This document shows positions 1 to 64,000 of a stretch of 64,000 nt of DNA, piece by piece. Where the stretch lies: positions 312,501-376,500 of the forward strand of contig NC_013173.1 of assembly GCF_000023225.1 (NCBI RefSeq), given 5' to 3'. The translations under genes and the position numbers were made by a program. The notes under the pieces were generated by a model. The model did no database searches. It was given only the letters and a program-made list of their open reading frames with translations, and was not told the DNA's origin. The DNA is from Desulfomicrobium baculatum DSM 4028. GTDB taxonomy: Bacteria; Desulfobacterota; Desulfovibrionia; Desulfovibrionales; Desulfomicrobiaceae. Numbering within the stretch: the stretch's first letter is position 1; the number at the start of each line of letters is the position of its first letter.

Positions 1-1091
<1,091 letters not shown>

Positions 1092-1125
1092 CTCTCTCTC
1101 TTCACCTGTTTCTCTTATATATTTC

Positions 1126-1243
1126 GTCCTGGTGACCACGGCGGAGGGGAACCACCCGATTCCATTCCGAACTCGGAAGTTAAGACCTCCAGCGCCGATG
1201 ATACTGCCAGTCCACTGGTGGGAAAGTAGGTCGTCGCCAGGAC
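1126..1243 (+). rRNA. rrf: 5S ribosomal RNA
   Basis: This is a typical 5S sequence containing CCGAACTCGGAAGTTAAG. The terminal helix I is visible: GTCCTGG at 1126-1132 pairs with CCAGGAC at 1237-1243. It lies about 35 bases after the 23S gene with no tRNA between them. The ends are inferred from helix I. Confidence 0.96.
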
Positions 1244-1252
1244 CTTTTTTTT
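1237..1252 (+). terminator. rRNA operon terminator formed with 5S helix I
   Basis: The 3' strand of 5S helix I runs almost directly into eight T residues (1245-1252), so the long 5S terminal helix plus U-run could serve as the intrinsic terminator. No separate hairpin is seen before the next gene at 1263. Confidence 0.55.
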
Positions 1253-1262
1253 CTCTTCTCTT

Positions 1263-1769
1263 ATGAGCATAACACTCGCCATCCTCGTTTTTCTTCTACT
1301 CATCATCGCCTTCTTCACTCATATTTTTTCTTTTCCCGCAAATTGGTTCATCATACTTATCTTGGGCGCTTGGTCCTGGATAACTCCTGAATCTCCCCTT
1401 ACGCTGACCACGTTTCTGATTTTTGTCGTTGTTGCATTCCTGGGGGAATGCATCGAATTTGCCTTACAAGCATTGGGGGCGAGCAAATATGGCGCATCTT
1501 CGTCCGGAAACTGGGGCGCTTTTGCCGGCGCCATATTCGGCGCGATCCTCGGCGCGCCGTTTTTCCTGGGGCTTGGGGCTCTTTTCGGCGCGGTTGGCGG
1601 GGCCTACCTGGGGTGTCTGGGAGTTGAGGTGATGAATCATCGCCCGTTCGCGGACGCTAAAAAAGCGGCACTGGGCGCCATGATCGGCAAGGTTCTCGGT
1701 CTGGCCGTCAAGATCGGGATAGGTATCGCATTTCTTGTTCATGCATTTCGACTGCTCTTTCTGACGTGA
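1263..1769 (+). CDS. DUF456 family integral membrane protein
   Basis: A 168-residue, strongly hydrophobic protein with about four membrane segments. It is rich in glycine and alanine, with repeated GAxFGAxxGAP-like and GAxGGAYLG-like stretches around residues 85-120. These match the DUF456 family, whose function is unknown. It starts only 10 bases after the T-run that follows 5S, and no clear Shine-Dalgarno sequence is visible. It is probably a stand-alone gene. Confidence is good for a real membrane protein and moderate for the family. Confidence 0.8.
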   Translation: MSITLAILVFLLLIIAFFTHIFSFPANWFIILILGAWSWITPESPLTLTTFLIFVVVAFLGECIEFALQALGASKYGASSSGNWGAFAGAIFGAILGAPFFLGLGALFGAVGGAYLGCLGVEVMNHRPFADAKKAALGAMIGKVLGLAVKIGIGIAFLVHAFRLLFLT

Positions 1770-1841
1770 CGATTTACGTCGTTTGTCTTTAACGACCCTT
1801 CTCTTCTGGATTTTCATGCCCCCTGATTAGGGATTGACTAG

Positions 1842-2318
1842 TCAAGTATTCCTTAAATATCCTTCATCAATTTCTCGTTCTCGGGCTTTGGCCGCGTTTT
1901 TGGCCAGTTCGTCGCAGCGCTCATTTTCCGGGTGCCCGTCATGGGCTTTCACCCAATGAAATATCACCTTGTGTTTTTGCAACAAAGACAGCAGTTGTTC
2001 CCAGAGATCCCTGTTTTTGACCGGCTTTTTGGCCGAGGTCAGCCAGCCGTTTTTAAGCCATGACTGGATCCATTTTTTGGATATGGCGTCACACACATAG
2101 CGTGAGTCTGAATGGACATGCACTGTGCATGGCCGCTTCAGATGCTCCAGAGCGTGAAGAACGCCACGAATTTCCATGCGGTTGTTCGTGGTCTCGATAT
2201 AACCCCGGCTGAGCTCCTTTTTTGAGTCAGCCCAGATAAGAACAGCGCCCCAGCCTCCGGGCCCCGGATTGCCCAGGCTCGATCCGTCCGTGTAGATTGT
2301 AACTGATGTATCGGTCAC
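1842..2318 (-). CDS. rnhA: Ribonuclease HI
   Basis: A cytoplasmic nuclease that degrades the RNA strand of RNA-DNA hybrids (primers, R-loops). The 158-residue length is normal. The catalytic carboxylates are all visible: D11 in YTDGS, E49 in NNRME, D71 in HSDSRY and D136 in ERCDELA. The mobile histidine is H126 in VKAHDGH. The basic protrusion around WLTSAKKPVKNRDLW is the substrate-handle region of the E. coli-type enzyme. It is transcribed leftward, divergent from hflK. Confidence 0.97.
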   Translation of the reverse strand: MTDTSVTIYTDGSSLGNPGPGGWGAVLIWADSKKELSRGYIETTNNRMEIRGVLHALEHLKRPCTVHVHSDSRYVCDAISKKWIQSWLKNGWLTSAKKPVKNRDLWEQLLSLLQKHKVIFHWVKAHDGHPENERCDELAKNAAKAREREIDEGYLRNT

Positions 2319-2422
2319 GTTATTCTCTTCTTTATTTATAGGTTCGAAAGTTCGATGCGATTATTCATGCGTTGTCCACGATTCCTTGACCTTGCGTTAG
2401 GAGTCTTTTACGAAGGAGCATT

Positions 2423-3505
2423 ATGAATTGGGACTGGGAAAAACTACAAGAAAAACGACAGCGGCAGTCTGGCCCCATGCCTGGGCCGGATCTTGGTGAT
2501 TTAAACGAAAAAGTCAAACAGTTTAAACAGATGAATTTGCCTGGATGGCGAATCATCGTGCTCGTGGCCCTTTTGTTCTGGCTCGGTAGCGGTATTTATA
2601 TCGTTCAGCCGGATGAGGTCGGCGTTGTCAAGCGCTTTGGAGCCTATGAACGCACCACCGATCCTGGACCGCATTATCGACTGCCCTTTCCGTTTGAATC
2701 CGTGCTGACTCCTCAGGTCACCAAGATTCAGCGGCTGGAAGTCGGTTTTCGCGGGAGCACCGCCTTCACCGTAGGAACCGGCACCCAGGTCCGGCAGGTT
2801 CCGGAAGAATCCCTGATGCTCACGGGTGACGAGAATATCGTCGACGTCCAGTTTATCGTTCAGTTTTTGATCGATAACGCTCAGGACTATCTGTTCAACG
2901 TAGCCAATCAGGATAAAACCGTCAAAGACGCGGCCGAAGCTGCCATGCGTGAAGTCATCGGCTACAATAAGATCGATGCCGCTCTTACGGATGACAAGCT
3001 GACAATCCAGAACGACACGCGTGACCTGTTGCAAAAAATTCTGAACAGTTACAAGAGTGGCATCAGAGTTGTGGCCGTGCAGTTGCAGGATGTTCATCCT
3101 CCACGGCAGGTCATCGACGCTTTCAAGGATGTCGCCAGCGCAAAAGAGGATAAAAGCCGTTTTATCAACGAAGCGGAAGCCTACGAGAATGATCTCGTCC
3201 CGCGTACACGTGGTGAGGCCGCTGCTATCCTGAACCAGGCCCAAGCCTATAAGGAAACAAAAATCCTGCAGGCCAGAGGTGACAGCGATCGTTTTCTCTT
3301 TGTTCTGGAAGAATATCGCAAGGCAAAGGATATCACTAAGAAACGCATTTATCTTGAAACAATGGAAGAGATCCTTTCCAGGCCGGAAGTGGAGAAGATT
3401 ATTATTTCAAATGATTCCATGCAGCGTGTTTTCCCCTATTTGCCTTTGCAGCGCTCCGGAAAAGCAGCCGTGAACGGACAGGCTAAAGACGGAGGAGTGA
3501 ACTGA
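2423..3505 (+). CDS. hflK: HflK, subunit of the HflKC protease-modulating membrane complex
   Basis: An SPFH/prohibitin-family protein that, with HflC, forms a large membrane assembly regulating the FtsH protease. It has a charged, Pro/Gly-containing N-terminal tail (residues 1-40), one transmembrane helix at about 43-61, then the SPFH domain (VQPDEVGVVKRFG onwards) and a coiled-coil region near residues 240-280. The 360-residue length fits HflK. A good ribosome site (GAAGGAGC) lies just upstream of the ATG. The stop codon overlaps the hflC start by one base, so the two are translationally coupled. Confidence 0.95.
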   Translation: MNWDWEKLQEKRQRQSGPMPGPDLGDLNEKVKQFKQMNLPGWRIIVLVALLFWLGSGIYIVQPDEVGVVKRFGAYERTTDPGPHYRLPFPFESVLTPQVTKIQRLEVGFRGSTAFTVGTGTQVRQVPEESLMLTGDENIVDVQFIVQFLIDNAQDYLFNVANQDKTVKDAAEAAMREVIGYNKIDAALTDDKLTIQNDTRDLLQKILNSYKSGIRVVAVQLQDVHPPRQVIDAFKDVASAKEDKSRFINEAEAYENDLVPRTRGEAAAILNQAQAYKETKILQARGDSDRFLFVLEEYRKAKDITKKRIYLETMEEILSRPEVEKIIISNDSMQRVFPYLPLQRSGKAAVNGQAKDGGVN

Positions 3506-4353
3506 TGAGATCAATTCAATTTGCGATAGCCGGAATAGGCATAGCTGTTTTCATTCTGCTGCAATGTGTTTTTATGGTTGATCAGACGGAAAGAGCCATC
3601 GTTTTGCAGCTTGGCAAACCGGTCGGGAACGCAGACTACGAGCCTGGGTTGCACTTCAAGCTTCCTTTTGTGCAGAATGTCATATTTTTTGATTCCCGAG
3701 TTCTTGAATACGATGCGCCGGCCGCAGAAATTCTGACGCAGGACAAGAAGAACATGGTTGTCGACAATTTTTCCAGATGGAGGATTGTCAATCCCCTTGT
3801 GTTTTATCAGACCGTGCGCAATGTCCAGGGCGGTTTGTCCCGCATTGACGATATCGTTTACTCACAGCTCAGAGAGTCCTTGGGCCGGTATACGCTTACT
3901 GAAATCGTGGCGGTCGAACGATCGACAATCATGGACGAGGTCACAACCAAAGCCAATGTGCTTTTGGGTGAATACGGGATCCACATCATTGATGTTCGCA
4001 TCAAACGGACGGATTTGCCCCAGGAGAATCAGCTTGCGATCTACGGCCGCATGAAGGCCGAGCGTGAGCGCCAAGCCAAGCAGTATCGTTCGGAAGGGCG
4101 TGAAGAGGCCACCAAGATCACGACCTTGGCGGACCGACAGCGGGCAGTCATCCTGGCCGATGCCCGTCGCGCGGCCGAGGCTGCCCGAGGCGAGGGCGAA
4201 GCTGCCGCTACGGCCGTCTACGCGCAGGCCTTGTCCCAGGATCCTGACTTTTATGAATTCGTGCGCACCATGGACGCATACAAAAAGACCATGAAGGATC
4301 AGACCCAGTTTGTGCTGACCCCGCAGAGCGAGTTCTTCAAGTATCTCCAATAA
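3505..4353 (+). CDS. hflC: HflC, partner of HflK
   Basis: The 282-residue second SPFH protein of the HflKC complex. It has an N-terminal membrane helix (residues 5-23), then [13 protein letters not shown], the signature start of the SPFH domain, and a long charged helix around residues 185-240 ([20 protein letters not shown]) typical of HflC. It begins inside the TGATG junction with hflK. A bidirectional terminator follows, separating it from the convergent purE gene. Confidence 0.95.
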
Positions 4354-4369
4354 GACGAAACAACAGCAT

Positions 4370-4401
4370 AAAAAAAGGCGGCCCATGGGTCGCCTTTTTT
4401 T
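4370..4401. terminator. Bidirectional intrinsic terminator between hflC and purE
   Basis: The arms GGCGGCC and GGTCGCC (stem 4377-4394) are flanked by seven A on the left and seven T on the right, so it can terminate rightward hflKC and leftward purDE transcription. Confidence 0.85.
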
Positions 4402-4413
4402 ATGCTGCTTATC

Positions 4414-4896
4414 TTACAGGGTTTTTGCGTCTTCTTCCACCTGTTCGATCATCTTGCGTCGTTCATCCAGTATGCGCTGCGTCAGTTCGGGATCGTGCAG
4501 GGCCAGAATCTGGGCCGCAAGCCACGCTGCGTTGCGCGCGCCGACCTTGTCCAGAGCCAGCGTTCCGACCGGAAAGCCGGGGGGCATCTGCACCGTGGCC
4601 AGCAGCGCATCCCATCCGCCCAGTGAGGACGCGGAAATCGGGATGCCCAGGACCGGTCGCACGGTTTTGGCCGCAACGGCGCCGGCCAGATGGGCGGCAA
4701 GGCCGGCGGCGCAGATAAAGACCTGAACGCCGTCTTCCTCAAGTTCTTTGATCAGGCGGGCGGTACGCTCCGGGGTTCGATGAGCCGAGGTGATGGTAAA
4801 GGTGCAGGAAATTCCCAATTTTTCCAATACATCCGCGCAAGGGCGCACTGTGCTCTCGTCGGACTTGCTTCCCATGAAGATTGCTACCTGTGGCAT
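4414..4896 (-). CDS. purE: N5-carboxyaminoimidazole ribonucleotide mutase
   Basis: Converts N5-CAIR to CAIR in purine synthesis. The sequence shows the PurE signatures GSKSD near the N-terminus, SAHRTPE (catalytic His), and [10 protein letters not shown] in the CO2-migration loop. The length is normal at about 160 residues. There are two consecutive ATG codons (4899 and 4896). The AGGAGG at 4902-4907 is only 2 bases from the first but 5 from the second, so the second is preferred. The gene overlaps the purD stop, so purD-purE is one operon. Confidence 0.95.
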
Positions 4897-6170
4897 CATG
4901 TCCTCCTTAATCCTTTGTTAGCGATATCTTTACGATAATAGCTGTTGTCAAAGTGGATTCTGGCAACAGCCTGGTACGCCCGCTCTCGCGCTTGCTCAAG
5001 GTCCGTGCCCAGGGCGGTGATGCCCAGGACCCGTCCGCCAGTGCTGACGGGAGTTCCGTTTTGCAACTGCGTGCCGGCTTGGAAGACTTTGACGGATTCA
5101 ATCTGTTCCGCAGCGTCAATGCCGGAAATGGGCATGCCCTTGGGATAACTTTGCGGGTATCCAAGAGCCGCCATCACGATACAGCAACTGGTTTCCTGGT
5201 GGAATTCGACCTGCTCGGGTGAAAGGGTACCGTTCACGCAAGCGAGCATGATCTCGACCAGGTCCGATTTGAGCCTGGCCATGAGCGGCTGGCATTCGGG
5301 GTCGCCGAAGCGGACATTGTATTCCAGAACCATCGGGCCTTTGTCGGTCATCATAAGGCCGGCGTAGAGCACTCCCTTGAAGGGTTGGCCAATGGCCGCC
5401 AGATGCTCGGTGATCGGCCGGATGGCCAGATCAGCCATGGTCTCGTACTTTTCCTGCGGCAGGATGGGGGCAGGGCTGTAGGCGCCCATGCCGCCGGTGT
5501 TGAGGCCCGTGTCGTTGTCGCCGATGCGTTTGTGGTCTTGCAATGACGGCATGGGAACGATGGTGCTCCCGTCACAAAAAGCCATGAAGGAGGCCTCTTC
5601 ACCGATCAAGGCTTCTTCGACCACAACGGTGAGTCCGGCTTCGCCAAACACCTTGGTAATCATCATGTCTTTTAAGGCCTCTTCAGCTTCGCTCATGCTC
5701 TGGGCGATGACGACGCCTTTCCCCGCAGCCAGACCGTCCGCCTTGATGACCATGGGCAGCGAGTGCCCGCGCACATAGACCAGTGCCCGCTCATAACTGT
5801 CGAAGACCTGAAAGCGGGCTGTCGGCACCCCGGTTTCCCGCATCATGTTTTTGGCGAAGGCCTTGGAGCCTTCGAGCTGGGCGTCGAAGGTGCATGGGCC
5901 GAAGCAGGGGATATGCACCGCGGCCAATGCCTCCTGCAGTCCAAGAACAAGAGGCAGCTCAGGCCCTGCGACAACAAGACCGATGTCATTGTCGCGGGCA
6001 AAAGCGACAATGCCCTCAATGTCGTTGTCGTGCAGTGAAACGTTGGTGCCGAGAAGGGCCGTTCCACCATTACCCGGCGCAATGAACAATTTGTCCAGCA
6101 AGGGGCTTTGACTGATTTTCCATGCCAGGGCGTGTTCCCGTCCACCGGCTCCAACTATAAGAATGTTCAA
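4896..6170 (-). CDS. purD: Phosphoribosylamine-glycine ligase (GAR synthetase)
   Basis: Second step of purine synthesis: ATP-dependent joining of glycine to phosphoribosylamine. The 424-residue protein starts with NILIVGAGGREHALAW and shows the ATP-grasp core (VIKADGLAAGKGVVIA) plus the hallmark HKRIGDNDTGLNTGGMGAYS and EYNVRFGDPE metal-binding segment. It is upstream of and overlapping purE. No purine riboswitch or PurR-like operator could be recognised upstream. Confidence 0.97.
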   Translation of the reverse strand: MNILIVGAGGREHALAWKISQSPLLDKLFIAPGNGGTALLGTNVSLHDNDIEGIVAFARDNDIGLVVAGPELPLVLGLQEALAAVHIPCFGPCTFDAQLEGSKAFAKNMMRETGVPTARFQVFDSYERALVYVRGHSLPMVIKADGLAAGKGVVIAQSMSEAEEALKDMMITKVFGEAGLTVVVEEALIGEEASFMAFCDGSTIVPMPSLQDHKRIGDNDTGLNTGGMGAYSPAPILPQEKYETMADLAIRPITEHLAAIGQPFKGVLYAGLMMTDKGPMVLEYNVRFGDPECQPLMARLKSDLVEIMLACVNGTLSPEQVEFHQETSCCIVMAALGYPQSYPKGMPISGIDAAEQIESVKVFQAGTQLQNGTPVSTGGRVLGITALGTDLEQARERAYQAVARIHFDNSYYRKDIANKGLRRT

Positions 6171-6219
6171 ATAATCCTCCTGTGGTCCAATTCTGCCAAT
6201 TTCGATGGAAACGAGCGCT

Positions 6220-8052
6220 CTAAGAGCGACGTTTAAATAATTTTTCCAGATCGCCTACACCCCAACGCACTGCAACGGGGCGTCCATGCGGGCAATAATT
6301 TTTTTCCGACACATGTTGCCAGGAATCGACAAGCTCTAGCGCCTCGTTTGGAGTGAGGGTGTCGCCTGCCTTGATGGCGGCCTTGCAGGCCATGACCGCC
6401 CAGAGATCTTCCATTGAAGTGGCCTTTTCGGTCAGGATGTCCTGCAGAAATTCTTTGGCTTTGGAAGGGGTCAAGAGCGCTGGAATGGAGTGCAGCATGA
6501 GGCGGCCGGGGGTAAGTTCAAGAGAAAAACCCAGTTCGTCGAGCTTTGTCCAGATTTCCTGCGCCAGGGCCGCCTGTGCGGGATGCAGAGGAATTTCTAG
6601 GGGGAGAAGCAGCGGACGCCTTTCTCCCCGAGTGCCCTGGGCGCGCAGCATGTTGAACAAAACGCGCTCATGGGCGGCGTGCTGATCGATAAGCGTGATC
6701 TCGTCTTTGGCGGCAAGGATCAGGTATGTCTGAGCAAATTGCCCAAGATATTGAACCGCCGTCGGGGCGTGAGTCGTGGAAGCGTTTTGTCCGGCTGAAG
6801 GGAGTCGGAGAGCTTGAGTGTCCGCGGCAGGCGGGCCGGTTTTCGCGAGCGAACTGTCAGCCGATTCAAAGAGTTTTTGCGCAGCGGCGGAGGACGCGAA
6901 TTTTTGCGGCCAATCCTGTTCATAAAGAAGCGCGTCCTGGCCTGACTCGATCTTGGCTTCCCCGGGTACGGGAAAACGCGGTTCCATCACAGGCAAAGAC
7001 GCATGCACCTGGCTGACACTAAGCGGCTGGGCATGCTCAATTGCGTGGGTCTGGTGGACATTACGCTCCAAGGTCTGCAGGACAGCCCTGCGTATGATCC
7101 GGAAAATGGCGCCGTCGTCCTGGAAGCGGACTTCGGTTTTGGCCGGATGCACGTTGACATCAACCTCATCCGGGGGAATTTCCAGAAAAATGACCGCCTG
7201 GGGATACTCCTTGCCAAGAATTCTTCCCCGGTATGCTTCGCGGATGGCGCTCAGGATTGTCTTGTCCTGGACCGGGCGGGCGTTGACATAGACAAGGATG
7301 CGGTCCGGACGGCCCTGGGCCATGGCGGGGTCGCCGACAAGACCGTGTACGGACAGTTCTCCATCCTTGAAGTCGACGCCGTGCAAGGATTCGACAACTT
7401 CCTGGGGCCAGATGGCTGCCAGACGCTGCGTGAGATCCTGTGCTGCCAGAAATCGGTGCACAGTTCGATCCGCGTTTACGAGTTCAAAATCCACATGCGG
7501 ATTGGCAAGTGCGATCCGGGCGACAAGTTCGGCGCATTTGCGGGTCTCGGTGCCCGGTTTTTTCAGAAATTTGAGACGGGCCGGTACGTTGGAGAACAGA
7601 TCGTTGATTTCAACATCCGTTCCTTTGGGCATGGCTGTTTTGTCCTGACGCAGGATTCGCCCATGCAGCACCTCCAAAACCCCGCCGTCGCCATCGTGGC
7701 GGGCGGAGGCAATGCGGAAGCGGGAAACAGATGCTATGCTCGGCAGGGCTTCTCCACGGAATCCGAAGCTATTGATATGCTGCAAGTCGCTCAGATTCTG
7801 AAGCTTGCTGGTGGCGTGACGCGTAACGGCAAGTTCGAGTTGGTCTTCAAAGATACCGGAACCGTTGTCGCTGACCCTGATGCAGGATTGCCCGCCGTCG
7901 CGGATTTGAATCCGGATTCGGGTCGCGCCTGCATCCAGGGCGTTTTCGACAAGTTCCTTCAAAACGCTGGACGGTCGTTCGACGACCTCTCCCGCTGCAA
8001 TCTGGTTCTGCAGTTCGGGAGGAAGGAGGCGGATTTGTTTCTCGGGGATCAT
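6220..8052 (-). CDS. mutL: DNA mismatch repair protein MutL
   Basis: A 610-residue GHKL ATPase that couples mismatch recognition to strand incision. N-terminal ATPase motifs are clear: ENALDAGA, VSDNGSGI and FGFRGEALPSI. A low-complexity linker (about 330-415) precedes the C-terminal dimerisation domain. That domain has DQHAAHE and CPHGRP, as in MutL proteins with built-in endonuclease activity, but the usual second Glu of the DQHA(x)2E(x)4E motif appears as Asn and the AC(R/N) motif reads ACK. The start is 3 bases after the lptD stop, so the two are cotranscribed. Confidence 0.95.
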   Translation of the reverse strand: MIPEKQIRLLPPELQNQIAAGEVVERPSSVLKELVENALDAGATRIRIQIRDGGQSCIRVSDNGSGIFEDQLELAVTRHATSKLQNLSDLQHINSFGFRGEALPSIASVSRFRIASARHDGDGGVLEVLHGRILRQDKTAMPKGTDVEINDLFSNVPARLKFLKKPGTETRKCAELVARIALANPHVDFELVNADRTVHRFLAAQDLTQRLAAIWPQEVVESLHGVDFKDGELSVHGLVGDPAMAQGRPDRILVYVNARPVQDKTILSAIREAYRGRILGKEYPQAVIFLEIPPDEVDVNVHPAKTEVRFQDDGAIFRIIRRAVLQTLERNVHQTHAIEHAQPLSVSQVHASLPVMEPRFPVPGEAKIESGQDALLYEQDWPQKFASSAAAQKLFESADSSLAKTGPPAADTQALRLPSAGQNASTTHAPTAVQYLGQFAQTYLILAAKDEITLIDQHAAHERVLFNMLRAQGTRGERRPLLLPLEIPLHPAQAALAQEIWTKLDELGFSLELTPGRLMLHSIPALLTPSKAKEFLQDILTEKATSMEDLWAVMACKAAIKAGDTLTPNEALELVDSWQHVSEKNYCPHGRPVAVRWGVGDLEKLFKRRS

Positions 8053-8055
8053 GTC

Positions 8056-10353
8056 TTAACGGCCCAAGGATCCCAGTTGCGCGAGGATGACCCGAAATTC
8101 AAAACGGGAGTCCTCGTCGGTTTGACTCCATGAAGTTTCGGCGGAAAAACACTGATGATCGTAGCGCAAAGTCAGCCTTTTCTCGAGGTCTGTGCTGGCT
8201 TCCCAATCGACACGGTACAAAAAGGCGGTGCTCCACTGATTATTGATGGCAATCCCGCCACCAAAGGAGGCGATGCGCTGGCGTTCTTGCTCCTGCCGTA
8301 AGTATTCGTCGATTTCCTCCAGAAAATCCAGGCTGAACGTGGCGTATACAAGACTGTCGTAGTAGGCGGAGAGTGAATGCTCATGCTCTATGATCTGGCC
8401 TTCATATGGGGAGAACCACGTTTTGTTGTTCAGGTAAAGCCATGGACTAAGCCTGGTGGTCAGATCCGTCAGCACGTCGGAAAAGGGACGATTTGGATAT
8501 TCGTCAGTGTCGTCGTTGCGCCTTTCTTCGCGGATGCTGTAGGACTGCTCGAAACGCAATCTCGCCATTTCAAAAAAATCCATTTGCAGACCAGGCTGAC
8601 CTTGCTCTTCCAGAGCGGGCTGCCATCTTCCGGTCTTCATGGTGAAAATATTTGTAATGGAATATGTAAGCTCATTTTTTGCGTCAATTCGATCTGCTTC
8701 GTCAAAATAAGGATATTTTTCCTGTTCGGAGTAGGGGATATAGTCATATTCAAGACGAGGCTGAAGAGCGTGTTTCAATTTCAACCATGTCGCAGAAGCA
8801 GCGTCCTTATCGATGCTGCTTTCTTCATTTAAAGTAAATATTTTAGAAAATTCAGTGTACGCTGACGTAGAAAAATCCGGAAGAAATCGTGTTTGCGTGC
8901 TTCTATCTGTGTCTACATCACTGTCATCCCCTTCAAAACGCTGTATGAAATAGCTTGTACTCCGGACGCCAGCCTTAGGAATTATCGAGCCGTATTCAAA
9001 GTGCAATGGTAGTCCAATTATAGGGTGGATATCGAAACGAGATCCCGTTGTTCCGTATTCTCTCCAAAATGAAGCCAGTTGCGAACTTCCCTCAGCGGTC
9101 AGAGGAGTGCTGAGAAGTTGGGTCTGGTAAAGATGCAGATTGAGTTCCGGAAGCCTCTGGAGCGTAGGGTCGTCAGCCTTACTTTTATTCGTCAGGTTGT
9201 TGTTGCTGCCGTATTCAAGATTTTGCGTGTACTCCAGAAGCCCTTGGAATCCAAGGTCGCCCCAGTTGCGACTCAGGAGTGCTCGGTTGATTCGCAGATT
9301 ACTGTCGCTGTCCTCAATGTCGCGTCCAAAATACTGTAAAAAATCACGGCGGCTTTTGTTAAAGCCGGAATAGCCGCGTGAAAATTCACGTAGATAATCC
9401 TGGTCCGAAACCATATCCAGGTCGAATTTGAGATTCCAGTCCGGTTCTCCAACGTAGCCGTCAAATTTGCCCCGCCCCCACCAGCGATTGCGGTTTTCGC
9501 GCGACATGCCCACGTTGTCGCTGTAGAGCGATTCGCCCTCGATCTGCTGATCGTAGAGATAGTCGAGTTTCCAGATGCCCTTGCTGTGAATGTCGGGCAC
9601 CATGCGGTATTCGGCGCCGAGCATGAGACCTTTGTTCGACATGAGGTGCGAGTAGAGCGTGACGTCCTGCTCTTCATCGATGACCTGATAATATGGTTGA
9701 TCATAGGTGATGCCGAGACGGTCGCTGGTGCCGATCTCGGGCAGGAGAAAGCCGCTTTGCCTTTTGGTCTTGACGGGGATGACCGCGTAGGGAGCGGCAA
9801 AGACGGGTTGATCGAGGATTTGAAAGCGAGGGGTCCAGAGGTGCGCATAGCCGTCTACCGTAATGTCGCCCCGTGACGTCTTGATCGACCAGGCAGGACG
9901 GTCGCCGTCGCATACTGTGATGGTGGCTTCACGAAATTCGTACGTATCCTGGCCGGTCTTTTTGAGAACGGCGCCCTCGAAATACATGTGCGGATCTTGC
10001 ATGAAGATTTGGCCGTTTTTCAGCCACCCGGTATTCGTGTTGAGATCGAACTCCGCCTCTTCGGCCTTCAGAAAATCACCTTGGAATCTGGCTTCGACAT
10101 TGCCTTTAAGGAAGACCCATTTTGTGGACTGGTAATATCTGGCATAATCGGCGCGGATGTAGTCGTTCCCTCTGTCCAGCACTACGTTTCCGAATGCTTC
10201 CAGGTATTGGTTGTCGTGACTTGCGGCAGTCTTGTCCGCGAGCAGGCGCCATGACTGGGGCTCGTCTTCCTGCGCGGTGGCTGGGTCAAAAGCGGACGAG
10301 GCCAGCACAGACATGACGCAAAGCAGAGAAATGAAAAGGATTCGCAGCTTCAT
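8056..10353 (-). CDS. lptD: LPS-assembly outer-membrane protein LptD
   Basis: Outer-membrane beta-barrel that inserts lipopolysaccharide into the outer leaflet with LptE. From the chosen ATG the protein is 765 residues with a signal peptide (MKLRILFISLL...SSAF, cleaved near the TAQ-EDEP segment). An OstA/LptA-like jellyroll follows (YLEAFGNVVLDRG...) and then a long aromatic-rich barrel ending in ILAQLGSLGR. The reading frame stays open for 91 codons upstream, but that extension lacks any signal sequence and is rejected. The ribosome site is weak. mutL follows immediately. Confidence 0.92.
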   Translation of the reverse strand: MKLRILFISLLCVMSVLASSAFDPATAQEDEPQSWRLLADKTAASHDNQYLEAFGNVVLDRGNDYIRADYARYYQSTKWVFLKGNVEARFQGDFLKAEEAEFDLNTNTGWLKNGQIFMQDPHMYFEGAVLKKTGQDTYEFREATITVCDGDRPAWSIKTSRGDITVDGYAHLWTPRFQILDQPVFAAPYAVIPVKTKRQSGFLLPEIGTSDRLGITYDQPYYQVIDEEQDVTLYSHLMSNKGLMLGAEYRMVPDIHSKGIWKLDYLYDQQIEGESLYSDNVGMSRENRNRWWGRGKFDGYVGEPDWNLKFDLDMVSDQDYLREFSRGYSGFNKSRRDFLQYFGRDIEDSDSNLRINRALLSRNWGDLGFQGLLEYTQNLEYGSNNNLTNKSKADDPTLQRLPELNLHLYQTQLLSTPLTAEGSSQLASFWREYGTTGSRFDIHPIIGLPLHFEYGSIIPKAGVRSTSYFIQRFEGDDSDVDTDRSTQTRFLPDFSTSAYTEFSKIFTLNEESSIDKDAASATWLKLKHALQPRLEYDYIPYSEQEKYPYFDEADRIDAKNELTYSITNIFTMKTGRWQPALEEQGQPGLQMDFFEMARLRFEQSYSIREERRNDDTDEYPNRPFSDVLTDLTTRLSPWLYLNNKTWFSPYEGQIIEHEHSLSAYYDSLVYATFSLDFLEEIDEYLRQEQERQRIASFGGGIAINNQWSTAFLYRVDWEASTDLEKRLTLRYDHQCFSAETSWSQTDEDSRFEFRVILAQLGSLGR

Positions 10354-10630
10354 GGGTTCGCCGTTGGATGGTCGAGAGTTGGTGTGGATGTGGCGGCACT
10401 GGTAGCATAAGCGACGCTGGATGCCTAGTCCGAAGTGTGCGGGCGGTCCGGCAGGGAGTTGACGAGGAGCTTGATTTGATGATTGAGAGCTGAGCGCAAA
10501 GAGGTTGATTAACATGTTGGATTCATGGCCAAGTTTGCGTCGCATCCTTGTTTCATTTTTCACAAACAGCTTGACCTTGGAAGTGAGGTGATTTAAGAAC
10601 CCCGCAAATCTGTCCTGCTCTTCCAATGCG
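10354..10630. other. Intergenic region between divergent lptD and the dsr locus
   Basis: This stretch between the lptD start and the promoter of the next gene has no supported gene. It is open on the lptD side but without a signal peptide or ribosome site. I see no long repeat or hairpin in it. Confidence 0.5.
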
Positions 10631-10659
10631 TTGCGCGGTCAATCAGAAAATCGTATAAC
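10631..10659 (+). promoter_or_regulatory. Candidate sigma-70 promoter ahead of the RsbRD-N/dsrMKJOP operon
   Basis: TTGCGC (10631-10636), a 17-base spacer and TATAAC (10654-10659). Transcription would begin near 10666, only about 15 bases before the preferred ATG at 10681. Inferred from consensus only. Confidence 0.45.
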
Positions 10660-10680
10660 ATCATGCATTTTAAGGTATTT

Positions 10681-11199
10681 ATGGAACTACAAAAATTTTT
10701 GACCGACAACCATCACGCCATTTGTGCCCAATGGGCAGAGGCGATTATCAAGACCTACCCTGAAGAGGGTGCCAAATTTTTTTCTGGTTCGTCCAATCAG
10801 TTCGCCAATCCTGTCGGTCATACTTTTCGCAACAATGTCGAGCGGATATATAAAATATTGCTCAGCCAGGCCGATGTTGCGGAATGTTCCACCGATCTGG
10901 ACGGGATTTTACGCATCAGGGCCGTGCAAGGGTTCGCTCCTTCGGTCGCTCTGAGTTTTCTGCCTGCCCTCAAGGAGATAGTCCGGCGCCAGCTTGAAAA
11001 AGCTTACCCTGCTGAGCAACCAGATTCCATGCTGTATGATTGGAACACTCGCGTAGACAGGCTGACAATGCTTGGTTTTGACCTGTACATGAATTGCCGG
11101 GAGCTTCTTTGGAAGCAAAAAGCAAATCAGTTATATAGTAGAACTCATAAATTGCTTGAAAGGGCTAATTTATTGAAAGACGAGGAGGTAGCGGGGTAG
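10681..11199 (+). CDS. RsbRD N-terminal-domain protein upstream of dsrM
   Basis: A 172-residue soluble, mostly helical protein. The segments FLTDNHHAICAQWAEAII, VGHTFRNNVERIY and AVQGFAPSVALSFL fit the RsbRD N-terminal (four-helix, globin-like sensor) domain without any STAS or output domain. The start at 10681 is preferred over 10663 because TAAGG lies 5 bases upstream of it. It is 51 bases before dsrM and in the same direction, so it is likely the first gene of the dsrMKJOP operon and may sense or modulate the complex. Its function is not known to me. Confidence 0.75.
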   Translation: MELQKFLTDNHHAICAQWAEAIIKTYPEEGAKFFSGSSNQFANPVGHTFRNNVERIYKILLSQADVAECSTDLDGILRIRAVQGFAPSVALSFLPALKEIVRRQLEKAYPAEQPDSMLYDWNTRVDRLTMLGFDLYMNCRELLWKQKANQLYSRTHKLLERANLLKDEEVAG

Positions 11200-11250
11200 T
11201 GTCCGTTAAGTATATTTTTTGTGTTAACCCTTTAGCGAGGTAAAAGGTAC

Positions 11251-12264
11251 ATGAAAGCTCTTTACTCCCTTTTCCTGGTCTTTGCCCTCGCGGCATTAGC
11301 CCTAGTGGGCGCCGGGGCGATGGGTATGGAAAAAGCCTTTGGGCTGTACATACCCTTCCTGGCAGTCGCGGTTTTTGTGGTGGGATTCTGTATGAGAGTT
11401 GTGGATTGGGGGAGATCGGCTGTGCCGTTTTGTATCCCCACAACATGTGGTCAGCAGGAATCCCTGCCTTGGATCAAGCAGAGCACCATCGAAAATCCTT
11501 CCACCACGGGCGGCGTCGTGATGAGGATGCTCTTGGAAGTGCTCTTGTTCAGGTCGCTTTTTCGCAATACCAAGGTTGATCTGCACGAAGGTACAAAAGT
11601 TACCTACAGTTCAAGCAAATGGTTGTGGCTTGGCGCTCTGGCATTCCACTATTCGTTTTTGACCATCGTTCTGCGGCATATGCGCTTTTTCACAGAGCCG
11701 GTGCCGGGCATTATCGCCGGTATTGAAGCCATGGACAGCATGCTGCAGATCGGCGCTCCGACGCTCTATCTTACCGATATCGTGTTTGTCGCCGCTGTAA
11801 CCTATCTTTTTGTGCGACGCGTAGTGGTTCCCCAGATCCGTTACATTTCATTGGTGCAGGATTATTTTCCGCTGTTCCTGATTCTCGGAATCGCTTTTTC
11901 CGGAATTTTCATGCGGTATTTTGCCAAGGTTGACATCATCTCGGTCAAACAGCTGGCCATGGGCCTGGTGACATTTTCCTGGGTCGTGCCGGAAGGGATC
12001 GGAGTGATGTTTTACATCCACATGTTCCTTGTTTCCGTGCTTCTGGCCTATTTTCCGCTCAGCAAACTCATGCACATGGGCGGCGTGTTCCTTTCGCCCA
12101 CGCGCAACATGAACTGTGCTTCCAGAAAGTTCAGGCACATTAACCCCTGGAAGTTCGAGAATGTTCATTATCACACATACGAAGAATACGAGGATGAATT
12201 CCGTGAGAAGATGGTCGAGAAGGATCTTCCCGTGGACAAGCCTCTAGCAGAAGGAGCCGAGTAA
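11251..12264 (+). CDS. dsrM: DsrM, membrane cytochrome b subunit of the DsrMKJOP complex
   Basis: A 337-residue polytopic membrane protein of the NarI-like (respiratory nitrate reductase gamma) type. It carries b-type haems and passes electrons between menaquinone and DsrK. Hydrophobic helices lie near residues 3-24, 30-48, 125-145, 170-190, 205-225 and 250-270, with histidines in several of them (FHYSFLTIVLRHMRFF; FYIHMFLVS). A cytoplasmic tail ends in acidic residues. The AAAGGT ribosome site precedes the ATG. The last base of its stop is the first base of the dsrK start (TAATG). Confidence 0.95.
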   Translation: MKALYSLFLVFALAALALVGAGAMGMEKAFGLYIPFLAVAVFVVGFCMRVVDWGRSAVPFCIPTTCGQQESLPWIKQSTIENPSTTGGVVMRMLLEVLLFRSLFRNTKVDLHEGTKVTYSSSKWLWLGALAFHYSFLTIVLRHMRFFTEPVPGIIAGIEAMDSMLQIGAPTLYLTDIVFVAAVTYLFVRRVVVPQIRYISLVQDYFPLFLILGIAFSGIFMRYFAKVDIISVKQLAMGLVTFSWVVPEGIGVMFYIHMFLVSVLLAYFPLSKLMHMGGVFLSPTRNMNCASRKFRHINPWKFENVHYHTYEEYEDEFREKMVEKDLPVDKPLAEGAE

Positions 12265-13895
12265 TGTCTGATCTGCCACGCCCTGAAGCGCTTTTTGCGA
12301 ATATCGATTACACGCCGCCCAAGGCGGATTGGATGGACGTGCCGGTGGAGATCAAACCCGGCCGGTACTGTTACGCAGCCAACCCCGACAGCGTGAATTA
12401 CGTGGGCCTGCCGCATGCCCGGAAGTGGAATCCTCTCGACGACGATTGGAAGCTTCCGGAGAACTGGCAGGAAATCATCTTCAACGGTCTGCGCGAACGT
12501 CTGCAGAAGTTCCGCTCGTTCAAGATCTTCATGGACATCTGCGTGCGTTGCGGCGCTTGCGCGGATAAATGTCATTTCTTCATCGGCTCCGGTGATCCGA
12601 AGAACATGCCGGTGCTGCGCGCCGAATTGCTGCGTTCCGTCTACCGCGGGGAATTTACGACCTTCGGCAAGATTCTTGGACGTTTTGCAGGCGGACGCAA
12701 GCTGACTCCGGAAGTCCTGAAGGAGTGGTGGTATTATTTCTTTCAGTGTTCCGAATGCCGCCGCTGCTCTGTCTTCTGTCCCTACGGCATAGACACCGCC
12801 GAGGTGACCATCATCGGCCGTGAACTGCTGAACCTGCTCGGCCTCAACATCGACTGGATCGCGACCCCGGTGGCCAATTGTTATCGCACAGGCAACCACC
12901 TTGGCATCCAGCCGCACGCCTTCTTCGATATGATCGACTTTTTCTGCGACGACATCGAAGACATAACCGGCATCCGCCCAGAGCCTTCCTTCAACAAGAA
13001 AGGCGCCGACATTCTCTTCATCACGCCTTCCGGAGACGTTTTCGCCGATCCGGGTACCTATACCTGCATGGGCTACCTCATGCTGTTCGAGTACCTGAAG
13101 CGCGAATACGGTTTGGACGTGACCTGGTCGACATATGCCTCCGAGGGAGGAAACTTCGGTTTCTTCACTTCGCATGAGACCATGAAACGTCTCAACTCCA
13201 AGATGTACATGGAAGCCGACCGCTTGGGCGTGAAGTGGATTCTCGGCGGTGAATGCGGCCATATGTGGCGCGTCATCCATCAGTACATGGACACCCTGAA
13301 CGGGCCTGATTTCCAGCATTCGCGCATGGAAGTCCCGTCCAACCCGATTACCGGAACGGTGTTCAAGAACGCGGCCAGCACCAAGATGGTCCACATCGCC
13401 GAATTCACGGCGGACCTGATCAAGCACGGCAAGCTCAATCTGAACAAGAAACGCAATGCCAACATCCACCTGACCTGGCACGACTCCTGTAATCCTGCCC
13501 GCGGGATGGGTCTTCTCGATGAGCCCCGTTTCGTGGCCAAGAGCGTCGTCGAGAAATTCACCGAAATGCCCGAAGGCACCACTCGCGAGCAGACTTTCTG
13601 CTGCGGTGGCGGCGCTGGTCTTAACGCCGGTGAGAATGACGAGCTGCGCATGATGGGCGGTCTGCCCCGCGCCAATGCCGTTAAATATGTTCATGAAAAA
13701 TACGGCGTGAATATGCTCGGTTGTGTCTGCGCCATCGACCGGGCAGTGCTCCCCAATTCCATGAAATACTGGGTGCCGGAAGTCGACGTTTGTGGCTTGC
13801 ATGAACTTGTTGCCAATGCCTTGGTCTTTCCTGGTGAAAAAGAACGCGAAACCGATCTGCGTGGTGAAGACCTGCCCGGGCTGGAGGATGAATAA
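12264..13895 (+). CDS. dsrK: DsrK, HdrD-like iron-sulfur catalytic subunit
   Basis: A 543-residue cytoplasmic subunit thought to pass electrons to the DsrC trisulfide or heterodisulfide. Two ferredoxin-type [4Fe-4S] motifs are seen: CVRCGACADKC (about residue 93) and CSECRRCSVFCPYG (about 165). The C-terminal half has the cysteine-rich CCG-type motif of heterodisulfide reductase HdrD: HDSCNPARG, FCCGGGAGL and GCVCAIDRA. It is coupled to dsrM upstream and dsrJ downstream by one-base TAATG overlaps. Confidence 0.96.
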   Translation: MSDLPRPEALFANIDYTPPKADWMDVPVEIKPGRYCYAANPDSVNYVGLPHARKWNPLDDDWKLPENWQEIIFNGLRERLQKFRSFKIFMDICVRCGACADKCHFFIGSGDPKNMPVLRAELLRSVYRGEFTTFGKILGRFAGGRKLTPEVLKEWWYYFFQCSECRRCSVFCPYGIDTAEVTIIGRELLNLLGLNIDWIATPVANCYRTGNHLGIQPHAFFDMIDFFCDDIEDITGIRPEPSFNKKGADILFITPSGDVFADPGTYTCMGYLMLFEYLKREYGLDVTWSTYASEGGNFGFFTSHETMKRLNSKMYMEADRLGVKWILGGECGHMWRVIHQYMDTLNGPDFQHSRMEVPSNPITGTVFKNAASTKMVHIAEFTADLIKHGKLNLNKKRNANIHLTWHDSCNPARGMGLLDEPRFVAKSVVEKFTEMPEGTTREQTFCCGGGAGLNAGENDELRMMGGLPRANAVKYVHEKYGVNMLGCVCAIDRAVLPNSMKYWVPEVDVCGLHELVANALVFPGEKERETDLRGEDLPGLEDE

Positions 13896-14281
13896 TGTAC
13901 GACAAGAATAAAATTCTGATCGGTCTTGCCGTGTTCGTGGTCTTCATGACCTATCCTTTTTGGAACAACATCGGCAGCGCCGCTTATCAAAGACCCGAAT
14001 TGGAAAAGCCCAAGAACGCCAAGGACTGTGTCGAAAGCGTCGAATTCATGCGCGCCGAGCACATGGCCATGCTCAACGACTGGCGAGACGAAGTCGTCCG
14101 CGGTAGTGAGCATGAGTATCATTCCACGGCCAACCATCAGGTTTTTCAGAAGAGCCTGAGCAAGACGTGTATGAAGTGTCATGAGAACAAGGATAAGTTC
14201 TGCGACAAATGCCATGCGACCGTTTCCGTGAACCCCTACTGCTGGGATTGTCATGTTGATCCGAAGGGGGAGAACAAATGA
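13895..14281 (+). CDS. dsrJ: DsrJ, periplasmic triheme cytochrome c
   Basis: A 128-residue protein with one uncleaved N-terminal membrane helix (residues 7-24) and three CxxCH haem-binding motifs: CMKCH (92-96), CDKCH (103-107) and CWDCH (116-120). C45 in NAKDCVES could be the unusual His/Cys axial ligand described for DsrJ (inference). The helix and haems place it in the periplasm as an electron input of the complex. It overlaps dsrK by 1 base and dsrO by 4. Confidence 0.95.
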   Translation: MYDKNKILIGLAVFVVFMTYPFWNNIGSAAYQRPELEKPKNAKDCVESVEFMRAEHMAMLNDWRDEVVRGSEHEYHSTANHQVFQKSLSKTCMKCHENKDKFCDKCHATVSVNPYCWDCHVDPKGENK

Positions 14282-15072
14282 AAACTTTGCGTAGAGATTT
14301 TTTGAAGATCGCTGCGGTGGCGGCTTTGGGTTGGGGCGTTCGCCCCGCCTCCGAGTTGCTGGCTGCCGGAGGAGGGACGGCGAGAGAAGGATTGCTTTTC
14401 GCGTCCCGGCATTCTGTTCACTCCGGGCCCAATGCTCTTAAGGCCTCCCGGTGGGCCATGGTCATCGACACCGCCAAGTTGACTGAAGAGATTGTGGCGG
14501 ATGTGACAAAGATTTGTCACACCACACATAACGTTCCGAATATTCCCGGTAATCAGAATATTAAGTGGATCTGGGAAACATCGATGGAACATCTCTTTCT
14601 GGACAACCATCACGAATATCAGCCTGAGGCCGGAGCCAAGTCGGCCCTGGCTTTGTGCAACCATTGCGACAACCCCCCCTGTGTGCGGGTCTGCCCGACC
14701 AAGGCCACATTCCAGCGTGAAGACGGCATCGTCATGATGGATTTTCACCGCTGTATCGGCTGTCGTTACTGCATGGCCGGATGTCCCTACGGTTCGAGAA
14801 GCTTCAACTTCAAGGACCCGCGTCCGTTCATTGAAAAGGTTGATCTTGATTACCCCACCCGTACCAAGGGCGTGGTCGAGAAGTGTGAATTCTGTGCCGA
14901 GCGCCTGGCTGAAGGGAAAATGCCTTCGTGCGTTGAAGTCTCCGCAGGGGCCATTACTTTCGGGGATTTGGAAGACCCTGAATCCGATGTGCGCAAGTTG
15001 CTTGCTGAGCGCTTTTCCATCAGGCGCAGCCCGTACCTTGGAACCAAACCTTGTGTTTACTATCTCGTGTAA
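14278..15072 (+). CDS. dsrO: DsrO, periplasmic ferredoxin-like subunit (Tat-exported)
   Basis: A 264-residue iron-sulfur protein. The N-terminus has a twin-arginine signal (LRRDFLK, residues 4-10, followed by a hydrophobic stretch), so it is exported folded. Cysteine motifs typical of the PsrB/DmsB family are visible: CNHCDNPPCVRVCP, CIGCRYCMAGCPYG and CEFCAERLAEGKMPSCV. It should bridge DsrJ haems and the membrane subunit DsrP. The ATG overlaps the dsrJ stop, and dsrP follows after 10 bases. Confidence 0.96.
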   Translation: MKTLRRDFLKIAAVAALGWGVRPASELLAAGGGTAREGLLFASRHSVHSGPNALKASRWAMVIDTAKLTEEIVADVTKICHTTHNVPNIPGNQNIKWIWETSMEHLFLDNHHEYQPEAGAKSALALCNHCDNPPCVRVCPTKATFQREDGIVMMDFHRCIGCRYCMAGCPYGSRSFNFKDPRPFIEKVDLDYPTRTKGVVEKCEFCAERLAEGKMPSCVEVSAGAITFGDLEDPESDVRKLLAERFSIRRSPYLGTKPCVYYLV

Positions 15073-15082
15073 GGGGTGAGTC

Positions 15083-16237
15083 ATGCTTGAAAAAGCCATA
15101 AATGGATCAAAAATTTATTGGGGTTGGATCGCCTTTTTGCTCCTGCTGATGAGCATCGGCGCGGCGTGTTACTGGCAACAGCTCTCACACGGTCTGACGA
15201 TCACGGGTATGAGCCGTGATGTTTCCTGGGGATTCTACATTGCGCAGTTCACCTTTCTGGTTGGCGTCGCTGCATCGGCCGTCATGCTGGTTATCCCGAA
15301 ATACCTTCATAACTACCAGAAGTTCGGCAAGATTCTTATTCTCGGTGAATTTAACGCCGTGGCCATGGTTATTTTGTGCCTGCTCTTCATCGTCGCCGAC
15401 TTGGGCTCGCCGCAGCGTTTGATGAACGTTCTCCTTCATCCCACGCCCAACTCTGTGCTGTTTTGGGATATGGTGGTTTTGAACGGTTATCTGCTGATCA
15501 ACATCCTTGTCGGTTGGGTCACGCTGGAAGCCGAGCGCAAGCAGGTTGCTCCTCCCAAGTGGATCAAGTTCTTTATTTACCTGTCCATTCCGTGGGCTGT
15601 GTCCATTCATACGGTCACCGCTTTTCTTTACTGCGGCCTGCCTGGTCGCGGTTACTGGCTGACCGCAGTCCTTGCCGCCCGCTTTCTGGCTTCAGCCTTT
15701 GCCGCGGGTCCTGCGTTCCTGATCCTGGTGACCTATATCGCCAAGATCTTTACCGGATTTGATCCTGGCAAGGGTGTATTGGCCACGCTTGGAAAGACGG
15801 TAGTCTACGCCATGTGCATTAACCTCTTTTTGCTGCTGTGCGAAGTGTTCACGGTTTTCTACAGCCAGATCCCCTCACATATGGCTCACCTTCAGTACCT
15901 GTTCGTTGGCTACCACGGACACGGAGTGCTGGTGCCCTGGATGTGGTCGGCCATGATCATGGCCGTTGTCGGCATTCTTATCCTGATTGTTCCCAAGAAC
16001 AGAGAGCAGGACAACCTCCTGATCATCGGCTGTCTGCTCATTTTCATAGGTGCCTGGATCGACAAGGGCCTCGGGATGATCGGTGGCGGATTTGTACCAA
16101 ACCCGCTGCATGAGATCACGGAATATGTGCCCACCCAGCTTGAGCTTGGCGTGTCTCTGGGGATTTACGCCACGGGCTTCCTGGTTTTGACCATTCTCTA
16201 CAAGGTCGCAATCGGCGTGAAGCAGGAAATTGAATAA
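15083..16237 (+). CDS. dsrP: DsrP, NrfD-family integral membrane subunit
   Basis: A 384-residue protein with about ten hydrophobic helices. It resembles the NrfD/PsrC family (WGFYIAQFTFLVGVAASAVM; LLHPTPNSVLFWDM; DKGLGMIGGGFVPNP), which exchanges electrons with quinones and may conserve energy. It is the last gene of the dsrMKJOP set and is followed immediately by a strong terminator. Confidence 0.95.
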   Translation: MLEKAINGSKIYWGWIAFLLLLMSIGAACYWQQLSHGLTITGMSRDVSWGFYIAQFTFLVGVAASAVMLVIPKYLHNYQKFGKILILGEFNAVAMVILCLLFIVADLGSPQRLMNVLLHPTPNSVLFWDMVVLNGYLLINILVGWVTLEAERKQVAPPKWIKFFIYLSIPWAVSIHTVTAFLYCGLPGRGYWLTAVLAARFLASAFAAGPAFLILVTYIAKIFTGFDPGKGVLATLGKTVVYAMCINLFLLLCEVFTVFYSQIPSHMAHLQYLFVGYHGHGVLVPWMWSAMIMAVVGILILIVPKNREQDNLLIIGCLLIFIGAWIDKGLGMIGGGFVPNPLHEITEYVPTQLELGVSLGIYATGFLVLTILYKVAIGVKQEIE

Positions 16238-16246
16238 CACGTACAA

Positions 16247-16279
16247 ATGCGGGCGTATTTTGGACGCCCGCATTTTTTT
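16247..16279 (+). terminator. Intrinsic terminator of the dsrMKJOP operon
   Basis: A ten-base perfect stem (ATGCGGGCGT at 16247-16256 with ACGCCCGCAT at 16264-16273) with a 7-base loop runs into seven T. Confidence 0.92.
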
Positions 16280-16414
16280 ACTACCTGAAATTAAAGGGTT
16301 AATTTCCGTTATCGCTAGGCTCGCTATTTAGGTTTACAGCCTTTTTGAAGGTGTGTAAGGGTCCCTTATTCAACCCGCATAAGCGGGAATTAAAAAGAAT
16401 TTTGGAGGTTGATC

Positions 16415-16603
16415 ATGGGTTATTCGGTTATCGTCGACAGCGACAAATGCATCGGTTGTGGCGAGTGTGTGGATGTTTGCCCCGTTGAAGTGTATGAGCT
16501 TCAGAATGGCAAGGCCGTCCCTGTGAACGAAGAGGAATGTCTGGGTTGTGAATCCTGCATCGAAGTTTGTGAGCAGAACGCCATCACCATCGAAGAAAAC
16601 TAG
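16415..16603 (+). CDS. Small 2[4Fe-4S] ferredoxin
   Basis: A 62-residue clostridial-type ferredoxin with two cluster motifs: CIGCGECVDVCP and CLGCESCIEVCE. In the second the proline after the last Cys is replaced by Glu. The ATG at 16415 follows TTTGGAGG by 7 bases; a TTG two codons upstream is less likely. It sits alone between the dsrMKJOP terminator and the next operon, and is a plausible soluble electron carrier for sulfite reduction, though no sequence evidence ties it to DsrAB. Confidence 0.93.
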   Translation: MGYSVIVDSDKCIGCGECVDVCPVEVYELQNGKAVPVNEEECLGCESCIEVCEQNAITIEEN

Positions 16604-16770
16604 GTCTTTTTCTATGGCAGGCCCTGCCGGGGCCTGCCAGTTACCTCCGGCAATTTCAAATTTCGAGCTTCGAGCTGTACCAAGCCTGAAGTTTTGTATC
16701 CTAAGTCCCATTTTTCCATTTAATCGCCATTTCTGCGGGATTGTACGTATCCCGGCGAGGGAATTTCTCC

Positions 16771-17472
16771 ATGAATCTGGATTTATCGCAATTTTTCACG
16801 GAATATGAATCGCTTGTGGCTCAGGTCGATGCCGTCTTTCACAAGGTTTCGGGCAATTTTGTCTCCGAAGTCCGTTGCAAAGAAGGATGTAGCGACTGCT
16901 GCCACGCTCTTTTCGATGTGACCCTTATCGAGGCGATGTATCTCAATTCCAAATTTTCCGAACTCGACGAAATCCGCAGGAATGAAATTTTAATCGAAGC
17001 CGACAAGGCCGACCGGAAGGCGTATCTTCTCAAGAAAAAGGTTTCAAAAGAAGCCAGTGAAGTTGATCATTCCGAAATTTTGCTGCGCACAGCCAAAGAG
17101 CGACTCCGTTGTCCGTTGCTTGATTCTGCAGACAAATGCGCGCTTTACGCGTATCGTCCCATCACGTGTCGCATCTACGGCATTCCTTTGGATATTGGCG
17201 GCAAATCCCATACGTGCGGCCTGTCGGGTTTCGTGACTGGCCATCCCTATCCTGCGGTCAAACTTGAGCGTATTCAGGATATGCTTCTGTCGCTCAGCAA
17301 TCGGGTGCTGGATGCCGTCGGCTCAAAGTATGCCGATTTCCGATTGATGCACGTGCCTGTTTCCACGGCGCTCATGACGGTGTATTCTGATGAATTTTTC
17401 GGTAGCGCCGGCTCCCTGGGTGACGCACCCGCTGAAGCCGGGGCTGCCGAGTCCGGAGGCGAAGATGCATAG
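16771..17472 (+). CDS. YkgJ-family cysteine-cluster protein in the dsr locus
   Basis: A 233-residue soluble protein. The YkgJ (CxxxCxxCC) metal-binding signature appears near residue 34 as CKEGCSDCC. The partner cysteines typical of the family are in RLRCPLLD, KCALYAYRPITCRIYG and HTCG. Family members are presumed zinc or iron chelators of unknown role. The ATG at 16771 has GAGG upstream; a TTG ten codons earlier is not needed. Its 3' end overlaps the next gene by 8 bases. Another, more distant YkgJ protein is at 23461-24087. Confidence 0.85.
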   Translation: MNLDLSQFFTEYESLVAQVDAVFHKVSGNFVSEVRCKEGCSDCCHALFDVTLIEAMYLNSKFSELDEIRRNEILIEADKADRKAYLLKKKVSKEASEVDHSEILLRTAKERLRCPLLDSADKCALYAYRPITCRIYGIPLDIGGKSHTCGLSGFVTGHPYPAVKLERIQDMLLSLSNRVLDAVGSKYADFRLMHVPVSTALMTVYSDEFFGSAGSLGDAPAEAGAAESGGEDA

Positions 17473-17836
17473 GCCCATGAAAATGACCGATGAGCACGAA
17501 GCGCAGAAAAAGGCCATCTATGAGAAGATGGCTCCCAGGAGACGCAAGTTTGTGGATCGGATTGGATACGATCGGTGGAACCCTTTTGCCGAACCGAAAG
17601 AGCCAATCGAATGGCGAACCGACGGTACAAAACGTACGACTCAGCAGCTTGTGCGTGAGTACTTGCAGAATCATGCCCCAGAAAAGTACAGCAATGCTTA
17701 CGGGCAGGGCGTCCTTGAAATGTGTCTTGGCATGGTAAACGGTGACGAGCGATATATAGGGATGTATGAATTTTCCAGATGGTATGCTGCAGAACTTGAG
17801 AAGCATAATATCGATATTAACGACTATATGCCATAG
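17465..17836 (+). CDS. Unknown protein of the dsr locus
   Basis: I do not recognise this 123-residue protein. It is highly charged and soluble, with a basic N-terminal third (KMAPRRRKFVDRIGYDRW), a proline/glutamate stretch (NPFAEPKEPIEW) and a helical C-terminus. There are no membrane segments and only one cysteine. The ATG at 17465 is inside the end of the YkgJ gene and 5 bases after a GGAGG, which implies translational coupling. A TPR gene follows after 10 bases. A dsr-related accessory role is suggested by position only. Confidence 0.75.
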   Translation: MHRPMKMTDEHEAQKKAIYEKMAPRRRKFVDRIGYDRWNPFAEPKEPIEWRTDGTKRTTQQLVREYLQNHAPEKYSNAYGQGVLEMCLGMVNGDERYIGMYEFSRWYAAELEKHNIDINDYMP

Positions 17837-17846
17837 GTAGGTATTT

Positions 17847-18470
17847 ATGAAAAATAGAGCTGATTATGGACCTAAAAGTGTCGATGCATTAAAAGCTGCT
17901 TTGCAAGATAATCCAGATTCTGCGGCGCTTTTGTATAATCTAGGTGTTTCTTTGGTCGCTGATCGCAACCTGGCAGAAGCAAAAAAAGCATTTGAAGAGG
18001 TAGTGGCGCTGGAGCCGAACATTGCAGAAGCGTATGTTCAGCTTGGTGGCTTGGCGATGCATGAAGGGAATCTCGACGAATGTCTCAAGATGAACCAAAA
18101 GGCTGCTGATGTACGGCCGCGTTTTGCTGTTCCGTGGGGCAATATCGGGTTTGTACACATGCAGCAGCAAAATCCAGACAAGGCCGTCAAGGCGCTCAAG
18201 AAAGCTTTGAGCTTCGATCCGCAATTCATTCAGGCACACACTACGCTTGGCAGTGCTTACCTTGCGCTCGGAGATCCGGATGGATGCATTATGCAGTGTT
18301 CAAAAGCGCTCGAAATTGAACCGATGTTTGGTCCTGCATACAACAATATCGGCCTTGCCTATCTTGAGAAGGGCGAGCCCAAGAAAGCGATCATGTATTT
18401 CGACAAGGCTGCAGAGACCGGTTTTGAAGTGGAAGCTCAGGTCCTTGAAGAAATCAAGCAGTACCGTTAA
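17847..18470 (+). CDS. Tetratricopeptide-repeat protein upstream of dsrAB
   Basis: A 207-residue protein built almost wholly of about five TPR units. The pattern LYNLGVSL...A...F, AYVQLGGLAMHEGNLDE, PWGNIGFVHMQQQNPDKAV, AHTTLGSAYLALGDPDG and AYNNIGLAYLEKGEPKKAI recurs every 34 residues. There is no signal peptide, so it is cytoplasmic. TPR proteins act as protein-binding scaffolds. It is the last of a tight three-gene cluster and ends 179 bases before dsrA. Confidence 0.88.
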   Translation: MKNRADYGPKSVDALKAALQDNPDSAALLYNLGVSLVADRNLAEAKKAFEEVVALEPNIAEAYVQLGGLAMHEGNLDECLKMNQKAADVRPRFAVPWGNIGFVHMQQQNPDKAVKALKKALSFDPQFIQAHTTLGSAYLALGDPDGCIMQCSKALEIEPMFGPAYNNIGLAYLEKGEPKKAIMYFDKAAETGFEVEAQVLEEIKQYR

Positions 18471-18503
18471 GCTAGGCACTGACTGTGTTGAGCGAAATTC
18501 CGG

Positions 18504-18533
18504 TTGACAAATCTTCGGCATTGTACGAAGATT
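18504..18533 (+). promoter_or_regulatory. Candidate promoter/operator ahead of dsrABDN
   Basis: A TTGACA box at 18504-18509 is followed directly by a perfect inverted repeat, AATCTTCG (18510-18517), 8 bases, CGAAGATT (18526-18533). No T-run follows, so it does not look like a terminator. The dyad would sit between -35 and -10, a common repressor position. No good -10 box is seen 17 bases downstream, so the promoter part is weaker than the dyad. Confidence 0.5.
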
Positions 18534-18649
18534 CACGAGCATTAATTTTTCAGAACTTGCTGAAATTGTTAAGAGGTTGAGGGTCGCGCAGTAGTTCAAT
18601 ACCAGCGCGATGACTGTGCACGGTCTAATCTTTTTAAGGAGGATGTGTA

Positions 18650-19963
18650 ATGGCTAAACATGCGACCCCGTTGCTGGATCAGCTTCAGAGCGGTCCGTGG
18701 CCGAGTTTTGTGGCGGACATCAAGGAGGAAGCCGAGAGACGTCATAAAAACGTGGATAACGTGGAATACCAGATTCCTGTTGACGTTTGTGATGACCTTC
18801 TCGGAATCCTGGAACTGTCCTATAAGGATGGCACCACACACTGGAAGCACGGCGGCATCGTCGGCGTTTTCGGTTATGGCGGCGGCGTTATCGGCCGTTA
18901 CTGTGACCAGCCCCAGATGTTCCCCGGTGTTGCTCATTTCCACACCGTTCGTGTCGCTCAGCCTGCGGGCATGTACTACACGACTGATTTTCTGAAGCAG
19001 CTCTGCGACCTGTGGGATATGCGCGGCTCCGGTTTGACCAACATGCATGGCGCCACCGGCGACATCGTGCTTCTGGGAACAACCACTCCTCAGCTGGAAG
19101 AATTCTACTTTGAGCTGACCCACAAGATGAACAACGACTTGGGCGGTTCCGGTTCCAACCTGCGTACCCCCGCCTCCTGTCTTGGTGACTCTCGCTGTGA
19201 ATGGGCTTGTTACGACGCTCAGGAGCTCTGCTACCAGATGACCCAGGAATACCAGGATGAGCTGCATCGTCCTGCGTTCCCCTACAAGTTCAAATTCAAG
19301 TTTGATGGTTGCCCGAATGGTTGTGTGGCTTCCATTGCCCGTTCCGACATGTCCTTCATCGGCACATGGCGCGACGACATCCGCATCGATCAGGAAGCTG
19401 TCGCCGCCTATGTCGGCGGTGAAATCCAGCCCAACGGCGGCGCTCATGCCGGCAAGGATTGGGGCGCTTTCGACATCGAGAAGGAAGTCATCGACCTGTG
19501 TCCCACCGAATGCATGTGGATGGAAGATGGCAAGCTGATGATCAACAACCGTGAATGTACCCGTTGCATGCACTGTCTGAACGTCATGCCCCGCGCTCTG
19601 CGCATCGGTAATGATCGTGGTCTGTCCATCCTGGTTGGTGCCAAGGCTCCGATCCTGGACGGCGCACAGATGGGCTCCTTGCTCGTACCCTTCATGAAGG
19701 TCGAAGATCCTTATGACGAGATCAAGGAAATCATCGAAGGCATTTGGGAATGGTGGATGGAAGAAGGCAAGAACCGTGAGCGTCTTGGTGAACTCATCAA
19801 GCGTCAGGGTCTGGCCAAGGCTATCGCCGCCGTCGGTCTTACCCCAGTGCCCCAGCATGTTATGGAACCCCGTCACAATCCGTACATCTTCTGGAAGGAA
19901 GAGGACGTTGAAGGCGGCTGGGATCGCGACATCGCGGATTACCGTAAACACCATCAGAGATAA
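18650..19963 (+). CDS. dsrA: Dissimilatory sulfite reductase alpha subunit
   Basis: With DsrB forms the A2B2 enzyme that reduces sulfite toward sulfide or the DsrC trisulfide. The 437-residue length is normal. The sirohaem-coupled [4Fe-4S] cluster motif C-x5-C...C-x3-C is seen as CLGDSRC (177-183) and CPNGC (221-225). The inserted ferredoxin domain has CPTEC and CTRCMHC near residues 284-308. It has an ideal ribosome site (AAGGAGG) and starts the dsrABDN cluster. Confidence 0.98.
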
Positions 19964-19977
19964 GAAGGGGGTTGAAA

Positions 19978-21138
19978 ATGGCTTTTGTTTCTTCCGGATA
20001 CAATCCCGAAAAACCAATGGAAAACAGGATTTCGGACATCGGCCCCCGCCATGCTTCCGACTTCTTTCCTCCGGTCATTGCCAAGAACAAAGGGCAGTGG
20101 CTGTGGCATGAAATCTGTGAGCCCGGCATTCTGATGCACAAGGCCGAGAGCGGCGACGAAGTCTACACTGTTCGTTGCGGCGGCGCCCGCCTCATGTCTG
20201 TTGGCCACATTCGTGAAATCTGCGCGATCGCCGACAAGTTCTGCGGTGGTCACCTGCGTTTCACCACTCGTAACAACATTGAGTTCATGGTCACCACTCT
20301 TGATGAAGCCAAGAAACTCAAAGAATACCTGAACGCCCAGAAGTTCGACGGCGGCAGCTACAAGTTCCCCGTTGGCGGAACCGGCGCCGGCATCACCAAC
20401 ATCGTTCACACCCAGGGTTGGGTTCACTGCCACACCCCGGCCACTGACGCCTCCGGTACGGTCAAGGTCGTTCTGGACGAACTCTTTGAAGAGTTCGGTC
20501 AGATGCGCATGCCCGCTCAGGTCCGCATCTCCATGGCTTGCTGTCTGAACATGTGCGGCGCCGTACACTGCTCCGACATCGCCATCCTTGGCTATCACCG
20601 CAAGCCTCCCGTAATCGACCACGAGTGGCTGGACAACCTGTGCGAAATCCCGTTGGCCGTTGCCGCCTGCCCCGTAGGCGCAATCCGTCCGACCAAGAAG
20701 GAAATCGTCACGGAAAAGGGCGAGACCAAGACCGTGAACACCGTTGCCATCAAGAACGAGCGCTGCATGTTCTGCGGTAACTGCTACACCATGTGTCCGT
20801 CCCTGCCCCTGTCCGACCAGACTGGCGACGGCCTGGTCATCATGGCTGGCGGCAAGGTTTCCAACCGCATCAGCAATCCCAAGTTCTCCAAGGTCGTCGT
20901 GGCCTTCATTCCCAATGAACCGCCCCGTTGGCCCAGACTGGCCAAGGTCATCCGTCAGATCGTCGAAGCTTACGCTGCAGATGCCCGTAAGTACGAGCGT
21001 GTTGGTGATTGGGCAGAACGCATTGGTTGGGAGCGTTTCTTCGAGAAGTGCGAACTTGATTTCTCCGAGCACATGATCGATGACTTCCGTGATCCGGCGT
21101 ACTACACATGGCGCCAGACCACGAACTTCAAGTTCTAA
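19978..21138 (+). CDS. dsrB: Dissimilatory sulfite reductase beta subunit
   Basis: The 386-residue partner of DsrA. The cofactor-binding cysteines are visible as HCHTP and then CCLNMC (188-193), and the ferredoxin domain as CPVGAI and [12 protein letters not shown] near residue 265. The ATG at 19978 follows AGAAGGGGG; a TTG two codons upstream is rejected. It begins 14 bases after dsrA and is separated from dsrD by a stable hairpin. Confidence 0.98.
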
Positions 21139-21160
21139 TCTACCGCTGATTTGATAATCA

Positions 21161-21184
21161 TAGGGCCGACGCAAGTCGGCCCTA
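21161..21184 (+). promoter_or_regulatory. Stable GCAA-loop hairpin between dsrB and dsrD
   Basis: A perfect ten-base stem TAGGGCCGAC / GTCGGCCCTA closes the GNRA tetraloop GCAA. It is followed by AAACCATAAG, not a T-run, so it should not terminate strongly. It may instead protect the dsrAB message 3' end or set the dsrAB:dsrD ratio (inference). Confidence 0.7.
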
Positions 21185-21203
21185 AACCATAAGAGAGGCG
21201 AGC

Positions 21204-21440
21204 ATGGCAGATCCTAAAGAGATCGTGTTGGAGTTCATCCAGTCCAAGTCCAAGCAGAAATCAAAGTTTTACTTCAATGACTTGGCCGCTCTTTTTCCCG
21301 ATATGAAAATGCGCGAAGCCAAGAAAGTAATCAACCAGCTTGTGTCCGAAGGCGTGCTTGAATACTGGTCCAGCGGCAGCACCACCATGTATGGTGTTCC
21401 CGGCGCTGGAAAGCAGGCGGCCACAGAAGGCGAAGATTAA
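21204..21440 (+). CDS. dsrD: DsrD, activator of DsrAB
   Basis: A 78-residue protein with the winged-helix fold known from the Desulfovibrio structure. Work on the family shows it stimulates sulfite reduction by DsrAB rather than acting as a classic transcription factor. Visible features are the helical KSKFYFNDLAALFP...KKVINQLVSEGVLEYW core and a flexible acidic tail. It lies directly between dsrB and dsrN, the arrangement typical of sulfate reducers and absent from sulfur oxidisers. Confidence 0.96.
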   Translation: MADPKEIVLEFIQSKSKQKSKFYFNDLAALFPDMKMREAKKVINQLVSEGVLEYWSSGSTTMYGVPGAGKQAATEGED

Positions 21441-21449
21441 GATTTTCTG

Positions 21450-22874
21450 ATGCCTGCCTCTTTACTGACGTGTCCTCGGATACTAGTTGCCGGCCTTGGC
21501 GGCGGCTCCGGCAAGACTATCGTCAGCTTGGGGTTGGCACGCGCTTTCACCGAACAAGGTCTGACTGTTCAGGCCTTCAAGAAGGGTCCAGATTATATTG
21601 ATGCCAAATGGCTTGGCCTGGCCAGTCGGAGCATCACAAGCAATCTGGATCCTTTTTTATTGTCTTCTGAGGTGCTGCGGAATCTTTTCTGGTCAAGGGC
21701 GCAGGGAGTTGATCTGGCTCTGCTGGAAGGCAATCGCGGACTCTACGACGGGAAAGACGTGCTCGGGACCTGTTCCTCTGCCGACCTTGCGAAATCGCTG
21801 CAGTGCCCCGTCATTATCGTGGCCGACTGCACCAAGGTCACGCGGACCATGGCCGCCATTCTTCTCGGGTTGACCACATTCGATCCTGAAGTGGACATCC
21901 GGGGGGTCATCCTCAATCGTACCGCCGGTGGCAGACATCAGAAGATTCTGCGCCAATCCATCGAAAAATATACGGATGTGCAGGTTCTTGGCGTTTTGCC
22001 GAAGCTGCCGGAAAATCCCATTCCTGAACGGCATATGGGCCTGATTTCCGATGCGGAGTTCAGCCACGACCCCTTTTCAGAACTCGCCAATTTTTTACGC
22101 ACGCATGCGGACCTGGATGCCTGCCTGAATATCGCACGCCAGGTGCCTGCCGTTACGCTGGATTTGGCTCCGTTGTATCCATGCTCCGGAAAATCTGTCC
22201 CGGTGCGCATCGGTGTCGCTCGCGATGCCGCGTTGTGGTTTTATTACCAGGAAAATTTCGAGGCTCTGCAACATGCCGGCGCTGAATTGGTTGAATTCAG
22301 TCTGTTGGCCGATCCTGAACTGCCCGACGTTGATGCCGTATACATGGGCGGTGGGTTTCCCGAGACATTGGCCGATGGTCTGACCACTAATGCTGCCATG
22401 CGCCAATCGGTCAAGGAGCGTGTCCTTGGCGGCATGCCGCTGTACGCCGAATGCGGCGGGCTCATGTATTTGAGCCGGGAACTTCACTACGAAGGCGCCA
22501 CGTACCCCATGGCCGATGTTTTCCCGCTGGAGACCAAGGTTTTCAAAAAGCCGCAGGGCCATGGCTACATGAGCGCGCTTGTCGCTTCCCCAAACCCGTT
22601 CTATCCGCTGAAGAATCGTTTGACCGGACATGAGTTTCATTACTCCCGCTGCGTCGACACCAGCGGTATCGAGTCCTTTGTCTTTGACGTTGAGCTTGGC
22701 CAGGGCATGGCCAAGGGACACGACGGCGTCTTGTACCGCAATTGTCTGGCAGGCTATACACATATGCATGCTCTGGGGAATTCGCTCTGGGCCCGGAATT
22801 TCGTCTCGGCCGCCCGAATTTATAAGGAGTGCCGCGACGCCGGACGGCCCTGTCCCGATATCAGATTGGAATAG
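21450..22874 (+). CDS. dsrN: DsrN, sirohaem amidase (cobyrinate a,c-diamide synthase family)
   Basis: A 474-residue CobB/CbiA homologue. In dsr clusters this family member is assigned to amidation of sirohaem to the sirohaem amide used by DsrAB. It has an N-terminal ATP-binding domain with P-loop GLGGGSGKTIVSLGL and a C-terminal class I glutamine amidotransferase domain with the nucleophile in YAECGGLMYL and a catalytic His in GHEFHYSR. It starts 9 bases after dsrD. A true corrinoid-synthesis role is the alternative, but no other cobalamin gene is nearby. Confidence 0.9.
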   Translation: MPASLLTCPRILVAGLGGGSGKTIVSLGLARAFTEQGLTVQAFKKGPDYIDAKWLGLASRSITSNLDPFLLSSEVLRNLFWSRAQGVDLALLEGNRGLYDGKDVLGTCSSADLAKSLQCPVIIVADCTKVTRTMAAILLGLTTFDPEVDIRGVILNRTAGGRHQKILRQSIEKYTDVQVLGVLPKLPENPIPERHMGLISDAEFSHDPFSELANFLRTHADLDACLNIARQVPAVTLDLAPLYPCSGKSVPVRIGVARDAALWFYYQENFEALQHAGAELVEFSLLADPELPDVDAVYMGGGFPETLADGLTTNAAMRQSVKERVLGGMPLYAECGGLMYLSRELHYEGATYPMADVFPLETKVFKKPQGHGYMSALVASPNPFYPLKNRLTGHEFHYSRCVDTSGIESFVFDVELGQGMAKGHDGVLYRNCLAGYTHMHALGNSLWARNFVSAARIYKECRDAGRPCPDIRLE

Positions 22875-22879
22875 TCTAC

Positions 22880-22908
22880 TTGACGTTTATAGTAATTGTT
22901 ATTAATAA
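22880..22908 (+). promoter_or_regulatory. Candidate sigma-70 promoter of the 22937 gene
   Basis: TTGACG (22880-22885), exactly 17 bases, then TAATAA (22903-22908), in a very AT-rich stretch directly after the dsrN stop. It suggests the next gene is transcribed on its own. Confidence 0.6.
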
Positions 22909-22936
22909 TTCATTTCAAGAGAAACGGAGGTGAATT

Positions 22937-23284
22937 ATGGGACAGTTACGAGCATTCAAGGATCTGATAATCGATTGGGAAATGACTCCGGAAGATGCGG
23001 TTGCCATTTACCTGGAATGGGGCAACAACGGTTATCGCGGTGGCTATCAGTATGCAGTCAAGGGAAAGGAAGACCATTCTCATTACTTTGTCGTCAACAC
23101 CTGGAATGAAAAGCCGATAGTGACTCTTTTGTACCGCAATTCGGACGGGGCCGATGAACTGGCCGTGCTGCCGCTTCCGGAAAAACTGGCCGACACGTTC
23201 ATGAAGGGCGTCTACAATCACAAAGGCATCTATCCTGTGAATGATGACGTGAAACAGTGGCTTGAGACAGAGCTCTACAATTAG
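22937..23284 (+). CDS. Small soluble protein of unknown function downstream of dsrN
   Basis: A 115-residue acidic protein that I cannot assign. It is rich in aromatic residues (WEMTPEDAVAIYLEWGNNGY; HYFVVNTWNEKPIVTLLYR) and has no cysteines, signal peptide or membrane segment. The ribosome site ACGGAGGTG is excellent. It has its own AT-rich promoter and an intrinsic terminator, so it is a monocistronic and probably well-expressed gene. The alternating hydrophobic pattern suggests a mixed alpha/beta fold. Confidence 0.8.
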   Translation: MGQLRAFKDLIIDWEMTPEDAVAIYLEWGNNGYRGGYQYAVKGKEDHSHYFVVNTWNEKPIVTLLYRNSDGADELAVLPLPEKLADTFMKGVYNHKGIYPVNDDVKQWLETELYN

Positions 23285-23311
23285 TCACTGAAATTATTTC
23301 GCAAATCTCCT

Positions 23312-23344
23312 CGAAAAGCCGGCACGACCGGCTTTTCGTTTTTT
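23312..23344 (+). terminator. Intrinsic terminator after the 22937 gene
   Basis: An eleven-base stem CGAAAAGCCGG / CCGGCTTTTCG (23312-23322 with 23328-23338), a 5-base loop and a T-run at 23339-23344. Confidence 0.92.
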
Positions 23345-23460
23345 CTGGGCATTGACTGTTGCGGGCATGGCGCTAACCTGTCTGGATGGCGAGGTCGGCA
23401 AGTGGAGCAGCGCGTGCCGGTAAACGAGTGATGGATCGTTCTTACGTATCTGGAGAGAAA

Positions 23461-24087
23461 ATGACCTTTCGTGAATGTCAGCGGTGCGGAACGTGTTGTG
23501 AAAAGGGCGGGCCGGCTCTACATGAGGCGGATCTGGGATTGCTTGAGCATATTCCCATGAGTGATGTTGTCTGTCTGCGCCGCGGCGAGATGGCCTTTGA
23601 TCCACGAACGCAGTCCCTGCAGCCTTTGTCTGCGGAGTTGATGAAAATTCGCGGGAAAGACAGGGGCTGGGAATGCATTTATTTCTTGTCTCAAGCAAAA
23701 ACCTGTTCGATATATAGCCATCGTCCTCTGGAATGCCGGTCACTATTTTGTGCCGACACCGCTGCGGTTCTTGAGGCCATGGCTGTTCCGACCCTGTCTC
23801 GGCAAGACATGGTTCCCCAGGAATCAGCACTTTGGGACTGCATCACGGATCATGAAAACAATTTTCCGGTCGGGCAGGCCCTGCGACTGGCAAAGGCGGA
23901 AACTGATTTCGCGGGATCGATCTGTTCCGAACTGGACGATCTGATCCGACGCGAAATTCATTTCCGACAGGTTCTTGCAGACCGGGTGCAGGCTGCGGAT
24001 AGGGATTTGTGGGCGTATTTGGGACGCCCTTTGTGGCTCGTACTGTTGCCGCTGAACCCGATTTTTTCGCGTTACGAGCACGCCTGA
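23461..24087 (+). CDS. YkgJ-family cysteine-cluster protein
   Basis: A 208-residue soluble protein that begins almost directly with the YkgJ signature CQRCGTCCEKGGPALH. Later cysteines are in WECIYFLSQAKTCSIYSHRP and LECRSLFC, as expected for a metal-chelating site. The family function is unknown. The ATG at 23461 is chosen because GGAGA lies upstream and the conserved motif starts at once; the frame is open back to 23386. It is separate from the dsr-locus YkgJ and less than 35 percent alike by eye. Confidence 0.85.
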   Translation: MTFRECQRCGTCCEKGGPALHEADLGLLEHIPMSDVVCLRRGEMAFDPRTQSLQPLSAELMKIRGKDRGWECIYFLSQAKTCSIYSHRPLECRSLFCADTAAVLEAMAVPTLSRQDMVPQESALWDCITDHENNFPVGQALRLAKAETDFAGSICSELDDLIRREIHFRQVLADRVQAADRDLWAYLGRPLWLVLLPLNPIFSRYEHA

Positions 24088-24104
24088 AATTTTGTGTCAA
24101 AATG

Positions 24105-24132
24105 TTGACTTGGTGAGTTCGAGTATTATCTT
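24105..24132 (+). promoter_or_regulatory. Candidate promoter of the cbpA-cbpM-clpB operon
   Basis: TTGACT (24105-24110), 16 bases, then TATCTT (24127-24132). It is sigma-70-like; I do not see a sigma-32 consensus or a CIRCE element here. Confidence 0.4.
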
Positions 24133-24168
24133 TTCGCGTACATCACGAGCATAAGGAGTGGTACTGCT

Positions 24169-25128
24169 TTGGAATATAAAGATTATTACAATCTGCTCGG
24201 AGTGGCGAAGGGTGCGAGTAAGGAGGAAGTCGGCAAGGCTTTCAAAAAGCTTGCTCGCAAATATCATCCTGACTTGAATCCGAACGACCCTGCGGCCGAA
24301 GGCAAATTCAAGGAAATCAACGAAGCCTACGAGGTCTTGAAAGATCCCGAAAAGCGCAAGCTGTACGATTCCCTCGGTCCCAACTGGAAGGAGGGGCAGA
24401 ATTTTCAGCCGCCTCCGGGGTACGAGAATTTTCAGTTCCGATCAGGCGGCTTTGGCGGAGAGGGTTTTAGTGACTTCTTTGAAACGATTTTCGGCCAGAC
24501 CGGTGGATTTGGTCAGGCCGGAGGTTTCGGCGGCAGTCGCTTTGGCGGCGATCCTTTCGGGCGGCCCTCGCGCAGCCGGGGCCGCGACGCGGAAGTTCGC
24601 CTGACCCTGAACATGGAGGAAGCCTATCGCGGCGGGCTCAAGACCATCACCCTGCAGGAGCAGGTGCGCGGCGCCGACGGCATGCCACGCATGCAATCGA
24701 AGACGCTGGAGGTCAACATCCCGGCCGGCGTGAAGGATGGAGCCAAGATCCGCCTCTCGGGGCAGGGCTCTCCGGGTTCCGGCGGCGGTCCGGCGGGTGA
24801 TCTGCTTTTGCAGGTGGCCATTGCCGAGCATCCGTTGTTTCGTCTTGAAGGCGTGAACGTGGTCTATGATCTGCGGCTGGCCCCTTGGGAGGCCGTGCTG
24901 GGTTGCTCGGTGCGCATCCCGACCCTGGACGGCCCCGTGGACATGAACATTCCGGCCGGTCTGAGCAGCGGACAGAAGTTACGTCTGGCCGGCAAGGGCC
25001 TCGGCAAGGGCGAAAGTCAGGGGGATCAGTTCGTACGCATCGCCATCCGTTCGCCCAAGACCTTGACGGACCGGGAACGCGAACTCTGGGAAGAGTTGTC
25101 CGCGATCGCAACATTTCAGGCCAGGTAG
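24169..25128 (+). CDS. cbpA: DnaJ-class co-chaperone, CbpA type
   Basis: A 319-residue Hsp40 that stimulates DnaK. It has a J-domain ([19 protein letters not shown]...; HPD at 33-35), a Gly/Phe-rich linker (about 75-130), and two C-terminal substrate-binding domains with no zinc finger, which defines the CbpA/class II type. It starts with TTG, with AAGGAG 10 bases upstream. The CbpM partner is next, 9 bases away. Confidence 0.93.
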
Positions 25129-25137
25129 GAGCAGGAT

Positions 25138-25452
25138 ATGACACTTGTGCAGATTCATGAACATGGTCTTCCGGCGACTTCCGAACGCATCGGCACCAGG
25201 GAGTTTCTGGAACTGACAGGTCTCACCGAAGACATTCTTTTGGAACTTGTCCGTATGGAATGGATCATTCCATCCACAACGGCCCAGCAGGAATTTTTGT
25301 TTGTGCGCATGGATGTGCTCCGTGGACGAAAGTACAGACGGCTGTGCGCCGACTTTGAATTGAGCCCGGTGGCAGGCGTCATTATTGTCGATCTGCTGGA
25401 ACGCATCGATCATTTGGAAGAGCGACTGCGTAATCTGTCGAATCGGATTTGA
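25138..25452 (+). CDS. cbpM: Chaperone modulator CbpM (MerR-like)
   Basis: A 104-residue protein resembling the MerR-type helix-turn-helix family of CbpM, which binds the J-domain of CbpA and inhibits it. It contains ISTREF-like [20 protein letters not shown], the [14 protein letters not shown] segment, and a C-terminal helix [15 protein letters not shown]. It lies between cbpA and clpB in one operon, the expected genetic context. Confidence 0.85.
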
Positions 25453-25477
25453 CGGAGCAGACAAAGGGAGGATTCTT

Positions 25478-28072
25478 ATGGATCTCAGCAAATTTACGAA
25501 AAAATCACAGGAGGCTGTGGCCGAAGCCCAAGCCGTGGCCATTCGCCTCGGGCACCAGCAGGTTGACGTGGATCATTTGTTCCGCGCCCTGGTTGGGCAG
25601 GAGCAGGGCCTTGTGCCCCGTCTGTTGGAACGGTCCGGATGTGATGTCCGCGCCCTGGCGTCGGCCCTGGACAGCGAACTCGGCAAGATGCCGCGCGTCA
25701 GCGGACCCGGCGCCCAGCCCGGACAGATATACGTCACCCAGCGCATGAACGAGGTCATGCTCGCCGCCCAGGATCTGGCCAAGAAGATGCAGGACGAATA
25801 CGTCAGCGTGGAGCACGTCTTGCTGGCCATTCTGGACAAGCCCGGCACGGGGCCCAGCGCCGTCGTGCTGCGCCAGTTCGGGCTGACCAAGGACAAGATT
25901 CTCTCCGTGTTGGCCGAGGTGCGCGGAAACCAGCGGGTCACCTCGGACAACCCCGAGGAAACCTACGATGCTTTGAACAAATACGGACGCGACCTGGTCG
26001 AGGACGCGCGCAAGGGCAAACTCGATCCGGTCATCGGCCGCGACTCCGAGATCCGGCGCTGCATCCGTATCCTGTCGCGGCGCACCAAGAACAACCCGGT
26101 CATGATCGGCGAGGCGGGCGTGGGCAAGACGGCCATCGTCGAGGGCCTGGCCCAGCGCATCCTGAACAAGGATGTGCCCGAGGGGCTTAAGGACAAGACT
26201 GTCTTCGCTCTCGACATGGGCGCGCTCATCGCCGGGGCCAAGTACCGCGGCGAATTCGAGGAACGCCTGAAAGCCGTGCTGAAGGAAGTGCAGAAGTCCG
26301 AAGGGCGTGTCATTCTCTTCATCGACGAGCTGCATACCATTGTCGGCGCAGGCAAGACCGAAGGCGCCATGGATGCGGGCAATCTGTTAAAGCCCATGCT
26401 GGCCCGGGGCGAGCTGCACTGCATCGGCGCGACCACCCTGGACGAGTATCGCAAATATATTGAAAAGGACCCGGCCCTGGAGCGCCGTTTCCAGCCCGTG
26501 CTCGTGGAGGAACCCAGCGTCGAGGACGCCATCTCCATTCTGCGCGGCCTGAAAGAGCGTTTCGAGGTCCATCACGGCGTGCGCATTTCGGATTCGGCCC
26601 TGGTCACGGCCGTGACCCTGTCCAGCCGCTACATCTCGGACCGCCAGCTGCCCGACAAGGCCATCGACCTCATCGACGAGGCGGCGGCCATGATCCGCAC
26701 GGAGATCGACTCCCTGCCCACGGAGCTTGACGAGATCAACCGCAAGGCCATGCAGCTGGAGATCGAGCGCGAGGCTTTGCGGCGCGAGAGCGATGCCGCC
26801 TCCCGCGAGCGTCTGGAGAAGCTTGAAAAGGAACTGGCCGAGCTCAAGGAGACCCAGACCGGTCTTCGCGCCCAATGGGAACGGGAGAAGAGCGGCATCG
26901 ACGAAATCAGCCAGCTCAAGAAGGAGCTGGAGGCGACCAAGGAGGCCATTGCCAAGGCCGAGCGCGAATACGACCTGAACAAGGCCGCCGAGCTCAAATA
27001 CAGTCGCCTGATCGAACTCGAGCGCAAGCTTGAGACGCTCTCAAGCGGGGATGACGGCGAGCAGCGGCTCCTGCGCGAAGAGGTCGGGCCCGACGACATC
27101 GCGTCCATCATCTCCAAGTGGACCGGCATCCCCGTGGTCAAGCTGGTCGAAGGGGAGCGCGAGAAGCTTTTGAAGCTCGGCGACATTCTGCATGAGCGGG
27201 TCATTGGCCAGGACGAGGCCGTGCAGGCCGTGGCCGACGCGGTGCTCAGGGCTCGGGCGGGCCTCAAGAACCCGCAGCGGCCCATCGGCTCCTTCATGTT
27301 CCTCGGACCCACGGGCGTGGGCAAGACCGAGCTGTGCAAGACCCTGGCGAAAAGCCTTTTCGACACCGTGGAGAACATGGTCCGCCTGGACATGAGCGAG
27401 TACATGGAAAAGCACACCGTGGCCCGGCTCATCGGCGCCCCTCCCGGCTACATCGGTTATGACGAGGGCGGCCAGCTGACCGAGGCAGTGCGGCGAAAAC
27501 CCTACAGCGTGGTCCTCTTCGACGAGATCGAAAAGGCCCACCCCGACGTCTTCAACGTGCTTCTGCAGATCCTCGACGACGGCCGTCTGACCGATAGCCA
27601 TGGCCGGACCGTGGACTTCAAGAACACGATCATCATCATGACCTCCAACATTGGTTCGCATCTACTCCTTGAGGGCATCACCGAGCAGGGCGAGCTGCGC
27701 GACGGCGTGCGTGAAGCGGTGATGGGCGTGCTGCGCGGACATTTCAGGCCCGAGTTTCTGAACCGCGTGGACGAGATCGTGCTCTTTAAGCCGCTCCTTA
27801 TCGAGCAGATCACGCGAATTATCGATCTGCTCCTGGCCAACCTGCAGGCGCGTCTGGATGAACGCAAGATCACCCTTGTGCTTACCGACCGGGCCAAGGA
27901 ATTCATCGCCCGCGAGGCCTATGATCCGGTTTACGGAGCAAGGCCGCTCCTGCGTTACTTGCAGCACCATCTGGAAACGCCTCTGGCGCGGGAGATCATC
28001 GCCGGTCGCCTGCATGACGGGCAGGAACTTGTGGTGGATGAGATGGACGGCTCCTTGGGCTTTCAGATATGA
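25478..28072 (+). CDS. clpB: Disaggregase ClpB
   Basis: An 864-residue AAA+ chaperone that, with DnaK, dissolves protein aggregates. It has an N-domain ([14 protein letters not shown]...), a first AAA module with Walker A GEAGVGKT, and a coiled-coil middle domain around residues 400-530 that is rich in Glu/Lys/Arg. A second AAA module with [14 protein letters not shown] follows, then a C-terminal domain with [16 protein letters not shown]. The ATG at 25478 follows GGGAGG by 6 bases. Local GC content is higher than in the dsr genes. Confidence 0.97.
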
Positions 28073-28095
28073 AAATTGCAGTGGATTAAAATCGC

Positions 28096-28130
28096 CCGGC
28101 TCCGGCAGACAATGCCGGGGCCGGTTTTTT
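28096..28130 (+). terminator. Intrinsic terminator after clpB
   Basis: A twelve-base stem (28096-28107 with 28113-28124) with loop GACAA and six T immediately after. Confidence 0.93.
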
Positions 28131-28283
28131 GTGTCTTTCCTGCGAGCGGATAAACGATCAAGCAAGATACGTTCTCCTTTCTGGCCAAGGGCCTGAAACA
28201 GATTACCTCTGCATGCTTTGGTCCGAGGGCGGGGGGCAGAGGCCTAAGACAAAGCCGGATTCATTTTTTCAAGGAGCATTTTC

Positions 28284-29321
28284 ATGACAGTCAAAACCTG
28301 TCTCATTCTCGATATCGGCAGCGGCACCCAGGACGTGCTGCTCTATCAGGAGGGCCTGGAGCTGGAGAATTGCCCCAAGTTCATCCTGCCTTCACCGGCC
28401 AGGGGCATCGCTGCCCGCATCCGCGAGCTCACGGCGGCGGGGCGAAACGTGTACCTCTACGGGCAGAACATGGGCGGCGGGTTCTGGCGGGCGGTCAAAG
28501 CCCATCAGGACGCGGGGCTCAAGGTCTTCGCCCATCCCGCCGCGGCCCTGGCCCTGGGGGATGATCTGGATCAGGTGCGCGGGCACGGCATCGAGATCAC
28601 CTCCATCCCGCCCCTTTCGGCCTCGCAGGTGCTGCTGACGGACTTCGATCCCGGCTTCTGGCGTGGCCTGCTGCAGCACGCGGGCCTGCCCCAGCCGGAC
28701 CTGGTCCTGGCCTGCGTGCAGGATCACGGCTTCCACCCCGGCAAGAGCAACCGCATTTCGCGCTTCGCCTACTGGGAGCGGTTCATGAACGAGGACGGCG
28801 GCGACATTTCGCGCCTGCTCTACGCCGATCCGCCGGAGGAGATGACCCGCCTGCAGTGCCTTCGCCGTTCCATCGGGGTGGGCATGGTGGCTGACACAGG
28901 CTCTGCCGCCCTGCTGGGAGCCCTCTTTGATCCGAGCGTGGAGCGCACGGCGGCCACGGACGGGGTACTGGTGGTCAACGTCGGCAACAGCCACACCATC
29001 GCCTTCCTGGTGCTTGGCCGTCAGGTCATGGGCGTTTACGAGCACCACACCGGGCACCTGGACGAGACGAAACTTCTGGATCATCTGGCAAGGTTTCGGC
29101 GCGGGGAACTCGAAAATACGGAAGTCTTTGACGACGGCGGGCACGGATGCGTGACAGTGCCGGACCTGCCGGATGGCTTCAAGCGCATCGTTGTCCTCGG
29201 TCCCAGGCGGGCCCTGCTGGCCGACGCCAAGGTGGAGTTCCTCGCGCCAGGCGGCGACATGATGCTGGCCGGTTGCTTTGGGCTTTTGAAGGGGTGGAAG
29301 GAGCTGGGCGGCGCGGCATAG
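28284..29321 (+). CDS. DUF1786 family protein with an ASKHA-like ATPase start
   Basis: A 345-residue protein. The N-terminus CLILDIGSGTQDVLLY resembles the phosphate-1 motif of the sugar kinase/actin/Hsp70 fold. Other conserved-looking segments are YGQNMGGGFW, CVQDHGFHPGKSNR, VADTGSAALLGAL and VNVGNSHTIAFLV, matching DUF1786, which I recall as uncharacterised. It is cytoplasmic and has a good ribosome site (AAGGAGC). It appears monocistronic, 211 bases after clpB. Confidence 0.75.
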   Translation: MTVKTCLILDIGSGTQDVLLYQEGLELENCPKFILPSPARGIAARIRELTAAGRNVYLYGQNMGGGFWRAVKAHQDAGLKVFAHPAAALALGDDLDQVRGHGIEITSIPPLSASQVLLTDFDPGFWRGLLQHAGLPQPDLVLACVQDHGFHPGKSNRISRFAYWERFMNEDGGDISRLLYADPPEEMTRLQCLRRSIGVGMVADTGSAALLGALFDPSVERTAATDGVLVVNVGNSHTIAFLVLGRQVMGVYEHHTGHLDETKLLDHLARFRRGELENTEVFDDGGHGCVTVPDLPDGFKRIVVLGPRRALLADAKVEFLAPGGDMMLAGCFGLLKGWKELGGAA

Positions 29322-29374
29322 ATGCCGTGCCGGCTTCGGGCGGACCCAGACAGACGCCTGGTCCGCCGGCATTG

Positions 29375-29848
29375 TTATCCTGCCCGCTTGCCCGTCATTT
29401 CCAGAATCCCGATCTTCCAGACCTCGACTTTTTCGGCCTTGTCCGCCGGAACTCGCTCGCCGTTTGTGGAGTATTTGTCCGTGATGACCTGCAGGGCCGC
29501 GAGCTTTTCGGCAGGGTCCGTGATCCGGGCTGCTTCGCCATGGACGATGACCGTGGCGTAGGCGAAGCCCCAGGCACAGGGGCTCTCGCCATTGGGATCG
29601 AAAGCCAGGCCGTGCTCGAAGAGGCAGCAGACGCGTGGGTTGCGGCGCAGGATGTCGATTTTGAGCCCTTCAGCCGCGCAGTGGAAATAGAGTGCGCTGC
29701 CGTCGTAGCCGAAGGACATGGGCACGACATAGGGCTCGTTCTCCAGGCAGAGGGCCAGGCGCATGACCTGGCTGGCGCGGATGACGCCCTGCATTTCCTG
29801 GCGGTCGGTGACTTCGTTCTTCTTGCGGCGCATGGAGTGGTTCAGCAT
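29375..29848 (-). CDS. Pyridoxamine 5'-phosphate oxidase-like flavin protein
   Basis: A 157-residue protein of the FMN-binding split-barrel family (NimA-like subgroup). It starts MLNHSMRRKKNEVTDRQEM, followed by LALCLENEPYVVPMSFGYDG and LYFHCAAEGLKIDILRRNP, the typical FMN-barrel strands. The true substrate is unknown. It has a reasonable ribosome site (AAGGA, 7 bases). It is downstream of a small membrane protein gene, 27 bases away. Confidence 0.85.
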   Translation of the reverse strand: MLNHSMRRKKNEVTDRQEMQGVIRASQVMRLALCLENEPYVVPMSFGYDGSALYFHCAAEGLKIDILRRNPRVCCLFEHGLAFDPNGESPCAWGFAYATVIVHGEAARITDPAEKLAALQVITDKYSTNGERVPADKAEKVEVWKIGILEMTGKRAG

Positions 29849-29875
29849 GAATGTGTCCTTGAGATGAATATCCGG

Positions 29876-30268
29876 TTACGGGAAGATCCGCAGCGAGGCT
29901 GCCACCACGGGTGAAACGGTGACCGCCATGAGGACCAAGGGCCAGATGTCGCCGTTCTCGAAACGGTAGGCCCGCAGGAGCTCCTGCCAGGATTTTTTGG
30001 CGACGACCCGGCCGAAGAAGAATTCGAAGGCGACGGTCAGCGTCAGCCAGAGGAGGCCGACGCCTGCGTACTGCATGAGGCCGTGGAGCGGAACCCAGGG
30101 GATGGCCAGGATGGTCCAGGCCAGGATGAGCGCGCTCAGGCTCAGGCCGCTGACAGTCCGCGCCCGACTCTGTCCGAGCGACCTGACGAGGACGGCGTCG
30201 CGGAGTATTCCGTTGGCGATGGCCATGGGAATGATGGCCGCCCAGAGGAGCAGTATTCTGATCGTCAT
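29876..30268 (-). CDS. Small integral membrane protein, unknown function
   Basis: A 130-residue protein with four predicted membrane helices (about 3-20, 40-58, 65-85 and 108-126). A conserved-looking polar stretch FFFGRVVAKKSWQELL lies between helices 3 and 4. I do not know its function. It has a GGAGATC ribosome site. It is cotranscribed with the flavin-barrel gene. Confidence 0.7.
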   Translation of the reverse strand: MTIRILLLWAAIIPMAIANGILRDAVLVRSLGQSRARTVSGLSLSALILAWTILAIPWVPLHGLMQYAGVGLLWLTLTVAFEFFFGRVVAKKSWQELLRAYRFENGDIWPLVLMAVTVSPVVAASLRIFP

Positions 30269-30432
30269 GAACCGATCTCCTCAAAGATGAACGCGCCCGG
30301 ACCGCTTCGGCGTCTTGGGCCCCTGGGATGGGGTGCGTTTGTTTGTGCGCATCGTCTGAAGCATGTACGGTATTGATCTCCCGCCCCGCAAGAACTACGT
30401 CCTCCCTTCGATCACAACTTCAAGGAGTTCCC

Positions 30433-32565
30433 ATGCCGGAATCGGATATTTTCAAACGCGTAAGCAAGGCCGCGGCCATCCCCGAGACCCAGGTCAGGAG
30501 CGTGGCCGAACTGCTGGACGAGGGCGGGACGGTGCCGTTCATTGCCCGCTATCGCAAGGAGCGCACCGGGGGGCTTGACGAGGTGGCCATCCAGAACGTC
30601 CGCGACGCGCTGGAAGCTGGGCGCGAGCTGGACAAGCGCCGCGAGTCCATCCTCGGCAGCCTGCGCGAGCGCGATCTGCTGAGCGCGGACCTGGAGCAGG
30701 CCGTGCTGCGCACTGCGACCCTGGCCGAGCTGGAGGATGTCTACCTTCCGTATCGGCCCAAAAAACGCACCCGCGCGACCATGGCCAGGGAGAGGGGACT
30801 TGAGCCTCTGGCCTTGGCGATTCTGGCCGCAAAGGTTGACCCGCTGGCCGAAGCTGCCGGGTTCGTGAACGCGGAGCTGGACGTGCCCGACGTTCAGGCC
30901 GCTCTGGCCGGGGCGCGGGATATCATCGCCGAGCAGGTCAGCGAGGATCGCCGTTGCCGCGAGGGCATGCGCAGGCTTTTCGCGGCGAAGGGCGTCATTG
31001 CCTCGTCCGTGCGCAAGGGCAAGGACGAGGCAGGGGAAAAGTACCGTGATTATTTCGACTGGCGCGAGACCGCCCGCACGGCGGCGGGACACCGCATCCT
31101 GGCCATGCTGCGCGGGGAGCGGGAAAAGATCCTCTCCTTGTCCCTGCGTCCTGACCAGGACGAGGCCCTGGCAGGCCTGGGTCGACTTTTCCCCATTCCC
31201 ACGGGACCGTGCGGGGCGATCGTGCAGGAAGCCGTGGCCGACGGATATTCCCGTTTGCTGGCCCCGTCCCTGGAGACGGAACTGTGGGGCGAGCTGAAGG
31301 TCAAGGCCGATGCCGAGGCCATCGGCGTGTTCGCCGCCAATCTGCGCGAGCTGCTTTTGGCCCCGCCGCTGGGGCCACGGCGGATTCTGGCTCTCGATCC
31401 GGGTCTGCGCACCGGAGCCAAGCTTGTCTGTCTGGACGAGCAGGGGAACCTGTTGCACTGGCAGACGATTTTTCCGGTTGGCGGCAAAGGGCAGGCCGAG
31501 GAAGCGGGGCGGGTCATCACCTCGTTGGTCAAGACCCACTCCGTGCAGGCGGTTGCCGTTGGCAACGGCACGGGTGGCCGTGAAACCGAAACCTTTGTGC
31601 GGGGCCTGAATCTGCCGGCCCAGGTGGACATCATTCTGGTCAACGAGTCCGGGGCCTCGGTTTATTCGGCCTCTGAAATCGCGCGGAGGGAGTTTCCGGA
31701 CCTGGATCTGACCTACCGGGGCGCGGTGTCCATCGGCCGCAGGCTGATGGATCCGCTGGCCGAGTTGGTCAAGATCGATCCCAAGTCCATCGGCGTGGGC
31801 CAGTATCAGCATGACGTCGATCAGACGGCCCTGAAAAAAAGCCTCGATGACGTGGTTGTGTCCTGCGTCAATCAGGTCGGCGTGGATGTGAACACGGCCA
31901 GCCCCGAGCTTCTGGCCCATGTTTCGGGTCTTGGCCCGGTTTTGGCGGCCAACATGGTCGAGCATCGCCGGGAAAACGGGCCTTTCGTGGATCGCAAGGG
32001 ACTTCTCAAAGTCAAGCGTCTGGGGCCCAAGGCCTTTGAACAGTGCGCGGGATTTTTGCGCATCCGGGATGGAAAGAACCCCCTCGACGGCAGCGCCATC
32101 CATCCCGAGCGCTACGCGCTGGTGGGGCGCATGGCCAAGGACGCGGGCTGCGGGGTGGCGGATTTGCTGCGGGACGTGAGCGTGCGCAAGGGCATCGAGC
32201 TTGGCAGGTATGTGGACGCCGAGGTGGGCTTGCCGACCTTGCGCGACATCATGGCCGAGCTGGAAAAGCCCGGCCGCGATCCGCGGCCCGCTTTTCAGGT
32301 CTTTCGCTTCGCCGACGTGCACGACATGGCGGACCTGCATCCGGGCATGACCGTGCCGGGCATCGTCACCAACGTGACGCGCTTCGGCGCTTTTGTGGAT
32401 GTGGGAGTGCACCAGGACGGGCTGGTGCACATCAGCAACCTGGCCGACCGCTATGTCAGCGACCCCGGCGAGGTGGTCCGGGCCGGACAGCAGGTGCAGG
32501 TCACGGTGCTGGAGGTGGACGCGAAGCGCAGGCGCATAGGGCTGTCCATGCGCGGCACAGCCTGA
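30433..32565 (+). CDS. tex: Tex-family transcription/RNA-binding protein
   Basis: A 710-residue cytoplasmic nucleic-acid-binding protein. It has an N-terminal helical region (TVPFIARYRKERTGGLDE), a YqgF-like RNase H fold (ILALDPGLRTGAKLVCLD), helix-hairpin-helix motifs (NTASPELLAHVSGLGPVLAA) and a C-terminal S1 domain (VPGIVTNVTRFGAFVDVGVH). This order is typical of Tex. The ATG at 30433 follows AAGGAG; a longer upstream open frame is rejected. Confidence 0.95.
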   Translation: MPESDIFKRVSKAAAIPETQVRSVAELLDEGGTVPFIARYRKERTGGLDEVAIQNVRDALEAGRELDKRRESILGSLRERDLLSADLEQAVLRTATLAELEDVYLPYRPKKRTRATMARERGLEPLALAILAAKVDPLAEAAGFVNAELDVPDVQAALAGARDIIAEQVSEDRRCREGMRRLFAAKGVIASSVRKGKDEAGEKYRDYFDWRETARTAAGHRILAMLRGEREKILSLSLRPDQDEALAGLGRLFPIPTGPCGAIVQEAVADGYSRLLAPSLETELWGELKVKADAEAIGVFAANLRELLLAPPLGPRRILALDPGLRTGAKLVCLDEQGNLLHWQTIFPVGGKGQAEEAGRVITSLVKTHSVQAVAVGNGTGGRETETFVRGLNLPAQVDIILVNESGASVYSASEIARREFPDLDLTYRGAVSIGRRLMDPLAELVKIDPKSIGVGQYQHDVDQTALKKSLDDVVVSCVNQVGVDVNTASPELLAHVSGLGPVLAANMVEHRRENGPFVDRKGLLKVKRLGPKAFEQCAGFLRIRDGKNPLDGSAIHPERYALVGRMAKDAGCGVADLLRDVSVRKGIELGRYVDAEVGLPTLRDIMAELEKPGRDPRPAFQVFRFADVHDMADLHPGMTVPGIVTNVTRFGAFVDVGVHQDGLVHISNLADRYVSDPGEVVRAGQQVQVTVLEVDAKRRRIGLSMRGTA

Positions 32566-32608
32566 TCGAGTCAACTCTCCGAAACAATACCATCCCCCAA
32601 ACGCGGGT

Positions 32609-32628
32609 GCAGGGGGCGCGCCCCCTGC
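32609..32628. repeat. 20-base perfect palindrome between tex and a DMT transporter gene
   Basis: GCAGGGGGCGCGCCCCCTGC is identical to its own reverse complement. It lies between two convergent genes, so a transcript from either side could fold it. No strong T-run follows. Confidence 0.85.
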
Positions 32629-32662
32629 CCGCCGGAGGCATCTTTCTTTCTTCTTTCTCCCC

Positions 32663-33541
32663 TTACGACGCGCTTGGCCGATTGGCCAGGTACACGCCGG
32701 AGATGACCATGGCGCCGCCCGTGAGCAGGGCGGAGGTTACGGGTTCGTCCAGGATGACGTAGCCCATGGCGATGGCGAAGACCGGTACGAGGTTGATGAA
32801 GATGCCGGCGCGGGCCGCGCCGATGGCGCGGATGCCCGCGTAGTACCAGGTGAAGGCCACTCCCGTGGCGACCACGCCCAGGAAGAGGATGTTGCCCCAG
32901 TCCACGAGGCTGGCGCGGGCAATGTCGCCCACCAGACCGTGGGTCAGGGCGGGGACGATGAGCATGAGGGTGCCCAGGATGCAGGACCAGGTCACGGCCA
33001 TGAGCGGGTTGACCCGTTTCATGACCCGGCTCCCGGCCACGGAGTAGGCGGTCCAGGCCGCCACGCAGCCCAGGATCATGAGATCTCCGTGGGACAGGCC
33101 GCCCTGGAAGAGGCTCAAGGGGTTGCCGCCGGAGAGGACAATGGACGCGCCGGTCAAAGACAGCAGGGTGCCGGCGATCTTGCCCCGGGTCAGGCGCTCG
33201 CCGAGCATCAGGGCCGAGATGATGCTGATGATGACGGGCACGGAAGCGATGATCAGGGCCGCGCGTCCGGCGGGAACGGTTTTGAGGCCCGTGAAGAAGA
33301 AGGCGTTGTAGAGGAATATGCCGGTCAGGCCCAAAAAAGCCACGGGCAGGATGTCTTTTTTCGGCAAGGCCGGAAAGGAGCCGTTGGCGCGCCACGCCCA
33401 GAACAGCAGGAAGGCCGAGGCGGTGACAAAGCGTAGCAGCGCGGCGGAGAAGGGGCCCATGTCCTGGGCCAGGATGCGCCCGGAGATCCAGGTCGCGCCC
33501 CAGAAGAAGACCGAGCCGACGAGTTTGGCGTAGACGAGCAT
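32663..33541 (-). CDS. EamA/DMT-superfamily transporter
   Basis: A 292-residue membrane protein with ten hydrophobic helices in two homologous halves (EamA domains). The first starts FFWGATWISGRILAQ and the second SVAGSRVMKRVNPLMAVTW. Such proteins export metabolites or amino acids; the substrate cannot be told from sequence. It is a single gene, convergent with tex. Confidence 0.9.
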   Translation of the reverse strand: MLVYAKLVGSVFFWGATWISGRILAQDMGPFSAALLRFVTASAFLLFWAWRANGSFPALPKKDILPVAFLGLTGIFLYNAFFFTGLKTVPAGRAALIIASVPVIISIISALMLGERLTRGKIAGTLLSLTGASIVLSGGNPLSLFQGGLSHGDLMILGCVAAWTAYSVAGSRVMKRVNPLMAVTWSCILGTLMLIVPALTHGLVGDIARASLVDWGNILFLGVVATGVAFTWYYAGIRAIGAARAGIFINLVPVFAIAMGYVILDEPVTSALLTGGAMVISGVYLANRPSAS

Positions 33542-33746
33542 GAACGGTCCTTTTTGCGTTTGGCGTGAAGCGTGAAGCGATATGCGTTGGAAAGATTGGT
33601 TGCTTACTCCTGAAGTGGCGGGCCTTCAAGGGGGCGATGGGCTGGAATCGGTTTTGAAATGACTTGCCCCTCGCCCTGGGTATTTGGTAGACAAAGTTTG
33701 CACCTTTTGTTGAATCAATGAACCTCAAATATTTCAGGAGAAAACC

Positions 33747-34286
33747 ATGACTGAAAGACTTTCCAAGGAAGAACGCAGGGGGCGCGTCATCGACGTGCTG
33801 AATCAGGCCCGGGCCATGGAGCTTTTCGCCATCACCCAGTACATGAACCAGCATTACGGCCTGGATAGCATGGACTACGGCGAACTGGCCGCCAAGATGA
33901 AGCTCATCGCCATCGACGAGATGCGTCACGCCGAAATGTTTGCCGAGCGCGTCAAGGAGTTGGGTGGTGAGCCCGCCACCTCGTATGAGGGTGATCTGAA
34001 AAAGGCCCAGGATGTGCGTTCCATCTATCCCTATGATGCCACTCTTGAAGACGACACAATCGACATTTACAGCCAGTTCTTGCTGACCTGCCGCGACAAC
34101 GGCGATGCCATCAGCGCCAAGCTCTTCGAGACCATCATCGAAGAGGAGCAGGCCCACATGAATTATTTCGAGAATGTGGGCACGCATATCGAGACCCTGG
34201 GAGACACCTATCTCTCCAAGATCGCAGGAACTTCCGCCTCCACCGGCCCCTCCACCAAGGGCTTTCTGATCAGCGGCGGAAACTGA
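33747..34286 (+). CDS. bfr: Bacterioferritin, Desulfovibrio type
   Basis: A 179-residue ferritin-fold iron-storage protein. The diiron ligands are visible in helix positions MELFAITQYMNQHY, IDEMRHAEMF and IIEEEQAHMNYFE. The Met in AAKMKLIAIDEM corresponds to the haem-ligand Met. By memory it strongly resembles the Desulfovibrio desulfuricans protein that carries iron-coproporphyrin III instead of haem b. It has a good ribosome site (AGGAGA). It is monocistronic, with a terminator after it. Confidence 0.93.
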   Translation: MTERLSKEERRGRVIDVLNQARAMELFAITQYMNQHYGLDSMDYGELAAKMKLIAIDEMRHAEMFAERVKELGGEPATSYEGDLKKAQDVRSIYPYDATLEDDTIDIYSQFLLTCRDNGDAISAKLFETIIEEEQAHMNYFENVGTHIETLGDTYLSKIAGTSASTGPSTKGFLISGGN

Positions 34287-34309
34287 TTTTCGTCAGTCGA
34301 AGCGTCGCC

Positions 34310-34344
34310 AGGCGTACGAGCGTGATGCCCGTACGCCTTTTTTT
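34310..34344 (+). terminator. Intrinsic terminator after bfr
   Basis: AGGCGTACG (34310-34318) pairs with CGTACGCCT (34330-34338), followed by a run of T to 34344. Confidence 0.9.
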
Positions 34345-34527
34345 GTTTTTATGGGTCCAAAGGTTTCGGCCAAAAGTGCCGGACAGCGTTTGCCTCGTGC
34401 GCCGTGCCAAGCCGGTGCTTGACCGAGAAGGGTTTACAGGCCAATTTACCGGGCGATCCTGCACGCTCGCAAGGCCCGTGTTCCGCGAACATGAAATTCT
34501 TTGTCCCTTCTACAGACGGGAGTGTTG

Positions 34528-36297
34528 ATGTCCAAATTGCCGGATTTTACTTCGGTCCGTGAATTGCGTTACGGGCTGGATCCTTATCTCGACGCCTGGC
34601 TGCTGCATTTCATGACCGAGAACAACATCGAGCCTACGGTCAACCCGGCGGAGAACGCCCAGCAGGAGCAGTTGCGCTTCATGGTCGACGTGGACGACGA
34701 TCAGGTCTTTGTGCCCTGTTCAGACGAGATGTTCGAGAATCTTTTGCACACGCGCCTTTCCCCGGCCCTGCGGCGAGAGTACCGCGAGAAATGGCGTCTT
34801 TTGGTGCATCTGGCGCGCATCAACATCAAGGACCGCTACACGCGGCGCAAGATTTTCGCCTTGTCCCGGCACAAGGTCCGGCAGGTGCTCCATGCGCCGT
34901 TCCTGATCCCCTCACGGTTCTTGAAGCAGCTCATGACCATATTCATGGCCATGAGCGGGGTTCACGATCCGCAGCGCAAGGAAAAACGCGAGGCCAACAA
35001 GCGCGCGCTCGATTTCATGAACGGCCCGGACATGAGTCGAAGCCTCTACGCCTGCCCCGATTCCAATCTGGGATGTTCTTCCATCATGCACCTGCGCTGG
35101 GAACTGGAATTGCTTGAGATGGCCCGGCTGTGCCGTCTGTCGTTGCGTCCGCAGATTTGGGAACATCCGGCCACGGTCCGGAACGACGCGTCCTTTTTCG
35201 AAGAGGTTTGCGCCCCCTGGCCTGAGTTCAACGAAACTATGACCAGGATCATGGGGCCGGACAGCAAGCAGAAAAAGCTCAAGATCCTGTATCTTCCGGG
35301 CAGCAGCGGCGGCATCATCTTTGACCTGCGTCTCATTCGCGTGCTGGTCCGTCTGGGACACAAGGTCATCCTGGCCCTGAAGGAAGGGTATTGTCTGGAC
35401 AGTCCGGTCATCTGGGATGTGGAGCACGACAGCGCCCTGCAGGACGCTCTGGGCGAGGCTCTTTTTGTGGAAAACAGCCGCATGAGCAAGAACGAGCTCC
35501 TGCGCGCCCAGCGCGAGAGCCCACTCCTGGTCATCTCCGACGGCACTCGGGAGCGGCTCAACCTGTGGCGCACCAGCGTGACCTTCGCCCGCTCCTGGAA
35601 AGAAGCGGATCTGATCATCGCCAAGGATTTTCCCCATCATCGCAGGCTGATCAAGAATTCGCATCGCTTCACTCGCGACATCCTTTGCCTGTACCGGGAC
35701 CGCGACGGGCTGGACCAGATCCGCTTCAAGGAAAAATCGCCGCGGGTGACCAAGATCACCGAATCCCAGATCGTGGCCCAGGCCGACTCCATCATCGCGC
35801 AGATGCGCAGCGCCCGGGGAATGGCCCGTCAGGTCATGTTCTACAGCGCCATCATCGGCAGCATCCCGGGGCAGACCAAGGTCGCCCTTGGCGTCGTGAA
35901 CACCTTTGTCTCCTATTTGCGGTCACGTCACGCCAACCTGCTGATCATCAACCCGGCCGAGCATTTCGTGGAAGGGATGGACGGGGACGACCTCATGTAC
36001 ATGTGGGAGCGGGTCCAGCGCAGCGGGTTCATTGACGTCTGGCGCTTTCAGACCGTTTCCGACATCGAGACCAGCTTTGAACTGATGGGCGAGGCCGTCC
36101 CCGCGGAATGGCACGGCAAGGATTCGACGTTCTCCACGGGCTGCACCAAGGAGATGCACATCGCCCTCGACATGCAGGACAAGCACCCAGAAATGCAGAT
36201 CATCGGCCCCGAACCCAAGCGTTTTTTCAGACGGATGGAGTACGGGGTGGGCAAGTATTTCGATGCGCGCATTACGGACAAGGGACGCGGTTTGTGA
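34528..36297 (+). CDS. Large protein with a degenerate DUF89 (ARMT1-like) domain
   Basis: A 589-residue cytoplasmic protein. The middle part (about 250-400) follows the DUF89 pattern: ILYLPGSSGGIIFDLRLIRV, a VILALKE strand, a block ending LLVISDGT, and LIIAKDFPHH. The usual metal-binding DNAGE motif is replaced by SSGGI, so phosphatase activity is doubtful. The C-terminal 150 residues resemble no domain I know. The ATG at 34528 is preferred for its GGGAG site. The 3' end overlaps mltA by 4 bases. The DUF89 link is an inference. Confidence 0.65.
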   Translation: MSKLPDFTSVRELRYGLDPYLDAWLLHFMTENNIEPTVNPAENAQQEQLRFMVDVDDDQVFVPCSDEMFENLLHTRLSPALRREYREKWRLLVHLARINIKDRYTRRKIFALSRHKVRQVLHAPFLIPSRFLKQLMTIFMAMSGVHDPQRKEKREANKRALDFMNGPDMSRSLYACPDSNLGCSSIMHLRWELELLEMARLCRLSLRPQIWEHPATVRNDASFFEEVCAPWPEFNETMTRIMGPDSKQKKLKILYLPGSSGGIIFDLRLIRVLVRLGHKVILALKEGYCLDSPVIWDVEHDSALQDALGEALFVENSRMSKNELLRAQRESPLLVISDGTRERLNLWRTSVTFARSWKEADLIIAKDFPHHRRLIKNSHRFTRDILCLYRDRDGLDQIRFKEKSPRVTKITESQIVAQADSIIAQMRSARGMARQVMFYSAIIGSIPGQTKVALGVVNTFVSYLRSRHANLLIINPAEHFVEGMDGDDLMYMWERVQRSGFIDVWRFQTVSDIETSFELMGEAVPAEWHGKDSTFSTGCTKEMHIALDMQDKHPEMQIIGPEPKRFFRRMEYGVGKYFDARITDKGRGL

Positions 36298-37439
36298 GGT
36301 TGCTCGTCGCCGCCCTGTGCCTGACGCTACTGTGCGCCTGCGCCGTCGCATCCAGGCAGCCCCGGCTTGTGGAGCAGGGGCCCGACCGGGCAGTTGCGGC
36401 CCGGGTGGCGGCTACGGTGGTGAATGACCCGGCCGCGCTGACCAGCGCCATCGAGCACTCCCTGGCCTACGTGCGCACCCGCCCTGCGGCTGAAAAGCCC
36501 TTTGGCGACGGCGGCCCGGAGTGCACATGGGGGCAGCTTGTCTCCTCTCTGGAGCACCTGCATGCGCTTATCCCCGCGCTCGCGGAAGACCCGGACCTCC
36601 TGGCCCGGGAGTTCCGCTGGATTGAAGTCCGTCCCGACCCGCTCGTGACCGGCTATTACGAGCCCGAGATGGAGGGCAGCCTTGAGCCGGATCCGCGTTT
36701 TCCGGTGCCCCTGTACGGCCTCCCGGCCGATTTGCACAGCGTCGATCTGGGCCGGTTTCACCCCCGCTGGAAGGGACAGCGGCTGACCTATCGCCAGGAT
36801 GAAAAGGGGATCGCGCCCTATTATTCGCGTGAGGAAATCGACGTCCTGGGCGCTCTGGCCTTGACGGAAAGGCCCCTCGCCTGGACCCGGGACCCGGTTG
36901 ACGTCTTCTTTTTGCAGATCCAGGGCTCGGGCCGTCTGCGTCTGCCTGATGGATCGGTGCGCCATGTCCTTTACGCAGGCAAGAACGGACATGAGTACGT
37001 TTCCCTGGGTAAGGTCATGATCGAGCGCGGGCTGATCCCTGCGGATGAGATGTCCATGCAGCGCATCCGGGCCTATCTGCGCGAGCACCCGCATGAGGCG
37101 CAGGAACTTTTGAACACCAACCCAAGTTACGTCTTTTTCCGGCTGGCGCAGGACGGACCGCTTGGGGCCATGGGGCGAACATTGACGCCGATGGTCAGCA
37201 TGGCTACTGATTCTGCCTTTCTGCCGCTTGGCAGCATTCTGGCCGTGGATACCGTGTTGCCGGATACCGGCGGCATCGATGCGCGCACGGCGTTCCTGGG
37301 ACTGGCCCAGGACCGGGGCGGGGCCATCAAGGGGAGCCGCCTGGATCTTTTCTGCGGCGCGGGTCCGAGGGCCGAATTTTTGGCCGGGCACCTGCAAGCG
37401 TCAAGTCGCGTTTATTTTCTGCTCAAAAAAGAGGAATGA
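36294..37439 (+). CDS. mltA: Membrane-bound lytic transglycosylase A, lipoprotein
   Basis: A 381-residue enzyme that cleaves peptidoglycan glycan strands. From the GTG at 36294 it has a lipoprotein signal (MRLLVAALCLTLLCAC, lipobox LCAC at 13-16). The MltA domain follows (VTGYYEPEMEGSL; FFLQIQGSGRLRLPDG; YAGKNGHEYVSLG), then the 3D domain with catalytic aspartates (SILAVDTVLPD...DRGGAIKGSRLDLFCG). The GTG lies inside the stop of the previous gene, and it overlaps the next gene by up to 4 bases. Confidence 0.93.
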   Translation: MRLLVAALCLTLLCACAVASRQPRLVEQGPDRAVAARVAATVVNDPAALTSAIEHSLAYVRTRPAAEKPFGDGGPECTWGQLVSSLEHLHALIPALAEDPDLLAREFRWIEVRPDPLVTGYYEPEMEGSLEPDPRFPVPLYGLPADLHSVDLGRFHPRWKGQRLTYRQDEKGIAPYYSREEIDVLGALALTERPLAWTRDPVDVFFLQIQGSGRLRLPDGSVRHVLYAGKNGHEYVSLGKVMIERGLIPADEMSMQRIRAYLREHPHEAQELLNTNPSYVFFRLAQDGPLGAMGRTLTPMVSMATDSAFLPLGSILAVDTVLPDTGGIDARTAFLGLAQDRGGAIKGSRLDLFCGAGPRAEFLAGHLQASSRVYFLLKKEE

Positions 37440-37441
37440 TC

Positions 37442-38092
37442 ATGCAGCCCATCGACCCGCAGACCCTCAAGGACCTTTTGCGTCAGGCCTGGACCGCGCA
37501 GCTCGAAAGCGTCGCCCTGTGGCATGAAGAGGACGCCCCGGCGGACCTCCCGGAGCGGCCCGGTGACGGGCTGGTGGAGCTTGTCCTGCGCCAGCATTTG
37601 AAGAATTTTCTGCTCTGGCACGTCGAGGACAGGGCCCGGCGCAAGGATGTGGACGACAGCGTCATCACCGGCTGCAAGCGCGAGATCGACGGCCTCAATC
37701 AGCAGCGCAACGATCTCATGGAACAGGTCGATGCTTGGCTGGTGCGAGCCATCGAGGCTTTTCCCGTCCAGCAGCGCATCCCTGAGGGGTCTCGGCGCTT
37801 CAACACCGAGACACTGGGCGCGGCCCTGGACCGGCTCTCCATCCTGAGCCTCAAGCTTTTTCACATGCGCGAACAGACCGGGCGCTCCGATGTGGATTCG
37901 GCGCATCTGGCCCGTTGCCGGGAAAAGTTGAGCCTGCTCGAAGCCCAGCACGGCGACTTGTCCCGCTCCATTCTGGAGCTTGTCGATGAGTACGCCATGG
38001 GCGTCAAAAGCCCGAGGGTCTATTTTCAGTGCAAAATGTATAACGATCCGGCCCTCAATCCGGAATTGTATGCCGCAAAGCCTGTCGGCTGA
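37442..38092 (+). CDS. DUF4254 family protein
   Basis: A 216-residue helical cytoplasmic protein. The block [17 protein letters not shown]...[21 protein letters not shown] matches the DUF4254 pattern as I remember it, but the function is unknown. The ATG at 37442 is 7 bases from AGAGG, while the ATG at 37436 overlapping the mltA stop is too close to it. It is tightly linked to mltA and followed by gatB 17 bases later. Confidence 0.75.
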
Positions 38093-38109
38093 CGCGGGAA
38101 GGAGCCAGT

Positions 38110-39540
38110 ATGCGCGATTATGAAGTGGTCATCGGCCTTGAAGTCCATGCCCAGCTTAAGACCAAAAGCAAGATATTCTGTTCGTGTTCGACCCAGTTCG
38201 GGGCCGGTCCCAACGAGAACACCTGCCCGGTCTGCACGGGCATGCCGGGCATGCTGCCGGTTTTGAATGCCCGGGCCGTGGAATACGCCGTCAAAATGGC
38301 CATGGCCGTGGATTGCACCGTCAACCGCCGTTCCCTTTTCGCGCGCAAGAACTATTTTTATCCCGACCTGCCCATGGGCTACCAGATATCGCAGTTTGAG
38401 CTGCCCGTGGCCGAGCACGGTCATATCGTCATTCATACGGAAAAGGGTGAGAAGCGCATCGGCATCACCCGCATTCACATGGAGAACGACGCGGGCAAGA
38501 ATATCCACTCCGCCACGGACAACGCCTCCTACGTGGACCTGAATCGGGCCGGGGTGCCGCTCATCGAGATCGTCAGCGAGCCGGACATGCGCTCGGCCGA
38601 GGAGGCCGTGGCCTACCTGAAGAGCCTGCGCGCCATCCTGGTCTACCTCGGCATTTGCGACGGCAACCTCGAAGAGGGCAGCTTTCGCTGCGACGCCAAC
38701 GTCTCCATCCGCCCGCGCGGTCAGGAGGAGTTCGGCACCCGCGCGGAACTCAAGAACATGAACTCCTTTCGTAACATCCAGCGTGCCATCGAGTACGAGG
38801 TGGAGCGCCAGATCGATCTGGTCGAGGACGGGGAGCAGGTCGTACAGGAGACCCGCCTCTTCGATACGGCCAAGGGCGTGACCCGTTCCATGCGCGGCAA
38901 GGAGGAGGCTCATGACTATCGCTACTTTCCGGACCCGGACCTCTTGCCCCTGATCATCAAGGAAGAGCAGATGGTGAAGTGGCGGGGCGAGTTGCCGGAG
39001 CTGCCCGAGGCCCGCTGTCGCCGTTTTCAGGAGGAGCTCGGGCTGCCTGGATACGACTCCCTGGTGTTGACTGCGGAGAAAGAAGTGGCCGACTATTTCG
39101 AGACCGCGCTTGCGACCTACACTGAGCCCAAGAAGATTTCGAACTGGGTCATGGGCGAGGTCATGCGCGAACTGAACGATCGCGGCGCGACGCTGGCCGA
39201 GTGCAAGCTCCGCGCCCAGGATCTGGCCCGGCTGGTCAAGCTGGTCGATGACGGGCTTGTCAGCGGCACCATCGCCAAGAACGTGTTCAAGGAACTGTTC
39301 GAGACCGGCGGCGACCCCGAGGCCTACGTCAAGGCCAAGGGCCTGGTGCAGATTTCGGACACTTCGGCCATCGAGGGCCTGGTCGACGAGGTCCTGGCCG
39401 AGAATCCGTCCGAAGTGGAGCGTTACAAGGGCGGAGACAAGAAACTGACCGGCTTTTTCGTCGGCCAGGTCATGAAGAAATCCAAAGGCAAGGCCAACCC
39501 GGGGCTGGTCAACCAGCTGCTGGCCAAAAAACTCGGTTAG
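38110..39540 (+). CDS. gatB: Aspartyl/glutamyl-tRNA amidotransferase subunit B
   Basis: A 476-residue subunit of GatCAB, which converts Glu-tRNA(Gln) or Asp-tRNA(Asn) to the amidated form. The hallmark start [50 protein letters not shown] and a C-terminal YqeY-like tail domain are all visible. Subunits A and C are not in this window. Ribosome site GGAAGGAG. Confidence 0.97.
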
Positions 39541-39567
39541 GCTGAAGCGCCATATCTCGCAAAAACA

Positions 39568-39595
39568 AAACGGGCGGCCCAAGGGTCGCCCGTTT
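39568..39595. terminator. Likely terminator between convergent gatB and the M20 peptidase gene
   Basis: AAACGGGCGGCCC folds with GGGTCGCCCGTTT around a short AA loop. It has only three T on either side, so efficiency is uncertain. Confidence 0.55.
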
Positions 39596-39724
39596 GCGTG
39601 TGAATCCGTCTTTCTGCATCCGGTCGCACGAATGATACCTTCCAGCGCATCAAGGCCCACTGTCGGCGGGGCCGAGGGCCATGCCGGCAGTGGGCCGCAG
39701 GCCGCATCGGGACTTCCCGGACTC

Positions 39725-40831
39725 CTACCGCTGCATCAGGGCCGCCGTGAGTTGCACTGCTTTTACCATGTCGTCGACGCGGATGAATTCATCCGTGGTG
39801 TGCACCCGGCTCATGCCGATGCCCAGGTTGATGCAGGACAGGCCCTGGCCGGAGAAGATGTTGGCGTCGCTGCCGCCGCCCGTGCCCTTGACCGCCGCGG
39901 TCAGGTTCAGGTCGTTACAGGCGTGCAGGGCACGGTGCAGCAGTTTGCTATCGGCGGGAACGTCCATGGCCGGGTAGGAGATTTCGTGGCTGAAATCAAA
40001 ATTTCCGCCCAATTCCTGGGCCGCTTCGACGCAACACAGGCGCATGTGCTCGATCTGGGCCATGAGCCTGGCGTTGCTGTGCGATCTGGCCTCTCCGGTC
40101 AGGGTCACGCAGTCCGCAACGATGTTGGTTTGTCCTCCGCCCTCGATGCGTCCAAGATTGGCGACCGTCTCCTCGTCGATGCGCAGAAGCTTCATGCGGC
40201 TGACCGCGTTGGCCGCCATCTGGATGGCGCTGATCCCTTTTTCCGGTTCGATGCCGGCATGGGCCGCGCGGCCGTGAAAGGTAATGGTCATGCCGGCCTT
40301 GGATGGCGCGCGGACAATAATGGTGCCAACCTCCCCGCTTGAATCAAGGACGATGACGTCCCTGGCTTTGATCCGCGAAAAGTCCAGGTGCTTGGCTCCG
40401 AACATCCCGGCCTCTTCACAAACCGTGAAGAGCAGGAAAAGTTCGGGATGGGGGATGCCGTCTTCCTCAAGGTGGAAAAGGGCTTCCAGAATGGCGCTGA
40501 TACCGGCCTTGTCGTCGCCGCCGAGGACCGTGTTCGTGGCGGAGCGGATGACGCCGTCGGTCAGGACGGGCTCAACGCCTATGCAGGGATCGACGCAGTC
40601 CATGTGCGCGGAAAAAGCCATGGCGTCGCCGGGGCCGGTGGCGGGAACGCGGACGATGACGTTGCCCGAGTTGCCGCCGAAAAAAGAGCCGGCGTTATCA
40701 ACGTGAACATCATAGCCCCGGGCGCTGAGCAGGGCGCACAGGTGGTCGGCCACGGGTTTTTCCTGGCCGGAGGGGCTGTCGAGGCGGACCAGGTCGAGAA
40801 ATGTGTTTGTCAGTCGCTCTTTATGTATCAT
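39725..40831 (-). CDS. M20-family metallopeptidase, PepT-like
   Basis: A 368-residue dizinc exopeptidase, probably a tripeptidase or related aminoacyl hydrolase. The metal and catalytic motifs are visible: SAHMDCVDP, GGDDKAG (bridging Asp), CEEAGMFG (catalytic Glu pair), LDSSGE and the C-terminal SRVHTTDEF. The dimerisation lid is the GRAAHAG segment. It is cytoplasmic and a single gene. Confidence 0.9.
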   Translation of the reverse strand: MIHKERLTNTFLDLVRLDSPSGQEKPVADHLCALLSARGYDVHVDNAGSFFGGNSGNVIVRVPATGPGDAMAFSAHMDCVDPCIGVEPVLTDGVIRSATNTVLGGDDKAGISAILEALFHLEEDGIPHPELFLLFTVCEEAGMFGAKHLDFSRIKARDVIVLDSSGEVGTIIVRAPSKAGMTITFHGRAAHAGIEPEKGISAIQMAANAVSRMKLLRIDEETVANLGRIEGGGQTNIVADCVTLTGEARSHSNARLMAQIEHMRLCCVEAAQELGGNFDFSHEISYPAMDVPADSKLLHRALHACNDLNLTAAVKGTGGGSDANIFSGQGLSCINLGIGMSRVHTTDEFIRVDDMVKAVQLTAALMQR

Positions 40832-40989
40832 GGGAATGAGATTCCTTGTGGATGGGAGTTGCCGATATCATTGCTTTTTGATTAGAAAAGGTCAACAAGC
40901 CAGAAATGAATCGGCAATGTCCGGGCTCAAGTCAATCTCTATAAACTCGGAGCATTCAACAGGATATTCAATAAAACAGGGAGATCTTT

Positions 40990-41397
40990 ATGCGTGGAGA
41001 GAACACGGTAGAAACACACAGCACGTTCATGGGCTATCTGCTCTGGGTTTTCGGATTTACGGGAGCGCATCGCTTTTATTATGGTCGGCCCATTTCCGGG
41101 ACGATCTATTTTTTCACCCTGGGCCTTCTTCTCATCGGCTGGATTGTCGACCTTTTTCTCATCCCGTCCATGGAACGCACGGCTGCGCTGCGATTTCGGG
41201 CCGGGCGCATCGATTATTCCCTGGCCTGGATTCTGCTCACATTTTTGGGCGTTCTGGGCGTACACCGCATGTATATGGGCAAGTGGATCACGGGAATCCT
41301 CTACATGCTGACCGGAGGTTTTTTTCTGATCGGCTATATCTATGATTTCTGGACATTGAACGATCAGATCACGGTCCTGAACGCTACCAACGGCTGA
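40990..41397 (+). CDS. Tandem TM2-domain membrane protein
   Basis: A 135-residue protein containing two TM2 units. Each has a Gly-hairpin HRFY or HRMY motif (FTGAHRFYYGRPISGTIYF; LGVHRMYMGKWITGILY) followed by a second helix ending in an aspartate (IVDLF; IYDFW). The function is unknown. The ribosome site AGGGAGA lies upstream. It is convergent with the solute-binding gene, overlapping it by 14 bases. Confidence 0.88.
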   Translation: MRGENTVETHSTFMGYLLWVFGFTGAHRFYYGRPISGTIYFFTLGLLLIGWIVDLFLIPSMERTAALRFRAGRIDYSLAWILLTFLGVLGVHRMYMGKWITGILYMLTGGFFLIGYIYDFWTLNDQITVLNATNG

Positions 41398-42154
41398 CAG
41401 GCGGTATTCTATTCCTGCCTTTGGCGGTGCCTGAGAACCATTTGCGGGCCAGGGCGCTCAGTTCTCCCTCGGACTGCATTTCCAGGAGCGCCTCGTTTAT
41501 CCTCTTGAGCAGCTCAGGTTGCCCTTTGCGCAGTGCGATGGCCACTTCGGAGCCCGGGTCCGGATTCATGAGCATCCGGATTTTGAGGCCGCGCTGCCTG
41601 GTCAGATATTTGCCGACTTCCAGTGGCATGATGGCCGCCGCGGTTTCTCCACGCGCCAGAAGGTCCATGGATTCTTCTTTGGTCTTGGCCTGCATGATGC
41701 GGATTTTGTGATGGATGCCTTCCTTTTTCCACAGCAGTTCCACAAAGGAGTGCCTGTCCCCGGTTATGACCAGGCCGAAAAGGTCTTCAACGCTGGTGGC
41801 GGTGCTGTTTGCGGCGACAAAGACCACGTCATGGCGTTTGGCGTAGGGCGCTGAGAATTCGAAATATTCGTGGCGGAATGCGTTGATTTCCATGCCCACG
41901 ATCAAGTCTATCCGGCCGAAGAGCAGCATGTTCACGACATTGTCCCAATCTCCCTGCTCGAAACGGGCCGGCGTATCAAGCCGGGCGCAGACGGCCTTTG
42001 CCACATCGACGTCGAACCCGGCGGGCTCTCCATCAATGGCAAATTGATATGGCGGAAAGCCCGTCGCGACCCCGCAGGTCAAATGCTCCTGAGCCAGGCC
42101 AAGGCCGGTGCTTAGAAAGAGGGTCAGGAGAAGAAGGGGCAAAATCCGTATCAT
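41384..42154 (-). CDS. Periplasmic amino-acid-type solute-binding protein
   Basis: A 256-residue SBP_bac_3 protein with an N-terminal signal (MIRILPLLLLTLFLSTGLGLA). It has the family pattern GFPPYQF...GEPAGFDVDVAKAVCARL and LIVGMEINAFRHEYFEFSAPY. The ligand is unknown. No ABC permease or ATPase is adjacent, so it is an orphan binding or sensing protein. The ATG at 42154 is chosen for the signal peptide; the frame extends to a TTG at 42220. Confidence 0.88.
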   Translation of the reverse strand: MIRILPLLLLTLFLSTGLGLAQEHLTCGVATGFPPYQFAIDGEPAGFDVDVAKAVCARLDTPARFEQGDWDNVVNMLLFGRIDLIVGMEINAFRHEYFEFSAPYAKRHDVVFVAANSTATSVEDLFGLVITGDRHSFVELLWKKEGIHHKIRIMQAKTKEESMDLLARGETAAAIMPLEVGKYLTRQRGLKIRMLMNPDPGSEVAIALRKGQPELLKRINEALLEMQSEGELSALARKWFSGTAKGRNRIPPVSRW

Positions 42155-42270
42155 GGATGCTCCGCATGAAAAGAAGGATACGATTACAACCCCTTTATCT
42201 GAGTTGCGGTGTTTGAACAAGATCGGAACTCAAGATTGTTCGTTCTGCTCCGTGCCGCCCCCTGAAAAAG

Positions 42271-42293
42271 AAAAACCCGGCCGGGCCGGGTTT
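42271..42293 (-). terminator. Terminator of the carbonic anhydrase gene
   Basis: On the minus strand, AAACCCGGC and GCCGGGTTT form the stem, followed by further T (five in a row, 42271-42275 as A on the plus strand). Confidence 0.8.
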
Positions 42294-42298
42294 GCGTC

Positions 42299-43276
42299 TT
42301 AGTCCTGGTCGGGATTGAGTATCTTCTTGTCGAGCACGAAGACCGCTCCAATGAGCAGAAGAACGAACACGATGAAGGAGAAAAAGCCGAACCCTCCGGA
42401 GGAAGGGGCTTCCGCCGCTTCGGCATGCCCTTCGGCCGCGGCCTTTTCCACGGTCGGGTCCGCATGGGCGGCGTCCGCCTGTTCGGCTGGCGCCTGCTCG
42501 GCCGGAGCGTGGGCATCCTTTGCCGGTTCTGCGTGCATGGCGGGTTCGGCGTGGACCGGGGGCGTCACTCCGCCCAGGAGCTCGGTCTGGTTGGGATGAG
42601 CGCCCAGAATGTTCACCTTGCCGGTGAGGATGTCGTACACGGCTCCAATCACGATAACCCGGCCGTCCTTGGCCCGGTCGGCGATAGCGTGGCTGGTGTC
42701 GAGCAGGTCTTCGATGGCCTGCCAGACATTGGTCTCGATGGCCTGGACGATGAGTTCGGGAGTTTCGGCATCCGGGTGATCATGGCGAGCCTTATCCACC
42801 GCAGGCACGATGTTGTCGACCAGGGCGGGAATGCTGCCATGGACCTCGGCCCCCGTGGTCACGGCCGTGACGGCGCCGCAGTAGGAGTGTCCGAGCACCA
42901 TGAGCACCGGCGTGCCGAGATGGTCCACGCCATATTCGGCGGACCCGATTTCGTCCGTGTCGGCCACGTTGCCGGCGACCTTGATCACAAACAAGTCTCC
43001 AATCCCTTGATCGAAAAGGATTTCAACCGGGACTCTCGAATCGGAGCAGGCGATGACCGTAGCGAAGGGGGCCTGTCCTTCCGTGGTGGTTAGCAGACGC
43101 CTGGAAAAACTGGTGTTGGGGTGGGTCGATTGGCCCAGGGCGAACCGCAGGTTTCCTTCGGTGAGCATCTTCAATCCATTTTCGGGACTTACGGGATGAG
43201 CGCCAGGAGATGACGCCATGACCGAAAGCGGAGCAAAGACAAGCAGAAAGACCAGGACAAGACGTTTGATGAACAT
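42299..43276 (-). CDS. Periplasmic, membrane-anchored beta-class carbonic anhydrase
   Basis: A 325-residue enzyme interconverting CO2 and bicarbonate. It has an N-terminal signal peptide (MFIKRLVLVFLLVFAPL...A) and a beta-CA domain (about 30-225) with zinc ligands C77 (CSDSR), H130 and C133 (GHSYCGA) and the catalytic D79/R81 dyad. A long Ala/Glu/His-rich linker (about 235-295) and a C-terminal helix (FFSFIVFVLLLIGAVFVL) with DKK at the end follow. The anchored-periplasm layout is unusual for this class. A zinc-less paralogue follows upstream on the same strand. Confidence 0.92.
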   Translation of the reverse strand: MFIKRLVLVFLLVFAPLSVMASSPGAHPVSPENGLKMLTEGNLRFALGQSTHPNTSFSRRLLTTTEGQAPFATVIACSDSRVPVEILFDQGIGDLFVIKVAGNVADTDEIGSAEYGVDHLGTPVLMVLGHSYCGAVTAVTTGAEVHGSIPALVDNIVPAVDKARHDHPDAETPELIVQAIETNVWQAIEDLLDTSHAIADRAKDGRVIVIGAVYDILTGKVNILGAHPNQTELLGGVTPPVHAEPAMHAEPAKDAHAPAEQAPAEQADAAHADPTVEKAAAEGHAEAAEAPSSGGFGFFSFIVFVLLLIGAVFVLDKKILNPDQD

Positions 43277-43438
43277 GGTGAACCCCTGATTGAAGGTTTG
43301 AGGTGAGCAGCCGTGGCTGCGATCTTGCGAATATAGTATACTTGGGAAAATATTCTCAAATTTAGCGTAGCTTCAAGCATATTTCAAGAAGTGTTGTAAT
43401 CGAAAGTTTCTTTTTGTCAGAGGACCTTGCGTGCCGAT

Positions 43439-43472
43439 AAAAAAACGGCGCGCGGCCGAAGCCGTGCGCCGT
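43439..43472 (-). terminator. Terminator of the carbonic anhydrase-like gene
   Basis: A twelve-base stem (ACGGCGCGCGGC at 43445-43456 with GCCGTGCGCCGT at 43461-43472), with a run of T on the minus strand (A at 43439-43445). Confidence 0.9.
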
Positions 43473-43499
43473 GTGAGAGCGATGTGCATCCTGTTGCGA

Positions 43500-44318
43500 T
43501 CAGCCTTTGAGCACAGTCTTGTCCATGAACACAATCACTCCGATAAGGGCGGCGATGAATACAAGGACAAGCATGAAGCCGGAGCCTCCGGATTCCTGCG
43601 CGGTCTGGGCGTCGCCTGCGGCTGCGCCGTGGTCTGTTTCGGCGGGAGCTGCGTGGTCTTCTGCCTGGGCGGCGTCTTCCTTGACGACGGCTTCATGGGA
43701 TTCGGCGTCCTGACTTTCTTCCACCGCAGGAGCCGAAGTCGTCTGCGTCTCGGCCACGGCTTCGGTTTCGGGCGCGATTTCTGCCGCTGTTTCAGCCGCC
43801 ACTTCGGTCTCCCCGGAAGGCAGCGTGAGTAGGTACTGTCCGACCAGAATCTGCAGTTCGGGGTGTGTGCCAAGAATCGTGACGGCTCCGCTCTGCGCGT
43901 CGACCACTGCGCCCACGACGGAAATCTGGCCCTTCAATACCGCATGGATCAGGTCTGGAGAGGCCACCAGCGTGTTGGCGTAGACCGCCCACACCGCTTC
44001 TTCTTCCAGCCCAAGAACGACAATCAGGGGGACGTTTATGTCCGTGCCCTGCACCGCAAGGCCGGTCTTGGGCCCAAAACCGCCTTCGGGCTTGACTACG
44101 GCGAGCTTTGGCTCGACCAGACCGAAAAGGTCGGTCACCGGTGCGGAGATGGCCGGATCGGCGATGACGATGGCCACGGGCGCCGGTTCCAGGCTTTGCT
44201 CCAGAACGAACTTTTCATTGCCCAGGGCCAGCGCCTTGAGGGCGGCTTCGGGAGCGGCGGCCAGAGCGGACGCGGCAACGGCACAAAAGAGTACCGTCAG
44301 GGAGAGGATTCTTTTCAT
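43500..44318 (-). CDS. Zinc-ligand-less paralogue of the neighbouring carbonic anhydrase
   Basis: A 272-residue protein with the same layout as the gene at 42299: signal peptide (MKRILSLTVLFCAVAASALA), a CA-like core, an acidic Ala/Glu linker and a C-terminal helix ending in VFMDKTVLKG. The core aligns by eye: ALKALALGNEKFVLEQS with LKMLTEGNLRFALGQS, and VVGAVVDAQSGAVTILGTHP with VIGAVYDILTGKVNILGAHP. The metal sites are gone: CSDSR became ADPAI (53-57) and GHSYCGA became GLEEEAV (103-109). It cannot bind zinc in the normal way and is probably a pseudoenzyme partner. Confidence 0.85.
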   Translation of the reverse strand: MKRILSLTVLFCAVAASALAAAPEAALKALALGNEKFVLEQSLEPAPVAIVIADPAISAPVTDLFGLVEPKLAVVKPEGGFGPKTGLAVQGTDINVPLIVVLGLEEEAVWAVYANTLVASPDLIHAVLKGQISVVGAVVDAQSGAVTILGTHPELQILVGQYLLTLPSGETEVAAETAAEIAPETEAVAETQTTSAPAVEESQDAESHEAVVKEDAAQAEDHAAPAETDHGAAAGDAQTAQESGGSGFMLVLVFIAALIGVIVFMDKTVLKG

Positions 44319-44351
44319 GTACGGTTTCCTTATAGAATGAAGTTTGTGGTC

Positions 44352-44558
44352 TCAGGGAGTGTCCGGGCCCGTATCATCCCCGGAGCATAATCCTTGTTTG
44401 TACGCTTCGATGGCGTCCTTGTGCGCGCTGGCCAAGACGTCGCTCCCGCAGTACCTGCAGGAGATGCGCGCCACGGCTCACCTGCCCCTGATCTGCGCCG
44501 GTTTGCCGCAGATCGGGCAGGGAATGTCGAGGTTTTCGCGGGACTGGTCCGAACGCAT
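44352..44558 (-). CDS. Tiny zinc-ribbon ORF with one in-frame TGA (possible selenoprotein)
   Basis: Beginning at ATG 44558, which overlaps the stop of the Tim44-like gene (TAATG), the frame reads 26 residues with CPICGK, then TGA (44480-44478). It then continues in the same frame for 41 residues with CRYCGS to a final TGA at 44354-44352. Read through, it is a 68-residue zinc ribbon with two CxxC pairs. A hairpin resembling a bacterial SECIS starts 14 bases after the TGA. Alternatives are a TGG-to-TGA nonsense change, or a second start at the GTG just after the TGA. Confidence 0.5.
44443..44463 (-). promoter_or_regulatory. SECIS-like hairpin downstream of the in-frame TGA
   Basis: On the minus strand CTCCTGCA pairs with TGCGGGAG (eight pairs, one G-T) around loop GGTAC. 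The loop begins with G, 22 bases after the TGA, within the range described for bacterial SECIS elements. No bulged U is seen in the stem. It overlaps codons of the second CxxC, so base pairing could be incidental. Confidence 0.4.
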
Positions 44559-45409
44559 TATTTTTCCAATTGCTGAATGCCTTCCACGACCCAGTGCTTG
44601 GCGCCGCCGGTTTCGTAGCGGCTGAAATGCCACGCTTCGCGGACCTGTTCCGCCGGAGCCGAAGTCGAATCCTCGCGCAGCATGGTATCGAAGAGAACCG
44701 TGGCGATGGTCTGGTTGCCGACGGCTTTAACTTCAAGCAAGGATGCTTCAAGAAACAGGATCTCCGTCTTGCCGGGATTGGGGTCCGCTTCGGCCTGGGA
44801 CTGGATTTCAGCGAAAACCTCCGTGGAGGTGAACTGGCGCAGATCATCAAGGTCGCGGGCATCCCATGCGGCCTGCAAGCGGGTGTAAGCGGCCTTGGCG
44901 CCGTCCAGAAATTCCCGGGCGTCAAATCCCGCAGGATACTCCGGGGTCGAAGTCGATGTATGGTTCTGTGCGGTGCGCAGGTTGTCCCATGCTCCGCGAT
45001 TCATGTCATGCGTCTGGGAAGGTCCTCCGGCAGTCTGAGCGGCGGGTTGCCTGCTACGCAGAAAACGCATCAGCAAGAAGAGGCCGCCGCCGATGAGCAG
45101 AATATCCATAAAGCCAATGCCGGAAAACGCTCCGCCAAAAAAGAGGGAACCAAGCAGTCCGCCCATGAGCATTCCGCCGAGCATTCCGCCGAACATCCCG
45201 CGTCCGCCCATGGGGGCAGCGCCGGGAGCTGCCTGCTGTGAGGGGGTGGAGGTTGGAGCCGCGGGCTTTTGGTAACTTTTGGAATAGGATGGCTTGCTCC
45301 CGAAGGAGCCGCCGCCGCCCATGCGTCTTGCGTCGGCCAGATCGGGCATGGTCAACAGAATAAGGCCCAGGCTGAGAATGATGGCTCCCAGGAATGAGAA
45401 TTTTGTCAC
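44558..45409 (-). CDS. Tim44-like domain membrane protein
   Basis: A 283-residue protein starting at GTG 45409, chosen for the AAGGAGG site 4 bases upstream. It has an N-terminal signal or membrane helix (VTKFSFLGAIILSLGLILL), a Gly/Ser/Pro-rich low-complexity stretch, and further hydrophobic Gly/Met-rich helices (about 70-115: GGMLGGMLMGGLLGSLFFGG). A C-terminal Tim44-like (NTF2-fold) domain (FLDGAKAAYTRLQAAWDARDLDDL...) ends the protein. Its bacterial role is not established. Its stop overlaps the start of the zinc-ribbon ORF. Confidence 0.85.
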   Translation of the reverse strand: MTKFSFLGAIILSLGLILLTMPDLADARRMGGGGSFGSKPSYSKSYQKPAAPTSTPSQQAAPGAAPMGGRGMFGGMLGGMLMGGLLGSLFFGGAFSGIGFMDILLIGGGLFLLMRFLRSRQPAAQTAGGPSQTHDMNRGAWDNLRTAQNHTSTSTPEYPAGFDAREFLDGAKAAYTRLQAAWDARDLDDLRQFTSTEVFAEIQSQAEADPNPGKTEILFLEASLLEVKAVGNQTIATVLFDTMLREDSTSAPAEQVREAWHFSRYETGGAKHWVVEGIQQLEK

Positions 45410-45549
45410 AAGTCCTCCTTGATGAGTTTGATCCCGTAACCGATATGGGGACGGGAAGGAAACTGGAAACATGAATGCGCGTTATCTGTAAATATAATGG
45501 CCCGATGCGAATAGGAAAGGGCTGCGCGCGTGGAAGAAGGGCCAAATAT

Positions 45550-45586
45550 AAAAAAAAAGGCAGGAGCGAAAAAATTCGCACCTGCC
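45550..45586 (-). terminator. Terminator of the SRP RNA gene
   Basis: On the minus strand GGCAGGTGCGA pairs with TCGCTCCTGCC (one mismatch), followed by nine T (A at 45550-45558 on the plus strand). Confidence 0.9.
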
Positions 45587-45587
45587 A

Positions 45588-45674
45588 GGGAAGCCGGGTA
45601 CCCGAAAACAACTGTTACCGCTGCTTCCTTTCGGACCTGACGGGGTTGGCAGCGTTTCCGCCACCCGGCTTCCC
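45588..45674 (-). ncRNA. ffs: Signal recognition particle 4.5S RNA
   Basis: The minus strand contains the universal SRP domain IV sequence GTCAGGTCCGAAAGGAAGCAG. The ends pair as an eleven-base closing helix (GGGAAGCCGGG with CCCGGCTTCCC). At about 87 bases it is the short bacterial form lacking an Alu domain. It lies 15 bases after tRNA-Ser on the same strand and ends at a terminator, so both may come from one transcript. The exact ends are inferred. Confidence 0.93.
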
Positions 45675-45689
45675 TTTCATTTTTCAATA

Positions 45690-45781
45690 TGGCGGAGAGG
45701 AGAGGATTCGAACCTCCGGTACCCGTTGAGGTACACACACTTTCCAGGCGTGCGCCTTAAACCAGACTCGGCCACCTCTCC
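45690..45781 (-). tRNA. tRNA-Ser (anticodon GGA)
   Basis: A 92-base type II tRNA on the minus strand. It has acceptor GGAGAGG/CCTCTCC, D-arm GCCGAG..., anticodon stem CACGC/GTGTG with loop CTGGAAA (anticodon GGA, reading UCC and UCU), a long variable arm GTACC/GGTAC, and T-arm with TTCGAAT. CCA is encoded. The variable arm and discriminator G identify it as serine. Confidence 0.96.
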
Positions 45782-45893
45782 GCGTTCGGGAAAAACGTTC
45801 CTATGTCAGTGCACTTGGTTTGGCAAGGGAAAAATTGGCGGAAATTGCAAATTCAAATTCTTCAAGGCCACGAGGCGAGATTATGTTCCGGTA

Positions 45894-45923
45894 TTGACAG
45901 TTTTCAGATTGAAAGCATATTTT
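45894..45923 (+). promoter_or_regulatory. Candidate promoter of the vapBC operon
   Basis: TTGACA (45894-45899), 18 bases, then TATTTT (45918-45923). AT-rich sequence around TGTACA lies downstream, where an antitoxin could bind (inference). Confidence 0.45.
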
Positions 45924-45956
45924 GAATGTACAATGATGGCATAAAATGGAGGCACC

Positions 45957-46217
45957 ATGAAGACCTTGAGTATCCGCGGCGTGGATGAGGATTTAGGTAA
46001 ACTCATCAAGATTGCAGCAAAAAAAGAAGAAAAAAGCGTCAATAATTTCGTGTTGGATGTCCTGCGCAAACAGGTCGGAACAGGCAAGGAGAAGCGATTT
46101 TCGCGGGAGTGGCATGACCTGGACAGCCTTTTCGGCTCGTGGAGCGCCGAGGAATATGCCGACATCCAGGGCAGGATCGATGCGCAGAGACAGGTCGACG
46201 ATGAGCTTTGGAAATGA
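45957..46217 (+). CDS. vapB: VapB-type antitoxin
   Basis: An 86-residue protein with an N-terminal ribbon-helix-helix (MKTLSIRGVDEDLGKLIKIAAKKEEKS reading as strand, helix, helix), FitA-like, which should bind its own promoter. The C-terminal half (WHDLDSLFGSWSAEEYADIQ) should wrap the toxin. It has a GGAGG site and overlaps vapC by 4 bases (ATGA), the classic toxin-antitoxin arrangement. Confidence 0.88.
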   Translation: MKTLSIRGVDEDLGKLIKIAAKKEEKSVNNFVLDVLRKQVGTGKEKRFSREWHDLDSLFGSWSAEEYADIQGRIDAQRQVDDELWK

Positions 46218-46600
46218 ACAGAATACTGATCGACACCAATATTTATTCCGGAGCGTTGCGCGGCGATCAGGAGCTTATCCGGGTTTTGCGGGGAGCCGAA
46301 CACATTGGCCTGAGCGCCATATCCCTGGGCGAGCTTTTTTCGGGGTTCAAAGGGGGAAACAGGGAGGAGGAGAACAAAAGGGAACTCGGCATATTTCTCG
46401 ATTCTCCACGGGTGGCGCTGTATCCGGTGGACGAGTACACCGCCGAGCATTATTGCTCCATTCTCGATCAACTGCGCCGTAGCGGCACGCCCATACCCAC
46501 CAATGACATCTGGATAGCGGCTATAGCCTTTCAACACGGATTTGCGCTGTTCACGCAGGACCGGCAATTTTCAAAAATTGAAGGCCTGCTGCTCCGCTAG
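46214..46600 (+). CDS. vapC: VapC-type PIN-domain ribonuclease toxin
   Basis: A 128-residue PIN nuclease that typically cleaves tRNA or rRNA. The acidic metal-binding residues are seen in LIDTNIYSGAL (Asp near residue 7), SAISLGELFSGF (Glu), and TNDIWIAAIAFQHG followed by FTQDRQFSKI. The ATG at 46214 overlaps the antitoxin stop; a TTG two codons upstream is less likely. It looks intact. Confidence 0.9.
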   Translation: MNRILIDTNIYSGALRGDQELIRVLRGAEHIGLSAISLGELFSGFKGGNREEENKRELGIFLDSPRVALYPVDEYTAEHYCSILDQLRRSGTPIPTNDIWIAAIAFQHGFALFTQDRQFSKIEGLLLR

Positions 46601-46690
46601 GCCTACACAACATTTTCACCTGCTTTGTCACGAGATGCATCCCGGAGAGATTTCTCCGGTGCGTGCAACGCGCTGTTTCGACGAAACCAT

Positions 46691-47122
46691 TCACAGTTGC
46701 TGCCTTACCCACGCCTGGATTTGACCTGCGGGCATGGCTCCGGCCGTGCGTGCGGTCTCTTTGCCATGTCGGAAGAGGACCAGACTTGGCACGGACTGGA
46801 TGTTGAAACGTGAGGGGACGGCGCGCTGGGCTTCGGTGTCCATCTTGGCCAGGATCACCTGCCCTTGAAGGGCCGCCGCAGCCTCGGTAAAGGCTGGCGC
46901 CATCATCTTGCACGGCCCGCACCAGGGCGCCCAGAAATCTACCAGCACAGGCAGAGCGGAACGGGAGACGAACCGCTCGAAAGTCTGGTCCGTAAGTTCG
47001 ATCGGATGGGCGGGCAGAAGGGGGGTCGCGCATTTCGCGCAGACCGGGTTCTGGCGGATGCGTTCGGTCAGGACGGCGTTGATGGTCCGGCAGTTTGGGC
47101 AGACGGCATGTATTTTTTCCAT
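46691..47122 (-). CDS. trxC: Thioredoxin TrxC (thioredoxin 2)
   Basis: A 143-residue cytoplasmic thioredoxin with an N-terminal zinc ribbon (VCPNCRTINAV and PVCAKCA) before the thioredoxin fold with active site WCGPC (FWAPWCGPCKMMAP) and the cis-proline in SVPSLVLFRHG. The zinc ribbon distinguishes TrxC from TrxA. Ribosome site GGAGG is 8 bases upstream. Leftward single gene. Confidence 0.94.
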   Translation of the reverse strand: MEKIHAVCPNCRTINAVLTERIRQNPVCAKCATPLLPAHPIELTDQTFERFVSRSALPVLVDFWAPWCGPCKMMAPAFTEAAAALQGQVILAKMDTEAQRAVPSRFNIQSVPSLVLFRHGKETARTAGAMPAGQIQAWVRQQL

Positions 47123-47260
47123 GAGGTTGGCCTCCGGTTTGTGGTGGGTTAGAACGTATTGAGAATAAACATTATTAGGCGCAGGGCAAGGTGATGAAAG
47201 AAGATGGGGATGAGTTACGGCACGCGAGCCGTTGTCAGCGTGGCCCTCAGCACCGTTCCA

Positions 47261-47311
47261 ACTCCCCTCCTGCCAAGGAGGGGTGCCCGAAGGGCGGGGT
47301 GGTTGCCTCTT
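47261..47311. repeat. Dispersed repeat, copy C (51 bases)
   Basis: An ACTCCCCTCCTGCCAAGG-containing unit of 51 bases, identical base for base with the copy at 61049-61099. It can form an eight-base hairpin CCCCTCCT/AGGAGGGG and a small GCCC-GAA-GGGC hairpin. Confidence 0.9.
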
Positions 47312-47341
47312 GCTCAGTGGGCGACTCGAAGAGAGACGAGG

Positions 47342-47391
47342 CGCCCAACAATAAAAAACCCTCCAATCGGAGGGTTTTTTATTGTTGGGCG
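47342..47391. terminator. Long bidirectional terminator between trxC and fabI
   Basis: A perfect 23-base inverted repeat (47342-47364 with 47369-47391) with a 4-base AATC loop. The core CCCTCC/GGAGGG stem is flanked by A6 and T6, so fabI transcripts on the minus strand end in a U-run. The extra outer arms CGCCCAACAAT/ATTGTTGGGCG make it unusually long. Confidence 0.85.
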
Positions 47392-47403
47392 TGGTCATGG
47401 GCT

Positions 47404-48168
47404 TTAGATGCCCATGATGTTGTATCCCGAGTCCACGTAGATGACCTCGCCGGTGATGGCGCGGGACAGGTCCGAGGCCAGGAAGAGGCCGGTCTTGCCT
47501 ACGTCTTCCTGGATGATGTTGCGGCGAAGCGGGGCGCGTTCCTCGATGGTGGCCAGGATGGTCTTGAAGCCGGAGATGCCGGACGAGGCCAGGGTCTTGA
47601 GCGGCCCTGCGCTGATGGCGTTGACGCGGATGCCGCGCTCGCCCAGGTCCATGGCCAGGTAGCGCACGCTGCACTCCAGCGCGGCCTTGGCCACTCCCAT
47701 GATGTTGTAATTGGTGATGACCTTTTCCGCTCCGTAGTAGGTCATGGCCATGACCGAGCCATTGTCGTTCAGCAGAGGGTCAAACGCCTTGCACAAGGCC
47801 ACCAGCGAGTAGGCGGAGATGTCCATGGCCAGATGGAACCCTTCGCGGGAGGTGTCCACATAGCGGCCTTTCAGATCGTCGCGATTGGCGAAGGCCACGG
47901 AATGAACGAGGATGTCGAAATTGCCCCATTTCTCCTTCACGATCTCGGCGGACTCGGCGATGGCCGCGTCGTCGGCCACGTCGCACTGAAACATGAATTC
48001 ACTGCCGAGTTCCTCATGAATAGGCTCGACTCGTTTCTTGAGCGCCTCTCCTGCGTAGCTCAGCGCGATGGACGCGCCGTTGTCCTTGAGCTCCTTGGCA
48101 ATGGCGTAGGCGATGCTCTTGTCGTTGGCCACGCCGAAAATCAGGGCTTTCTTCCCTTGAACGAGCAT
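47404..48168 (-). CDS. fabI: Enoyl-[acyl-carrier-protein] reductase (NADH)
   Basis: A 254-residue short-chain-dehydrogenase-fold enzyme for the last step of fatty-acid chain elongation. It has the FabI-type nucleotide site GVANDKSIAYAIAK, catalytic Tyr and Lys in TYYGAEKVITNYNIMGVAKAAL, and the C-terminal motif DVGKTGLFLASDLSRAITGE. The length is normal. It lies 26 bases after purC on the same strand. Confidence 0.96.
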   Translation of the reverse strand: MLVQGKKALIFGVANDKSIAYAIAKELKDNGASIALSYAGEALKKRVEPIHEELGSEFMFQCDVADDAAIAESAEIVKEKWGNFDILVHSVAFANRDDLKGRYVDTSREGFHLAMDISAYSLVALCKAFDPLLNDNGSVMAMTYYGAEKVITNYNIMGVAKAALECSVRYLAMDLGERGIRVNAISAGPLKTLASSGISGFKTILATIEERAPLRRNIIQEDVGKTGLFLASDLSRAITGEVIYVDSGYNIMGI

Positions 48169-48194
48169 GGATTTTCTCCGGTAATGTTTGCGCC

Positions 48195-49094
48195 TTACGG
48201 CAATTGCAAAGGGGAACCCGTCAGCAGTTCAAAGGCTTCCAGGTATTTCTTCTGTGTTTCGGCGATGACTTCGGCGGGCAGCGCCGGGGGCGGAGGGGTC
48301 TTGTCCCATTCCGTGCTGCTCAGCCAGTCGCGCAGATACTGCTTGTCGAAACTTGGTTGTGACTGGCCCGGGACGTACCTGTCCGCAGGCCAGAAACGGG
48401 AGGAATCCGGGGTCATGACCTCGTCGATGAGCAGGATGTCCTTTTCGTTCAGTCCGAACTCGAACTTGGTGTCGGCGATGATGATGCCGCGCTGCGCAGC
48501 CAGATCGCGTCCGCGTGAATAAATGGCCAGGGACAGTTCCTGGATCTTTTTGAGCAGCCCTTCACCGATGCGGGATTTGGCGTCGGCCAGGGTGATGTTT
48601 TCATCGTGCGCGCCGAGGTCCGCCTTGGTGGACGGGGTGAAGAGCGGAGTTTCCAGTTTGGCGGAATCGACCAGCCCGGTGGGAAGCTTGTATCCGCAGA
48701 CCGATCCGGTGGCCTTGTAGTCTTTGAAGCCCGAGCCGGTCAGATAGCCGCGCACAATGCACTCGATGGGCAGGGGCTTGGCCTTGCGGACCACCACGGC
48801 CCGGCCTTCCAGTTCATCCGCGTATGGGGCCAGGGCGGCGGGAAAGTCACGCACGTCCGTGGCCAGAAGGTGGTTGGCGGCCAGGTCCTTGAAGGCGTCC
48901 ATCCAGAAGAGGGTGATCTGATTGAGGACCACGCCCTTGTAAGGGATAGGTTCGTTCATGATCACGTCAAAGGCGGACATGCGGTCCGTGGTCACGATAA
49001 GCAGGGTTTGCGGGTCGATCTCGTAGATATCGCGGACTTTTCCGCGAGAGAGGAGCGGAAATTCACGGATTTTTGTTTTGGTAACGATTTTCAT
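48195..49094 (-). CDS. purC: Phosphoribosylaminoimidazole-succinocarboxamide synthase
   Basis: A 299-residue enzyme joining aspartate to CAIR, the purine-synthesis step after PurE. It shows SRGKVRDIYEID, IVTTDRMSAFDVI, IVRGYLTGSGFKDYKATGSV and DTKFEFGL with the longer (eukaryote-like, SAICAR-type) form. Its start overlaps the hisD stop by 4 bases, so hisD-purC are cotranscribed, linking histidine and purine routes (AICAR is shared). Confidence 0.96.
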   Translation of the reverse strand: MKIVTKTKIREFPLLSRGKVRDIYEIDPQTLLIVTTDRMSAFDVIMNEPIPYKGVVLNQITLFWMDAFKDLAANHLLATDVRDFPAALAPYADELEGRAVVVRKAKPLPIECIVRGYLTGSGFKDYKATGSVCGYKLPTGLVDSAKLETPLFTPSTKADLGAHDENITLADAKSRIGEGLLKKIQELSLAIYSRGRDLAAQRGIIIADTKFEFGLNEKDILLIDEVMTPDSSRFWPADRYVPGQSQPSFDKQYLRDWLSSTEWDKTPPPPALPAEVIAETQKKYLEAFELLTGSPLQLP

Positions 49095-50401
49095 GGGTTC
49101 TCCAAACGTTGTTCGACGCTACGGGCATGAGCTTCAAGCCCTTCCAGGCGGGCCAGACGGGCCACCTTGGAACCGTGACTGTTCATGTAGGCCTGGTCAG
49201 TGCAGATCAGGCTTGTTTTTTTGCAAAAAGTGTCCACCGACAGGGCCGATGAAAAGCGCGCTGTGGAAAGAGTGGGCAGCACGTGGTTTGGTCCCGCAAA
49301 ATAATCGCCTACGGGTTCGGGCGTGCTGTGGCCCATGAAAACGGCCCCGGCGTTGCGCACCGCGCCGACGAGCGCCCAGGGGTCGGCCACGCTCAGTTCA
49401 AAATGCTCGGGAGCGAGGCGGTTGATGAGATCCATGCCCATTTCAAGATCGGGCACATGAATGAGCGCGCTCCACTCGGACAGGGATTTGGATGCGATTT
49501 CCTGACGCGGCAGCGCGGGAAGCTGCCGGGCAAGTTCCTTTTTGACTTCTTCCAGGAGTTGCTGGTCTGCGGAAATGAGGATGCTTGAGGCCAGCGGGTC
49601 GTGCTCGGCCTGGGAGAGCATGTCCGCGGCCAGCCATTTCGGGTTGGCGGTGGAGTCGGCCAGGATGGCAATTTCGCTCGGCCCCGCGATCATGTCGATG
49701 CCGACCTGTCCGACCAGCAGCCGCTTGGCTGTGGTCACGAAGATGTTGCCGGGACCTGCGATGACATCGACCCTTGGGATGGATGCAGTGCCGTAGGCCA
49801 GGGCCGCTATGGCCCATGCCGAACCGCACATGAAAATGGTGTCGATGCCGAGAATGGCGGCGGTGGCCAGAATATAGGGGTTCAGCGTTCCATCCTTGCG
49901 CGGCGGACTGACCACGCAGATGGCCCCCACCCCTGCGACCTGGGCCGGAATGGCGTTCATGAGCAGGCTCGAAATGAGCGGAGTTTCCCCGCCCTGACCG
50001 CCGGGCACGTAGAGCCCAGCGCGGTCCACTGGCAGCACGAGTTGGCCCAGTGTGGTGCCGGGAGCAGGAGTGGTGATCCAGGAGTTCTGCTTCTGGCGCA
50101 GGTGGAAATCGCGGATATTGGCTGCGGCTTCGCGGATGATGGCCGCGTCTTCTGCGGGTATCAGTTCCAGGGCGCGGCCGATATCGGCCTTGGGCACCGG
50201 CAGCCCCGCCGCGCTCAGCGACGGGCAGTCAAAGCGCCGGGTGTATTCGGCCACGGCCTCGTCGCCGCGCTCACGAACCTGGGCCAGAATGTCCCGCACC
50301 AGCGGCTCGACATTGTCCTCGCCCGCATCACGGCGCGCCATCCAGGACGCGATGGCGGTCCAGTCATTGGGTGACGTATATTCAAGAAATCTCAAAGGCA
50401 T
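49091..50401 (-). CDS. hisD: Histidinol dehydrogenase
   Basis: A 436-residue zinc enzyme catalysing the last two steps of histidine synthesis. Visible motifs include VPGGQGGETPLISSLLM, the nucleotide-loop VDVIAGPGNIFVTTAKR, MIAGPSEIAILAD, QAEHDPLASSILI and the HSTPEPVGDYFAGPNHVLP segment with metal- and substrate-binding residues. The frame is open for 91 codons upstream, but that part overlaps repeats and is not coding. Stop overlaps purC start. Confidence 0.96.
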   Translation of the reverse strand: MPLRFLEYTSPNDWTAIASWMARRDAGEDNVEPLVRDILAQVRERGDEAVAEYTRRFDCPSLSAAGLPVPKADIGRALELIPAEDAAIIREAAANIRDFHLRQKQNSWITTPAPGTTLGQLVLPVDRAGLYVPGGQGGETPLISSLLMNAIPAQVAGVGAICVVSPPRKDGTLNPYILATAAILGIDTIFMCGSAWAIAALAYGTASIPRVDVIAGPGNIFVTTAKRLLVGQVGIDMIAGPSEIAILADSTANPKWLAADMLSQAEHDPLASSILISADQQLLEEVKKELARQLPALPRQEIASKSLSEWSALIHVPDLEMGMDLINRLAPEHFELSVADPWALVGAVRNAGAVFMGHSTPEPVGDYFAGPNHVLPTLSTARFSSALSVDTFCKKTSLICTDQAYMNSHGSKVARLARLEGLEAHARSVEQRLENP

Positions 50402-50450
50402 GAATGCTCTCGCATGGGTTCTGAAGTATGGTGATGGGTGGACAAAGTCA

Positions 50451-50523
50451 TGGATTCCCGTTTTCACGGGAATGACAGAGGCGAGCACACCGTCCTTTGT
50501 CATTCCCGCGAAGGCGGGCCATG
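50451..50523. repeat. Paired hairpin elements upstream of hisD (dRS3-like)
   Basis: Two inverted relatives: ATTCCCGTTTTCACGGGAAT (about 50454-50473) and CATTCCCGCGAAGGCGGGCCATG (about 50501-50523), each folding into a small hairpin and facing one another. Sequences of the ATTCCCG...CGGGAAT kind are widespread intergenic repeats in proteobacteria. They lie in the 334-base gap between hisD and the porin, which otherwise holds the porin terminator and nothing else I can recognise. Confidence 0.7.
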
Positions 50524-50676
50524 TCGGGCAACGGCGCGAAATCCATGCATCCATTCTCCCTGGGAGTCGCTTTACCAACAAAATTTGTATGCCCCGAACC
50601 CCCCAAAAGTCAATTCCTACATCAGGAGTGAAGTGTCGTCCGCGCGCTTCACCACTCATGAAGGCCGCTCGCAAAT

Positions 50677-50708
50677 AAAAAAGGGCCGGAGTTTTGCGTC
50701 TCCGGCCC
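50677..50708 (-). terminator. Intrinsic terminator of the porin gene
   Basis: GGGCCGGA (50683-50690) pairs with TCCGGCCC (50701-50708); on the minus strand six T follow (A at 50677-50682). Confidence 0.9.
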
Positions 50709-50735
50709 CAAAGGCGTCAGGTGTGAAAACCCGAA

Positions 50736-52055
50736 TTAGAACTTGTACTGGAAGCCGACGGTGGCGAAGTAGGAAGAATCCAGATCGTCGCCAGTGGCAT
50801 CTTCGTAAACTTCGCTGGAAGCCTGGAAGTAGCCCAGTTCGTTGATAGCAGCCAGGTTTTCATAGATCATGTACTTGTTGACCAACCAGAGTTCCCACAG
50901 GTCGTCTTCTTCGGTGAATTTAACAGCGGCACCGCTGGGCTTGGTAGCGTCTTCGTCAGAAGTACCCTGAGCGTAGGCGATAACGAGCTTGTGGGACAGT
51001 TTGTCAACAAAGGAGATGTCGTCGAGCACGAGGCCCAGAACCCACAGGCCTGTGCCATCGTTGCCGACACCAAGGGCGTCGGTGCCGAAGGAGTCGTTAG
51101 CAGCGATGAAGGCGCGGTCGCCGCCAACATAGGGGGTCAGGCCCCAGCCTTCTGCCAGAGTCGGCAGTTTGTCGTCTTCGTCTGTGTCTTCGTCATAGCC
51201 GGTGGCGTAGGTGGTGAACAGGGTGGCGGTCAGCATGTCCATCTTGTAGGAAGCGGCCAGAGCGGCGTACCAGCCCTTGGTCTCGTAGGCATCGCTATCG
51301 CCTTCACCATAGATCAGGTCGGCAGCGAAGGTCAGCGGGTCGAACATGGTCAGAGCGGCGTTGGCACCTACGACCCACACGGTGGAGTCATCGTTGGCGT
51401 CAAAAGACTTTGTGGAGTTCTGGCCAAGCCAAGCGTATCCGAAGTAAGGAGTAACTGAGACGCCGTCCAGAGTGACGGGAGTAGCGATGAAAGCCATATC
51501 TACGTCGTCTTTGTCGTAGCCTTCGCTGACGAGCAATTCGTCGCTGAAGCTGTTGCTCATATCGGTGCCGCGGGTATAGCCGACGGTCACGCCGAACATG
51601 TCGTTGATGGGAGCGGCTACGGTGATGGCAGCGGCGTCGTCATCGAAAACGGGGTTGCCGAAAATACTGGGCAGAGCGATGTACTGCAGGCCGGCCTGTA
51701 CTTCGATCTGGGTGTCGGGGAAGATAAAGTCGAGGTAGGCGTGCTTGACTTCAAGGGTTTCCTTTCCGTCGGTGCCCCAGTTTGCTTCTTCGCCAGCGCC
51801 CCATACGTTGTCAAATTCAAAACCCAGGACAGCCTTCAGGTTTTCGTTGGCCACGTAATCAAAGTAGGTGCGCATGCGCTGTACGGTGGTGTAGTTGTCG
51901 CCGTCGGCTACGTCGGAATCATGGTCGTTCAGGTTGGAGGACCACATGCCGTAGACATCGAAGTTGCCGCGAACTTTCAGTTCGGTGGCGGAAGCGCTGG
52001 TGACCATGCTGAACAGCAGGGCGGCAACCAGGGCTACGAGAGTAAAACGTTTCAT
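50736..52055 (-). CDS. Outer-membrane porin
   Basis: A 439-residue protein with a signal peptide (MKRFTLVALVAALLFSM...ASA). It is acidic and has alternating hydrophobic/polar strands throughout (for example TLEVKHAYLDFIFPDTQIEV), and ends in a terminal aromatic residue (VGFQYKF), the usual beta-barrel insertion signal. It resembles the Desulfovibrio major porin family. Start at 52055 is set by the signal peptide and the AAGGAG site. It is strongly terminated and likely highly expressed. Specific solute unknown. Confidence 0.9.
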   Translation of the reverse strand: MKRFTLVALVAALLFSMVTSASATELKVRGNFDVYGMWSSNLNDHDSDVADGDNYTTVQRMRTYFDYVANENLKAVLGFEFDNVWGAGEEANWGTDGKETLEVKHAYLDFIFPDTQIEVQAGLQYIALPSIFGNPVFDDDAAAITVAAPINDMFGVTVGYTRGTDMSNSFSDELLVSEGYDKDDVDMAFIATPVTLDGVSVTPYFGYAWLGQNSTKSFDANDDSTVWVVGANAALTMFDPLTFAADLIYGEGDSDAYETKGWYAALAASYKMDMLTATLFTTYATGYDEDTDEDDKLPTLAEGWGLTPYVGGDRAFIAANDSFGTDALGVGNDGTGLWVLGLVLDDISFVDKLSHKLVIAYAQGTSDEDATKPSGAAVKFTEEDDLWELWLVNKYMIYENLAAINELGYFQASSEVYEDATGDDLDSSYFATVGFQYKF

Positions 52056-52201
52056 GTTCTTTCTCCTTTTGCTGTGAAAAAATCTAATCATCTGACGCCT
52101 GAAAAGCTTTTAGTTCAGGTTCGGTCCAAAAAGCAAGCCTTTTTTGGCTGCAAACGGGGTAAAAGTAAAAAAATTTTTACCGTCCAGTTTTTTGAATCCG
52201 C

Positions 52202-53809
52202 TTATTGCTTGGTTACGTCCAGGGGGTAAGCCACGACCATGGTGCGTTTTTTGGCCGTCCCGGCCATTCCGGTGTGGGAGTTGATACTGACCACCAGGTC
52301 GAGCGCGCCGTCATTGTCCATGTCGGCCAGGGCATAGTCCGTGACCGTGCCCTTGATGCGCGCCGTCTTCCATTGCAGGCTCATGCCGACACCGTCCCAG
52401 TACATGGAGTGGATCTCGCCCTGGGGGTAGTCCCGGTAGTTGGAGAAGAACTGGGCCGAGACGGAGATGTTGCGGCTGATGATCAGTTCGTGGCGGCTAT
52501 CCTTGTCCAGGTTTGACGGAATGGCCCGCAGAGGAATGAAAACCTTGTTCGCCGGCATATTCTGCTCCGTGGGCGGCTGCAGGCCCATGGGGGCTGAGTG
52601 GTATTCGATGCCCAGATTGGACCCGGCATACGTTTCGTCGGTAGTCGTCAAAAGAGTGCCCGTGGCGCTGTAAATTCTCATGTGGTCATAGTCGTCGATA
52701 ATGATGATCTGGTGGTTTTCTTCAAATGGCAGGAAGGTCACGTTGAAGACCGTGCCGCCAAGGGGGAGGTCTATGGCCGGGCCGATGTCGTAAGTGTCGC
52801 CACGTTTGATCATCTGGTGGATCTTGCTGTCCAGATATTTGGAGCGTCCCGTGCCCTGGCCCACAAGTGTAGGCATGAAGGACGGAGGCATGTTGAGGAC
52901 TCCAAGAAAGTACGGAATCGATTCGGCCTTTACGGAGAACTTGCCGTCGAATTCAACGATGAGGGACTTAGGGTCCTTGTCCAGGGCCGCAGCGATGACC
53001 AGTTCGTGGCGGCCGTCGCGGTTGATGTCGATGCTGTTCAGGCGCACGTAGTTGCGGTTTTTCGGCAGATCCAACTCGGCGATCTGTTTCATTTCCCCGT
53101 CAGAGACTCTGTATGCGATCAGAGTGCTGTCCGTCATCAGGAACACCTCATTCTGCCCATCCCCGTCCCCATCACACACCACCATGCCGCGCGAGGTGAA
53201 AGGGAGGGTCTGGCTGCGCCAGCGGCCCATGGTGGAGTCGGCGTCTTCATACTTGAGGGAGGGGTTGGCGTAGGCCGTGGCCCCTTTGGTTTCATTGACG
53301 ATGAGGGCTTCATTCATGGGCGTGACCGCGGGCTGGGCCTTGGCCACGGCCGACTCGGGCTTGCCGAATACCTGGGAGTTGATGTCTTTCGCCACGGTTT
53401 CCAGGCTCGGGATGACCTGACTTAAGGTCGACTGCGTCGGGCGGGGAATGTTCTGGCCTTGCGGGTCCAGGGTGTTGACGTCCAGGCTGCATTCCTGGCC
53501 CATGACGGTCAGCGATCCCCAGACCAGATAATCCACGCCCAGCGTCTGGCGGATCTTTTCGGCTGAAGCGGCGTCCGCAGGCAGCGTTGCCGCGGCCTTC
53601 CTGATTGCGGCCGCATCAAGAGGAGTGAAATTTTCGGGCCAGGTCAGACGCGTGGTCAGCATGCTTTGAATGCCCTGGCTCAAATATTGATACTCCTGCG
53701 GTCCATGCACCCCAAAGGGCAGCACCGCAAAGGTCTTGGCCTCCTGGGCCAGGGCCGGAGCGGCGCAAAGAAGCAGGACGGCGAGGTTGATGAGAAGTCT
53801 CTTGAACAT
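52202..53809 (-). CDS. Exported protein with FlgO-like N-terminus and FG-GAP/VCBS repeats
   Basis: A 535-residue exported protein with signal peptide MFKRLLINLAVLLLCAAPALA. The N-terminal domain (AKTFAVLPFGVHGPQEYQYLSQGI...) resembles the FlgO/TolB-N type. The C-terminal part has Ca-binding-like FG-GAP repeats: GDGDGQNEVFLM, DINRDGRHELVIAA, LDKDSRHELIIS and DMDNDGALDLVVSI, which would form a beta-propeller. Function unknown; a surface or envelope role is likely. Start at 53809 follows GGAGGAGAC. Confidence 0.75.
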   Translation of the reverse strand: MFKRLLINLAVLLLCAAPALAQEAKTFAVLPFGVHGPQEYQYLSQGIQSMLTTRLTWPENFTPLDAAAIRKAAATLPADAASAEKIRQTLGVDYLVWGSLTVMGQECSLDVNTLDPQGQNIPRPTQSTLSQVIPSLETVAKDINSQVFGKPESAVAKAQPAVTPMNEALIVNETKGATAYANPSLKYEDADSTMGRWRSQTLPFTSRGMVVCDGDGDGQNEVFLMTDSTLIAYRVSDGEMKQIAELDLPKNRNYVRLNSIDINRDGRHELVIAAALDKDPKSLIVEFDGKFSVKAESIPYFLGVLNMPPSFMPTLVGQGTGRSKYLDSKIHQMIKRGDTYDIGPAIDLPLGGTVFNVTFLPFEENHQIIIIDDYDHMRIYSATGTLLTTTDETYAGSNLGIEYHSAPMGLQPPTEQNMPANKVFIPLRAIPSNLDKDSRHELIISRNISVSAQFFSNYRDYPQGEIHSMYWDGVGMSLQWKTARIKGTVTDYALADMDNDGALDLVVSINSHTGMAGTAKKRTMVVAYPLDVTKQ

Positions 53810-53971
53810 TGTCTCCTCCGGGAATACAGATTTCGGACTTTGTCGGTTGAATGGCGAACAATAAAGTGGTTCTTCATGGTAAGGAATCCGGGGAATGTCA
53901 ACAACTGCCGTGGATGCGGCGGGTTGGGCGCGGCATATTTTCATCGCACCCTAACAATAATAAGAGGACCC

Positions 53972-54460
53972 ATGATCTCAAGACGCGACCTTCTTTTCGG
54001 CATGGCCCGCCGCCTGCGCGAGTCGGGTGGGGACAAGCCTGTTTCCGGCATCGGCGTCGATATCGGCGCCGCCGATGCGGCCTATGTGCGCAAGGACTAT
54101 GGCGCCGCCCGCGACCTTTATAAGGAAGTGCTCAAGGAGAACCGCGCCCACAAGGAGGCCCGGATCAGGCAGGGGATGTGCCACTATCATCTGGGCGAAT
54201 ACGTGCAGGCCAAGGACCAGCTGCTGATGGCCTTCAAGCAGCATCCCGGCGATTATCTGGCCTGCCTTTATCTGGGCCTGGCCTATGCCCGGCGTGAGCA
54301 GCTTGAGAAGTGCATGGAGGTCTGGAAGGGTTTTGTGGATCGCGATCACATCGCGGTCATGCGCGAGATCAACGTGCATCGCGCTCTTTTCGAAACCGGC
54401 GAGCCCCTGACCGGAGCGGAGGTGGCCGAAGCCGTGGAAAAGGCGCTGACGCAAGCGTAG
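53972..54460 (+). CDS. TPR-containing protein
   Basis: A 162-residue protein with an N-terminal basic segment (MISRRDLLFGMARRLRESGG) that is Tat-like but lacks a long hydrophobic core. TPR-like helices follow: DAAYVRKDYGAARDLYKEVLKENR, ARIRQGMCHYHLGEYVQAK and LACLYLGLAYARREQLEKC. It is probably a cytoplasmic scaffold. The ribosome site AAGAGGA is fair. It stands alone, divergent from the FG-GAP gene. Confidence 0.8.
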   Translation: MISRRDLLFGMARRLRESGGDKPVSGIGVDIGAADAAYVRKDYGAARDLYKEVLKENRAHKEARIRQGMCHYHLGEYVQAKDQLLMAFKQHPGDYLACLYLGLAYARREQLEKCMEVWKGFVDRDHIAVMREINVHRALFETGEPLTGAEVAEAVEKALTQA

Positions 54461-54568
54461 TGCGCTCATCCCGCCGCTGCCCCCGGTCCTGCTTTTTCAT
54501 TAGCCCGTCAGGATTTTTGCGGCTGGCGGATGCTTTTTCGCGTGCCCGTTGTTTCCGCGATTCGTGAA

Positions 54569-54585
54569 CGGGGCAAAACGCCCCG
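54569..54585. repeat. Hairpin CGGGGC-AAAAC-GCCCCG, first copy
   Basis: A six-base perfect stem with 5-base loop, nearly identical to the hairpin at 54668-54684. It has no T-run on the plus strand. Confidence 0.7.
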
Positions 54586-54667
54586 CTCGTTTCTCCCTGC
54601 CGATATTTCATCCATGATTTCAAGTGATTTGGCTGCCGGATTCCCGTTTTGGGGCGAAATGTCCCCG

Positions 54668-54690
54668 CGGGGCGAAACGCCCCGTTTTTT
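54668..54690 (+). terminator. Hairpin CGGGGCG-AAA-CGCCCCG with T-run, second copy
   Basis: A seven-base stem (54668-54674 with 54678-54684) followed by six T; it could terminate transcripts from the TPR gene before the sigma-54 operon. Confidence 0.75.
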
Positions 54691-54838
54691 GGCTTGAAAT
54701 TACGTTACGGTCTCTCCCCCCGCTCTTCAGTGGCGAACCCGTTCGTCGTGCTTTTTTTGTAGCCTTTCATAAAATCAGCCGGTTGCAATACCCGTTTAGG
54801 TCCGGCCTTGTTTGTTCATGTGCAAAAGCGGGCGCGCG

Positions 54839-54857
54839 TTGGCATGTGCGTTGCTTT
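54839..54857 (+). promoter_or_regulatory. Sigma-54 promoter of the response-regulator/TauE operon
   Basis: TTGGCATGTGCGTTGCTTT matches the sigma-54 consensus: GG at -24 (54841-54842) and GC at -12 (54853-54854) with exactly ten bases between. It lies about 65 bases before the first gene of an operon whose last gene is a sigma-54 activator. Confidence 0.8.
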
Positions 54858-54922
54858 ATGTGTTTGAACCAGAAGAAGGCTTGCTTGCGGATCAAGCGGG
54901 CAGGCTCGCCAAGGAGGACTGA

Positions 54923-55354
54923 GTGACCGACGCCAATATCTTGCTTGTCGACGACGATGCGCAGTTCATCGAAATCATGAAGAAACGCCTGACCATGCGG
55001 AGCATGGAGGTGTTTCACGCAGGCAGCGGCGAAGAGGCCTTGCAGAAGCTTGCGCTGCATGGCGAAATCGAGGTTGTCATCCTTGACGTGAAGCTGCCCG
55101 GACGCAGCGGCATCGAGATGCTGCAGCTCATCAAGCAGCAATTTCCTCTGGTGGAAGTGATCATGCTGACCGGACACGCCACCGTGGAATCGGCCATCGA
55201 CGGCATGCGGCTGGGGGCTTCGGATTATCTGATGAAGCCATGCAGCATCGATGTGCTGGTCGAAAAGGTCAAGGAAGCGGTGGAGAAAAAGCGCAGGCAT
55301 GAAGAGAAGATCGTCGACGCACGGGTTCGGGAGATCGCCAGTCGCCGAACGTAG
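54923..55354 (+). CDS. Single-domain response regulator (first of two)
   Basis: A 143-residue CheY-like receiver with no output domain. Phosphorylation residues are present: DD in LLVDDDAQF, D54 region in VVILDVKLPG, T in IMLTGHA and K in DYLMKPCS. It ends in a charged helix. GTG start with GGAGG 6 bases upstream. It and the next gene are likely phosphorylation targets or relays of the histidine kinase at 57953. Confidence 0.92.
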   Translation: MTDANILLVDDDAQFIEIMKKRLTMRSMEVFHAGSGEEALQKLALHGEIEVVILDVKLPGRSGIEMLQLIKQQFPLVEVIMLTGHATVESAIDGMRLGASDYLMKPCSIDVLVEKVKEAVEKKRRHEEKIVDARVREIASRRT

Positions 55355-55376
55355 CGGCGACCAAAATGGAGCGCTC

Positions 55377-55772
55377 ATGGCTGACAGCATCCTTCTTATC
55401 GACGACGAGACGCAGTTCCTGGCCACCATGGCCAAACGCCTGCGCAAAAGGGGCTTTCTCGTCCGGGAGGCCGGCAGCGGCCTGGAGGGGTTGCGAGAGC
55501 TTGAGGTGGAACCCGCCGATGTGGTAGTCCTTGATGTCGGAATGCCCGGCATGGACGGCATTCAGGTCTTGCGGGAGATAAAGCTACGTTTTCCGCAGGT
55601 GCAGGTGCTCATGCTGACCGGGCACGCCGACATGGAAGTCGCCATTTCGGGCATGGCCATGGGCGCGTTCGACTATCTGATGAAGCCGGTGGAGCTTGAT
55701 GTCCTGGTCGGCAAAATCCGGGAGGCCTGTTCCCGGAGCAGGAAAGCGGGTGAGAGGCGCGGGTTGGAGTAA
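55377..55772 (+). CDS. Single-domain response regulator (second of two)
   Basis: A 131-residue receiver, clearly a paralogue of the previous gene (VLMLTGHADMEVAISGMAMG against VIMLTGHATVESAIDGMRLG). All phospho-acceptor residues are present (LLIDDETQF, VVVLDVGMPG, T, K in LMKPVELDVL). No output domain. The frame is open upstream to 55251, but the ATG at 55377 is the natural receiver start. Confidence 0.92.
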   Translation: MADSILLIDDETQFLATMAKRLRKRGFLVREAGSGLEGLRELEVEPADVVVLDVGMPGMDGIQVLREIKLRFPQVQVLMLTGHADMEVAISGMAMGAFDYLMKPVELDVLVGKIREACSRSRKAGERRGLE

Positions 55773-55832
55773 GCCACCTGCATAGGGAACATGGTCCTGA
55801 ATACACAAGATTACGAGGAGGCGGTAACGCGT

Positions 55833-57110
55833 ATGGGATTCTTTAAAGATTGGGGAGCATTCATGGTGGAGGGCTCGCGGTCCTTTGCCCGGTGGGAAGT
55901 GGAAAACGCCCGAATCATCATGGGCGACAAGAAACGGATCTGGCTGCTGTGCCTCATGCTCATTCCCGCCTTGCTTGGCGGATGGGCCTATGCCGATGAA
56001 ATCGGCCAGGTTCTGCCGACCGTGATTGGCGGCAAGGAAGCCTACAGTCCTTCCTTTTACAGCCTGTATATTTTCTTTGTGTCGATTTTCGTCGGTGTTG
56101 GCGCGGGGCTCATTTCGGGCTGCATCGGCGCGGGCGGCGGCTTCATCATCGCCCCGGCGCTCATGAGCGCGGGCGTCAAGGGCATCCTGGCCGTCGGCAC
56201 GGACCTCTTTCACATTTTCGCCAAGGCCATCATGGGCAGCGTCCTGCATCGCAAGATGGGCAACGTGTCCGTGCCCCTGGCCTTCGTCTTCCTTATCGGC
56301 GCCATCATCGGCACGACAGTGGGCGCAGGCATCAACCGTGCGCTTTACAATATCAATCCGGTTTTGAGCGACGCCTTCATCACCACCGTGTACACGGTCA
56401 TGCTCGGCTTCCTGGGTTTTTACGGCATGTACGACTACTGGAGCGCCAAGAAGGCCGGTCATTCAGGCGGCGCGCATGATACCAGCGAAGGCACCGGCAT
56501 GACGGGCATCGCCAAGAAACTGCAGTCCGTCAATTTGCCGCCCATGGTCTCTTTCGACCAGGGCCTCATTCCCGGCGGGCGCAAGATCTCCTGGATATTC
56601 CTGGTCCTGTCCGGCATCCTGGTGGGCATGGCCGCCGGTATCATGGGCGTTGGCGGCGGCTTCCTGACCTTCCCCATCTTTGTTTACATCCTGGGCGTCT
56701 CTTCGCTCACCACCGTCGGCACGGACATCTTCCAGATCGTGTTCACGGCCGGTTACGGCGCCATCACCCAGTACGCCATCTACGGCTTCATCTTCTACAC
56801 CCTGGCCATGGGCATGCTGCTCGGTTCCCTGATCGGCATCCAGGTCGGCGCGCTGGTGACCAAGGTCGTTCCCGGCATCACCATTCGCGGCTTCTTCGCC
56901 CTTTCGGTCATGGCCGGTTTCGTCAACCGGTTCTTCGCCCTGCCCAAGAAGATGGTCGCCATGGGCTATCTGCCCGAATCCATGGCCGGTTTTACCAAGG
57001 TCATGGACACGGTGGGCATGTACCTGTTCTTCATCGTCATTGCCCTGTTCGGCGTCTGGGTATTCGGGGCTTTCTTCAAGAACATCAAGACACTGAAGTA
57101 CGAGGACTGA
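55833..57110 (+). CDS. TauE/SafE-family membrane permease
   Basis: A 425-residue protein with about eight to nine helices. It has the TauE/SafE repeats GAGGGFIIAPALMSAGVKG near residue 95 and GVGGGFLTFPIFVYILGVSS near 270, each followed by a TD(L/I)F segment (GTDLFHIF, GTDIFQIV). The family exports sulfonates, sulfite or similar organosulfur anions. Start at 55833 is preferred for the conserved MGFFKDWGAF start; an ATG at 55791 is the alternative. The regulators around it suggest induction by its substrate. Confidence 0.9.
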   Translation: MGFFKDWGAFMVEGSRSFARWEVENARIIMGDKKRIWLLCLMLIPALLGGWAYADEIGQVLPTVIGGKEAYSPSFYSLYIFFVSIFVGVGAGLISGCIGAGGGFIIAPALMSAGVKGILAVGTDLFHIFAKAIMGSVLHRKMGNVSVPLAFVFLIGAIIGTTVGAGINRALYNINPVLSDAFITTVYTVMLGFLGFYGMYDYWSAKKAGHSGGAHDTSEGTGMTGIAKKLQSVNLPPMVSFDQGLIPGGRKISWIFLVLSGILVGMAAGIMGVGGGFLTFPIFVYILGVSSLTTVGTDIFQIVFTAGYGAITQYAIYGFIFYTLAMGMLLGSLIGIQVGALVTKVVPGITIRGFFALSVMAGFVNRFFALPKKMVAMGYLPESMAGFTKVMDTVGMYLFFIVIALFGVWVFGAFFKNIKTLKYED

Positions 57111-57114
57111 TCTT

Positions 57115-57816
57115 ATGATTCACAATAAAAAGGAATTCACCGGGGGACTTGTCCTGATCGTGGCCTTCTTCATAGTCCTTATCGCCATGTTCCAGCCCCT
57201 TTTCGACGGGCACAACGCCATGGGCTATCTGGACAACCTGTACAACTCCATCTCCAAGGGTTCGGCCTACTATGTCGACAACCTGAAGGAAGAGGCCAAG
57301 ACCGTGTCCGGCTACCAGGTCAACGTGACCATGAAGATGGAAAGCGAGACGCAGGCCGCCGACAGCGTTGCGCTGATCACCACCGCCGGGGCCACGGCTT
57401 CCGCCCAGGGCAAGGAGCTGACCGTGAGCGGCGACTACCTCGCCATTCTGAGCGCCAGCCTTGAGGACGCGGACAAGATGTATCATAATGACGGCGCTGC
57501 CTTGAAGGCCAAGTACCCCATCTATGAATCCAAGGATGACCGCCAGGCTCTCTACAATTGGAACAAGATCCTGTCCGGTTTAGACAAGGGGTTGACGGAG
57601 CAGGAAGCTTTCGCGGAAGCCAAGGTTGCCTTCAACATCAACGCCAAGGTCGTTGAGACCGCCTACAATTACTACAGCATCGTGCCTGAGCAGATCAGAG
57701 ACAAGGCCGGAATAGTTATCTTTTCCCTGGTTTTCTATGTCTTCTACACCATGTGGTACGGCTTCGGCATCCTCTTCATGTTCGAAGGATGGGGGCTGAA
57801 GATCAGCGGTCATTAA
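57115..57816 (+). CDS. Membrane-anchored partner of the TauE permease, unknown family
   Basis: A 233-residue protein with one helix near each end (about 10-30 and 198-222) enclosing a roughly 170-residue soluble domain that should face the periplasm. The N-terminal helix is followed by FDGHNAMGYLDNLYNSISKGSAYYV, and the domain is Lys/Ala/Asp-rich. I recognise no family. It starts 4 bases after the permease stop, so it is coupled to it and probably an accessory (periplasmic gating or binding) subunit. Confidence 0.75.
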   Translation: MIHNKKEFTGGLVLIVAFFIVLIAMFQPLFDGHNAMGYLDNLYNSISKGSAYYVDNLKEEAKTVSGYQVNVTMKMESETQAADSVALITTAGATASAQGKELTVSGDYLAILSASLEDADKMYHNDGAALKAKYPIYESKDDRQALYNWNKILSGLDKGLTEQEAFAEAKVAFNINAKVVETAYNYYSIVPEQIRDKAGIVIFSLVFYVFYTMWYGFGILFMFEGWGLKISGH

Positions 57817-57952
57817 TGTGCAATGCCTGCAGGGGCTTGCCCTGCACGTGATTCATCATTTTCGGCGTGGCCTCTTAGGGGCCGCGCCGAATTTTTTTGG
57901 GCCGGGCGAATGTCCTTTGCCAGGTGAGCCGGCTCAAGGTACGGGAGCGGTT

Positions 57953-59467
57953 ATGAATCTTTCCGAGTATTACAATACGGTCATGGAGCTCAGCCACGGT
58001 ATCGTCATCACCCTGGACGAAAAGGGGCTGATCATCCATGGAAATTCGCGCTTCGAGGCGCTTTCCGGTTACGAGATAGGTTCCATCGCAGGCAAAGACT
58101 GGTTTGAGCTTTGCGTGGATGCCAAGCGCGCGGACACGTCCAGGGAGATTTTCGCCGCGATCGTCGAGGCGGGGACGCTGGCGTTCATGAAAGGCTCACT
58201 CATGGCCAGGGATGGGCGCAAGATTTATATAGATTGGAACATGAAGCCTCTGTTCGATTCCCATCACAGTCTGGTCAGCGTGCTTTGCGTCGGCCAGGAC
58301 GTCACGGCCCATGTGCTGCGCCAGCATGAACTGCTGCACGAACACGGCCGGCTGGTGGCCCTCAACAAGGAATTGTCCTGCCTGCACGCCATGAATCGCA
58401 TCGTCTCGAACATGGACAGCGAGCTGCCGGACATCCTGCGCGAGATACTGGCCATCATCCCCCCTTCGTTCCAGCATCCCGAGTCCACGGGCGTGCGTCT
58501 GCAGCTTGACGGCCAGGTGATCATCAGCGGAAAGTTCACGCCCGATGCCTCGTGCCGCCTGGAGCAGGAGGTGGTGGTGCAGAGGGTGAAGCGCGGGCAT
58601 CTCAGCGTCAGCCTGTCGGGCAGCGCCGAGGATGGAACGGCCTATGCCTTTTTGCCTACCGAATCCGAACTTCTTGGCGCCCTGGCCAAGCATGTGGGCT
58701 GGATCATCGCCAAGCGCGAAGCCCTGTCGACCAAGAGGAACCTCGAACGCCAATTGCAGCATGCCGACCGGCTGGCCAAGATCGGCCAGTTCGCGGCCGG
58801 AGTGGCCCATGAATTGAACGAGCCCCTGGCCAACATCCTCGGGTTCGCGCAGCTGGCCGAACAGACCCCGGGCCTTCCGGCGCAGGCCATGAAGGATCTG
58901 GACAGCATCATCAAGGCGGCCCTGCACAGCCGCGAGGTGATCAAGAAGCTGATGATCTTCGGTCGTCAGGTGCCGCTGCGAAAAACGCTCATCGATTTGA
59001 ATCAGGTCATCCGTGATTCCCTGTACTTCATCGAGATGAGCGCATCCCGGGGCAAGGTCGAGGTGCGCATGAACCTGGCCGAAGGTCTGCCGACGATCAT
59101 GGCCGACCCGCAGCATCTGAAGCAGGTCATCGTCAATCTGGTGGTCAACGGCATCCACGCCATGCCCGGGGGCGGGGTCTTGACCATAGAAACCCTGTCC
59201 TTCAAGGATGACGTCTACCTCCTGGTCAGCGACAGCGGAGTGGGCATGACCCCGGACGTTTTACGGCAGATTTTCAATCCGTTCTTCACGACCAAGGACG
59301 TGGATCAAGGCACGGGCCTTGGCCTTGCGGTGGTGCACGGGATCGTCCATGCACACGGCGGGGTCATCGAAGTGGAGAGCGAACCGGGCCGCGGCACGCG
59401 CTTCGAGATCACTTTTCCCTGCGGCGGGAGCGGGCGTGAAATGAATCCGGCCATGGACGACAAATAA
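57953..59467 (+). CDS. PAS-domain sensor histidine kinase
   Basis: A 504-residue kinase with no membrane segment. It has an N-terminal PAS domain (HGIVITLDEKGLIIHGNSRFEAL), a middle region of about 150 residues, a HisKA domain with the H-box FAAGVAHELNEPLANILGF, and a HATPase domain with N-box VIVNLVVNGIHAM, G1 DSGVGM and G2 GTGLGLAVVHGI. A good GGGAG site precedes ATG 57953. It should phosphorylate the NtrC-type regulator that follows 12 bases later and perhaps the twin receivers. Confidence 0.93.
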   Translation: MNLSEYYNTVMELSHGIVITLDEKGLIIHGNSRFEALSGYEIGSIAGKDWFELCVDAKRADTSREIFAAIVEAGTLAFMKGSLMARDGRKIYIDWNMKPLFDSHHSLVSVLCVGQDVTAHVLRQHELLHEHGRLVALNKELSCLHAMNRIVSNMDSELPDILREILAIIPPSFQHPESTGVRLQLDGQVIISGKFTPDASCRLEQEVVVQRVKRGHLSVSLSGSAEDGTAYAFLPTESELLGALAKHVGWIIAKREALSTKRNLERQLQHADRLAKIGQFAAGVAHELNEPLANILGFAQLAEQTPGLPAQAMKDLDSIIKAALHSREVIKKLMIFGRQVPLRKTLIDLNQVIRDSLYFIEMSASRGKVEVRMNLAEGLPTIMADPQHLKQVIVNLVVNGIHAMPGGGVLTIETLSFKDDVYLLVSDSGVGMTPDVLRQIFNPFFTTKDVDQGTGLGLAVVHGIVHAHGGVIEVESEPGRGTRFEITFPCGGSGREMNPAMDDK

Positions 59468-59479
59468 GGACGAAAAAGC

Positions 59480-60814
59480 ATGCAGGACAAGGCTACGACA
59501 ATTTTGGCCGTGGACGACAGCCCCGCCACCCTTGAAGTCATCTCGCGCAACCTGACCGGGGCGGGATATGTGGTCCATACCTGCGGCAGCGTCGAGGAGG
59601 CCGGAGCCTTTCTGGACGAGACGCCCGTGGACCTGATCATCACCGATTACAAGATGCCTCGGGCAAACGGTCTGGAGCTCATCAAATATGTGCGGGACAA
59701 TTTCAAGGATACCGAGATCATGATGATCACGGGCTATCCGACGATCAGCGGGGCCGTGGAGGCCATGCGCGACGGAGCCGGAGAGTACCTGGCCAAGCCT
59801 TTCACCGGCGAGGAGCTCTTGGCCGTGGTCCGGCGGATTCTTGAAAAACAGGTCAGGAGGCGCGCCGCCCATGCAGGCGGCCAGGAACTCAGCGCTTTCG
59901 GGATCATCGGCAACTGTCCGGAGATGCAGGCCGTTTACGGGCTTATCCGCAAGGCCGCGCAGACCAGCGCCAATGTATTCATTTCCGGGGAATCGGGCAC
60001 CGGCAAGGAAGTGGTGGCCCGCGCCGTGCACTATAACAGCGACCGCAGGGCTTCGGCCTTTGTGCCGGTCAATTGCTCGGCCATTCCCGACACCCTGCTT
60101 GAGAGCGAACTCTTCGGCCATGTCAAGGGCGCCTTCACCGGCGCCAAGGACAGCCGGGCCGGTTTTTTCGAGATCGCCAACGGCGGGACCATCTTTCTGG
60201 ACGAAATCGGAGACGCCAGCCCGAGCTTGCAGGCCAAGCTGCTCCGGGTCATGCAGAGCAAGGAATTTTGCATGGTCGGGTCGTCACGCACCCGCACCGT
60301 AGACACCCGCATCATCGCAGCCACGCACAAGGATTTGAAACGGCTGGTGGCGCAGGGCCTTTTTCGGGAGGACCTCTTTTACCGCATTCACGTCGTGGAG
60401 ATCCGCCTGCCGTCCCTGGCCGAACGCGGGGACGACATCCTCATGCTGGCCAATCATTTCCTGCGCAAATTCTCCGCGGACATGAATCGCGAGACCCCGC
60501 GCATGACCGACGAGGCTCTGGACGCCATGGCCCAGTACGCCTGGCCCGGCAATGTCCGGGAATTGGAGAACCTGTTGCAGCGTCTGGTCATCGTCGGTGA
60601 CGGGCCGGTCATCGACATCACCGACCTGCCCGAGTCCATGCGCTTTTCCATCACCCGTGGCCGGCACGGAGACAAGACCCTGGCCGAGGTGGAAGCGGAC
60701 CACATCCGCGCGGTCCTGGCCCGCACCGGCGACAACAAAACCCGCGCCGCCGAGATCCTGGGCATCGACCGCAAGACATTGCGGGAGAAGTTGAAGCGTC
60801 TGGGGTTGGGGTGA
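59480..60814 (+). CDS. NtrC-family sigma-54-dependent response regulator
   Basis: A 444-residue activator: receiver (ILAVDDSPATLEV; phospho-Asp in LIITDYKMP), AAA+ module with Walker A GESGTGKE, the sigma-54-contacting loop GAFTGA and GGTIFLDEIGD, and a C-terminal Fis-type helix-turn-helix (TRAAEILGIDRKTLREKLKRLG). It is the last gene of the operon preceded by a sigma-54 promoter, so the operon is likely autoactivated. Confidence 0.96.
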   Translation: MQDKATTILAVDDSPATLEVISRNLTGAGYVVHTCGSVEEAGAFLDETPVDLIITDYKMPRANGLELIKYVRDNFKDTEIMMITGYPTISGAVEAMRDGAGEYLAKPFTGEELLAVVRRILEKQVRRRAAHAGGQELSAFGIIGNCPEMQAVYGLIRKAAQTSANVFISGESGTGKEVVARAVHYNSDRRASAFVPVNCSAIPDTLLESELFGHVKGAFTGAKDSRAGFFEIANGGTIFLDEIGDASPSLQAKLLRVMQSKEFCMVGSSRTRTVDTRIIAATHKDLKRLVAQGLFREDLFYRIHVVEIRLPSLAERGDDILMLANHFLRKFSADMNRETPRMTDEALDAMAQYAWPGNVRELENLLQRLVIVGDGPVIDITDLPESMRFSITRGRHGDKTLAEVEADHIRAVLARTGDNKTRAAEILGIDRKTLREKLKRLGLG

Positions 60815-60871
60815 TTTTTTTTCCGACCCAACCCGGCCCGCTCGTGCGGGCAGGTCAGTCAACGGGGAAAT

Positions 60872-60911
60872 ACCCCCTCCCCCTGCGGGTACTCCCCCTT
60901 GGCAGGGGGAG
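60872..60911 (-). repeat. Dispersed repeat, copy D (inverted, diverged)
   Basis: On the minus strand CTCCCCCTGCCAAGGGGGAG followed by a CCCGCAGGG segment, a diverged relative of copies A and B facing copy A. Confidence 0.65.
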
Positions 60912-60934
60912 AATGAGATAGCGCTTTGAGCTCC

Positions 60935-60984
60935 AACTCCCCTCCTGCCAAGGAGGGGTGCCCGCAGGGCGGGGTGGTCGCCTC
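60935..60984 (+). repeat. Dispersed repeat, copy A
   Basis: About 50 bases starting AACTCCCCTCCTGCCAAGG, differing from copies B and C at about three positions (GCAGGG for GAAGGG, GGTCGCC for GGTTGCC). Confidence 0.88.
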
Positions 60985-61048
60985 CTGTTTCATGTCTTTA
61001 ATTCTTTAAGGCGGTGCCGCTCGGCAATATCCGCCAGTAGCCGCTCCG

Positions 61049-61099
61049 ACTCCCCTCCTGCCAAGGAGGGGTGCCCGAAGGGCGGGGTGGTTGCCTCTT
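61049..61099 (+). repeat. Dispersed repeat, copy B
   Basis: 51 bases identical to copy C at 47261-47311, about 14 kb away. It ends 14 bases before the stop codon of the HEAT-receiver gene, whose minus-strand transcript would run into it. Confidence 0.9.
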
Positions 61100-61112
61100 A
61101 ATCCATGTCTTC

Positions 61113-62729
61113 CTACAAGAACTTCTTGAACACCGCCTGCAAACTTTCCGCCGTGAAGGGCTTGCGCAGGATGTCGTTGACCCCGGCTTCCAGGGCGGCC
61201 TTGTTGTCGTTGGCTTCGTCCTGGGTGGTGACCATGACCACAGGCAGGTCCTTCTTGGAGAAGGATTTGCGGATCGCCCGGGTCAGGTCGATGCCGGTGA
61301 TGTCCGGCATGTTCAGGTCCGTAAGCACCATCTCCGGGGTGTTCGATTGCAGCCATTCCAGGGCGCTGGCCGGGAATTCGAAGAGCACGGGCTCGAAGCC
61401 CAGTTCGTGCAGGGTCGATTTGTAGATGCTCAAAATCATGCGCGAGTCGTCCACGGCGCAGATGCGTTTGCGGGCCGCCGTCTTTTTTTCTTCCGGGGCC
61501 AGGAGTTTCAATGCCAGCCCAGAGTAGCCGTGCTCTTTCAGAATGGCGTAAAAGAAGTCGCGGATGTCCTGATGGGCCCGGCCAAGGTGGCTTAACGCCA
61601 TGGGCTGGAAGCTTTCCTCTTCCATGAGACTTAAGAATATCTCTTTGGCCTGGGCGTTGATGGCTGTCTTTATGATGCGGTGGGCATCCTCGTCCCTTTC
61701 GCTGGCCAGGTTCTTGATTCCGGCGGCCATGATCTCGTTGAAATTGCGGTCGATGGCCTTGGCCGCGGCGATGCAGACATGGTCCACCGGATCGCTGAGA
61801 CCCTGAGTCAGCACGTACGCCCCCCGGTCCAGCGGCAAGAGGCCCAGGGCTTCGTAGGCGGCGAAACGCACGTTGGCGTTGGCGGGGTGGGTGTGCAGCA
61901 GTTTGCGGATAGGCGAGATGGCGGCCGGGTCGCCGATGTCGCCCAGCACATTTAATGTATGGATGCGCAGGTCGGCGTCGTCGAAGAGCAGATTCTCGGT
62001 CAGGATGGGCACGGCCTTTGGGCCGATACCGACCAGGGTCTTTTTGGCGTAGGTGCGCAGATGGGCGTAGTGGGAGCGCATGGCCTCATTGAGTTTGTCC
62101 AGGGAGATGGAGTCCTGAACCTTGGCGAAAATGTCGAGGATCAAGAGATCGAGCTGGTTGTCCGTGCCCATGCGTTCGGCCAGCCGCAGCATGGCGGTGG
62201 GCGTGGCCAGCTTGCCCAGAGCTTTGGTGGCGCTGATGATAAGAATCCTGTTGCCGGAATAGAGGAACTCGCTGACGGCGTTGGTGGCCTGCGGGTCGCC
62301 GATTTCTCCCAGGGTGTCGAGGATCTGGTTGATCTCGCTCACGTCAGAGGCCGCGAGCAGGGCTTCGATCAGATTGTCGACCACTTCTTCCAGACGCAGC
62401 TCTCCGGCCATGGCAATGTACATGCTGCGGCAAGGGGTTTGCGGGTCGCTTATGGCCTTGGCAAGCAGCTCCGGCTGGGCGAGAATCTTGACGGCCAGGA
62501 TTTCCCGGACCAGCGGCAGGCCCGCGACCATGTCCCGGTGTTCGGCAATGAACCTGCACAGGACCGGCACGGCAAACTCGGGCGCAGCCTCCCGGAAAGC
62601 GCCAAGCACCTGCTCACGGATTTTTTTATCCATGTTCTCCAGGTATCCCAGTACCAGGCGTGCCTTGATGGGGTCTTTTTGGTGGATGTTGTCCTTGATC
62701 TCGGCGAGCAAATGGGCGTGATCAGCCAT
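61113..62729 (-). CDS. HEAT-repeat protein with C-terminal receiver domain
   Basis: A 538-residue fusion. Residues about 25-400 are HEAT-like helical repeats (INQILDTLGEIGDPQATNAV; IHTLNVLGDIGDPAAISPI; VRFAAYEALGLLPLDRGAYV). Residues about 415-538 form a receiver domain (ICAVDDSRMILSIY; MVLTDLNMPDITGID; VVMVTTQDE; ILRKPFT) with the phospho-Asp in TDLNMP. Such scaffolds may recruit signalling partners. The start at 62729 is inside the end of the upstream PNP gene (8-base overlap). Confidence 0.85.
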   Translation of the reverse strand: MADHAHLLAEIKDNIHQKDPIKARLVLGYLENMDKKIREQVLGAFREAAPEFAVPVLCRFIAEHRDMVAGLPLVREILAVKILAQPELLAKAISDPQTPCRSMYIAMAGELRLEEVVDNLIEALLAASDVSEINQILDTLGEIGDPQATNAVSEFLYSGNRILIISATKALGKLATPTAMLRLAERMGTDNQLDLLILDIFAKVQDSISLDKLNEAMRSHYAHLRTYAKKTLVGIGPKAVPILTENLLFDDADLRIHTLNVLGDIGDPAAISPIRKLLHTHPANANVRFAAYEALGLLPLDRGAYVLTQGLSDPVDHVCIAAAKAIDRNFNEIMAAGIKNLASERDEDAHRIIKTAINAQAKEIFLSLMEEESFQPMALSHLGRAHQDIRDFFYAILKEHGYSGLALKLLAPEEKKTAARKRICAVDDSRMILSIYKSTLHELGFEPVLFEFPASALEWLQSNTPEMVLTDLNMPDITGIDLTRAIRKSFSKKDLPVVMVTTQDEANDNKAALEAGVNDILRKPFTAESLQAVFKKFL

Positions 62730-63558
62730 GGCGGCCTCCCAGGTTGGGGATGAGGGCGGACAGGAGCGAACCCAGGGCGTCGGCGGATGCATTGGCCTGA
62801 CTTAGGATTTCCGCATGCGATGTTTCGGCCATGCAATCCGGCAGGTTTTTGTTGGTCAGGCAGGAAATTCCCAGCACCTTCAGGCCCATGTGATGGGCGG
62901 TGATGGCTTCGGGCGCCGTGGACATGCCGATGGCGTCGGCTCCCATGATGCGATACATACGAGTCTCGGCCGGAGTTTCAAGGCTCGGGCCGGCTACCGC
63001 CACGTACACGCCCTGCTCCAGGCGCTGTCCGCAGGCCAGCCCGGCCTGCATGGCCTGCTCCCGCAACGTGGGGCAATACACCTGGGACATATCGGGGAAG
63101 CGCGGTCCCCAGGCGTCGACATTGGGGCCGGTCAGCGGGTTGTGCCCGGTCATGTTGATGTGGTCGGTCAGCAGCATGAGCCCGCCGGTGGCAAAGAGGG
63201 GATTGAGTGCCCCGGCGGCATTGGTCAGAATCAGGTTGCCGGCCCCGAGCAGGGCCAGGCAGACAATGGGCAGAGTCACTTCCTGCGGACGATAGCCTTC
63301 ATAGAGGTGAAAGCGGCCGGAAAAGATGAAGACCGGCGTGCCCTTGATCTCGGCCACAAGCAGCGCCCCCGCGTGTCCTTCAACGGTGGAGACCGGGAAG
63401 CCGGGGATGTCAGAGTAGGGGATGCTTTTTTGAATCCACGCGGGCTTGATCCATTTCCCCAGGCCGCTGCCGAGCACAAGGCCGGTTTTGGGTGCGGACG
63501 GGCAGTTGTTTTTGATCCACTCGGTGGCGGTCAGGGCTCTGGTCTGTATATCGGTCAT
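62722..63558 (-). CDS. Purine nucleoside phosphorylase
   Basis: A 278-residue enzyme of the trimeric PNP/MTAP family that cleaves inosine and guanosine with phosphate. Visible motifs include LVLGSGLGKW, FPVSTVEGHAGAL, SGRFHLYEGY, ILTNAAGALNPLF, GPSLETPAETRMYR and GADAIGMSTAPEAITAHHMG. The frame is open 109 codons upstream; the ATG at 63558 with an AAGGA site is the sensible start. Coupled to the HEAT-receiver gene. Confidence 0.94.
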   Translation of the reverse strand: MTDIQTRALTATEWIKNNCPSAPKTGLVLGSGLGKWIKPAWIQKSIPYSDIPGFPVSTVEGHAGALLVAEIKGTPVFIFSGRFHLYEGYRPQEVTLPIVCLALLGAGNLILTNAAGALNPLFATGGLMLLTDHINMTGHNPLTGPNVDAWGPRFPDMSQVYCPTLREQAMQAGLACGQRLEQGVYVAVAGPSLETPAETRMYRIMGADAIGMSTAPEAITAHHMGLKVLGISCLTNKNLPDCMAETSHAEILSQANASADALGSLLSALIPNLGGRHG

Positions 63559-63903
63559 TGTCGTTATCCTTGTATTTTTAGTCTGGAAGCTCGTCGGCCC
63601 GTGAATCTGGACAGTTCTCCAAAGGCTGTTATAGGGTTTCCAGAAGCTGGTTTTTTTGAAATTTTGCAGCGTGTTTCGGGGCTGCCGCGATTTAAAGAAA
63701 TCATACTCATTTTGTATCTTTCTTGCGGATTGTTTCTGTTTTGGCAAGGATTCCGAAGAGTTTATTTCCATTTTCAGCGAGGATGGCCCCGCCGGCCGGA
63801 CTTGCCCCGATGCGATTATGGATATAAGCGGGTCCGGCTTTATGAAGGAGTTTCGTCTTTTTTCAACGCCCAACAGTTCATACAAGGAAAGGCTCTTTTA
63901 AAC
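63559..63903. other. Intergenic region between the divergent PNP and biotin carboxylase genes
   Basis: 345 bases without a supported gene; an 81-codon open frame (63656-63901) lacks a ribosome site and family resemblance. AT-rich stretches around 63640-63720 could hold divergent promoters, but none is convincing. A hairpin CCGCCGGCCGG-like segment near 63790 is weak. Confidence 0.5.
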
Positions 63904-64000
63904 ATGAAGAACCCTATCGAATTCAAAAAACATAAAGTTCTCATTGCCAACCGGGGTGAGATCGCCATTCGCATCATGCAGGCCTGCCGCAAGCTGGGTC
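63904..64000 (+). CDS. Biotin carboxylase-domain protein, N-terminal fragment (window edge)
   Basis: Only 32 residues are in the window. FKKHKVLIANRGEIAIRIMQ is the diagnostic start of biotin carboxylase (AccC, or the carboxylase half of pyruvate or propionyl-CoA carboxylase). The ATG follows AAGGAAAGG. Which enzyme it is cannot be told from this fragment. Confidence 0.85.
   Translation, partial: MKNPIEFKKHKVLIANRGEIAIRIMQACRKLG

Follow-up and report, generated by a model that had tools for sequence, protein, structure and literature searches.

The window, by which we mean the whole stretch of 64,000 nucleotides of Desulfomicrobium baculatum DSM 4028 DNA that was analysed, contains a short frame that looks broken by a TGA after 26 codons and runs on in phase to a second stop. 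The first-pass annotation had described this frame (44558-44352, minus strand), its TAATG overlap with the preceding gene, the TGA, the motifs CPICGK and CRYCGS and an eight-pair hairpin, all of which were found as described on direct re-reading. The features of the locus are:

42299-43276, minus strand: beta-carbonic anhydrase gene (PF00484, 130.8 bits)
43500-44318, minus strand: downstream protein that clusters with beta-carbonic-anhydrase genes, assigned by clustering (no Pfam match)
44352-44558, minus strand: predicted selenoprotein gene, 68 codons plus stop, with one putative Sec (U27) and conservation across the TGA
44436-44472, minus strand: hairpin with predicted lower stem (fold of the single sequence, -20.7 kcal/mol)
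44443-44463, minus strand: core bSECIS-like hairpin of 8-9 pairs, CTCCTGCA-GGTAC-TGCGGGAG, apical loop GGTAC or GTA
44448-44459, minus strand: second CxxC (C34, C37; CRYCGS), presumed zinc knuckle 2, inside the hairpin; invariant in 80 aligned members
44478-44480, minus strand: in-frame TGA, candidate Sec codon, residue 27; kept as TGA, with Cys in the natural homologues L180, L203 and L204
44508-44519, minus strand: first CxxC (C14, C17; CPICGK), presumed zinc knuckle 1; invariant in 80 aligned members
44558-45409, minus strand: Tim44-like gene (PF04280, 63 bits), with a GTG start after AAGGAGG by our reading

If the TGA at 44480-44478 is rendered as U, the predicted product is MRSDQSRENLDIPCPICGKPAQIRGRUAVARISCRYCGSDVLASAHKDAIEAYKQGLCSGDDTGPDTP. 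Its ATG (44558-44556) and the stop codon TAA of the Tim44-like gene (44560-44558) have one base in common, and the frame is closed by the second TGA at 44354-44352. The Tim44-like product has a signal-peptide-like N-terminus. On the downstream side, 43500-44318 looks like a degenerate beta-carbonic anhydrase paralogue beside the intact one. Upstream of the Tim44-like gene and on the same strand lies a tRNA-Ser (GGA; 45690-45781); also observed were a small gene of HicB/ribbon-helix-helix type with a PIN-domain gene behind it (45957-46600; PF05534, 23.2 bits, and PF01850, 57.6 bits), resembling a toxin-antitoxin pair, and a Thioredoxin 2-like gene (46691-47146; PF00085, 109.8 bits) with an N-terminal CxxC zinc-ribbon part, whose PF21352 match (24.5 bits) is below the cut-off.

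One account of such a frame is that the TGA is an ordinary stop, produced by a TGG-to-TGA mutation or a sequencing error, which would leave a stub or pseudogene of 26 codons beside a chance hairpin. Conservation of the codon speaks against this. In a six-frame search of the 199 genomes of the order, matches were obtained in 42; all 13 matches within the genus (the window's own included; 16 genus genomes examined, of which G039, G048 and G079 gave no match) contain exactly one TGA, at the aligned codon, and the stop-free matches inspected from this search (L035-L038) are Cys paralogues scoring above the cut-off of NF041197, a family model described below. When a profile (A2) built from 25 members with the GxU motif was run on 395 genomes of the phylum, 58 of them gave matches, 60 rows in all. 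Above 36 bits, 50 of the 52 rows contain an internal TGA (in five the match extends far enough to include another stop), the two without it (G572, G234) both reading GKC at this codon, and the TGA occupied the aligned codon in 30/30 of the rows above 36 bits that were inspected as loci. Eight weaker rows, six stop-free and two with TGA, were excluded from this count; five of the stop-free ones lie at sites of NF041197 paralogues and the sixth, in G286, is ambiguous. The frame is also maintained beyond the TGA: a comparison of nine close relatives over the codons 3' of it found 190 synonymous pairs out of the 378 that differ in this frame, against 77/390 and 69/361 in the shifted frames, so that, judged by synonymous changes, selection on the frame persists past the TGA.

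To the ordinary-stop account may be added the possibility that the TGA is read as Trp, either by a near-cognate tRNA or after reassignment of the code, with no selenocysteine involved. A pattern scan of the species-genome collection was run with the third base of the Sec codon left free (TGN), so that Trp, Cys and TGA were all able to appear. It yielded 85 stretches (73 TGA, 10 TGC, 2 TGG), among which the A2 HMM (E<=1e-5) accepted 70 with TGA and 2 with TGC as members, counts that are not independent because some loci belong to genomes already met in the order search; members with Trp (TGG) or TGT numbered zero among the 85. Pseudomonas, Mycobacterium and Comamonadaceae genomes are among the sources of the 13 rejected stretches (3 TGA, 8 TGC, 2 TGG). 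Of the two TGC members, L180 (E 6.8e-20) clearly belongs to the family as a Cys form, and L179 (E 8.5e-6; Marivita, an alphaproteobacterium) is probably a chance match aided by the common pattern. Five of the 85 stretches (L195-L199) are included in the codon count and were left out of the hairpin, neighbour and tree analyses. The natural Cys forms L180, L203 and L204 are all GxC (GKC in the latter two). The homologue comparison proposed in the first-pass annotation thus gives TGA or Cys at this codon and never Trp. A Trp or reassigned reading is hard to credit: the natural homologues carry Cys instead, the same gene ends in another TGA, and tRNA-Sec, SelA and SelB are present along with a conserved bSECIS-like hairpin.

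The genome encodes SelA (625 bits), SelB (362 bits), SelD (323.6 bits, itself with one internal TGA) and tRNA-Sec (86.3 bits), all above their cut-offs; the machinery that the first-pass annotation had proposed to look for is present, with SelD in addition. In the phylum, selB was found in 353 of 395 genomes, including, by our reading of the matches, all 50 genomes with TGA and the two with Cys, a co-occurrence that says little because selB is so common.

The GGTAC loop of the core hairpin starts 22 nt past the TGA, and a ninth pair can shrink it to GTA. According to the excerpted text of PMC13188914, a bSECIS element has a loop of 3-9 nt, a stem of 4-16 bp and a G in the first two loop bases; the same excerpts give a distance of 16-37 nt from the UGA and a free energy of at most -7.5 kcal/mol. 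The window gene falls within these ranges (-17.4 kcal/mol, loop 21-23 nt past the UGA), and in a best-hairpin scan 76 of the 82 family genes had a hairpin of -7.5 kcal/mol or lower, a threshold that discriminates poorly because control hairpins average -8.6 kcal/mol. Stability by itself, one of the points in favour of a chance hairpin, is unremarkable for the window gene (z -1.49; 13/200 shuffles equally stable), and the synonymous-shuffle test of its hairpin stretch gave p 0.03. With synonymous shuffles, 74 of the 82 family genes are below their own mean (mean z -1.05; 20/82 at p<=0.05), compared with 22/31 Cys controls (mean z -0.55; 4/31 at p<=0.05). Free energy was dropped as the sole test for a SECIS element on account of this weak separation.

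Pairing was assessed against 500 shuffles on 70 distinct genes aligned without gaps (A3), with the hairpin register picked after viewing the aligned sequences. Three of five measures exceed the shuffles: 84.9% of cells are paired (72.4 shuffled, 0/500 reaching this), 104 cells are changed on both sides (41.5 shuffled, 0/500), and the covariation score is 0.395 (0.187 shuffled, 0/500). The other two, rated by the tool as the least sensitive to relatedness, give no excess over the shuffles, with 5 pairs changed on both sides (4.7 shuffled, 373/500) and 24 further pair types (21.8 shuffled, 51/500). When the partners were slid by 1-3 columns, which keeps relatedness, 33-53% of cells were paired and 3 to 42 were double-changed. 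At the pair adjacent to the loop, 21 sequences have C-G, 20 have G-C, 9 have A-U and 3 have U-A. The 5' member of this pair occupies the middle position of its codon, which means that changes there also alter the amino acid. RNAalifold likewise arrives at this stem. As a control, 30 Cys-coding paralogues with equal CxxC spacing gave 53.3% paired cells and one double-changed cell.

The hairpin overlaps the codons of the second CxxC, whose TGC triplets self-pair, and two of its nine pairs fall within the two Cys (TGC) codons and are nearly forced. This overlap, the modest stability and the two null covariation measures are what the ordinary-stop account can draw on; set against a TGA kept in 13/13 genus and 50/52 phylum matches, the lack of a Trp member in the TGN scan and selection on the frame past the TGA, they leave it very little room. 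Ten genes from genomes of Thermodesulfobacteria type (L126, L142, L148, L157, L161, L163, L168, L174, L187, L192) have an eight-pair hairpin closer to the TGA, with its loop 17 nt past it as compared with 22-23 bases in the main set; the codons forming it differ, and the encoded protein motif is the same. These shifted hairpins are 97.5% paired with thin covariation (2 cells, 11/500). L184 and L186 were placed in the main set, not the shifted set, before alignment.

The proposal of the first-pass annotation that the TGA encodes selenocysteine is thus strongly supported by computation: TGA is exchanged with Cys, the hairpin is conserved with compensatory changes, SelA, SelB, SelD and tRNA-Sec are present, and the family forms a clade. 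The contrary outcomes named in the first-pass annotation were not observed, as the scan gave no Trp member, the hairpin is conserved and the genome has the selenocysteine machinery. From the DNA, we regard it as almost certain that the TGA at 44480-44478 would be decoded as selenocysteine.

Among described families the product is closest in kind to NCBIfam NF041197 (CxxC_Se_CxxC), the 'dual CXXC motif small (seleno)protein'. Like the members of that family, the product is small and has two CxxC motifs, its Sec falling in the alignment column that holds Sec or Cys in them, and the spacing C-x2-C-x9-[UC]-x6-C-x2-C is common to the GxU and RxU groups, the latter also having Cys paralogues. OS_HP3, the form named in print, has RxU, whereas the window protein has GxU (GRU), another C-terminus and a place in a separate clade. 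The window protein does not reach the 40-bit cut-off of NF041197 (26.2 bits as a protein, 17.5 bits in the genome search). That it is the canonical NF041197 member of this genome was considered and rejected, as a canonical selenoprotein with its own TGA is found elsewhere (L039, G000:C1:1560114-1560272, 68.2 bits), likewise with a similar hairpin after the TGA, over the second CxxC. Within the order, NF041197 scores above cut-off in 174 of 199 genomes. Eight of ten GxU members chosen from other lineages (including the Cys form L180) pass the cut-off, so that the model spans both groups. In a tree of 112 sequences, the GxU (82) and RxU (30) groups were separated with 100/100 support, on 43 columns and with a warning for long branches.

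Lar restriction alleviation proteins (TIGR03655, PF14354) are similar in being short, with two CxxC-type pairs and a weak profile match; the window protein scores below their cut-offs, with 19.8 of 39.6 bits for TIGR03655 and 19.7 of 28.6 bits for PF14354. To our knowledge, no Sec occurs in proteins of the Lar type.

OS_HP3 was reportedly first described in a paper of 2007. In the excerpted text of PMC13188914, a review of 2026, it is listed as NF041197 with the motif RxU (Table 1), next to a 'hypothetical protein DW', listed as NF041197 with the motif GxU; excerpts of PMC12013277 attribute DW to deep-Sep and name, in Table 3, only two Desulfosarcina genomes for it. As far as these excerpts go, DW resembles the window protein in its GxU motif, its filing under NF041197, its occurrence in Desulfobacterota and its Sec and Cys homologues, and the GxU group is probably DW, a match made by motif and family label. 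In the same partial texts the accession SMF39960.1 is given for DW (PMC13188914) and for OS_HP3 (PMC9312934), so that the two names appear to be mixed in print. The first-pass annotation had called the protein a possible new selenoprotein; going by these excerpts, the kind to which the GxU proteins belong has already been published (NF041197/OS_HP3, probably also 'hypothetical protein DW'). Among titles and abstract openings of the literature on these selenoproteins, no functional study of this family was found. The window protein is a new member of this known kind, below the present model threshold.

Gene neighbourhoods were surveyed at 92 family loci, with some genomes represented twice and many loci short, and gave 16 neighbour clusters present at four or more loci. 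A Tim44-like gene lies upstream at 18 of the 92, always on the same strand, and at 16 of these 18 its end lies no more than 25 bases from where the family gene approximately starts; at 18 of 92 there is a gene of carbonic-anhydrase type, all on the same strand. The coupling to a Tim44-like gene suggested in the first-pass annotation therefore holds within the genus, where 12 of 13 loci have this neighbour (L019 being the one without), and does not extend to the family as a whole. Tim44 was rejected as a general partner, since other lineages have DNA topoisomerase or NrfD-type neighbours instead. A DNA topoisomerase gene occurs at eight loci (directly upstream in seven, all of one lineage), a phosphorylase-family gene at six (directly downstream in five), a ferredoxin-type gene at seven (six on the other strand), and a YceD gene 320-470 bases further on at four. 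At eight loci of one deltaproteobacterial lineage (L120, L123, L125, L136, L141, L145, L175, L189) an NrfD-type membrane gene on the other strand faces the selenoprotein gene; at these loci a ferredoxin-type gene was mostly seen beyond it, on the opposite strand. The NrfD-type and ferredoxin-type neighbours may represent the dsr membrane complex. In G039 and G048 (L205, L206) the selenoprotein gene is absent and the gap between the Tim44-like and carbonic-anhydrase-type genes is 88 bases, in which no CxxC remnant was found in three frames; in G079, other sequence follows the Tim44-like gene. Patchy neighbours and gene absences together indicate that the selenoprotein gene is an extra that comes and goes, not a fixed part of a Tim44 operon.

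For the protein, a structure model was computed from the 80-member alignment, in which C14, C17, G25, U27 (or Cys), C34 and C37 are invariant and A30 and R31 nearly so. It has strands at 11-13, 20-24, 31-34 and 40-42 and a helix at 47-58, with a mean pLDDT of 66 and residues 11-40 in blocks at 75-82. The strand order would put residue 27 where the chain turns from one central strand to the next, at the hairpin tip. The two knuckles would come after the first and third strands and U27 between the second and third, an order that would fit a zinc ribbon. Matches to solved structures are weak, the best by Foldseek having E 0.09 (ZifS) and the best by Z having 3.2 (an archaeal ribosome chain, which we take to be L37Ae); they are to zinc ribbons that resemble one another, from a model with a pLDDT of 66. 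Further weak neighbours are presumably small-subunit ribbons of RNA polymerases I, II and III. Ribbons of the TFIIS/Rpb9/C11 type offer a comparison of fold: in TFIIS, functional residues are located at the tip of the zinc-ribbon hairpin, and these are acidic, in place of Sec.

We consider a redox-active Sec mounted at the tip of a zinc ribbon to be the probable mode of action, with a probability of roughly 0.6. A ribosome reaching UGA 27 would meet the hairpin, with its loop 22 nt further on within the codons of the second CxxC, which would recruit SelB and Sec-tRNA for Sec to be inserted; with selenium lacking, only the stub of 26 residues would be made. Given the TAATG overlap, translation is probably coupled to that of the Tim44-like gene. 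The product would be a 68-residue zinc ribbon whose four Cys should hold one zinc ion. Its Sec would sit apart from the zinc site, in the Gly-x-Sec-x-x-Ala-Arg turn that caps the central hairpin, with the C-terminal helix to follow. The ribbon may then serve as a scaffold or docking element; the invariant Gly and the near-invariant Arg would hold the exposed selenolate, which could act as redox nucleophile on an oxidant, or on a disulfide or persulfide of a partner. We infer zinc binding, the position of the Sec relative to the metal, the redox function and translational coupling.

Two other functions of a true selenoprotein were weighed against the tip-mounted redox Sec. The Sec might be a metal ligand or part of a metal or metalloid sensor, for example as a fifth soft ligand for Cu, Hg or Fe, as four Cys and one Sec within 24 residues of a small zinc-ribbon shape could suggest. 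This we think unlikely: two CxxC motifs already make up a complete four-ligand site, the predicted topology, from a model of middling confidence, sets residue 27 in a turn away from the CxxC knuckles, and a metal-resistance family is absent among the eight annotated clusters of the 16 recurrent neighbour clusters. Slightly less likely again is a regulator bound to nucleic acid or to the ribosome, with the Sec as redox switch at the binding tip. Such a regulator would fit the ribosomal L37Ae-type, NrdR and, presumably, RNA polymerase small-subunit ribbons among the weak fold neighbours, as well as the seven loci of one lineage at which a DNA topoisomerase gene immediately precedes the family gene; against it, the fold matches are all weak (Z at most 3.2; Foldseek E no better than 0.09), and ribbons of this kind resemble one another anyway.

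A wider interpretation, which we offer tentatively and hold to be doubtful as a whole, is that the GxU group is a selenoprotein family in its own right, conserved in Desulfobacterota from Desulfomicrobium to Thermodesulfobacteria and almost always using Sec, in which a catalytic tip selenolate on a zinc finger would be linked to the energy metabolism of sulfate reducers, as a redox switch or as a reductant, the position of the SECIS element having switched over the same motif. If this is true, the GxU type would stand apart, among the sites of selenoproteins, from the thioredoxin-like UxxC/CxxU ones.

Desulfomicrobium is known mainly for its NiFeSe hydrogenase. Here, a gene that looks broken, with a stop after 26 codons, is argued to be intact and selenium-dependent. 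The current NCBI model covers two paralogous groups and leaves the window protein below its cut-off, so that annotation may truncate the recoded gene. Nearly all family members found have Sec in preference to Cys; the gene is naturally missing in places and a few forms carry Cys, and this near-constancy, together with the few exceptions, would open the question of why selenium is used to experiment in a protein of very small size.
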